DNA from: a virus
Reading direction: 5' to 3' (one strand)
Length of the DNA: 32,568 bases
Virus record (IMG/VR): IMGVR_UViG_3300027754_000280
Location: 1 to 32,568 of that record
The first letter of the stretch is position 1; every line of letters begins with the position of its first letter. Position numbers and translations under genes: made by a program. The notes beneath the pieces were generated by a model, which searched no databases, had not been told where the DNA came from, and worked only from the letters and a program-made list of their open reading frames with translations. Of the stretch, positions 1 through 32,568 are shown in pieces.

Positions 1-51
1 TGCGAAACAGCAGCCCAACGTGAGCATCGCGCACAGCAGCGGCACCCTCAC
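1..51 (-). CDS. Partial lipoprotein, possible outer-membrane spanin (Rz1-like)
   Basis: Only the first 17 codons are in the window; the gene runs off the left edge. A GTG start at 51 overlaps the TGA stop of the upstream gene (GTGA). The peptide begins MRVPLLCAMLTLGCCFA: a basic residue, a hydrophobic stretch and an LTLGC lipobox, which is what a signal-peptidase II lipoprotein signal looks like. It directly follows a small coiled-coil/membrane protein at the end of the virion operon, where many phages keep lysis genes, so an outer-membrane spanin subunit is a reasonable guess. The start and lipobox are seen; the function is inferred from position only. Confidence 0.45.
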   Translation of the reverse strand, partial: MRVPLLCAMLTLGCCFA

Positions 52-257
52 CGCATGACCCAGTAGATGGTCGCCACGACCACGGCTGACAACGCACTGA
101 TGGCAATGGCATTGATCCGACCACTGCGGTCAGCCAGCACCGCAATTTCCCGTTCACTGGTGCGGGTGCGCCCATTCAAGGTATCCAGTCGTGTGTGAAT
201 GCCCTTTAGGGCTTCCATCACGGCGGCGTGGCGCTCGTCCAATACTTGGTCGTCCAT
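48..257 (-). CDS. Small coiled-coil protein with C-terminal membrane segment, holin/XhlA-like
   Basis: A 69-residue protein. The first half is polar and helical (heptad-like ALKGIHTRLDTLNGRTRTSE), and the last 22 residues form one hydrophobic segment (INAIAISALSAVVVATIYWV) ending in MR. This amphipathic-helix plus C-terminal anchor layout is that of XhlA-type and other small phage lysis-associated proteins. A longer in-frame start at 335 exists, but the ATG at 257 lies 4 bases after the stop of the preceding gene, which fits the tight packing of this operon; no clear Shine-Dalgarno is seen, so translational coupling is likely. It is followed by a probable lipoprotein. The lysis role is inferred from topology and place. 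Confidence 0.6.
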   Translation of the reverse strand: MDDQVLDERHAAVMEALKGIHTRLDTLNGRTRTSEREIAVLADRSGRINAIAISALSAVVVATIYWVMR

Positions 258-261
258 GGCA

Positions 262-882
262 CTACTGTTTCGAAGCCGGAATGGGGCCGCCAACCGGGAA
301 CTGGCTACAGGCCGCCGGGTTGCCCTGCCCCGCATCCGTAATAAACCCCTGCCCCACGGCCACCGGCCCCCCGTTCAGCGTCTCGCCCAATGGGCAGCGA
401 CAGTCCGCCAGCTTGACGCCGTTCACCGACTTCGCGGGTGAACAGGCAAAGCTGAAGCAGTTCACGACGGGGGCGGCGATACCTGGTGCGCCTGCACAGA
501 CCTGCCCTGTCACCTGCGTCTTCGACAGCGGCGAGGTTGCCCACCCGTTCATCGCCTGCGGGATGTGCTGCCGGAAGCTGTACAGGCTCCACACGCCGTT
601 CTTCGATGGAGCCGCGCACGACCCACGCATGTTGCCGGAGTTCACGTCGGCAATGGCCTTGCCCTTGAGGATGGGGCAGGTGCAGGACATCTCGGGATAC
701 GACGCCAACCCGCCACCCGCGACCCGCACTTGGATCATCTTAGGGTTGCCCTTGCTGTCGAGGACGGGCGTACAAGTGGAAGCCGCACACAGGGCAAACT
801 CACCCGAGCAAGTCGTCACGCCTGGTGGTGGCGCGGGTGGTGACTGAAGGGTCAGGGCGACGAGCAGCAGGAAGGCGATCAT
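262..882 (-). CDS. Secreted cysteine-rich protein with a duplicated six-cysteine module
   Basis: A 206-residue protein with a hydrophobic N-terminus (MIAFLLLVALTLQS) that reads as a signal peptide, then a proline-rich hinge. It has 12 cysteines in two halves with the same spacing logic: a Cys, a short gap, a C-x4-C pair, a longer gap, a C-x-C-P (SCTCP in the first half, DCRCP in the second), a G-rich stretch and a final Cys (GNMRGSC and GNPAAC). An internal duplication forming disulfide-stabilised domains is the simplest explanation. The start overlaps the stop of the preceding gene (ATGA). I recognise no family. The signal peptide and position near the lysis edge suggest export to the periplasm or cell surface. 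Confidence 0.8.
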   Translation of the reverse strand: MIAFLLLVALTLQSPPAPPPGVTTCSGEFALCAASTCTPVLDSKGNPKMIQVRVAGGGLASYPEMSCTCPILKGKAIADVNSGNMRGSCAAPSKNGVWSLYSFRQHIPQAMNGWATSPLSKTQVTGQVCAGAPGIAAPVVNCFSFACSPAKSVNGVKLADCRCPLGETLNGGPVAVGQGFITDAGQGNPAACSQFPVGGPIPASKQ

Positions 883-1304
883 GCGTTGGCTAACTCCATC
901 AAGTCCGCCTGAATTTCTGCTGCACGGGCGGCGGTGACAATGCCCTTCGCAACCAGTCCACTCATCAATGCCGCAAACTGTGGGTCAGCCAGATCGATCT
1001 GCTGAGCCAACTGGAACTGCGCCATGCCCCAGACCACATCCGCATCCGTGCTGGTGGTGGCGATCTGCCACTCCGCAGCGGTCAGCACACTCACTACCTG
1101 CGCTGGCGTGACGATGGTTCGCACGACCACTGGCGCAGGGCCGAAGGTGTCGGTGGCTGCATCGTAGGTGTCACCAGTCTTCCCGTCAGATCGATCCGTC
1201 GCGTCAATAAATGTCCACGAGTCATCAGGTGGGACAGGCATCGCGCCTGAGCCGCTCCACTCACTTGATACGCGCCCATCCTTAATTTGTAATTGTCTGT
1301 TCAT
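879..1304 (-). CDS. Small tail-region protein, possibly tail-fibre associated
   Basis: A 141-residue protein starting at MNRQLQIKDGRV. The start at 1304 shares its A with the stop of the upstream gene (TAATG); the in-frame ATG further upstream would overlap that gene. The N-terminal half is loop-rich with acidic and glycine residues. The C-terminal half is a helical segment (TPAQVVSVLTAAEWQ through LANA) containing a QQIDLADPQFAALMSGLVA pattern. Helical segments of this kind are common in small phage proteins encoded just after tail fibres. It is probably a tail or tail-assembly protein; no specific function can be assigned. Confidence 0.7.
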   Translation of the reverse strand: MNRQLQIKDGRVSSEWSGSGAMPVPPDDSWTFIDATDRSDGKTGDTYDAATDTFGPAPVVVRTIVTPAQVVSVLTAAEWQIATTSTDADVVWGMAQFQLAQQIDLADPQFAALMSGLVAKGIVTAARAAEIQADLMELANA

Positions 1305-1879
1305 TAGTAAAACTCCACGACTTGCCAACCAAAGACTTGAGAACCAGCAATACCAGCCGAGACGGTCAATACTGTTGAGCTACTAAAATAGCAATATGCA
1401 TTCAACCGCTGGGTGGTGGCACTAACGTCAGAGTCACTGATACCCAAAAACTGAAACCAGCTTTTGGGAATATTGACTTGGGTAATGGCTTGCGCTATTG
1501 ACGCAGAAGACATCGTTGTTGTGCCGCGCTGCACATTGCGAATTACCCCCGGCTGAAACTCAACCACGGTGAACGACGTGTAGCTGTCAGCCGCTGACAC
1601 GCCGGAGCGTGTAGCCGTCACAGTGGTCGCGTTGGTTAACGTAACTCTGATGCCATCCAAGTCATTTCTGTTGTAAATACTGGGATATACGCCGCCCCAA
1701 AAGATGACTGAACGGGTCGGATCTACCGTTGAGATCGTGGCGGTATTTGAGTTGGCTGACCCGGATGCCGGGATAGCTAGCGTGTTCCATTGTGAGCTAG
1801 TGACCAGCGACGACGCCCCCCACAGGGACACCATCCCGCCCATGCCTTGCGGCCCGAGAAGATTACGTTGGCGTCTCAT
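1304..1879 (-). CDS. Probable virion surface/tail appendage protein
   Basis: A 191-residue protein rich in Ser, Thr, Ala and alternating hydrophobics, with few charges, which indicates a beta-sandwich. The motif SFTVVEFQPGVIRNVQRG occurs in the middle, and a second VVEF closes the protein (GWQVVEFY). This beta-strand pattern recurs in phage tail-associated proteins as I know them. It lies three bases after the preceding gene in the tail block, below the tail fibre. The DNA is visibly more A/T-rich than its neighbours, which suggests exchange of a receptor-interacting module. A receptor-binding or fibre-tip role is inferred, not shown. Confidence 0.7.
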   Translation of the reverse strand: MRRQRNLLGPQGMGGMVSLWGASSLVTSSQWNTLAIPASGSANSNTATISTVDPTRSVIFWGGVYPSIYNRNDLDGIRVTLTNATTVTATRSGVSAADSYTSFTVVEFQPGVIRNVQRGTTTMSSASIAQAITQVNIPKSWFQFLGISDSDVSATTQRLNAYCYFSSSTVLTVSAGIAGSQVFGWQVVEFY

Positions 1880-1882
1880 GGC

Positions 1883-2230
1883 TTACGCGATACGGTTAAC
1901 GTAGCCATTGACGAGGAGAACATTCGCGGTTCCCGCAAACGCCTTGACCACCAACGAACCAGTCAGCACGAGTCCCGGCACGACCATGAGGTAGCCGCTT
2001 TCACCCGGCACGGTGACTTCGATATTACCGTCGGGCGCGGTCGCTTCACCCCACTCGACCGTGATCTTGACGGCGGTGGTGGAACTGTTGACCGCCCACA
2101 GCCAAATTTCATCCAGTGCCGTCGCATGAGCGGTGTGGATCGTGGTGCCAGCCGTCGCGGTCGCGGCGACCTTGATCTGCTTGCCGCTGGTCGAGCCGCT
2201 GAGAACAACTTTGGTAAATGTCGTAGCCAT
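1883..2230 (-). CDS. Small beta-rich virion protein
   Basis: A 115-residue protein beginning MATTFTKVVLSGST. Alternating hydrophobic residues, many Thr, Val and Gly, and no cysteines point to one beta-sandwich domain, in the style of phage decoration or tail-adaptor proteins. It ends with VLLVNGYVNRIA. It sits 9 bases below the tail-fibre gene. A weak GAG-type ribosome site lies 8 to 10 bases before the ATG. I cannot assign a defined role. Confidence 0.7.
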   Translation of the reverse strand: MATTFTKVVLSGSTSGKQIKVAATATAGTTIHTAHATALDEIWLWAVNSSTTAVKITVEWGEATAPDGNIEVTVPGESGYLMVVPGLVLTGSLVVKAFAGTANVLLVNGYVNRIA

Positions 2231-2239
2231 AATGTGACT

Positions 2240-3355
2240 CTAACTGAACACTTGCGTGGCGAGGATATTGTTTTGGTCATCGACCGCCACGCCGCCGACC
2301 GCCCATGTCGGCAGTGCGCCTGTACCGGAGCTAGTCAGCACAAACCCGCTGGTGCCGGGGACAATGCTTTGCATGGCCCCCGTGGCCGTGGTGCCGCCGA
2401 CTAACACGCCATACGCCTGTTGCGTGGCCACCCCGGTGCCGCCATTGGGGACGGTCAGGGCGGTGTTCAGCCCACCGGTCAGGGTGGTGACACCCGTCAC
2501 GCCGAGCGTCGAGGACAGGGTCGCGGCTCCCGTCACGCCCAACGTGGCCACCGTGGCCGCACCGACCACGCCCAACGTGCCGCCGATAGTGGCATTGCGC
2601 GACTGAAAGAAGTCCCGAGGCCGGTTGGCTCCCGACTTGCCAATGTCGTAGGTGGCATCAACAAACAGGACATCCTGGTTGATCGGGTTGGGCAGCACAG
2701 ACACCGCCGTGGTCGCGGCCAGCAGCAACGTGCTGGTGGTCAGCGCCACACCAATTTGGCGGGGCAAGGCAGGGGCGGTTGCGGTAATAGCCCCAGCGGT
2801 CGCGGAGGCGTAATACGTGCTGCCCACGACCACCGCTGAGGCCGTGGTGGCCGTGCCTGCCAGTCGGATGGTGCCAGCGGTGTTAATGGCAATAGCACTC
2901 ACCGCGATCCCCACGCTCTGGGGCAGGGTGCTGGTGGCAGCGGCATCCGCATCCGTGAGATACCACAGCCCGGCGGTCAGGGGGGTGGCTTCCGCCCCCG
3001 ACGACAGATACACCACCTGGCCTGCCGTGACCGCTTGGCCCACGGTGCCTTCGATATCGAGGTTCACTGCCGCGCCGGGAACGGACAGGATATTGTCCTG
3101 TTCCTCGATAGTGGCTCCCGCCGCCGTCTTGTAGAGGAACTTGAAGTTGCCGCCAGCCGGGAGGTAGGCCACGAACCGACCCGCACTATCCGCGACAATG
3201 GGGTTGGCATTGGGGGTCGCCAGAGACGCATCTGCATACGTGGTCGCGGCAGTCGTGGTGCCACCCACATAGGTGTAGATCAACGCGCCAGAGACGGCCA
3301 CGCCATCCGCATCAAGGACGGTCTGGAACGGAGTCGGAGTGAGGGTGCCTGCCAT
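2240..3355 (-). CDS. Tail fibre protein
   Basis: A 371-residue protein with three parts. Residues 1-90 carry the particle-proximal domain common in phage fibres: GALIYTYVGGTTT, then YADASLATPNANPIVADSAG, then a FKFLYK strand. Residues about 90-250 are alanine- and threonine-rich beta-strands. Residues about 255-305 hold short repeats of the type TLGVTGAATL (four versions), then the NGGTGVAT and VLTSSGTGALPTW motifs typical of fibre shafts. No peptidase or lyase motif is visible, so enzymatic depolymerase activity is not supported. It abuts the ejection-protein gene upstream and is followed by beta-rich proteins that may form the distal fibre. Confidence 0.88.
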   Translation of the reverse strand: MAGTLTPTPFQTVLDADGVAVSGALIYTYVGGTTTAATTYADASLATPNANPIVADSAGRFVAYLPAGGNFKFLYKTAAGATIEEQDNILSVPGAAVNLDIEGTVGQAVTAGQVVYLSSGAEATPLTAGLWYLTDADAAATSTLPQSVGIAVSAIAINTAGTIRLAGTATTASAVVVGSTYYASATAGAITATAPALPRQIGVALTTSTLLLAATTAVSVLPNPINQDVLFVDATYDIGKSGANRPRDFFQSRNATIGGTLGVVGAATVATLGVTGAATLSSTLGVTGVTTLTGGLNTALTVPNGGTGVATQQAYGVLVGGTTATGAMQSIVPGTSGFVLTSSGTGALPTWAVGGVAVDDQNNILATQVFS

Positions 3356-5044
3356 TTATTTGTCTCCTACGCCGCGTTCATCTAGGTTGGCCGACCCCAT
3401 GGATCGGACGGCTTCCGCCTGTTTTATTAATTGACGCGCCTTAAAACTCAAACTTGTCACTCGTCCGACATCGCCACTCTTGATTGCTTTAGATAAGTCG
3501 CGCATTAGTTGCGCCGTCTGAAGCTTCGTGGTGAATCCAGAGTTAAGCGCCGAATCAACAAGTGGGCCGAACGCATAGCCAACGGCAGCACCCTGTAAGC
3601 CTGCCGCATTTCCGCCCATTATCGTGCCAGTGAGACGAGCCATGATCTGCCTACCAACCTTTGGCCGCGCCCGTTCAATTTCTTCGGTGGCCTTCAAGAT
3701 GTCACTGGCATTCTTATAGAGCGAGTAATTAAGGTTTGCTGCAGCATTCTCAGGATCAAGCTTGGCAAGGTATTCACGCATTGCTCCCGCGACATCAGCC
3801 GCGCCAGAAGCCTTACCAGAAACCTTTAAGTAATCAGCAGTAACAGATGGGTTATAAATTGTTTGCGCCATCTTGTCGTAGGCTTCTCGCAGCGTTTTAA
3901 TTGAGTCATACGAGGCTACAGGCCCAAGTTGCTTGACTTCGCCAATGGCTTGCTGGATTTGCCCGGCTCTTGGCATATTCGGCCTAGGAATCACATCTTT
4001 ACCAAGAGGAGATCCGACCTTAAATCTCTGGACCGGAGGAGCTGGAACAGGATCAGAGAACGAAGGTGTTGTAAGACTCTGGGTCCGATAATTAGGCCGC
4101 TCAGGCGTGGCTGCTGAACCGGTAGTGACATCCTCAAGAGCCGGAATAATGCCTTCTGCTTCAACAGCTTTTGCTTTTAATCGATTCAATCGTTCTTGAA
4201 GCGCGTCAATAACAGGCTGGGTAACATACGTAGAAGGTGTCCGTGCATCAGCAATTTCGTCCAAAGCAGAACTTGCGTCCGCTAATCTCTCAGATACACT
4301 TGCCTGCAATCCGGCCCGTGACAATCCCTTGGCTTCAATTTGTGGCGCAATCTTTATGGCCTTGGCCCCCATGCGCCGCCCCATAACCGTTGAGGATTTT
4401 GGCGACATCACATCGGCCACACGCGCATTTGCCCCACGGTCAAGAGCCTCAGCTACGCGCAAAGGCACCCCAGCCCGTACACCCTTTGCTAATCCTTCCG
4501 CTACACCAAATGGCACTAGCATTCCAGCAGCTTTTCCTAAGCCTCCCGCAACATCACCAGACGCAATTTGGGTTCCTGCTTCCACCGCAAGTGGACCAAT
4601 GACGGGAATTGCCCCCGCAAGATGGCCTGCCGCTTCGACTAGCCGCCCCTGGTCGTAGTTCTGTTTTGCCTGCGCCAGTTGATCGCCAGATTGAGACAGA
4701 ATTGCCGCGCCAGTATCAATGGGATGACGAACCGTTTGATAGAGTCCGGTTGCCATTGCCACTGGATTGATCATCTCGCCCAAATTTGACGCAAACCGCA
4801 ACGCCGCAGAATCGGATGGTTCTTTTTTTGTTGGCGAGGAAATTGATAGCCGTGGCGGGGCTTGCGCTTTCAGATCCCAAAGATCAGCCCTAACATCCTT
4901 TGGCAGATTCAACGTCAACATTTTTTCTTGAAGATCGTCTTCATTTGCCGCACCGGAAAAAGCTTCTGAAGCCGAGCGGCGTTGCGCCGGAGTCAACGGG
5001 GACTTCAGCAAGAGACGTACGACGGGATCAATAGGCTCAGGCAT
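3356..5044 (-). CDS. Putative internal virion/DNA-ejection protein
   Basis: A 562-residue protein. The N-terminus is charged and helical (PVVRLLLKSPLTPAQRR). Residues about 90-190 contain several Gly/Ala-rich hydrophobic stretches (AGHLAGAIPVIGPLAVEAG, AAGMLVPFGVAEGLA), and a further one lies near residue 490 (GGNAAGLQGAAVGYAFGPL). The rest is long helices. Large helical proteins with amphipathic, potentially membrane-inserting segments at this map place correspond to the P22 gp16/gp20 ejection proteins. The start overlaps the previous stop as TAATG. The DNA is more A/T-rich than the head genes. No enzyme motif is visible. The role is inferred from position and composition. Confidence 0.75.
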   Translation of the reverse strand: MPEPIDPVVRLLLKSPLTPAQRRSASEAFSGAANEDDLQEKMLTLNLPKDVRADLWDLKAQAPPRLSISSPTKKEPSDSAALRFASNLGEMINPVAMATGLYQTVRHPIDTGAAILSQSGDQLAQAKQNYDQGRLVEAAGHLAGAIPVIGPLAVEAGTQIASGDVAGGLGKAAGMLVPFGVAEGLAKGVRAGVPLRVAEALDRGANARVADVMSPKSSTVMGRRMGAKAIKIAPQIEAKGLSRAGLQASVSERLADASSALDEIADARTPSTYVTQPVIDALQERLNRLKAKAVEAEGIIPALEDVTTGSAATPERPNYRTQSLTTPSFSDPVPAPPVQRFKVGSPLGKDVIPRPNMPRAGQIQQAIGEVKQLGPVASYDSIKTLREAYDKMAQTIYNPSVTADYLKVSGKASGAADVAGAMREYLAKLDPENAAANLNYSLYKNASDILKATEEIERARPKVGRQIMARLTGTIMGGNAAGLQGAAVGYAFGPLVDSALNSGFTTKLQTAQLMRDLSKAIKSGDVGRVTSLSFKARQLIKQAEAVRSMGSANLDERGVGDK

Positions 5045-6624
5045 TAGCCGCGGTTCGGATTAAGTTTTGTGGTTGATGGTGGAGGAGTCATTGCTTCCCT
5101 TTTGCCAAACACGCTTACAGGATTAATACCGTATTCTTCAACAATACTATTAATGCTTTCAACGGTCTGAGTTGTTGAATCTCGCTGGTTCTTAGCAAAC
5201 TGACGAGCCAGTGCGACAAACTTTTCCAACTCTGCAACTGGAACGCCTGCGCCACCTTTAGTATATTTGTCGTACATGCCCTGGATTGAAGCCAACAACG
5301 ACAACCCAGAAGCCGAACGCGCATATTCAGACTCACGTACAACAGACAGTGGGTCTAGTATCTTCTGGAATGTTACAAGAACGCCTTGAGAACCTGCTGA
5401 GTCCGAATCTCCATGAACAGCTTGTAATGAGGATTCCATGTTTGCCAGTTGCGTCTCTACAACCTTAGCAGCGTTTGTCTCCCTGCCAAATTGCGTCCGA
5501 AGACCCATCGTTGCGTTTAATAACGCTGTTGGAGACACTTCGGAGCCAGCCGCTTTAGCAGAAGGGACAGGGTCTCCAAAATACTTTATGGTTCCGTCAG
5601 AAAGACGCTGCACCAGTTCTGGTTTTCCGGTCTTAGGGTTGATTCTCGCAACAGGAGCGCCAACCAATGTGACTGGCGCATCGGGTCTTGGGCTTTGACC
5701 AAGCACTTCTTGCGTATCCAAATCAATAATTGATGCACCAGCAGCAGCAGTACCAATGTTTCTTTCCTGACCGCTGATGTTTCGCAAAAGACCCCGAAGA
5801 GCGGCGTTTTTCTGTCCTTGAGGCAACGCACTTAATCCATCAAGCTGCTGCTGAAAGGCGCTCAAATCTTCTCGCCCGATGACTTTGTTGTCGGCCAGTT
5901 GGTTCAACAACGCATTGGTTGAACCCAGCATCATGTCAAAGGAACCGGCCTGTAACGCCCGTGCGGCCGACTTCCGCACTAAGTCCATGGCCGACGCATG
6001 GTGTTTTTCCATGTCATCGTTTTGATCCCGCATGAACCCTAGATACTTTTGACCCTGCACTCCTAAATTAGATGACGCAAAATACTGACTGGCCTTCCCA
6101 ATGTCCCACTTGTTTAGCCCATCCACGCCCCTAATGGACAACTCCTTGAAGGGATTGGTAATCGTTGGCACCATTTGGCGGCTAGCCAGCGTGGCTGGTG
6201 TACTCGGGTTGTTGCGCAAGCCCATGGTGCCGTCATTGTTCAATATCATGTTCCGGCTAGCCAGCGTGGCTGGCGCACTCGGCGCATCAACAAACCTGCT
6301 GCTCATTTCATTAGGCGTTGAATTAATGGTGTTAAACATAGACTCAGCCGCGTCTTCACGCTGCTGTTCTCGCACCATCCGCGCCTGTTGCTCAGCCTTA
6401 AACGCCTGTTCCTTGTTGGCCTGCATCTGGGCCGGGATGTTGCCAATCTGCTGCCCAATGCTCGAGATGGCATTCCCGTAAATCTGGCCTTTGGCTTCAG
6501 CCGCCCGTGCCTGTGCCGACGCCACATCAATCAGCGCCTTGGCCTTGGCGTCTTCGCCACGGGCCATCAGGTCGGCAATGGTGCCGATGTAGGGGTTCCG
6601 ATAGGGGGTATATTCAAAGGCCAT
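5044..6624 (-). CDS. Putative internal virion/DNA-ejection protein
   Basis: A 526-residue, largely helical protein. Residues 20-95 form a long Ala/Gln/Lys/Glu helix (DAKAKALIDVASAQARAAEA). Residues about 110-150 hold two copies of a PATLASR-x-M motif 25 residues apart, matching a 29-bp imperfect direct repeat in the DNA (6179-6207 and 6254-6282). The C-terminal third is again helical and ends in a Pro/Thr/Asn tail. It lies between two other ejection-type proteins, joined by TAATG overlaps at both ends. Base composition shifts from G/C-rich in the 5' part to A/T-rich in the 3' part, suggesting a recombination seam. No catalytic motif is seen. Confidence 0.75.
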   Translation of the reverse strand: MAFEYTPYRNPYIGTIADLMARGEDAKAKALIDVASAQARAAEAKGQIYGNAISSIGQQIGNIPAQMQANKEQAFKAEQQARMVREQQREDAAESMFNTINSTPNEMSSRFVDAPSAPATLASRNMILNNDGTMGLRNNPSTPATLASRQMVPTITNPFKELSIRGVDGLNKWDIGKASQYFASSNLGVQGQKYLGFMRDQNDDMEKHHASAMDLVRKSAARALQAGSFDMMLGSTNALLNQLADNKVIGREDLSAFQQQLDGLSALPQGQKNAALRGLLRNISGQERNIGTAAAGASIIDLDTQEVLGQSPRPDAPVTLVGAPVARINPKTGKPELVQRLSDGTIKYFGDPVPSAKAAGSEVSPTALLNATMGLRTQFGRETNAAKVVETQLANMESSLQAVHGDSDSAGSQGVLVTFQKILDPLSVVRESEYARSASGLSLLASIQGMYDKYTKGGAGVPVAELEKFVALARQFAKNQRDSTTQTVESINSIVEEYGINPVSVFGKREAMTPPPSTTKLNPNRG

Positions 6625-8570
6625 TAGATCAACCCATACATACGCTGGTAGGTGTCACCGGCATTGGCACGGCCCTGGTTGTACTGCTCGACCCAGTTGC
6701 GATACTGCTGATCATAGGCTTGCTGCTGCGCCTGCAGGCCATAGTTCTGCTGCTGCAGTCCATACTGCTGCTGGGTCTGATACGCGCCGAGGTTGGTATT
6801 GTAGGCTCCCGACCGACGCGCTTCGGCTTCTTGGTTGGCCATGTTCTGCCCCGCCGTGTTGGTCGTGTACTGACGATACGCGTTCTCGGCGTTGGTGTTG
6901 TAGGCATTGGCCGCATTGCCGACATTGCGGTCGAATGCGCCAGCGCGGTTGGCTTCGTTCTGGTTATACGCGCCCATGGCGTTGGCGTAGTTGGTCTGGT
7001 AGGTGTTGAACCGGTTCTGCTCATTCGTGGTGTAGTCGTTGAGCTTCCGGCCATACGCCGCGCCATACTCCTGTGACCCCGCCTGCTGACCGTAGTCCAG
7101 AATGTCCCGGAGGTTGCCCCCCGTGTTGGTGACCCCCTTCGCCGCGCCACTGCGTTCCAGCGCCTGCTGCCCCTGCTGCATCCGAAACTGGTAGCCGGGG
7201 TCGGCGTTCATTTCCTCCACGCTCAGGCCGGTAAACGGCTGCGCGGCGGCATATTCGGGCCGTGAGAACGGGGTCGCACCTTCGTAGGCCGGAGGTGCAA
7301 ACGGAGCCGGGGCGTTGTAGGTTTCCGGGTTGTAGTTGGCCAGCGGGTTGTAGGGCGTAATACCGCTGCCCATGTTGCCGCCGTAACCCCCACCACTGTA
7401 ACCGCCGCCGCTCATCCCCATGCCCATCGGGCCAGCCGTGGCCGCAGGGTTCATTAGGGGACTGCCACCACCAGACGCCGTAAAGCCACGCGCTGCGGCT
7501 GAGGCAGTCGATCCTCCACCACCGCCAGTGGAAGTAGATGTCGTTGGCGCGGTTGGGGAAGACGTGTTCCCCGTACCGACCGGCCCCCACCACCAACCCG
7601 TGCCGGTATTAGCGCCTTTATCGAACGCTTGACCCACATCGACAATGCCCACCGGCACACCCGTGGCACCATCCGAGAGCGTGTCACCAAAGTCGATGCT
7701 GTCATGCCCAACGAGCTTGGCCTTTGGGAACCGGTTCTTGAACTCCGGGTCTTGCAACAGTTGCTGCAACCCGGTCGGTGTCGGTGGGTAGCGGTTGGCG
7801 ATCTGGGCAAACCCATACTTGACCGAGTTCATGGTCGGGTTCGCTGAGGTCGCATTGGTGTAGTTGGTTTGATCAAACCCGAGCAACCGACCCATGTTGG
7901 CCGCACCTGGTGCGCGACGAATGCCCCCGCTGAAATTTTCCCATCCGGGCTTCAGTTGACCGTTGGCGTCAAAGATCTGGTCGCTACTGACCCCTTGACG
8001 CGCCCACCAGTCGGTGTTTTGGTAATCCGTACGACCAGCGGCTCCGGGTTGCTGTGCGTTTGTTCCCGTGGCATACCGAGACTGCGCGGCTCTGGCTTCA
8101 CCGGAGGTCGCAATGCCCTGAATAATGCGGCTGATGCCAGCCGCGCCTTTGCCCCAGCCGTTGGAGCCGTCCAGCCACGCGGTAACCTCGGCATCACTGG
8201 CGTCCCGCAACAGGTGCGTCTTATAGGCGGTTTTCACCTGTGCGCGTAAGGCGGGGTCTTGTGCTTCGTCTACCGTGGAAGACCCGCCACCTGTGCCGCT
8301 ACCTGTGCCTTGGTCCTGTGGAGTCGGATCTGAGTTTTCTCCACCCTGATCAGTGCCACCACCACCATCGCCGCCGCCACCCTGTGTTTCACCGCCACCG
8401 CCACCCTGTGACCGTGCCGCATACGACTGCGCTTCACCGGAGTTGCGAATAGCCTCGACCCACGCGGCAGGGTTGTCGCCGTACCCATAGGCACCCGACT
8501 CCCAGTTGGCGACCTCGTCGTCACTGGCGTCCCGGCCTAAATACGTGCGATACGCTTCACGAATACCCAT
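6624..8570 (-). CDS. Glycine-rich ejection/internal virion protein with two DUF4214-like modules
   Basis: A 648-residue protein. Two related segments (residues about 5-52 and 112-165) share Y-x3-L-x-RDASD-x-EV-x2-W and end in SGEA, resembling the DUF4214 repeat. They are joined by a Gly-rich linker (about 56-99). A second Gly/Ser-rich region spans about 340-400. The C-terminal part begins with DPGYQFRMQQGQQALERSG at about 458, followed by YGQQAGSQEY and many Tyr/Asn/Gln/Ala heptads. This C-terminal signature is familiar in podovirus ejection proteins. A clear AAGGA ribosome site lies 7 bases before the ATG. It sits where P22 keeps gp7/gp20, and probably enters the cell with the DNA. Confidence 0.8.
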   Translation of the reverse strand: MGIREAYRTYLGRDASDDEVANWESGAYGYGDNPAAWVEAIRNSGEAQSYAARSQGGGGGETQGGGGDGGGGTDQGGENSDPTPQDQGTGSGTGGGSSTVDEAQDPALRAQVKTAYKTHLLRDASDAEVTAWLDGSNGWGKGAAGISRIIQGIATSGEARAAQSRYATGTNAQQPGAAGRTDYQNTDWWARQGVSSDQIFDANGQLKPGWENFSGGIRRAPGAANMGRLLGFDQTNYTNATSANPTMNSVKYGFAQIANRYPPTPTGLQQLLQDPEFKNRFPKAKLVGHDSIDFGDTLSDGATGVPVGIVDVGQAFDKGANTGTGWWWGPVGTGNTSSPTAPTTSTSTGGGGGSTASAAARGFTASGGGSPLMNPAATAGPMGMGMSGGGYSGGGYGGNMGSGITPYNPLANYNPETYNAPAPFAPPAYEGATPFSRPEYAAAQPFTGLSVEEMNADPGYQFRMQQGQQALERSGAAKGVTNTGGNLRDILDYGQQAGSQEYGAAYGRKLNDYTTNEQNRFNTYQTNYANAMGAYNQNEANRAGAFDRNVGNAANAYNTNAENAYRQYTTNTAGQNMANQEAEARRSGAYNTNLGAYQTQQQYGLQQQNYGLQAQQQAYDQQYRNWVEQYNQGRANAGDTYQRMYGLI

Positions 8571-8595
8571 GATGTGTCCTTTGTGCCGTCGTTAG

Positions 8596-9297
8596 CTATT
8601 CGATTGGCGTGGTGTCTTCGACGTAAGCAGGCAATGTCGGTCGCGTCAACTGCAAGGCATCCGGCTCCACATACACGCTTAGTTCGTTCTGCGGCATTCC
8701 CAGCAGGTTTCGCATGTAGTTCATCTGGTTCTGCCGAGCGCCATACATCTTGTCCTGCGTCCGACCCTGCGACAGTTCACTGGCGCGGGTGTTGAATGAC
8801 GTATCGCCATAACGGTTGAAGTCGTTCATTACTCCGGCTGAACTCAGGCCGTAGTTTTGCTGGTCCGAAAACCGCTTAGACAGCCGATCTAGTTCAGACT
8901 GACGTTTGATGTACTTCAATTGGTCAGCACTAGACTGCGCTTGTATTTCTGCTGCCCTTGTCGCGGCTTTGGTCTGCAACTCGGCAGACTTAGCATTAGA
9001 GTCTGCGCCTTTTTTGGCTCCGTATAAATCTGTTGCCGCCTTGATACCAGTAGCAGCAATTGTCGTTTTTCCGTAGCCCATTGGATTTCCTTTATTTGAG
9101 GTGTTGGATGGCACGTTGGTCGTTGAAGTGCTTCCAGAAGGATACGTGGGGCTGCTGCTCCGTGAAAACCACGGCAATGGAATACCACCACCACTGCCTC
9201 CGCCGTATTGCGGCAACATCCGATCCGTATCAATAACTTCAGTTGGATTCGTTGCGTGAACAACGACACGAAAATTGGGATTAGCGTCTACAGCCAT
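8596..9297 (-). CDS. Putative small ejection/internal virion protein
   Basis: A 233-residue protein. Residues 1-72 are a low-complexity Pro/Ser/Gly/Thr leader. Residues 73-175 form an Ala/Lys/Gln helix (GAKKGADSNAKSAELQTKAA) followed by coiled-coil-like sequence, and the tail is proline-containing. The chosen ATG at 9297 has GGGAG 7 bases upstream. A second in-frame ATG at 9081 (residue 73) also has a strong AAGGA site, so a shorter 161-residue product could be made or could be the only one. It is located like P22 gp7, upstream of the large ejection-type proteins. No enzyme motif is seen. Confidence 0.7.
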   Translation of the reverse strand: MAVDANPNFRVVVHATNPTEVIDTDRMLPQYGGGSGGGIPLPWFSRSSSPTYPSGSTSTTNVPSNTSNKGNPMGYGKTTIAATGIKAATDLYGAKKGADSNAKSAELQTKAATRAAEIQAQSSADQLKYIKRQSELDRLSKRFSDQQNYGLSSAGVMNDFNRYGDTSFNTRASELSQGRTQDKMYGARQNQMNYMRNLLGMPQNELSVYVEPDALQLTRPTLPAYVEDTTPIE

Positions 9298-9316
9298 ACA
9301 TCAACTCCCGCCATGC

Positions 9317-9670
9317 TCATGGCTTCCACGCATAATGTTTCCCCACCAGCCACTGCGCCCCAAGCTTTTCTAGCAACGGTTCTACCCGTGGGTTTGCCGC
9401 CCATGCTACGACACCTGGTAGAGACGCCGTGACCCGGCGGATCAACGCCAATAACTGCAACCCTGACCGGCGTGTAGCGGGTTTCACATCCAGCCCTTCA
9501 AGGTGCCAGAGCGGATACACCGCACAACACGCCACGATCTGGCCCTGTTCTTCGACCACCAGCACTTTGCCTTCCGGTGGCAGAATCGGCACCACGGTTT
9601 CCAGTTGCGTCCCGATCAAACGACCATACTCCTCAACCGGCAAGATCCGCGCTACACGACTTGTTCGCAC
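9317..9670 (-). CDS. GNAT-type N-acetyltransferase-like protein
   Basis: About 117 residues if the GTG at 9670 is used; it overlaps the previous gene by 19 bases and the start is uncertain. Visible GNAT elements are a beta-strand pair (GKVLVVEEQGQIVACCAVYP), then the acetyl-CoA-binding strand and loop (LEGLDVKPATRRSGLQLLAL, the R-x-x-G region), then a helix, and a final LLEKLGAQ strand/helix. The reading frame stays open far upstream, but that part lies in the shadow of the 9652-10134 gene. GNAT-like proteins do occur in phage tail modules. The substrate is unknown. The open question is whether it is a virion component or a modifying enzyme. Confidence 0.65.
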   Translation of the reverse strand: MRTSRVARILPVEEYGRLIGTQLETVVPILPPEGKVLVVEEQGQIVACCAVYPLWHLEGLDVKPATRRSGLQLLALIRRVTASLPGVVAWAANPRVEPLLEKLGAQWLVGKHYAWKP

Positions 9671-10134
9671 AACACGTCCAGTTGATACTGCATCGTGACC
9701 GCGCCCACACTGACATACGTTGTCGCATAGGTGATCGCCGTTGCTTCGTCCACCCGCACTAGATACGTCAAACTGCCCGTGGTCGAAGTGCTGTTGCCCG
9801 TGATGGCCGCGCTGCTGGTTGTGCAGGCCACCGTCGATGTCCACCCGAAGGTGACCGTCAGCGACGAACTGGTGGTCGCTGCTCTCGTCACCCGTGCCGC
9901 CATCGATAAGCGATACACCCCGGGCTGCACTTGCAAGATACCGAAGCTCGTCGTGCCAATGGAGGCCGCCTGCGCTGAGGCCGTCACCGTTGCCGCAATT
10001 AACGGACTGATATTGACCCGGTCGGCCAACGACAGCAGCCAATACCGCATTGCTTGAGTGACACGTCCCGAGATCCGAGACGCCGTCACCGGTTGCTCCA
10101 CAATAAAATCCGGCTGAGGGGCAAGGTTGATCAT
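9652..10134 (-). CDS. Beta-rich virion protein in the tail-plug/needle position
   Basis: A 160-residue protein. The N-terminus is mixed (MINLAPQPDFIVEQPVTASR) with a helix (VTQAMRYWLLSLADRVN). From residue about 60 onward there are alternating Thr/Ser/Val strands (FGILQVQPGVYRLSMAARVT, SSLTVTFGW), indicating a beta-sandwich. It directly follows the gp10-like gene, where P22 has the gp26 tail needle, but it is not the long coiled coil expected of a needle. It may be a tail-knob or plug component. Its stop overlaps the start region of the acetyltransferase. Confidence 0.7.
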   Translation of the reverse strand: MINLAPQPDFIVEQPVTASRISGRVTQAMRYWLLSLADRVNISPLIAATVTASAQAASIGTTSFGILQVQPGVYRLSMAARVTRAATTSSSLTVTFGWTSTVACTTSSAAITGNSTSTTGSLTYLVRVDEATAITYATTYVSVGAVTMQYQLDVLCEQVV

Positions 10135-10137
10135 GCG

Positions 10138-11595
10138 TCATGCGTTCCCTTGGAAGTTGCGCCCTTCCACCATTGCTCCCACCAACCGCCATTGGATCGG
10201 GTCACTCACGACAATTTCCGGCACCCACACGCGAGTAGACGACGCCAAGCGCGTCCAATAAGTGCGGGTATTAAACGAGCCCTGGGCTCCCGCATCAGCC
10301 GTTAAAGTGTTGGACCAGTTTTTCAAGTCCGTGCTGGTGCGGAGCATGACCTGCGGGTTTTCACCCTGCCCCGACCCCGTGCCCAAACCGGGTTCTAGCA
10401 GCAGTTGGAACCGACTAATAAACATCCGGCGACCCTGTGCTAACCACAGCGCGGGAGGGATACGAAGGCGACGGATCAGTTCCCCATCGCACTCGGTGGT
10501 AATGTCCGTATCCATCGCGCAGATCATGCCGCTGGTGCGGTTGCCCACCAGATGCTTCCCAAAGGCGTAGGCGTGGCTTCTCGGCCCCCAAAAGTCATAC
10601 GAGCCAGTGCTGGTGTCCCAGACGCCCCGTTCGTGCCACAGGCCCGTGGAGAGGTCGTAGACCCATGTCGCATTGGCGGTCGGGAACGTCAGGCAATAGA
10701 ACGTATGCCCTTGATCCGAATACACCACCGCTTCCGCATCGCTGATGGTGCTGTACTTGGCAATGGCGGTCTCAATGGCGTAAGTGCTGATGCGCTGCGG
10801 CACTAAACCCGTCGCCGCCACGACAATGCCTGCGCCATCGGCGGTCTGGGACAGCCAGATCATCTTGTCAGCCGCCAGCTTGACCGAGTAGGGTGCGGCC
10901 GTGCCGTAGCCAAACACACTGCCGGGGATCGGCTGGAACGGGAAGGGGGAGGTTCCCGCGTCATACCAGACTTCGCCCGTCTGTTCGCCAATGAGCCAGA
11001 TCTGCCGACTGCCATCCACCACCATCGCCACCCACGGGTCCGGGGCAATGCTGCGCTGGGCGTAGTTCAACGCCGACCAGGTGGTGCCGTCGTTTAAAGC
11101 ACTGATGTAGTAGGTCGAAGTGGCGGAGTCAAAGGCCAAGAAGTAGCCGTCGATCATGCCAACCATCGTGCATTTTCCAGCCAGAAACGCAATGGCGGTC
11201 AGGGTGTTGGTGGCAATGTCCAGCAGGTAACCATCGCCGCCGCTGGCAATGAGCAACTCACCTCCCGCATCGCCATTGCTGGCAATACTGGCCGGGTTCG
11301 GGTCATTGGTCACCGTGCCGCCCGTCACAATGGACGCGCTGTTGGTCACCAATACTTGGTAGACCTTAGACCCCATGACGGCATAGCAGCGACCCGCCAT
11401 GGCAAAGAGCGCCCGACAATTGATGTCCGGTACCGTGACGTAGTCTTCCTGACCGGGACAGGGATACAACGCCGCTGACTGCGGAGACGCGGCAGACTGG
11501 ATGGGCTCGGGATACCAGTTGACCGTGCGCTCCATGTCGGCCCACGGGCTTTGGCTCTCGTTTGACCCGTAAACAAATCCTGGATACGCGGCCAT
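10138..11595 (-). CDS. P22 gp10-like DNA-stabilisation / tail-hub protein
   Basis: A 485-residue protein, close to the P22 gp10 length (about 470). It starts MAAYPGFVYGSNESQSPWAD and continues with the ERTVNWYPEP segment usual for this family. The body is a beta-propeller-like series of repeats with W and G (DGSRQIWLIGEQTGEVWYD, DKMIWLSQTADGAGIV). In P22 the protein assembles on gp4 after packaging, closes the portal and holds the tailspikes. Its place here directly after the gp4-like gene agrees. It abuts the previous gene without a gap. Confidence 0.85.
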   Translation of the reverse strand: MAAYPGFVYGSNESQSPWADMERTVNWYPEPIQSAASPQSAALYPCPGQEDYVTVPDINCRALFAMAGRCYAVMGSKVYQVLVTNSASIVTGGTVTNDPNPASIASNGDAGGELLIASGGDGYLLDIATNTLTAIAFLAGKCTMVGMIDGYFLAFDSATSTYYISALNDGTTWSALNYAQRSIAPDPWVAMVVDGSRQIWLIGEQTGEVWYDAGTSPFPFQPIPGSVFGYGTAAPYSVKLAADKMIWLSQTADGAGIVVAATGLVPQRISTYAIETAIAKYSTISDAEAVVYSDQGHTFYCLTFPTANATWVYDLSTGLWHERGVWDTSTGSYDFWGPRSHAYAFGKHLVGNRTSGMICAMDTDITTECDGELIRRLRIPPALWLAQGRRMFISRFQLLLEPGLGTGSGQGENPQVMLRTSTDLKNWSNTLTADAGAQGSFNTRTYWTRLASSTRVWVPEIVVSDPIQWRLVGAMVEGRNFQGNA

Positions 11596-12330
11596 TTAGT
11601 TATCCGAATAGATATTGTAGTGCGGCCCCGCCCCACCAAACAGCATCCCAGACACGCCCGAGGACATGTCGGTCAGTCGCTGGTTGGCGCGTTTGATATC
11701 CGCTTTGCTCTCCATCGCGGCTTGCTGCTGCTCTGCCGTTAGGGGCGCATCAAAGGCGCTTGACAACTCTTTGGCCAGCCCCGTTCGCAGAAACCGACGA
11801 TACCCCGGCGGCAGCGAAATAGTGGTGCTAAGCGAGGCAAACTCGGCTACCGGCACGGGCGTGTAGATGACCCCTTGCAACGAGGTGCTGGTGGGCAACG
11901 GCCACAAGTAGATCAAGCCCAGCCCACTTGTCCACGTGGGGTTGTAATACGCGGCCTGTGGATAGACCGAGGTTAACGCCTTCTGCGCGATACCCGCATA
12001 GGCGTCTTCCGTCAGCACGGGCCCGAGGTTATATTCAATCGTCGGAGACACTGAGGTGTCCTGAAAGCCAATATTGGTAATGTCCATCGGGCCGGTTGGA
12101 CGCGCACAGTTGATGACCCCACCGACGCCAATGGTGTAGCTGGCGGCGGTCGAGACCGTCCACGTCGTCCGCGCTTGGGCATAGACCGTCAAGCCCTCGT
12201 TGGCGAGACTGTTCACCCAGTCGTTCAACCGGTCGAGTGCAAACGCCGAGTCGTTCGCCGATACCGTCTCTCCCACCTGCAACACGCGCAAGTCTTGGAG
12301 CGCGGCAGTAATCAGTTGGGACACCGTCAC
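11596..12330 (-). CDS. P22 gp4-like head-completion (tail accessory) protein
   Basis: A 244-residue protein with a GTG start at 12330 and an AGGT ribosome site. The N-terminus is the helical head-completion pattern (TVSQLITAALQDLRVLQVGE, ALDRLNDWVNSLANEGL). The middle holds beta-strands, including YLWPLP, and the C-terminal helix (LTAEQQQAAMESKADIKRAN) is typical of gp4/gp6 adaptors. P22 gp4 binds below the portal and also has muramidase-like activity; no catalytic residues can be pinned down from this sequence. The gene lies between a small structural gene and the gp10-like gene, as in P22. Confidence 0.83.
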   Translation of the reverse strand: MTVSQLITAALQDLRVLQVGETVSANDSAFALDRLNDWVNSLANEGLTVYAQARTTWTVSTAASYTIGVGGVINCARPTGPMDITNIGFQDTSVSPTIEYNLGPVLTEDAYAGIAQKALTSVYPQAAYYNPTWTSGLGLIYLWPLPTSTSLQGVIYTPVPVAEFASLSTTISLPPGYRRFLRTGLAKELSSAFDAPLTAEQQQAAMESKADIKRANQRLTDMSSGVSGMLFGGAGPHYNIYSDN

Positions 12331-12332
12331 GG

Positions 12333-12611
12333 TTACACCTGATAGAGCGCGTTCATCAACGTCGCGGTCGTGGTGGTGCTATTGACGCGAATGCACTTCA
12401 ACGGCAATACCGTTCCCGCCAACACCGTAAACGCTCCCGTCGAACCATCTTCAAACACCGCCACCACAATGCCAGCGCCACCCACAAAGATGGCATCGGC
12501 GGGAATGGCTTTCGTGGCGGCACTGGCGGAATACGTGCTGCCATCAAAGTTGACCGTGTCGCTCTTGGTGATCAACACCGACCGATTAAACGTGCCGCTG
12601 GCTTGTGCCAT
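12333..12611 (-). CDS. Small beta-rich head protein
   Basis: A 92-residue protein, uncharged and rich in Ala, Val, Thr and Gly, beginning MAQASGTFNRSVLITKSDTV. The alternating hydrophobic pattern (AIFVGGAGIVVAVFEDGST) implies a small beta-barrel or sandwich. It is adjacent to the previous gene (one base between) and two bases ahead of the gp4-like gene. A capsid-cementing or connector role is possible, but I recognise no family. Confidence 0.65.
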   Translation of the reverse strand: MAQASGTFNRSVLITKSDTVNFDGSTYSASAATKAIPADAIFVGGAGIVVAVFEDGSTGAFTVLAGTVLPLKCIRVNSTTTTATLMNALYQV

Positions 12612-13094
12612 TTACGTCCTGACTTTCAAGGGGCGACCCGGCTTCCGACGCACGGGCGTCTCGGGCACCGCCGGTACCTGTTCGTGCGTGGCGTCATCCG
12701 CCAACTTGGCTTCCGCTTGCGCCAACTCACCCAGCCGCTGATCGGCAAAGTGCCGCTGCGCGGTGACTTCGGCAATCGAGCGCATGTCGCGTTCGTACTT
12801 CTCAATGGCTTCCACGGGGCCAGTAGACCAGCCCTGCGCCAACGCCCGATCACGCTCTTCCGCGTTACCCACGGTCAACTGGCACGACCGTGCAAACGCT
12901 TCTCCGACCGGATCACCCACCGCTGCCAGCGGATCACCGCACATGACTTTGCCGTTATCACGGGCAAACGCCTTATACAGCATGTCCGGGAACGGCTCAT
13001 ACCCATTGGCATTCTTGCCGCCATGGCGCTTCTGCGTGTTCCACTGGGCCATTTCGCGGGAGATTTCGCTGTCAGGATTGTGAATGATCGCCAT
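12612..13094 (-). CDS. Conserved phage protein of unknown function
   Basis: A 160-residue protein. The N-terminal half has a distinctive motif, NGYEPFPDMLYKA, followed by a short segment with cysteines (KVMCGDP, ARSCQLTV). The C-terminal half is helical and charged and ends in a Pro/Arg/Lys-rich tail (RRKPGRPLKVRT) that could touch nucleic acid. The sequence resembles a recurrent phage virion-module protein that I know only as hypothetical. A GAGG ribosome site stands 4 bases before the ATG and is part of the terminator/SD junction at 13104-13139. No function is proposed. Confidence 0.7.
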   Translation of the reverse strand: MAIIHNPDSEISREMAQWNTQKRHGGKNANGYEPFPDMLYKAFARDNGKVMCGDPLAAVGDPVGEAFARSCQLTVGNAEERDRALAQGWSTGPVEAIEKYERDMRSIAEVTAQRHFADQRLGELAQAEAKLADDATHEQVPAVPETPVRRKPGRPLKVRT

Positions 13095-13103
13095 AGATCC
13101 TCA

Positions 13104-13139
13104 GAAAAACGAGGGAGACGGCGGTATGCCGCCCCCCTC
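13104..13139 (-). terminator. Rho-independent terminator/attenuator within the virion operon
   Basis: On the minus strand, GAGGG and GGCGG stack through a CATA loop onto CCGCC and CCCTC. The hairpin is followed by GTTTTTC. It begins 8 bases after the stop of the 13148-13777 gene. The CCTC of the 3' arm can also pair with the downstream GAGG that forms the ribosome site of the next gene. It likely lets some polymerase through while lowering gp4-side expression relative to capsid genes. The same junction sequence recurs at 29935-29978. Confidence 0.75.
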
Positions 13140-13147
13140 AACGTGTG

Positions 13148-13777
13148 TTACGCCCAGGTGGGCGATCCACCAATCGCGGTGGCGGTCGTTGGGCCGACAC
13201 TGACCCAGAAACCGTTTGCCGCGACCAACAGCGACGACATTGCCAGCGTCCCCGAGAACGTGCCGACATCGTAGCTGGCCCCGCCGTTGCCCAAACCCGC
13301 CGTGTAGGTCACCGTGTGCGCGGCCTTGCCGTTCGCCACGATGTGCAGGTAGCAACCGTCCTGATCCTTCGTCGGGTTGGCAATCGTCATCGCCAACGCC
13401 GACGTTCCGTTGATGATGGCAATTGTCCACTGCGACAGACCAAACGCAATCGCGCCAGCGGCGCTATACGACGTGGTGCTGACCGACATCTGACCCGGAT
13501 ACAGGACGCCTTCGTTCACCTGACTCGGTGCCTGCGCTAGATCCGACGCCAGCGCAGTCATTACGTTCGCACCGCTCTGGTGTGCCGCCGTGACCGATCC
13601 CTGCTGTCCACGCGTTACACCCACGTTTGTACCGCCGGTATACGCCTGATTAATCTGCATCCATTCGCCGTCCACGCGGATCAGGCGACCAGCGGTCAGT
13701 GAGGTCGCCGAGGCCACCACAATGACGTTGTCCGTAACCGCAACAGCGGCTCCAAGTGTCGTCGTAACCAATGCCAT
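13148..13777 (-). CDS. Probable capsid-associated (decoration) protein
   Basis: A 209-residue protein, three bases below the coat-protein gene and followed by a terminator, which matches a highly expressed head gene. The first 80 residues have the pattern TLGAAVAVTDNVIVVASATSLTAGRLIRVDGEWMQI, rich in V/T/A beta-strands, and a G-rich loop (TGGTNVGVTRGQQG). The second half continues as beta-strands and ends with SPTWA. The composition suits an outer-surface decoration protein or head fibre. No family match is recognised. Confidence 0.65.
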   Translation of the reverse strand: MALVTTTLGAAVAVTDNVIVVASATSLTAGRLIRVDGEWMQINQAYTGGTNVGVTRGQQGSVTAAHQSGANVMTALASDLAQAPSQVNEGVLYPGQMSVSTTSYSAAGAIAFGLSQWTIAIINGTSALAMTIANPTKDQDGCYLHIVANGKAAHTVTYTAGLGNGGASYDVGTFSGTLAMSSLLVAANGFWVSVGPTTATAIGGSPTWA

Positions 13778-13780
13778 GAC

Positions 13781-15019
13781 TTAACCCCACACCCGCGCTG
13801 CAAGGCGCGCCTGAATCGTTGCCGCACCAATCAGAATGTCCAGACGGCTCGGGTTCTGATCCGTGCCAATCTGATACTGCTCAACCATCCGGATGGAGAA
13901 GCCGAGGGCTTTGCTCCGCACCGTGGTGGATTCCGCACCCGCGCCTGGCTTCATCAGGTCGGCCATCACGAACGCAAAGGCGTCGGGGTGATAGACGAAT
14001 GACTGCGGCGAGACGGTGGTTGCCAGCGTACCGCTGGAGGCCGAGGTTGCGCCGAGGACGGTCACGACCGCGTTGTTGGCAGGCGAGGCATCGACGGTCT
14101 GCAACTGACCCGAAGTGACAATCGACGGGCTAATCGGCAAGGTCGCCATCGCGCCCGACGAATCCGACGTATCGGCGGTCACCACGAACTGCTGCAGACG
14201 ACCGGTGGACGAGTACGACAGGGGGTTGACCGAGTTTACGCCAGCAATGGTGAAAATGTCACCCTTCTTGAGCGTAGACGCGCCCGAGGCCCAACCGTCG
14301 ATGTTGATGGTCGAACCGGTCTGGCCTGCGCCATCGACCAGCGGAGTGGACGCGGTAAAGGTGCCGGTCGTGTGCGTCGGACGCACCGGATCCTGCAACC
14401 ACTTATCGACGCCCAACTGACGGCGACCAAACATGCCCTCTTCGTAGTTCTCCGAGATAATGGCTCCCGGGTTGAACAGCGAACTGGTCGTGTTGGCCAA
14501 CGTGGACATCGCCAGCGGATCCAACACGGCCACACGGCCCTTGAGTGGGGTCGAGAGGTCGGTCAGCTTCACACCGGCCTGCAAGTAGGTCAAGGTTGCG
14601 CTCGGCGTAGTGCCGGGCGTTCCAACCGAACTGTAGATGTCGCGGTAGACCGCATTGAACGCCAGCACTTCCGCCGCGTTGGCAAGAGCTTCCGAACCCG
14701 GATCCACGTAACGAGCGCGGATGTTGTCCAGTTCCGTAGTGGCCTGTGCCGACGAGTAACCAAACGCGACGTTCTTCTGGTTGGTCAACGAAATCGGCAC
14801 GGTCTGGTCATACAGGTTCTGCAGCTGCAGCGCCTGACCATCCGTGACGGTGAACCGCTGGGGCAGTCGCGCATTGACGGTATTACCGACCTTCGCGCCA
14901 GCAATCTCGTACTGCGAGTCGTACGTGCGGTTAACGTTGGCGAGGAACACCAACTTGTTGATAAATCCGCGGGCGACTTCCTTGGTCGTCCACGACGGGG
15001 TTGCGAGGGTATTAGCCAC
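13781..15019 (-). CDS. Major capsid (coat) protein, P22 gp5-like
   Basis: A 412-residue protein with a GTG start at 15019 and an AAAGGA ribosome site 6 bases upstream. It has an N-terminal arm with helix (EVARGFINKLVFLANVN), strands (GNTVNARLPQRFTV), a VAFGYSSAQATTELD segment, a KKGDIFTIAGVNSVNP insertion-domain-like strand pair also seen in P22 coat, and a C-terminal FRM-type end (GFSIRMVEQYQIGTDQNPSR). P22 gp5 is about 430 residues. Downstream of a scaffold-like gene and upstream of head-completion genes, this is the expected coat location. Assignment to the P22 coat family rests on these features and synteny. Confidence 0.88.
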   Translation of the reverse strand: MANTLATPSWTTKEVARGFINKLVFLANVNRTYDSQYEIAGAKVGNTVNARLPQRFTVTDGQALQLQNLYDQTVPISLTNQKNVAFGYSSAQATTELDNIRARYVDPGSEALANAAEVLAFNAVYRDIYSSVGTPGTTPSATLTYLQAGVKLTDLSTPLKGRVAVLDPLAMSTLANTTSSLFNPGAIISENYEEGMFGRRQLGVDKWLQDPVRPTHTTGTFTASTPLVDGAGQTGSTINIDGWASGASTLKKGDIFTIAGVNSVNPLSYSSTGRLQQFVVTADTSDSSGAMATLPISPSIVTSGQLQTVDASPANNAVVTVLGATSASSGTLATTVSPQSFVYHPDAFAFVMADLMKPGAGAESTTVRSKALGFSIRMVEQYQIGTDQNPSRLDILIGAATIQARLAARVWG

Positions 15020-15042
15020 AGACTATCCTTTCAACGAATGGG

Positions 15043-15951
15043 TTACATTCGACCCGCCGCACGATCAGCGGCATTCATTCGACGGAAATGTTCATCCATC
15101 GAGAGTTCGTCTGTAATTGCAAACGGGTCGGCTACTGGTGGCGAAGTACCAAGCGGCTTGATTGGCGCTTTCGCAGAACTAACGACTCGGGCTGGGCCGC
15201 GTACAGAGGCAGCTTCAAGTCGTGCTTCTAATTTGCCCATTTCCCGATATGTTTCAGCCGGGTGCAGCGTGGACAAACGCTGAGATTCTTCGGGGTTGGC
15301 CGAGAGCCACTTAAGCATCTCAATGCCGACCGGACTATCCATTGCCAGGTGCTGCATTGGCAACGACATGGGTGTATCAGGGTTCAAGGACGCCATCAGG
15401 TCAGGATCTTGCGCGGAGGCGTCCTGCAACCGAGACATCCACTGCTGCTGCTGCTGCTGCTGCGATTCCTCGATCTGGCGCTGCTGGTAAGCCTGATGGC
15501 GCACCACATCGCGTTCCTGATGTCGCGCATCGGCCACAAACGCGGCCAACGCCATCGAGTAATCTTCGTAGGCGTCAAACTGCTCAACCCGTGGCACCCC
15601 GGGCATAGTCTTAAAGCGCGACCAGTCGGAAGCCGTCTCGGCTTCCACAGGAATCGGCTGCACCAACTGCTGCACACGTGCTTCCGCTGCTTCGGCCCGA
15701 CGCTCCGCTTCACGCTGTTTGGCAATCGCGGCCTTGACCGCTTCGGTGGGGTCGCTGCGGCGATTGCTTTTAACCGGAGCGGCTTTAACCGGCTCGTCTA
15801 CCGGCAAGTCAGGGGCGGTAGATTCCACCACGACATCCGAGTCCAGATTCGCCTGAATCTGCTCAGGCGTTTCGTGACTGGAGGCAATTGTCATGTCACT
15901 GACGGGGGCGACGATGGCGTCTGGTGCCGAGTCGTTAAGCTCTGTGGACAT
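15043..15951 (-). CDS. Scaffolding protein (P22 gp8-like role)
   Basis: A 302-residue acidic, helical protein immediately before the coat gene, the usual place of the scaffold. Residues 60-100 form an Ala/Glu/Arg coiled coil (AIAKQREAERRAEAAEARV). A run of seven glutamines, encoded by seven CTG/CAG triplets at 15442-15462, sits near residue 166. The C-terminus has charged helices (ELSMDEHFRRMNAADRAAG) like the coat-binding end of scaffolds. P22 gp8 is 303 residues. The ribosome site is weak and the upstream 58 bases are A/T-rich. No protease motif is seen, so it is probably recycled rather than cleaved. Confidence 0.78.
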   Translation of the reverse strand: MSTELNDSAPDAIVAPVSDMTIASSHETPEQIQANLDSDVVVESTAPDLPVDEPVKAAPVKSNRRSDPTEAVKAAIAKQREAERRAEAAEARVQQLVQPIPVEAETASDWSRFKTMPGVPRVEQFDAYEDYSMALAAFVADARHQERDVVRHQAYQQRQIEESQQQQQQQWMSRLQDASAQDPDLMASLNPDTPMSLPMQHLAMDSPVGIEMLKWLSANPEESQRLSTLHPAETYREMGKLEARLEAASVRGPARVVSSAKAPIKPLGTSPPVADPFAITDELSMDEHFRRMNAADRAAGRM

Positions 15952-16009
15952 GCGTAAACATCAATACCATAAAGAATACAAGCAAATCAATTAATAAGCC
16001 ACGCCGTTA

Positions 16010-16309
16010 TTATTTGCTTTTAGCATTACGGGCGCTAATGGCCCGGGCTTTCTGCTGGGCGTCTTCTTTGCTGGATGCGCCCCATGCCTTCAGGGACAAC
16101 GCCAATCGCGTTGGATCGCCGTCCGGTTCCGTCATTGGCCCCATCATATTGCCCATTCGGGCCAGAAAACTCGCCCGGCGGGGATTATCTCCCGCTTTTA
16201 CGGGGGGCCGTAGAGTGCCACCGGTTTCAGCTTTATACGATGCCCGACCAGCGGCGTTTAATCCCCCCGCTGGGTTTTTGCCTTCTTTGCGCGTCCAAGC
16301 GGCACTCAT
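16010..16309 (-). CDS. Small conserved phage protein (DUF6321-like)
   Basis: A 99-residue basic protein with a compact, recurrent motif set: EGKNPAGGLNAAGRASYKAE, then GGTLRPPV, then RRASFLARMGNM, then TRLALSLKAWGASS. I know this arrangement from many tailed-phage genomes as a protein of unknown function (DUF6321, from memory). The N-terminus overlaps the stop of the portal gene (ATGA). It lies between portal and scaffold. The role is unknown; being basic and helical, it may bind DNA or the portal during assembly. Confidence 0.8.
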   Translation of the reverse strand: MSAAWTRKEGKNPAGGLNAAGRASYKAETGGTLRPPVKAGDNPRRASFLARMGNMMGPMTEPDGDPTRLALSLKAWGASSKEDAQQKARAISARNAKSK

Positions 16310-18726
16310 TCGCCTTCCTGTTCTTTAGGTCTGCCCATGTTAGGCATGTGCATCATGCGTTCCTGCTCGTCGTCCAAACTTTCGCGCTTAGCCATCTGCT
16401 GCTCATGGAATTGCTTGGCCGCTTGCTGGACAGAGGTGACTTCGTGTGCGGTATCGGCCTTGTCCTTAGCCATGGCAGCGGCTAACGCGGCAGTGGCTTC
16501 ATCGGCGCGGATCTTCATCGCCGTAATGGTCATCTGCGTTTCGTTCCGCATCCGCTCAATTTCAATCTTGGCCTGCTGGTCACTCTGCGCCTGCACGGTC
16601 TGCGCTTGCAGCTTTTCACGTTCCTGCTGGAGGATCATGTCCTGCTTCTGAAGTTCCAACTGCGCCTGTTGCTGGAGTTTTTGGCCATCCGATTCCAGCA
16701 GCTTGGTCTTCTCGTCCAGCGCCTTGCCCAATTGCTCGACCATCTGGCTAGCCTGCTGCAACTGGTTCTGTAATTGCTGCGGATCGGGTTCCGCACCCTG
16801 CGCTTGGAGCGGCGGCGGCAGCATCTTCTTGACGCGCTCGGCGGCTTCCAGGTGACCCGGGAAGTCGCGGAACTTGAGGTAGATGTCGCCCAAAATGGGG
16901 AACAACGACGGATTGGCTTGGAACAGGTTGCCCATCTCGTCTGCGCCTTCTTCATTCCGGCTCTTGTAGCTCTTGCCAATACTGACGGACACGCCGTAAC
17001 GGCCCTTCTTCAATTCGTAATTCAGCACCTTGCCCTGTGGCCGCGCCATGGGCGAAGGAGGCATCCCCATGGGCATGGGAGGCGCACCAGGAGGCGGGGG
17101 CATGCCGGGTTGACCCATCGCACCCATCGGCATCGGCGGAGCCGGAGACGCCTGTGGTGCGCCCTGCGCCACCGCCACGGGACGTTGTGTCTGGGGGTTC
17201 ACCCGAAACGGCTGGTTAAGCATCACCGTCTTGGAGCGGTCTTCCCGGTCAAGAATCCGGGCGACACGACCCGGACGGTCATAAATGTGGGGAATTAAAT
17301 CCAGCACAACCTTAGCTTCGTAGGTCATGCTGATTTCCGCCAAATTGTCGAGGAAATGGCTGGAACCAGCCATGTGTTGGTTCTGGAGCGCCAACACAGC
17401 GCGACCGCTCTTGGCGTTGGTGGCCTGTTGGCCTAGTGCGCTCTCGTACGCGCCCGTGCCTTCGTGGATAAACTCACGAGCCTGTTGCAGGAGGAGCATG
17501 GACGGGCCTAGACGCGACGTGTCTACCTGGGTGCGCTGCGGCGGCGGGGCCGGAGTGCCATTCAAGCTGACATTGCGGTAGCGCAGGTAGGGGAAGTTGC
17601 GAACGTTCGCCAACTGCCACTCTTCTTCGTGGCCCTCTTCCTGCCCTTCGACCATGGTGTACGGCGCTTTGGTTTCCAGAGACGCCATTTCCACGGCGCT
17701 GCTGGCGCTATAGTTCAGCAGCCGCACGGCGTCTTTATTCGGCTCAATCATGCCGACCCAGCGGCGTTCCTGCTCAAACGGAATCAGTTCCCGCCCAACG
17801 ACCGGAATGATGGGGATATACCGCCCATCCATGGCCTGCTTGGGTTCCAACTCTTCAATGGCGTTGATAGTAGACCAATACAGAACAGGCTTGCGTTCAG
17901 TGCGCGTTCGGGCCTCGGCTCCCGTGCGCGGCTGGCGTCCCGGCGGAATGTTATCGGCCACGGCGTCGGAACCGTCATCCAGCAGCACCCGGGTGCTAGT
18001 TTCGTATTCAATGCGGTAATACTCGGCCACCCGTACGGCGCGACCTTCGCCCTCATCTCCACTGACCCACGACTGGGTGTTCATGCCGACCGCCGACAGT
18101 TCGTCTTCCGAGAACGTCGCCATCTCGCTGTCTGGATACCGGCGTTTGTAGGTTGACCACGGCATGTCGTTGATAAGGAACGCCCACTGCCCGTCCGAGA
18201 AGTCCGGTTCTTGAGCAAACGGATCCAGCACGACACTGCCCTGCTGCAAGATCCGCTTAATCATAATCCGCTGGTCAAACGGGTCTTCCGAATCCGGATC
18301 CGGCTCGGTCATCACGCGGTAATACCCGCGTCCCGCCTTGACGGCCCGTTCAAACGCCCATGACCGCGCCAATCCGGCCCGGCTTTCCACTTCAATGCGC
18401 CGATACAGCCCCTGAATAATCTCGGCGGTGTCGTCACTCGCCTCATCCGACAGGGCATGAATGGTGACGCCTAGATGCGCGGCCTTTTCAGCGTTCAGCA
18501 CCAACTGAATGGGGTGATCCAGGCTGGGAATCGACAGCATGGGGCGCTGCGGAATGGCGACCCCGCCAATCAACTGCGGTTTGCGCTGGTCTTTGACCTC
18601 GGTTGGCCAACACAGATCCGGCACCTGAAAGCGCAGGGCATCGACCTCGCGGTTGCGCTGGTCAATGTCGGCATCGCTGCCCACTTTGAATCGGTCAAGG
18701 GCTTGCTGTAATTCAGGAGTTGCCAT
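16306..18726 (-). CDS. Portal protein, P22 gp1-like
   Basis: An 806-residue protein, longer than the P22 portal (725). The N-terminal body has a P22-like sequence with RPMLSIPSLDHPIQLVLNAE and KAGRGYYRVMTEPDPDSEDP, and the stem region contains GRYIPIIPVVGRELIPFEQE. Residues about 430-500 hold the QNQHMAGSSHFLDNLAEI segment and YDRPGRVARILDRED. After a Pro/Met/Gly-rich stretch (about 560-610), the C-terminal 150 residues form a long Gln/Glu/Lys coiled coil, matching the barrel of the P22 portal that protrudes into the head. The start is TAATG-coupled to the terminase gene. It forms the dodecameric entry ring for DNA. Confidence 0.88.
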   Translation of the reverse strand: MATPELQQALDRFKVGSDADIDQRNREVDALRFQVPDLCWPTEVKDQRKPQLIGGVAIPQRPMLSIPSLDHPIQLVLNAEKAAHLGVTIHALSDEASDDTAEIIQGLYRRIEVESRAGLARSWAFERAVKAGRGYYRVMTEPDPDSEDPFDQRIMIKRILQQGSVVLDPFAQEPDFSDGQWAFLINDMPWSTYKRRYPDSEMATFSEDELSAVGMNTQSWVSGDEGEGRAVRVAEYYRIEYETSTRVLLDDGSDAVADNIPPGRQPRTGAEARTRTERKPVLYWSTINAIEELEPKQAMDGRYIPIIPVVGRELIPFEQERRWVGMIEPNKDAVRLLNYSASSAVEMASLETKAPYTMVEGQEEGHEEEWQLANVRNFPYLRYRNVSLNGTPAPPPQRTQVDTSRLGPSMLLLQQAREFIHEGTGAYESALGQQATNAKSGRAVLALQNQHMAGSSHFLDNLAEISMTYEAKVVLDLIPHIYDRPGRVARILDREDRSKTVMLNQPFRVNPQTQRPVAVAQGAPQASPAPPMPMGAMGQPGMPPPPGAPPMPMGMPPSPMARPQGKVLNYELKKGRYGVSVSIGKSYKSRNEEGADEMGNLFQANPSLFPILGDIYLKFRDFPGHLEAAERVKKMLPPPLQAQGAEPDPQQLQNQLQQASQMVEQLGKALDEKTKLLESDGQKLQQQAQLELQKQDMILQQEREKLQAQTVQAQSDQQAKIEIERMRNETQMTITAMKIRADEATAALAAAMAKDKADTAHEVTSVQQAAKQFHEQQMAKRESLDDEQERMMHMPNMGRPKEQEGE

Positions 18727-20153
18727 TAGTGTGCCATCCAGCTTGACGCCTGCGAGGTGCGACGGGGTGACCGATTGTGCGTCTGCGGGGCCACGCGCAT
18801 TTGCGACCGCCCGCTAATAATCAAATAGCGCGTGGCATCCATGAGGTGATCCCCGCTTTTGACAATCTTACCTTGCTCGTCGCGGTGATATTTTCGAAAC
18901 TCGTTGCGCCAGTTGCGGAGATGCTCCTGCACCTTGAGACGGCCCGACACCAGCAGGTTCCACGTCTCGGTAATCCCGGCTTCGACGGCATTGACGGCGG
19001 GATCGAGCTTCAAGCCCAGTCGCCCGTAAATCTGGATCAGGGTGCGGCCATCAATCTGGCTGCTGCCCGACGACGCGGGGTCAATGACGCCGGACATCCA
19101 TGCGCCCCGGGCTTTGACCGCTTCAGCGTGGCTGGCCGGTTCGCCCTGCCCCTGATAATGCTCGTCATACAGCACAATCTGACCAGAGCCGGGGTTTTGT
19201 GCGCCCCACACGACCGCCGTGCGGTTCCAGCCGACATCCATCGCGTAGACCTTGCGCCAGGTATCGGGAATCTCGGCGGTGGGGACAATGATGTCCTTTT
19301 CGGAGATGGGGTAAATGGCACCGGAACCGAGACTCGGTTCGCCTTCGGTTCGCGCCGCAATCTGGTAGGGCGGCGTGGTGGCCATCAGGGCGCGACGTTC
19401 ATCGACATCCAAGTGCGGGACATCTTTCCATCCGGCTTGGATGTAGGTCTTGAACTCGGCGGCTAAATCTGTTTCGGGTTCCAAGAATCCCTTGACCACC
19501 GCGCTCATGCCTTGGAGCGGCGTGAACGTCACCATGACAATGCCCTTGGTGGTCACGGTGCGGTAGAGCATCTCGGTATAGCAATCAGACGGCGGTTCCT
19601 CGTCGCACCAAATGACATGCTTGCTGGTGCCTTCAAACGACGGACGCCCCTGCTCGTAGGTTTTGAGGCCCAAGAGGCTCTGGCCCCCGGACACATGCTT
19701 GATGACCGCGCCTTCCAGCGCCCCTGGCAACCCGCGACTGCTGATCGTAGAGACAATGAGGTGCGCCGGAATCATGCCCGTGCCTGGTAGTTGCACGGAT
19801 CCCAGCAGTTTGGCTTGCACAATGTCGCGGGTGGTCTGACTATTGGTGCCGACTGCCCAGCATTCCACGGGGGTGTCAAACCGGCGACCGGCCCACCACT
19901 TGGGATACAGGCCCGTCAGGTGGCACGTCAGTTCGTAGGCCCCCGCTTCCGATTTGCCGACCCGGTTCGCGGCCATGAACAGCCGCTCTTTAAAGACTTT
20001 GCCTTGCGAGAAGAACTCCAGATGACGGGGGTAGAGCGCCCGGGCCAAGGGGCCGCTATCGGCAAAGAAGTTGGTAAACCGGGACGACGACCGGCGTTCC
20101 GCTTCATCCATCAGGCGCTGAAACAGCACCTGTTCGTCTAGCGTCAGTGGCAT
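18726..20153 (-). CDS. terL: Terminase large subunit (packaging ATPase/nuclease)
   Basis: A 475-residue protein, in the range of P22 gp2 (499). ATPase motifs: Walker A ANRVGKS at residues 62-68, Walker B VIWCDEEP at 180-187, and the coupling motif TFTPLQG at 209-215. Nuclease residues: D306 in YAMDVGWN, D358 in VIDPASS, and D435/D439 in DHLMDATRYLI, the RNase H-like set. It pumps DNA into the head through the portal and cuts the concatemer. It abuts the small terminase gene, and the coat-side genes follow. Confidence 0.93.
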   Translation of the reverse strand: MPLTLDEQVLFQRLMDEAERRSSSRFTNFFADSGPLARALYPRHLEFFSQGKVFKERLFMAANRVGKSEAGAYELTCHLTGLYPKWWAGRRFDTPVECWAVGTNSQTTRDIVQAKLLGSVQLPGTGMIPAHLIVSTISSRGLPGALEGAVIKHVSGGQSLLGLKTYEQGRPSFEGTSKHVIWCDEEPPSDCYTEMLYRTVTTKGIVMVTFTPLQGMSAVVKGFLEPETDLAAEFKTYIQAGWKDVPHLDVDERRALMATTPPYQIAARTEGEPSLGSGAIYPISEKDIIVPTAEIPDTWRKVYAMDVGWNRTAVVWGAQNPGSGQIVLYDEHYQGQGEPASHAEAVKARGAWMSGVIDPASSGSSQIDGRTLIQIYGRLGLKLDPAVNAVEAGITETWNLLVSGRLKVQEHLRNWRNEFRKYHRDEQGKIVKSGDHLMDATRYLIISGRSQMRVAPQTHNRSPRRTSQASSWMAH

Positions 20154-20615
20154 TTAATCGTGGAGTTTCTTGAGCAACGCCGCCATGCTGGCTTTCAATT
20201 CCGCATCACTGAGACTCGCGGTTGGGGTCGAGGTGACATCCAGGTCGAGGCTTTGCCGCGCCTGTCCAAACAGTCGATCCATGATGTCCTTGAGAATCGG
20301 CGCACTCGGGGCAATGGCGCTCAGCCGATACGCCTGTTCTCCGGCGTCCAGCTTCTCGGCCATGACCTCGGGATCGACCACCGTCTGCCATTTGCCCTGC
20401 GCGTCCCGCGCTTGCATGTGGGTGACGCCCTCAGCGGCGGTCAACTGCGCCTCCACCAGCCGGTCAAACCGCTTGGACACGGCTTGTTTCCACGCCGCCA
20501 GCAGTTCGGCCTTTTCGCGGTGCCGCATGGTGTGTCGAATTTTGGTGCCGTTGATGACATCACCGGGACGGGGCCGATACTTGGGGCCAAGTTTAGGGGT
20601 TCTTGAAGTTGGCAT
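20154..20615 (-). CDS. terS: Terminase small subunit
   Basis: A 153-residue protein with a basic N-terminus (TPKLGPKYRPRPGDVINGTK), a helical core (AELLAAWKQAVSKRFDRLVE) and a charged C-terminus ending LLKKLHD. It is the first gene of the leftward operon, directly before the large subunit. The ribosome site AAGG is 8 bases before the ATG. TerS rings recognise the packaging initiation site, which in P22 lies inside the terS gene; no site can be named here. Assignment rests on place, length and helix pattern. Upstream a TGTGATACA sequence could be an extended -10 for the late operon, but no -35 supports it. Confidence 0.8.
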   Translation of the reverse strand: MPTSRTPKLGPKYRPRPGDVINGTKIRHTMRHREKAELLAAWKQAVSKRFDRLVEAQLTAAEGVTHMQARDAQGKWQTVVDPEVMAEKLDAGEQAYRLSAIAPSAPILKDIMDRLFGQARQSLDLDVTSTPTASLSDAELKASMAALLKKLHD

Positions 20616-20647
20616 ATATCTGCCCTTGGTTGTATCACAGTTAGGAC

Positions 20648-20675
20648 TTGACGGGTAGTCCTGTTGTGGTATTGT
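20648..20675 (+). promoter_or_regulatory. Sigma70-like promoter upstream of the structured region
   Basis: A TTGACG -35 (20648-20653) and TATTGT -10 (20670-20675) are separated by 16 bases. The expected start, about 7 bases later, is near 20682, right before the first hairpin arm at 20684. The promoter points away from the terminase operon into the non-coding region. Confidence 0.5.
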
Positions 20676-20681
20676 GGAGGC

Positions 20682-20940
20682 GCTCTGCCGGGAGGGTGAA
20701 CCGCTGGCGGCAGATCGACGTTGTTCAGGTAGCGACCAGCATCAGACAGCTACCACGGTGGGAACCCCCTTGAGTGGGGAACCGATTAGAGCCGCTGATG
20801 GGGTGTACGACTCGTACCTCAAGTCTGATCGCGTGGTGCCTGGATCGTCGGGAGCCACCCCACTCTCCGCTCAACGCCGAGTCCCTCGGTTTGTTCGCGG
20901 ATCATGGGTAGGTTCGCCCACCATTGGGAGAACTCTACCC
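20682..20940 (+). ncRNA. Candidate structured RNA next to the terminase genes
   Basis: No convincing gene is seen, but there is a run of hairpins. A: TCTGCCG/CGGCAGA (20684-20690, 20708-20714). B: GGTAGC/GCTACC (20728-20733, 20749-20754). C: CGGT/ACCG enclosing CCCC/GGGG (20756-20784). D: GTACG/CGTAC (20805-20817). F: CCGAG/CTCGG with a TCC loop followed by TTTGTT (20877-20895). G: GGGTAG, GTTC, CCCA with loop CCAT pairing to TGGG, GAAC, CTACCC (20906-20940), about 14 pairs. The predicted promoter start falls 2 bases ahead of hairpin A. The pairing could also operate on the minus strand as a terS leader. I match it to no known RNA family. Confidence 0.35.
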
Positions 20941-21005
20941 ATCTTCCAACTCACATCCGTTCCCTCTCTCTACTCAGTACCTGATCTACACACGCCATGG
21001 GCGTA

Positions 21006-21047
21006 TCCCCCGCCTCCGCCCCCCAAAGGGGCGGAAAGGACGGGGGA
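21006..21047. repeat. Long GC-rich inverted repeat (hairpin)
   Basis: TCCCCCG pairs with CGGGGGA and CCGCCCC with GGGGCGG, with CCT/AGG between them: about 17 pairs around a CCAAA loop. There is no T-run on either side, so it does not look like an intrinsic terminator. It stands just left of the iteron cluster, and a smaller ACGCC-ATG-GGCGT dyad lies at 20992-21004. Confidence 0.75.
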
Positions 21048-21074
21048 TCTGGCCATCCTCTGTACATCATCTTG

Positions 21075-21137
21075 GCCAATACCGAATAAGTTATTGCCAA
21101 TACCGAATAAGTCATTGCCAATACCGAATACGGGATT
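21075..21137. repeat. Three tandem 21-bp iterons (GCCAATACCGAATA core)
   Basis: Units at 21075-21095, 21096-21116 and 21117-21137. Each begins GCCAATACCGAATA and ends in ATT; units 1 and 2 differ at one base and unit 3 diverges in its last part. The period of 21 bp is two helical turns, so bound proteins would lie on one face. This is iteron-like architecture of an origin or operator. Confidence 0.85.
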
Positions 21138-21180
21138 GCGATCAGGTCATTCCTCCATGCGTCCATCCGCCAGGCTCCAG

Positions 21181-21205
21181 TTTTTGGGCCGTTTTTGACG
21201 GTTTT
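21181..21205. promoter_or_regulatory. Phased T-tracts (predicted intrinsic bend)
   Basis: T-runs start at 21181, 21192 and 21202, spaced 11 and 10 bases, in otherwise GC-rich DNA directly before the palindrome array. Tracts in helical phase give curved DNA, a usual companion of origins and complex operators. Confidence 0.5.
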
Positions 21206-21207
21206 GC

Positions 21208-21287
21208 GTTCCGGACAATCTGTCCGGACAACCCGGACACCGTGTCCGGACAACGTGTCCGCCTTGTCCGGACAATCTGTCCGCCCC
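21208..21287. promoter_or_regulatory. Mirror-symmetric array of TGTCCGGACA sites
   Basis: Three perfect 10-bp palindromes TGTCCGGACA lie at 21221, 21243 and 21265, each 22 bases apart. Four half-type sites flank them, facing inward: CCGGACA on the left (centres near 21212.5 and 21234.5) and TGTCCG on the right (centres near 21260.5 and 21282.5). Successive centres are 13, 9, 13, 13, 9 and 13 bases apart, so the whole array is a dyad around 21247.5. It probably binds a dimeric phage protein cooperatively. A second array of the same core lies at 25581-25787. Confidence 0.8.
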
Positions 21288-21308
21288 CTTTCCTGTCTCC
21301 CCCCAGTT

Positions 21309-21335
21309 GGTGCAGTGGGTGCAGTGGGTGCAGTG
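21309..21335. repeat. Three tandem 9-bp repeats (GGTGCAGTG)
   Basis: Perfect copies at 21309-21317, 21318-21326 and 21327-21335. The last copy can pair with CCCACTGC at 21351-21358, making a small hairpin. The function is unknown; the period is not helical, so it may be slippage-generated. Confidence 0.8.
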
Positions 21336-21379
21336 GGATGGCCTCTCCCACCCACTGCCATTCCTGCCATTAGACCCCT

Positions 21380-21450
21380 GCTACACGGTTGCTACACGCA
21401 GAAACACGATTGCTACACGCAGAAACAGGATTGCTACACGGTTGCTACAC
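21380..21450. repeat. GCTACAC array, helically phased
   Basis: GCTACAC starts at 21380, 21391, 21412, 21433 and 21444, spaced 11, 21, 21 and 11 bases. Two of the intervals are near-identical 21-bp units (21391-21411 and 21412-21432), each carrying the extra segment GCAGAAACA; the outer ones are the short 11-bp form. The spacing is symmetric and in phase with the DNA helix, as in iteron origins or partition sites. Confidence 0.8.
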
Positions 21451-21883
21451 TGCGTATCCATCTGGTTTCTGGATTTCGCGGGGTATGAAGGGGTGGGAGG
21501 GGGGAATCCCCGATCCAAAAGCGATTCGGTTCCTACCAGGCCGGAACGGAACGAGCCAGATCCCGGATCCCTGATTCACACAAGCTGGCACCTAGAACCA
21601 CGGTAGGCCGGGGCAGGGGCAGGGCCGGTACATGGTTGGGACTGGTCACCTGCTGGCGTGGGGAAGGGGGGGGTGGCAGATGGGGAGGCGGCAGACCTAT
21701 CCAGTCCTGGCGTAGGTTGGGCTGGGGTTCGTCGGTCGTCATCCTTAGGTCATTTCCCCTATGACAACGCCCATGATAAATGATACGCAAGCGGACGATT
21801 GTGCTTGCTATACGGTTGGGCCTTGTGTTCTACTCTCCCTCGTCAGCGCGAAGTGCTGGCCCCAAGCAAAGGAACCCGAACCC
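21451..21883. other. Non-coding, G-rich stretch
   Basis: No supported gene. G-runs at about 21488-21505, 21608-21625 and 21658-21688 are long enough for a possible quadruplex (the last has four runs of three or more). A GTCAT/ATGAC dyad lies at about 21750-21766, and a TATACG sequence at 21809 lacks a convincing -35. The early operon's promoter probably lies here but cannot be placed. Confidence 0.4.
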
Positions 21884-21982
21884 ATGAACACCTTCAAGCT
21901 TTATCTGCCCTTCGCTTTTCTCGCCGTTGGTATCGCTGCTATCGGAGCTTGTCTCGGTCTTCTCCTGGCGGTGTTCGCATGA
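21884..21982 (+). CDS. Small single-pass membrane protein
   Basis: A 32-residue protein, nearly all one hydrophobic helix (LPFAFLAVGIAAIGACLGLL) after a short basic start MNTFKLY. A longer in-frame start at 21761 would add a poor N-terminus; the AAAGGA 10 bases before 21884 supports the short form, though the spacing is loose. The stop overlaps the next start (ATGA). It is the first gene of the plus-strand block; the role is unknown and may involve the host membrane. Confidence 0.55.
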   Translation: MNTFKLYLPFAFLAVGIAAIGACLGLLLAVFA

Positions 21983-22398
21983 TCCTGGCGAAGCTCACCA
22001 ATCGCTTTGGCGCGACACTGATCACCTGCGCGGACCATGAGGCGGCACAGTCCGTCGCACACTCTCTCGGCGGTTTCGTGGATCGCGTGGAGGGGGCCGA
22101 CGGCGTCTGCCGCCTCTGCCAGGAAGCAGCCGAACGCGCCGCGCATCCGGGCCGGGTCCGTGAGGCGCTGCTCTCACCGCTCCTGACGCATACGCGGGCG
22201 CGTCGGGGCGTCGGATGGTATGTGACGGTGTATCACCGCGACACGACCTCACCCACTGGCGTGTTGGCGGCCATCGACGCCAGTGAAGAGGTGTTTCGGC
22301 CTATCTATCGCGAACTGGTTGCCGCCGGTCTGATCAGCTCGAACAAGTCACCGTTGTCACCCACAGAAGGTTTCGGCTATTTTGGGGGGCGGTCATGA
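21979..22398 (+). CDS. Hypothetical early protein with a CRLC zinc-like pair
   Basis: A 139-residue protein starting by ATGA overlap, MILAKLTNRFGATLITCADH. A central CRLCQEAAERAA segment has a C-x2-C pair, but no second pair is nearby, so zinc binding is unproven. The remainder has WYVTVYHRD and a C-terminal GFGYFGG. No family is recognised. It belongs to the coupled early block and is probably co-translated with the 32-residue membrane protein. Confidence 0.65.
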   Translation: MILAKLTNRFGATLITCADHEAAQSVAHSLGGFVDRVEGADGVCRLCQEAAERAAHPGRVREALLSPLLTHTRARRGVGWYVTVYHRDTTSPTGVLAAIDASEEVFRPIYRELVAAGLISSNKSPLSPTEGFGYFGGRS

Positions 22399-22649
22399 CC
22401 GCCGCCGCCATCGTCGATAAAATCGGCAACGTCGTCGGGATGGCGGAGATTGACGGTGTCCTCTTCACGTTATCTGCTGACGCCGTGGTGCGCGTCCACG
22501 ACCTGGATTCCGGCCAACTCGTCGGCCGCACGACGTATCCCACACAGGCACTGGCGGAGGCGGGATGTGCCGCCGTTGTAGAGAAAGCACGACAAGCTTT
22601 ACAGGACGAGAACGATTTTTTGTGGGCGTCGGCGTTCTCTGAAGACTAG
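22395..22649 (+). CDS. Hypothetical small early protein
   Basis: An 84-residue acidic protein starting by ATGA overlap, MTAAAIVDKIGNVVGMAEID. The first half is compact beta-strands (FTLSADAVVRVHDLDSG), the second a helix (ALAEAGCAAVVEKARQALQD) ending with EDENDF-type acidic residues. No function can be assigned. Confidence 0.6.
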   Translation: MTAAAIVDKIGNVVGMAEIDGVLFTLSADAVVRVHDLDSGQLVGRTTYPTQALAEAGCAAVVEKARQALQDENDFLWASAFSED

Positions 22650-22818
22650 ATCGCGGGGGTGACCGTGCCCGGGCGGATACCCGGGAGTGGCACCAAAGCG
22701 TTCACGAACGCGGCGACGATCCCGCTTACGCTCGTTCACTAGTCGCAACTGGCCAGCGTCTAATACCTGGGCGCTGGCTAATCGCGAAACCCTCAAGACC
22801 GAGAAAAGGAATCAAACC
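22650..22818 (+). promoter_or_regulatory. Leader with three consecutive hairpins
   Basis: No gene. GTGCC/GGCAC encloses CGGG/CCCG (22665-22693). GCGTT/AACGC follows (22698-22711). TCGC with GCCAGCG pairs to CGCTGGC with GCGA (22743-22787). There is no T-run after them. They lie between two gene groups of the same operon and precede an AAAAGGA ribosome site, so they may set translation of, or processing before, the 22819 gene. Confidence 0.4.
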
Positions 22819-23004
22819 ATGATCAATAGCTTCGGTGTCCGCCAATTTTCATTTTACGAGCGACAAGAATCGATCACCTACAACGGCGTCTCTGGATCGC
22901 TGTGGGTGTTGTGGTACGACCACGAATTCTGTGGGCGGACGTTCGTCGCGGGACGCAGGCCGACGCGTCGGCACGTGATTGAATCCTTTTGGGAGTGTGA
23001 ATAA
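22819..23004 (+). CDS. Hypothetical small early protein
   Basis: A 61-residue aromatic-rich protein starting MINSFGVRQFSFYERQESIT, with SGSLWVLWYDHEFCGRTF in the middle. An AAAAGGA ribosome site lies 8 bases before the ATG. Its stop forms TAATG with the next gene. No family is recognised. Confidence 0.6.
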   Translation: MINSFGVRQFSFYERQESITYNGVSGSLWVLWYDHEFCGRTFVAGRRPTRRHVIESFWECE

Positions 23005-23198
23005 TGGCCCGTCACGCATCAATTACGCTCGACAGAATCGTGGAACTCGTCGAACTGGACGATAACCTGGGTATCTGTGGCGCTTGCGGATCGGAAGCGT
23101 ACGGCGTCGAACCAGACGCCCGGAAGTATCCCTGCGAATCGTGCGAAGAAAAGCGCGTGTATGGGGCTCAGGAGTGGCTTCTCATGACGCAGTGTTGA
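23004..23198 (+). CDS. Small zinc-ribbon-like protein
   Basis: A 64-residue protein with CGAC (residues 26-29 region) and CESC later, separated by a charged loop; C-x2-C pairs about 17 residues apart fit a zinc ribbon. It starts MARHASITLDRIVELVELDD, a helix. It may bind nucleic acid or a host protein. It is TAATG-coupled to the upstream gene. The end of the gene overlaps a TTGACA promoter element. Confidence 0.65.
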   Translation: MARHASITLDRIVELVELDDNLGICGACGSEAYGVEPDARKYPCESCEEKRVYGAQEWLLMTQC

Positions 23199-23222
23199 CA
23201 ATCCCAAACGTTTAGCTGTAAG
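23195..23222 (+). promoter_or_regulatory. Sigma70-like promoter for the second early gene group
   Basis: A perfect TTGACA -35 (23195-23200) and TGTAAG -10 (23217-23222, four of six matches) are 16 bases apart. It is about 45 bases ahead of the 23267 gene and would start transcription near 23229. The -35 overlaps the last codons of the preceding gene. Confidence 0.5.
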
Positions 23223-23266
23223 CTGTTCACTCGTTCGTTCAACACACAAGAAAAGGAAAAAGCACC

Positions 23267-23461
23267 ATGACACCACTTGAGCAAATGACCAGCACTGAAC
23301 GACTCACCGAAGTGTTAGTCCTCGCGATTACCGCGCCCAAGGGCCGCACTGCCGAGGCCGACGCACTCGCGCACCGGTTCGCCGCCTTTTGCACCCCCCA
23401 GCAGATCGCAGACGCCCAGGCCGCCGCGCTGGCGATCATGGAGGCGCGATCATGCGCGTAA
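23267..23461 (+). CDS. Small helical protein, conserved in phages
   Basis: A 64-residue helical protein: MTPLEQMTSTERLTEVLVLA, TAPKGRTAEADALAHRF, then CTPQQIADAQAAALAIMEA. The pattern LTEVLVLAITAP and the xQQIADAQ end recur in phage early regions as I know them. An AAAAGGA ribosome site lies upstream. It overlaps the next gene by 10 bases. The function is unknown. Confidence 0.65.
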   Translation: MTPLEQMTSTERLTEVLVLAITAPKGRTAEADALAHRFAAFCTPQQIADAQAAALAIMEARSCA

Positions 23462-23904
23462 AAATCACGCACTATCTCCCCGGTCAAATCGAGAAAAGTA
23501 TTGCACAAACAGCGGCGCTGTATAAACCCCTGTTAGCGGCGCATCCGAGGGCGACAGCGCATACCGCGACGATCAAGGACGTGCGCGATCAGGCGCTGGC
23601 CGCAGAAGCGCACCTGGCCGCGCTCGGGATTCCGAAGAAAGATCGGCCGGGGGCGGCTCGGGTGTTTGTCTCAGGCCAGCCGGTGCCGAACGCCTACAAA
23701 TATTCGCGCACGGCCAGCGACGTACGGCTAGAGCGCGGGGCGTCCGATTGGTTTCTCGTGCATGTCGCGGCCGTCACGATTTATCAATCGGGTGGCGGTG
23801 CGCGTACCGTGCTGACACCCAAGCAGCGTGATCTCGCGGTCGCACACTTATGTGCCGGATTTGGCGTGGCGTCTCCTCTCGCGATTCTGGAGGCCCGATC
23901 ATGA
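23452..23904 (+). CDS. Hypothetical early protein
   Basis: A 150-residue protein, MRVKITHYLPGQIEKSIAQT at the N-terminus, with an Ala-rich helical middle and a beta-rich segment (RVFVSGQPVPNAYKYS) near residues 70-85, then DWFLVHVAAVTIYQSGGG. The ATG at 23452 lies inside the previous gene; the next start overlaps its stop (ATGA). No conserved motif is recognised. Confidence 0.6.
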   Translation: MRVKITHYLPGQIEKSIAQTAALYKPLLAAHPRATAHTATIKDVRDQALAAEAHLAALGIPKKDRPGAARVFVSGQPVPNAYKYSRTASDVRLERGASDWFLVHVAAVTIYQSGGGARTVLTPKQRDLAVAHLCAGFGVASPLAILEARS

Positions 23905-24323
23905 TCGTCGCGCCGACGATTCACCTAAACGGCACGGCAGGCGCTGACTTACAAGATCAGGTCACCGACGCCATGCTGGCCCTCTCCGATACCATCAAGG
24001 CGGTACAGGCCGCAGGCCCGAACAGCCGAGACTATTACGTGCAACCTGGGCAACAACAGAGGTTCGCGCAGGCCCAGCAACAGCACGAAGACCGGCTGGC
24101 GAAGCTGGAGGCCATACAGGCCGACCTGGTCGCCCTTTCTGAATCGATCCACGCGCAGATGGCACCACGTAAACCTGTTACCACGATCCGCGCGGAATGG
24201 TTCGCCGATGGTACTCCGGCGACCTGCACATGCGGTCACACAGACTGCGATCATGTCTTGAACGCGCAAGCGTTCGCGAAAGTACGCGGCAGCGTCAGCG
24301 CCACATGGAGCGAAACCAAATGA
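23901..24323 (+). CDS. Conserved phage early protein with a terminal zinc-like knuckle
   Basis: A 140-residue protein. It begins MIVAPTIHLNGTAGADLQDQ, and the IHLNGT start with RDYYVQPGQQQRFAQA in the middle is familiar from many phage early regions (unknown function). Helical residues 40-90 precede a C-terminal TCTCGHTDCDHV segment, where Cys and His could bind zinc. It is ATGA-linked to its neighbours on both sides. Confidence 0.65.
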   Translation: MIVAPTIHLNGTAGADLQDQVTDAMLALSDTIKAVQAAGPNSRDYYVQPGQQQRFAQAQQQHEDRLAKLEAIQADLVALSESIHAQMAPRKPVTTIRAEWFADGTPATCTCGHTDCDHVLNAQAFAKVRGSVSATWSETK

Positions 24324-24415
24324 TGACCCGCGACGACCTGCACTATTTCCTGATCGGGGCCGCGCTGGCCCCGGTTCTCTACCTGTTCGTCGTCCTGGTG
24401 GCCTGTATATGGTGA
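24320..24415 (+). CDS. Tiny membrane protein
   Basis: A 31-residue protein: MMTRDDLHY then a single transmembrane helix (FLIGAALAPVLYLFVVLVAC). It starts by ATGA overlap and overlaps the next start. This is the second such peptide in the block (compare 21884). It could act on host membrane or envelope; the size makes certainty low. Confidence 0.5.
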   Translation: MMTRDDLHYFLIGAALAPVLYLFVVLVACIW

Positions 24416-24603
24416 ATATGACTGATCCACGGTCGGTCGCTGCGGCCCTCCTCGGTAAAATCGGTGGCCGGTCAACATCTCCGGCGAAACGTGCCGCCAG
24501 CCGCGCGAATGGGCGGCTCAGCCCACGCCTGTACCCGCGCTGTAACGTTTGCGAAGCTGCTAAAAGAACTTGTTATCACCTCAAAAAGAAGGTCACCAAA
24601 TGA
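24409..24603 (+). CDS. Basic small protein with GGR motif and cysteines
   Basis: A 64-residue basic protein. The AAALLGKIGGRSTSPAKRAA run followed by SRANG resembles a recurrent DNA-associated phage motif. The end has CNVCEAAKRTCYH, a C-x2-C plus C/H that may bind zinc. The ATG at 24409 overlaps the previous stop; an alternative ATG at 24418 is possible. It ends ATGA with the next gene. Confidence 0.6.
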   Translation: MVNMTDPRSVAAALLGKIGGRSTSPAKRAASRANGRLSPRLYPRCNVCEAAKRTCYHLKKKVTK

Positions 24604-24869
24604 GCGAGTACACCAACACAGACGGCCACCGTCTCTCTAACGCGCTCATGGCGGGAGCGGCTCGTTTCTACCAACAATTCCCAGAAGTGGATGGCATTCA
24701 GCTGGACACCGTGCGGCACTTCGCGCAGGAGCGGTTCCTGAAAGCCTCAACACCGGAGATCATCAACGATCTGCGGTTTGAAACCGAAGCGCCCGTGTAT
24801 TACTACACCTTGCTGGTGAAGGAGTCCCTGAAGCTGGCGCAAGCCTTGAAGGCGGAGGTTAAATCATGA
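24600..24869 (+). CDS. Hypothetical early protein
   Basis: An 89-residue helical protein: MSEYTNTDGHRLSNALMAGA, then VRHFAQERFLKAST and a tyrosine cluster (APVYYYTLLVKE). The start overlaps the previous stop (ATGA) and the end overlaps the next start. An upstream in-frame ATG at 24570 lies inside the preceding gene and is rejected. The function is unknown. Confidence 0.65.
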   Translation: MSEYTNTDGHRLSNALMAGAARFYQQFPEVDGIQLDTVRHFAQERFLKASTPEIINDLRFETEAPVYYYTLLVKESLKLAQALKAEVKS

Positions 24870-25159
24870 ACGAGAACCTGAAAGTCGGCGACACCGTCTG
24901 GTGTCGCGGTAGTTGGGGCAGCGAAGCTCCACAACGGGTCACCATTACGCACCTGGAACTGTGCGTGTGTGAGGGTGACAAATACGGGGTGCCGGTGGCC
25001 GAACTACCGTGGGCAGACAAGGCGCGCGCCGTCGTGGACATGGACAACGGCCACTGGGCCTACGGGTCACACATTGAGCCGGTGCCGAAGGATGCGTGTC
25101 CCGTCTGCGAACCAGAAGCACACGCCACGGTGCAGCGGGTTGGTGACGAGCCGGTGTAA
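24866..25159 (+). CDS. Conserved phage early protein (VGDTVW-type)
   Basis: A 97-residue protein. The N-terminus NLKVGDTVWCRGSWGSEAPQ has the VGDTVW-x-RG core of a small beta-barrel domain I have seen in phage early genes, followed by beta-strands and a cysteine-bearing C-terminus (ACPVCEPEA). It is the last gene of the plus block, 57 bases before a hairpin. No function is established. Confidence 0.65.
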   Translation: MNENLKVGDTVWCRGSWGSEAPQRVTITHLELCVCEGDKYGVPVAELPWADKARAVVDMDNGHWAYGSHIEPVPKDACPVCEPEAHATVQRVGDEPV

Positions 25160-25215
25160 GCCGAATAGTCGCACATCGTCGCACATCGTCGCCTTCCTTC
25201 GCCTTGACAACGGAC

Positions 25216-25250
25216 GAGACGCCACAACGAATTTTTGTTGGTGGCGTCTC
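25216..25250. terminator. Hairpin between convergent operons
   Basis: GAGACGCCAC (25216-25225) pairs perfectly with GTGGCGTCTC (25241-25250), with an inner CAAC/GTTG extension possible. No T-run follows on either strand, so it is not a textbook intrinsic terminator, but its place between the ends of the plus block and the HTH gene suggests a bidirectional stop. A doubled 10-bp GTCGCACATC lies just before it (25168-25187). Confidence 0.55.
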
Positions 25251-25521
25251 ACTCTTCATCGTTGGGTGGCAACACCTCCCAGAGGTGCTTATTCAGCTTG
25301 TGGGCCGCTAATCCCAAGAACGCCAGCGTCAACTGGCACCGAACAAAATACTCCGGTCGTCGCACCCGGGTCGTCGCTTCCCAGCCTTGCACGGTTCGCC
25401 AACTGACCGGATCGCCGTTTTCCCGCGTCCAATGTTTCGCAAACTTCCGGCACGTCTCCCGCAGGATCTCCCGGCGAAAGACCGCGACCTGGGTGGGCGT
25501 CCATTGAATCTGAGGCAACAT
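25249..25521 (-). CDS. HTH-like transcription regulator
   Basis: A 90-residue basic protein starting at 25521 with GGAG 8 bases upstream; longer in-frame starts reach 25599, but this ATG has the ribosome site. It holds an HTH-like segment: TPTQVAVFRREILRETCRKF, then RTVQGWEATTRV, where TVQGWE matches the recognition helix of Cro/CI-like proteins (usually TVQNWE), and helical AFLGLAAHKLNKHLWE at the end. Directly upstream lies the TGTCCG array, so autoregulation through it is a natural hypothesis. The protein is small and basic, and dimerisation is not visible. Confidence 0.65.
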   Translation of the reverse strand: MLPQIQWTPTQVAVFRREILRETCRKFAKHWTRENGDPVSWRTVQGWEATTRVRRPEYFVRCQLTLAFLGLAAHKLNKHLWEVLPPNDEE

Positions 25522-25544
25522 TTTAACTTCTCCATCTGTCCTGA

Positions 25545-25578
25545 CCCCTCCCTCCCCTATTACATAGGGGGGGAGGGG
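25545..25578. repeat. Inverted repeat in the leader of the HTH gene
   Basis: CCCCTAT and ATAGGGG pair around TAC, with partial C/G extension on both sides. On the plus strand TTTG follows; on the minus strand it would lie in the leader of the HTH-like gene, 24 bases before its start codon. It could attenuate, or block ribosome access. Confidence 0.5.
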
Positions 25579-25580
25579 TT

Positions 25581-25787
25581 TGTCCGGATCAGATCCCACT
25601 GTGTCCGGACAACCGTGTCCGGGGGTTAACCTACTGAGAACAAAGACCTTGCGCGTTCGTGGTTTTCGCGTGTCCGCCGCGTGTCCGGCACCATGTCAAA
25701 ATGACGTGTCCGGGCATTTTCAGGCCCAAATTCGCAGATCACGACGGTTTGTCCGGCCTTGTCCGCCCTTTGTCCGCCCCTTGTCCG
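25581..25787. promoter_or_regulatory. Ten-site TGTCCG array upstream of the HTH-like gene
   Basis: TGTCCG starts at 25581, 25602, 25616, 25671, 25682, 25707, 25750, 25760, 25771 and 25782. Only the 25602 site is the full palindrome TGTCCGGACA. All face the same way, and the four at 25750-25787 are 10, 11 and 11 bases apart, one helical turn. A GTCA-AAA-TGAC dyad lies at 25695. No clear promoter can be seen inside. The core matches the 21208-21287 array. Confidence 0.75.
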
Positions 25788-25788
25788 C

Positions 25789-26277
25789 CTACAAATTGAA
25801 GGGGTTAACAAAGCCTTTCGCCTCCCAGTATCGGACGTCCGCCGCTGCCTGACACGCGGGGCAGCGCCCATACTGTCGGCCAGCCTCTAGCGCCTCCCCA
25901 CAACTGAAACACGCCCCAGCCCCATGGGGGCCATCGGAGGCCACCGGCACACAATCCCCGCTCCCGCGTTCGATCATGGCTTCTAGGCGTCCCTGAGCCG
26001 CCGGAGCGAGTATCTGAGCCACTGCTGACGCTTCGGCGTCAGACCGCGAGAGGTTGCCGTCAAATTCGGCAATTCCGGCCCGTTCGTCGTACTCGACCAG
26101 ATACGCCAGAATGTCGGTCTTGTGGTCGCGGATAGCTTGACCGTCTGCCGGGGTTAGCCGGTGACCTGGTTCGACAAACAAGGTATCCCCGTCAGCCCGT
26201 AACCGGAACCCGTCGCGCTCGAGCCGCAGCAGCAGGTCGATGGCATCGTCCGCGAAGGGTAGTGGTACGTCGCGCAT
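25789..26277 (-). CDS. TubC-N-like/zinc protein at the end of the replication operon
   Basis: A 162-residue protein. The ATG at 26277 overlaps the primase stop as TGATG; a TTG two codon positions earlier is less likely. Residues about 10-60 (LLLRLERDGFRLRADGDTL, then LTPADGQAIRDHKTDILAYL) resemble the TubC N-terminal docking domain seen in some phage primase neighbours. The C-terminal part carries CFSCGEAL and CPACQAA, two C-x2-C pairs fitting a zinc ribbon. It may assist the primase-helicase. The resemblance is by pattern only. Confidence 0.65.
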   Translation of the reverse strand: MRDVPLPFADDAIDLLLRLERDGFRLRADGDTLFVEPGHRLTPADGQAIRDHKTDILAYLVEYDERAGIAEFDGNLSRSDAEASAVAQILAPAAQGRLEAMIERGSGDCVPVASDGPHGAGACFSCGEALEAGRQYGRCPACQAAADVRYWEAKGFVNPFNL

Positions 26278-28322
26278 CAAAACCTCCCCGCCTGCTGACC
26301 GCTGGTCAAGCTGACCGCTAGCCGGATCCGCTGGTCAGGGTCACGGGCAAACACGCCGTCCATGCGGCGGATCGTGCGCCCAATCGTGTCGGTCTTCTCC
26401 CCGAGTTCTGAGGCCAGCTCCTCGACCGAGAGAGGCCGGTGGGCGACGAGCGCCTTGATGCGCTGCCACACGGGCAGCACCGCGCTCAGTTCCTCACTCG
26501 ACGCGACATCGAACCGGTCTACTCGGGTCGAGGTCGCATCAAACGTCAGCCGTAATCCGAAGGCCGGAAGCCGCCGCGACGTATTCGACTTCTTGTGACT
26601 GAGCGCCACTTCGATCACGTTGCCCCCGTCACCGGCATCGTTCGACCGCTTGATGTTGAAGATCGACCGAGCGGCAGCCGACCAGAAGGTCGATCCGAAC
26701 GGTTTCTCGTCCCCATGCTCTTGGCTCTTCGTCGTATGCGCGAGATGCAACGACCCGATCCCGAGTTGCCGCACCGCACGAAAGAAGGCCGTGGCGTGTT
26801 CTGCATCTTCAGGACGACCTGGCACCGCGAAGCCGACACTGTCGCACACGAAGTATTGAATGCCGTGCTGCACGATATGCCGCTGCAACCGAGCCGCCTC
26901 CGACACCATGGGAGACGCGCAGCGCACATAATGCAGAGTGTCGCGGGGCATCCCGTCCCAGCCACACAATCTCTCCAACCGTTCCCGGTGATCCTCAGGG
27001 CTAAACTCCCAGTCCCCGTACAGCACCTTGATGCCGCGTCTCGCCAGCGTCGAGGCAATGTGGAGCGCCAAGTACGACTTGGCTGAGCCGCCATCCCCGA
27101 ACAGAATCATGGGGTGCCGTTGCAGGATCGGAATGCCGGACACCTCCCAGTTGCTGACGACTTCCGGCAACCCGTAGTCGGCCAGCGGCTGAATCGGGGT
27201 GCCTTCACTCTCGGCTTGTTGCACTCGCAGCGACAACGTCTCGACTGCCCCCAACCAGTCCAGACCAGCCGCACCCGAGCGTCCGGCGCACGACTGGGCC
27301 AGTGTCGCCCGTGTGCGCTGGCTGCTGAAGTTGGCGCTCGACCACAACAACACGCCGTCGATGGTTTTGGCCCCCATCAGCGTCGTGGTCACCGTCAGTT
27401 CGCCGTGCAGGTCACGGTCACGATCACGGTGGAGTTGTTCCGCACGAAGCGTGATACCCAAGGCGGGATACTCCAACGCGTACGCGCCTTCGCCCAGTTT
27501 CGTAAACGTCTGCTCCGACCGCAGCAGGTCAGGGATGCTGCCGTGTTCAATCACTGGTATTTCGACCGGAGGAGCCGTCGCCAAGGCCAGCAAGCTGGCA
27601 GCGGTGCCACCGGAGGCGAAGTAGTCGCTGATGTCACCATGGGCCTGTAATCCCGGCAGGGCCACTAACCGCGCTGACAGCCCCGCCGTGGTCAACTGCT
27701 CAATCACGCTAGCCGCATGACGACGACCGGGGACATCGTGGTCAGGGACGACGTAGACCTGCGAAGGTGCAAGGGCGACGAGCGCAGCGGTTTCTTCGGC
27801 CTTCCACTTCCCGGCCCCGCCGCAGTTGGTGGTCGCGGCCAGCCCGTGAGCGCGGCAGGTTTCCACATCCTTCTCGCCTTCGACCACCCAGACCACCGGC
27901 TGACCGGCGAGGTCAGGCCAGCGATAGAGCGCACGGGTCTTCGACGCTGACCAGATCCAGCCACCCGCGCCGTCTGGTCGTCGCTGCCGGAAGCTCTTAT
28001 CAGCCCCCCGCACGACTTGGTGCAGCAGGGTGCCAGCCAGGTCCGTGTAATCGTAGACCGCTGCCGCGCTGGTCGAGCGCAACACGGGGATCGGCTCCGG
28101 CACCCGGATGACGTCTTCAAACAGGTCTGCCAGCGTCAGGCCGACTGACGACAGGATGTCTGCCGTCGCGCATCCCGCATGACAATGGATCAACACCCGG
28201 CCATCCTTCTCGGTCGCGCTGACCGACGCCACACGGTCTTCGTGAACGGGACATTGGAGGGCGTAGCCAGCCCCCGCCCGTTTCGCGGATGGGAACCGGC
28301 TCACGACTTGGTCGAGCGTCAT
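26277..28322 (-). CDS. Primase-helicase (CHC2/Toprim/RecA-like) fusion
   Basis: A 681-residue multidomain enzyme. Residues 24-51 hold the zinc-binding part (CPVHED and HCHAGC). The Toprim catalytic core has E148-G-E150-K-D152 and D194-H-D196. A RecA-like ATPase follows: Walker A GDGGSAKS (409-416), Walker B FVCDS (491-495), and HLAHTTK (526-532). A C-terminal winged-helix-like segment (LSVEELASELGEKTDTIGRT) may bind DNA. It should synthesise primers and unwind DNA at phage forks. It overlaps the preceding gene (ATGA) and the following gene. No part of a key motif is missing. Confidence 0.92.
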   Translation of the reverse strand: MTLDQVVSRFPSAKRAGAGYALQCPVHEDRVASVSATEKDGRVLIHCHAGCATADILSSVGLTLADLFEDVIRVPEPIPVLRSTSAAAVYDYTDLAGTLLHQVVRGADKSFRQRRPDGAGGWIWSASKTRALYRWPDLAGQPVVWVVEGEKDVETCRAHGLAATTNCGGAGKWKAEETAALVALAPSQVYVVPDHDVPGRRHAASVIEQLTTAGLSARLVALPGLQAHGDISDYFASGGTAASLLALATAPPVEIPVIEHGSIPDLLRSEQTFTKLGEGAYALEYPALGITLRAEQLHRDRDRDLHGELTVTTTLMGAKTIDGVLLWSSANFSSQRTRATLAQSCAGRSGAAGLDWLGAVETLSLRVQQAESEGTPIQPLADYGLPEVVSNWEVSGIPILQRHPMILFGDGGSAKSYLALHIASTLARRGIKVLYGDWEFSPEDHRERLERLCGWDGMPRDTLHYVRCASPMVSEAARLQRHIVQHGIQYFVCDSVGFAVPGRPEDAEHATAFFRAVRQLGIGSLHLAHTTKSQEHGDEKPFGSTFWSAAARSIFNIKRSNDAGDGGNVIEVALSHKKSNTSRRLPAFGLRLTFDATSTRVDRFDVASSEELSAVLPVWQRIKALVAHRPLSVEELASELGEKTDTIGRTIRRMDGVFARDPDQRIRLAVSLTSGQQAGRF

Positions 28323-28519
28323 GACTCTTTCCCGGGGATCTGCTCAGCTTCTGCTGCCGCACGGTCCGCGATCAACCACGCCGTGCCGACCACATCCAAG
28401 GCATCCCCGAGTGTCGCGGCTTGGAGGAATATGTTGGCCTCTAACCATGCGGGGTCATACACCACGCGAGTGGTTTCGCTGTTCTGCTCGTCGTAATACA
28501 TCGTCAACATGACCTTCAT
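28319..28519 (-). CDS. Hypothetical small protein in the replication operon
   Basis: A 66-residue acidic protein (MKVMLTMYYDEQNSETTRVV), a helix after residue 25. It starts and ends by ATGA overlap with the recombination-accessory and primase genes. No motif is recognised; the tight coupling suggests a role with the replisome. Confidence 0.65.
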   Translation of the reverse strand: MKVMLTMYYDEQNSETTRVVYDPAWLEANIFLQAATLGDALDVVGTAWLIADRAAAEAEQIPGKES

Positions 28520-29211
28520 CGTGCCACCAACGTCACGGTCGAGGTCAGGGTCGTGCCGGGAACCGCGAGGTCAATCCGAAGCGCACGGGCGAGGGCGTTG
28601 AGGTTGGGCGCGGATGCCTCCAACAACGACAGCGTAGACTGCGGCGTGGGCGCACAGACCTTCGTGATCCATGCCTTCGTGACCTTGGTCGCGCCGGGTT
28701 CGTCCAACAGGATCTGCCCCGCCACCGACAGCACCAGCGCACGAATGTCGGTGACCGCCGCGCTGTAGGTCGTGCGCGACTGCATCCCCTCAATGGTCGT
28801 GGCGACGAGAACCGGCGACTCGACCACGGGCGCACCGGCCAGTTGCGCCTGTACGGATGCCGCTGCCAGCAGCGCACGTTCCGCCGCTTCCTTCTTCGTG
28901 AACGCAACGATCAGTTGCATGACGCGGTCTTCAGCCACCTCCAGCGGCCCGAGCAGTGACTTCTCCTGCCCGTCGAGCGTCTTCTTCGCGGCGATCAGCG
29001 GAGCCTTGGCATCTTTGTAAATGCCGGTGATCCACCGACGCATATGCTGCACCTTCGCGAGGAACGCCGACGCCTCGACGCTGTCCTCCGGCGTGTGCAC
29101 CACGACCTGTTCAGACAGGCTGATCAGGGCCGTCGTTTGGCTGGAGAGTTCCCGATTGGGCTTCAGGTCAAGGGTCAACGTGTCGTTCAAGGCTGGGGAG
29201 ATGATCGCCAT
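28516..29211 (-). CDS. Recombination-accessory-like helical protein
   Basis: A 231-residue protein. Residues about 45-115 are long helices (AFLAKVQHMRRWITGIYKDA, KAPLIAAKKTLDGQEKSLLG), as in the Gam/DUF1351-like proteins that many phages encode beside an exonuclease. The middle is hydrophobic and the end is beta-rich (LNALARALRIDLAVPGTTLT). It overlaps the exonuclease gene by 44 bases. It may protect DNA ends or bridge them. Similarity is by helix pattern and place, not by a definite motif. Confidence 0.65.
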   Translation of the reverse strand: MAIISPALNDTLTLDLKPNRELSSQTTALISLSEQVVVHTPEDSVEASAFLAKVQHMRRWITGIYKDAKAPLIAAKKTLDGQEKSLLGPLEVAEDRVMQLIVAFTKKEAAERALLAAASVQAQLAGAPVVESPVLVATTIEGMQSRTTYSAAVTDIRALVLSVAGQILLDEPGATKVTKAWITKVCAPTPQSTLSLLEASAPNLNALARALRIDLAVPGTTLTSTVTLVAR

Positions 29212-29770
29212 CAGTGTCCGTCCGTTTCATCAGGTTAAGGGCCAGTGTGTAGTCGGCAGGGTCGAGGTACTCGACGCTCTGTGCCAGCCGACCGTCTTTC
29301 CGCAAGTAGAGCGCGAGACGACGACGCTGTTGCGGCGGCACATCGTCGTAGAGGAGATCGTACATTGCCAATTGCAGTCCATGCCATGACGCCGGACTGC
29401 CGGTCTTCAGGTCAACGATCAGCGGCTGACCGTTCATCGTGCCGACCCGGTCGGCGGTGCCAGCGGTGTCGTGCGTCGAAGAGTATTGCGGCTGCTCGAT
29501 GTGCGACCAGGTTGGGCGCATCATCTTCTGCCAGAACGTATACGAGTCGAGGAAGCCGCGCTCGGTGTCTGGCAGGACGGCCTCTCGCCCGTGGTCATAC
29601 TCCGCACAGGCGAGATGCACCCGGGTGCCACGGGCGGCAGACGCTGTTGTGTAGAACTGTGCGCCAGCCCCCAACAGACCCGCTGCTGCAATGCGGGTGG
29701 TGACACTGGGAATGTCGCGGCCTTCAAACTGGTAGACATGCGTGGCCGCGTCGAAGACTACACGCCCCAC
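29168..29770 (-). CDS. PD-(D/E)XK (RecB/Cas4-like) exonuclease
   Basis: A 200-residue protein from a GTG start at 29770. The usual phage-nuclease N-terminus HVYQFEGRDIPSVTTRI precedes H52 (GTRVH). The catalytic set follows: D107 in TADRV, D120-L-K122 in IVDLKTG, and Q133...Y137 in GLQLAMYD, the RecB/Cas4 arrangement. It should process DNA ends during phage recombination with the SSB-like and accessory proteins of the same operon. It overlaps the acidic gene by 13 bases. Confidence 0.85.
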   Translation of the reverse strand: MGRVVFDAATHVYQFEGRDIPSVTTRIAAAGLLGAGAQFYTTASAARGTRVHLACAEYDHGREAVLPDTERGFLDSYTFWQKMMRPTWSHIEQPQYSSTHDTAGTADRVGTMNGQPLIVDLKTGSPASWHGLQLAMYDLLYDDVPPQQRRRLALYLRKDGRLAQSVEYLDPADYTLALNLMKRTDTDGDHLPSLERHVDP

Positions 29771-29919
29771 AGATTCTCCTCGTCATCCCGTGTTGGGGGC
29801 TCGTAGTCTTCCCAGCCCGGATCAGGCTCCGGTGCGTCCGGGATCTCTTCAACCTCCGGTGACTCGTCCTCATCATCAGGACTCGCTAGCTTCCATGCGT
29901 CGTATCCGGGTAGATTCAT
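29758..29919 (-). CDS. Small acidic protein
   Basis: A 53-residue, very acidic protein (SPDDEDESPEVEEIPDAPEP) starting at 29919 after a strong AGGAGG site 7 bases upstream. Acidic peptides of this sort can mimic DNA or dock on SSB-type partners; neither is shown. An earlier in-frame ATG at 29958 lies inside the terminator hairpin and is rejected. The ribosome site is formed by the shared junction block. Confidence 0.65.
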   Translation of the reverse strand: MNLPGYDAWKLASPDDEDESPEVEEIPDAPEPDPGWEDYEPPTRDDEENLWGV

Positions 29920-29934
29920 TGGTGTCCTCCTCAC

Positions 29935-29978
29935 AAAAACGAGGGGCGGCTGCCCCATCCCCGTGGGTACAGCCGCCC
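29935..29978 (-). terminator. Rho-independent terminator/attenuator after the SSB gene
   Basis: On the minus strand, GGGCGGCTG (29970-29978) pairs with CAGCCGCCC (29944-29952) across a loop with its own CCC/GGG. CTCGTTTTTGT follows. It starts 15 bases after the SSB stop. The 3' flank CCCTCGTTTTT-G-TGAGGA is the same as at 13104-13139 except for one base, and its GAGGA serves as the ribosome site of the next gene. Confidence 0.8.
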
Positions 29979-29993
29979 GTCGCCCAACCCGAC

Positions 29994-30383
29994 TTAAAAA
30001 GGCATTGAATCGTCGCCCGTTCCGTCTCCCGCCGGAACTGGAGCGGCCTTCGCCTTTGCAGGTTGTTTCTTCGGCACGGGACGCAGACGCACCCCGCCGA
30101 TGACCTTGCCGCCAAACTCAATCGTCGGATCGCAGTAGGCCACGATCTCCTGCCCGACCCAGTCATCTGTCTCGGCAGTGCCGAATGCGGCCACGCACCG
30201 GCGCGTGTTCGTGGCGTTCAGGATGAGGGGCTTGAGGCCCGAGAGGGTCAAGATCCACTTGCGCTCCATCGTGCCGTCATCGGCCTTCAACTGATCTTCG
30301 GTGCAGGAGACGACCTTGTGCGTGGAACCTTCCTCAGAGAGGGAGTCGGACTTGAGGTACTTGCCGGTGCTGATCAATGCCAT
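29994..30383 (-). CDS. Single-stranded DNA-binding-like protein
   Basis: A 129-residue protein starting at 30383, with AAGGAG 7 bases upstream; the longer in-frame start at 30437 lies inside the promoter. It reads as an OB-like beta-rich core (RKWILTLSGLKPLILNATNT, EIVAYCDPTIEFGGKVIGGV) with a Lys/Ala/Pro tail and a DDSMPF tip, very like the D-D-x-I-P-F end by which bacterial SSB recruits partners. It is the first gene of the replication operon, before a partial terminator that would keep it most abundant. The fold is inferred from the tip and place. Confidence 0.75.
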   Translation of the reverse strand: MALISTGKYLKSDSLSEEGSTHKVVSCTEDQLKADDGTMERKWILTLSGLKPLILNATNTRRCVAAFGTAETDDWVGQEIVAYCDPTIEFGGKVIGGVRLRPVPKKQPAKAKAAPVPAGDGTGDDSMPF

Positions 30384-30429
30384 GTGCTTGCTCCTTGTTG
30401 TCGTGGGTGAACGAATCGAACACCGAGAG

Positions 30430-30457
30430 CCTATCAAAACGCGCAGACGGGTGTCAA
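30430..30457 (-). promoter_or_regulatory. Sigma70-like promoter of the replication operon
   Basis: On the minus strand, a perfect TTGACA (30457-30452) and GATAGG -10 (30435-30430, three of six matches) are 16 bases apart. Transcription would start about 40 bases ahead of the SSB start. It lies in the divergent region shared with the plus-strand HTH gene. Confidence 0.55.
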
Positions 30458-30497
30458 CTGTTGCGTGAATCCCCGTAACCGTGATACCGTCACCGGC

Positions 30498-30689
30498 ATG
30501 ATTGTAGACCCCCTGATGCGCCTGCGGCTACTGGTCAAGAACCACGGCAGTCAACGAGCCGTCGCTCGACACTTGGGCGTGTCGGCGTCTCTGCTCTCGG
30601 ATTGGCTACTGGGACGCCGACCCGTGCCAGATAGTCTTTTGACGAAACTGCGATTGAAGCGAGTGATCGTCTCTCTGAGACAGGCATGA
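30498..30689 (+). CDS. Cro/XRE-like HTH regulator
   Basis: A 63-residue protein from the ATG at 30498; a GTG at 30465 would lengthen it by 11 residues, but no ribosome site supports either start strongly. The helix-turn-helix reads SQRAVARHLGVSASLLSDWL followed by LGRRPVP, a classic XRE/YdaS-type pattern. It is divergent from the replication operon and so likely controls both promoters. A possible -10 (GATACC, 30483) lies upstream with a TTGCGT -35. Confidence 0.75.
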   Translation: MIVDPLMRLRLLVKNHGSQRAVARHLGVSASLLSDWLLGRRPVPDSLLTKLRLKRVIVSLRQA

Positions 30690-31003
30690 TCACGCAACCG
30701 GATCTGTTCGCCTCCACACTCCAGCCGGTAACACAGGAAGGCTTTGATGTGTACGACACCGAGAACCCCGCCATCTACGCCAAGCTGGCGCAGTTTGCCA
30801 TCGAAGCGCAACGCGCTGGGGCCACGCACATCGGCATTGGGATGCTCTACGAGCGCCTGCGGTGGTATACCAAAGTCGAGGCGCGTGACGACACCTTTAA
30901 AGTCAACAACAACTATCGCGCTTTCTACGCCCGGAAGCTGATGCGGGACTTCCCGGCATTGGCAGGCATCTTTGAAACGCGCACATCGAAGGCGGATGTA
31001 TGA
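30686..31003 (+). CDS. Conserved phage protein
   Basis: A 105-residue helical protein starting by ATGA overlap. It has NPAIYAKLAQFAIEAQRAG then GMLYERLRWYTKVEARDD and FKVNNNYRAFYARKLMRDF, a pattern I know from many phage early operons as a family of unknown function. It is followed by ATGA to the next gene. Probably cytoplasmic; no enzyme motif. Confidence 0.75.
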   Translation: MITQPDLFASTLQPVTQEGFDVYDTENPAIYAKLAQFAIEAQRAGATHIGIGMLYERLRWYTKVEARDDTFKVNNNYRAFYARKLMRDFPALAGIFETRTSKADV

Positions 31004-31320
31004 AACCTGAGTACACGGTGGTCTGGAACGGCGTCGGCGATCAACGCTATTTGTTTGCAGAGCGCGACACCGTGCGTGTGCCGGTGCCGCTGGAGAAACG
31101 CGGAGCCGGATTGCGGGACATGCAGGGCATCGTGATTGCCGCGTTACGCACCGCCACGGTACCACTCAGCGCCCACACGTTGTCCGACATGACCGGCTTC
31201 GGGGTGAAGACGTGCCGCGTGATCATGGCGAGGGCCGTCCAGCATGGCCGGGCGCTTCGGGCCGGTCGTCAGCGGGAGAAGACGCGGCATTATCAACAGA
31301 CCTGGGTGGCCGTTAAATGA
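31000..31320 (+). CDS. Winged-helix-like DNA-binding protein
   Basis: A 106-residue protein. The C-terminal half holds ALRTATVPLSAHTLSDMTGF, then GVKTCRVIMARAVQHGRALR, read as helix-turn-helix plus wing (RAGRQREKTRHY). It starts and ends by ATGA overlap. It may regulate or take part in DNA replication; the family is not recognised. Confidence 0.65.
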   Translation: MKPEYTVVWNGVGDQRYLFAERDTVRVPVPLEKRGAGLRDMQGIVIAALRTATVPLSAHTLSDMTGFGVKTCRVIMARAVQHGRALRAGRQREKTRHYQQTWVAVK

Positions 31321-31781
31321 GAAGCAAATATGGGGCGGACATTGTTGATCGTTGGTTCGATAAAGTCTATTTCACCCCTGATTGTTGGGAGTGGCTAGGA
31401 TGCAAGAGCAAGAGCGGTCATGGATCGTTCAGGGTCGGATCTCGCGTAAAGGGTGCATACGTCGTGTCCTACGAGTGGTTTATTGGAACCATTCCAAGCG
31501 GATTGCATCTTGATCATTTATGCCGGAACCCTTCGTGTGTTAACCCGAAACACTTGCAACCGGTGACACAAGGCGAGAACTTGCGCAGGGCTTTGGTCGC
31601 GAGGACTCATTGCCAAAGAGGCCACCCATTTTGCGAAGGCAATGTTATCCACGCGACTAGGCATGGGAAATTAGAACGAAGTTGCAAAACTTGCCACCGA
31701 AGCGCAATGGTCGCGATTAACAACAAGTGGAACAGGATTAACCGTGAGCTTAAATCCCAGAAACAAGTACAAAGCCATTAG
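31317..31781 (+). CDS. HNH endonuclease (free-standing, homing-type)
   Basis: A 154-residue protein. The HNH core is LHLDHLCRNPSCVNPKHL (residues 63-80), with D66-H67, N76 and H79 and zinc Cys C69/C74. A second Cys cluster (C99, H103, C123, C126) extends the zinc binding. The gene is visibly more A/T-rich than its neighbours, and its 3' end overlaps the next gene by 38 bases, which suits an inserted selfish endonuclease, yet it starts by ATGA overlap with the upstream gene. It may nick DNA at packaging or at homing sites. Confidence 0.85.
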   Translation: MRSKYGADIVDRWFDKVYFTPDCWEWLGCKSKSGHGSFRVGSRVKGAYVVSYEWFIGTIPSGLHLDHLCRNPSCVNPKHLQPVTQGENLRRALVARTHCQRGHPFCEGNVIHATRHGKLERSCKTCHRSAMVAINNKWNRINRELKSQKQVQSH

Positions 31782-32091
31782 GACGACCATCGACGGCATC
31801 ACGTTCGCCAGCAAGGCGGAAGCGCGGCGGTATGCGGAGTTACAGATCCTGCTGAAGTCGGGTGAGATTACCGACCTGAAGCTGCAACCCAAGTATCCAC
31901 TGGTGTTCATCCCTAGCAAGGGCCGGGACTCGGTGAATGTCGGCAGCTACATTGCGGACTTCTGGTATCGCAAGCGCAACAAAGAGGCGGTGACCGAGGA
32001 CGTGAAGGGGATGTTGACGCCGGTCTACCGGCTCAAGAAGAAGATGGTCGAGGCCATCTATAGCATCAAAATCGTCGAGGTGCGCCGATGA
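31744..32091 (+). CDS. DUF1064 family protein, nuclease-like
   Basis: A 115-residue protein with a GTG start at 31744 and AGGA 7 bases upstream. The family signature is present: KYKAIRTTIDGITFASKAEA, then LQPKYPL, then ADFWY and VTEDVKGMLTPVYRLKKKM. DUF1064 proteins are thought to be PD-(D/E)XK-like phage nucleases. Residues E47, D73, D86 and K88 of such a core can be proposed, but I have not verified them. It likely resolves DNA junctions or degrades DNA. The start lies inside the HNH gene. Confidence 0.8.
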   Translation: MSLNPRNKYKAIRTTIDGITFASKAEARRYAELQILLKSGEITDLKLQPKYPLVFIPSKGRDSVNVGSYIADFWYRKRNKEAVTEDVKGMLTPVYRLKKKMVEAIYSIKIVEVRR

Positions 32092-32291
32092 GATGGACGT
32101 GGATGGGGTGGATCGCTGGTGTCTCCGTGACCGCATGGGTGGTCGGCGCGGTGGTGTATGCGTCGTGGCTCAAACACGAAGCACAGAAGGCGCGTCGAGA
32201 CAGTGAACGACGCAAGACGTTGGACAAGATTATTCAAGCCTCGATGCCGCCGCCAGCGGCACCAGGCATCAACAGAAAGCGAGTGTCGTGA
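32088..32291 (+). CDS. Small N-terminal-anchored membrane protein
   Basis: A 67-residue protein with one transmembrane segment (WIAGVSVTAWVVGAVVYASW) after MRWTWMG, then a charged cytoplasmic helix (EAQKARRDSERRKTLDKII) and a Pro-rich end. It starts by ATGA overlap. No function is recognised. Confidence 0.6.
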   Translation: MRWTWMGWIAGVSVTAWVVGAVVYASWLKHEAQKARRDSERRKTLDKIIQASMPPPAAPGINRKRVS

Positions 32292-32488
32292 TGACGCTGT
32301 CGTGGATGAAAGACGATCACATCGACCACTGGACGCCCCAACGGGCGCAACAGGCCGAACGCGAGATGCTCATTGCCGACGGTCGGGTAATCGAACCCAA
32401 TTACCTCTGGTCTGCCGTGGCACAACAGCATGAGGCGGCGGCGGCGGTGAACCGGGAACGAGCCAGTCGGGGGATTGATGAGGTATGA
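32288..32488 (+). CDS. Hypothetical small protein
   Basis: A 66-residue protein (or 65 from the ATG at 32291): MMTLSWMKDDHIDHWTPQRA, then a helix (AQQHEAAAAVNRERASRGID). The GTG at 32288 overlaps the previous stop as GTGA. It is coupled to the next partial gene by an 11-base overlap. No family is recognised. Confidence 0.55.
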   Translation: MMTLSWMKDDHIDHWTPQRAQQAEREMLIADGRVIEPNYLWSAVAQQHEAAAAVNRERASRGIDEV

Positions 32489-32568
32489 CCTGATCGGCCA
32501 ACTGCCGCACCACCAGTACGTCCATGTCGATACCGAGTTCACCCACAAGACGCCAGAGGTATCCAGTA
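32478..32568 (+). CDS. Partial gene at the right edge
   Basis: About 30 codons starting at ATG 32478 (a GGGGG ribosome-like run lies 4 bases upstream): MRYDLIGQLPHHQYVHVDTE continuing to the window end. The alternative ATG at 32485 stops after two codons. Nothing can be assigned; a VHVDTE segment could begin a metal-dependent hydrolase, but too little is present. Confidence 0.5.
   Translation, partial: MRYDLIGQLPHHQYVHVDTEFTHKTPEVSS

Follow-up and report, generated by a model that had tools for sequence, protein, structure and literature searches.

Here we describe two clusters of a single hexamer, TGTCCG/CGGACA, that lie about 4.3 kb apart in the genome of a marine phage, and we report that arrays of this hexamer adjoin the AAA_25 (RSF1010-RepA-like) helicase genes of many unrelated phages. 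Our best explanation, which we consider probable, is that both clusters are sites for the winged helix of the phage's AAA_25 primase-helicase, array B being the origin of replication and array A an operator or an accessory replication site. The DNA analyzed, hereafter the window, is an entire virus record of 32568 bases; because the record is classed as linear it is perhaps a fragment. A near-identity search of phage records gave no matches, and host assignment through TerL matches in cellular genomes led to MAG contigs only. The features discussed are collected in Table 1.

Table 1. Coordinates of the two arrays and of neighboring genes in the window
Feature	Position	Strand	Remarks
Array A	21208..21287	.	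ten TGTCCG/CGGACA hexamers, one dyad at 21247.5
Array A hexamer starts	21212<, 21221>, 21225<, 21234<, 21243>, 21247<, 21256>, 21265>, 21269<, 21278>		
Array B	25581..25787	-	eleven hexamers; probable origin iterons
C-rich/G-rich hairpin abutting array B	25544..25579	-	DNA fold -17.2 kcal/mol, z -5.1
Toprim + AAA_25 (RepA-like) primase-helicase	26277..28322	-	Pfam AAA_25 4.4e-10, Toprim_3 1.2e-5; PHROG DNA primase
Primase-helicase C-terminal winged-helix domain (predicted)	26316..26474	-	residues ~617-669; proposed to read both arrays
TubC_N-domain + zinc-ribbon protein	25789..26280	-	Pfam TubC_N 5.1e-6; gene adjoins array B
Small HTH-like protein	25249..25521	-	downstream of array B; unlikely reader
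Probable small terminase gene	20154..20615	-	directly before TerL (18726-20153); first gene leftward of array A

Array A packs its ten hexamers into 72 bp (21212-21283), with start-to-start spacings of 9, 4, 9, 9, 4, 9, 9, 4 and 9 and with orientations strictly mirror-imaged about 21247.5. Read as larger units, it consists of three perfect copies of TGTCCGGACA that recur every 22 bp, at 21221, 21243 and 21265, plus four half-type sites, the successive centers being 13, 9, 13, 13, 9 and 13 bp apart. This is exactly the arrangement, including the 80-bp dyad, that the original prediction had described, and a repeat search also retrieves it as a 36-bp inverted repeat that is 81 % complementary and without gap. 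The same prediction held that chance recurrence would not produce such symmetry. The hexamer occurs 35 times in the whole window; when the window was simulated 60 times with a first-order Markov model, at most three copies fell within ~78 bp, where array A has ten. The array is located inside a ~1.2-kb non-coding stretch, with leftward late genes on one side and rightward genes on the other, among other repeats. To its left, three GCCAATACCGAATA units lie 21 bp apart (21070-21139); at this place another repeat of ~21 bp (ACACGAGTGTTCCATTT) is found in the sister phage L310. Three GGTGCAGTG units 9 bp apart adjoin array A (21304-21337), and five TTGCTACACG-type repeats with near-symmetric start spacings of 11, 21, 21 and 11 occupy 21373-21451; the latter were not seen in the corresponding region of L005. 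A sigma-70 promoter scan around array A remained at chance level, and neither array coincides with a clear turn in GC skew.

The second array of this hexamer was missed by the original prediction. Ten of the eleven hexamers of array B read CGGACA on the minus strand, and the other one completes the palindrome TGTCCGGACA at 25602. Its minus-strand start carries four direct copies 10-11 bp apart (25750-25787) and its end is marked by the GC hairpin, equivalents of which terminate the arrays of other phages too. Array A has neither a hairpin nor an 11-bp direct run and instead presents the same word in inverted pairs. Array B is flanked by the TubC_N/zinc-ribbon gene and the small HTH-like gene, downstream of the primase-helicase; it begins about 490 bp past the stop codon of the primase-helicase gene, from which the TubC_N gene separates it, and L060 and L039 are similar. 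With its eleven copies array B is thus a borderline case of a helicase-associated array as we define it, namely repeated occurrence of a single short word, in either orientation, no more than ~300 bp from the 3′ end of the helicase gene. TubC_N-like genes adjoin array B in most related phages. In L060 a ribbon-helix-helix-like (RHH-like) ORF (3359-3673; recognized by eye, no Pfam match) lies directly upstream of array B, and similar ORFs are found in L037, L039, L041 and L069.

Both arrays are retained in the sister contigs L088/L310 and L089/L288. Comparison of array A with L310, the kind of check that had been suggested for the spacing, reveals an identical layout with all ten hexamers and spacings in place: the hexamer bases are unchanged (54/54) and 3 of 18 spacer bases have changed (p 0.014), within 100-bp flanks that are ~40 % identical. 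For array B, the hexamer bases are likewise unchanged (64/64) in L088 and L089, with 27-30 of 143 spacer bases differing (p 3e-5 and 7e-6). Because the sister phage keeps hexamers and spacing while the flanks diverge, the proposal that a protein or complex reads this DNA in a cooperative, two-fold manner is a fair one; the two HTH proteins named as its readers do not fit, as discussed below. In L288/L005 an insert separates the halves of array A, which extend over a longer stretch and are mirror-symmetric but for one missing hexamer. L035, L036 and L037 have smaller hexamer clusters at this position, and none is present there in L039 and several other relatives. A DNA-pattern scan of viral contigs found the exact layout of array A only in this clade. 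Other TerL relatives carry a hairpin and a B-like array whose word has drifted to CGGGACA, GGCGACA or GGGGACA. Array A is absent from TerL relatives (91-93 % identical) that have no AAA_25 match in the DNA examined, and the primase-helicases of L090-L092, which are 63-69 % identical to that of the window, have no adjacent CGGACA array.

The association with the helicase is seen in a blind scan, for which viral loci were drawn by DNA pattern alone and an array was defined as at least seven hexamers in 260 bp. A member of the AAA_25 helicase family was found within 4 kb at 25/73 array loci compared to 2/95 others (Fisher 8.8e-9), a contrast that is somewhat biased toward array loci because the loci from which the helicase profile derives were ones with arrays. 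The arrays of the blind-scan loci usually lie within ~100 bp of the 3′ end of the AAA_25 gene, a placement that the profile bias does not explain. Isolated phages have an equivalent array at the same spot with words of their own, namely CGTGAC in Rhizobium 16-3 and RHph_X2_25, CTACAA in Roseobacter CRP-823 and CRP-811, GTATAA in CRP-831 and CRP-821 and GGTACA in Idiomarinaceae 1N2-2, and terminal hairpins accompany these arrays. No array above chance was detected in Caulobacter RW, ct76p945 and Salinibacter M8CR30-2, and none in one set of Toprim homologues that end without the C-terminal winged helix. A counterpart of array A was found neither in the Roseobacter and Idiomarinaceae phages nor in the 50 kb of 16-3 examined; thus array A is not needed for replication in the helicase family at large. 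Dense TGTCCG clusters also occur within coding-looking regions (L295, L312) and, in L193, L227, L272, L315, L317 and L326, in a second, common gene context; those of L295, L312, L315 and related loci may represent a different use of the word. A limited search of the open-access literature returned no description of these arrays, and the papers retrieved for the 10-mer were mostly on p53 or otherwise unrelated.

As judged from sequence, it is the AAA_25 primase-helicase with a C-terminal winged helix that tracks the arrays, and we propose this domain as the part that binds the hexamers. The AF2 model of the C-terminus has the order H-H-H-strand-strand with a pLDDT of about 90, and its closest PDB folds are mostly winged helices, all with weak E-values. 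Four Roseobacter phages (L341-L344) provide an apparent natural swap of initiator specificity: between CRP-811/823 and CRP-821/831 the hexamer and the C-terminal domain switch together between conserved flanks. The C-terminal ~130 residues of phages with the same hexamer are 96-100 % identical, those of phages with different hexamers about 70-88 %; the helicase domain just before them is 95-100 % identical, and the downstream DNA is 88-94 % identical, compared to 54 % for the array itself. Since the C-terminus and the array are adjacent, the joint exchange could be linkage. The distance between the primase-helicase gene of the window and array B, and the missing CGGACA array next to the L090-L092 genes, likewise speak against the proposal. 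Rather different helicase C-termini share CGGACA, and consequently no recognition code was found; a recognition-helix rule (A/G-R versus R-K) derived from five helicases was dropped on account of L307, which breaks it.

In array B, direct iterons spaced by about 11 bp precede a palindrome and a terminal hairpin, the architecture of a putative iteron origin, on which initiator units would line up on one helix face and the helicase would be loaded. Array A looks like a second landing site of the initiator because the same word forms an array by the primase-helicase and many unrelated phages have such arrays with their own words. Its hexamers are paired in inverted orientation with exact two-fold symmetry, so that dimers of the initiator, or a symmetric, closed complex, would be accommodated there. 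Array A would most likely act as an operator coupling replication to the early/late switch, or else as an accessory site pairing with array B; both roles are putative, the operator or switch element being somewhat likelier.

Several other readings of the arrays were weighed. Array A could be solely an accessory replication site, related to array B as crr is to ori in P4 and having no role in transcription. Two same-hexamer clusters separated by ~4.3 kb and the exact layout kept in the sister phage are consistent with this, but array A lacks the hairpin and the 11-bp direct run, is variable or missing in relatives and is absent from other phages of the helicase family, so that we regard this reading as possible but doubtful. 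A reader encoded by the host, or a different phage product such as the TubC_N or RHH-like protein, is rather unlikely. In favor of it, helicases with diverged C-terminal domains go with one and the same hexamer, and TubC_N or RHH-like genes adjoin array B in the clade; however, a host reader misfits because the phages use different hexamers, which in Roseobacter switch with the C-terminal domain, and outside the clade the TubC_N gene is absent beside the arrays in most loci listed.

The location of array A between divergent gene blocks, the other regulatory-looking repeats around it and the HTH gene adjoining array B would suit an operator of a phage transcription regulator unrelated to replication. 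Such a repressor-operator reading needs a repressor that co-occurs with the arrays, and neither candidate of the original prediction does so. Among the proteins scanned, no integrase or other lysogeny genes were noticed. Homologues of the 25249-25521 protein, which itself has no HMM match and a low-confidence model without a meaningful fold match, occur in L009, L014, L021, L024 and L056 with no adjacent array, and many array-bearing phages have no such HTH protein. Besides the two sister phages, only the relatives L090 and L048 have the Cro-like protein (30465-30689), and neither of these relatives has CGGACA arrays. Both proteins are unlikely readers and, the same hexamer being adjacent to AAA_25 helicase genes in many unrelated phages, we give this explanation little credence. 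A role of array A in packaging, as a pac/cos site recognized by the small terminase, is highly improbable. Array A does lie ~0.6 kb upstream of the probable terS, a gene with no HMM match of its own, but phages with 91-93 % identical TerL have no array A, for which reason we rejected the pac-site reading, and the hexamer also makes up array B, far from terS, and recurs at the helicase loci of other phages.

Extending the preferred reading, in which the primase-helicase recognizes both arrays, we tentatively entertain a widespread modular phage origin system in which the winged-helix tail of a RepA-like primase-helicase and its hexamer array travel together as a single specificity cassette; in this genus the initiator may be redeployed at the mirror-symmetric array between late and early genes, coupling replication to expression. 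If true, replication origins in many uncultured and isolated phages could be located simply by inspecting the 3′ ends of RepA-like helicase genes, and the DNA-binding tail of an initiator would be naturally exchanged together with its sites. CRP-811/823 and CRP-821/831 would then be paired phages for a direct test of initiator specificity, and array A would exemplify the use of an initiator at a further site, one with two-fold symmetry.

The proposed system resembles several known origins. The oriV of IncQ/RSF1010 plasmids is served by the RepA helicase, the RepB′ primase and RepC. The phage shares with it an AAA_25 RepA-like hexameric helicase and iterons with a hairpin near the replication genes, but here primase and helicase are fused, the repeats are short hexamers in both orientations with a second, mirror-symmetric array, and RepC had no match among the scanned proteins (part of the window's ORFs). 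Satellite phage P4 has ori1 and crr together with its alpha protein, an SF3 helicase. Both systems have one short iteron in two separate clusters, and in both primase and helicase are fused in a protein with a C-terminal DNA-binding domain, predicted in our case; however, alpha combines the SF3 helicase with a different primase whereas the phage combines AAA_25 with Toprim, and array A is an exact dyad. In iteron plasmids (R6K pi, pSC101 RepA) the origin iterons are direct and the operator half-iterons inverted, to which the direct array B and the inverted use of the same word in array A are analogous, an analogy and not a membership: no Rep protein of those families was found in this phage, and array A lies away from the promoter of the initiator gene. 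Finally, the ori recognized by the lambda O protein lies inside gene O. The phage arrays would likewise be iterons embedded at the initiator's own gene, although the protein belongs to another family and the arrays described here are placed at the 3′ end with varied hexamers.
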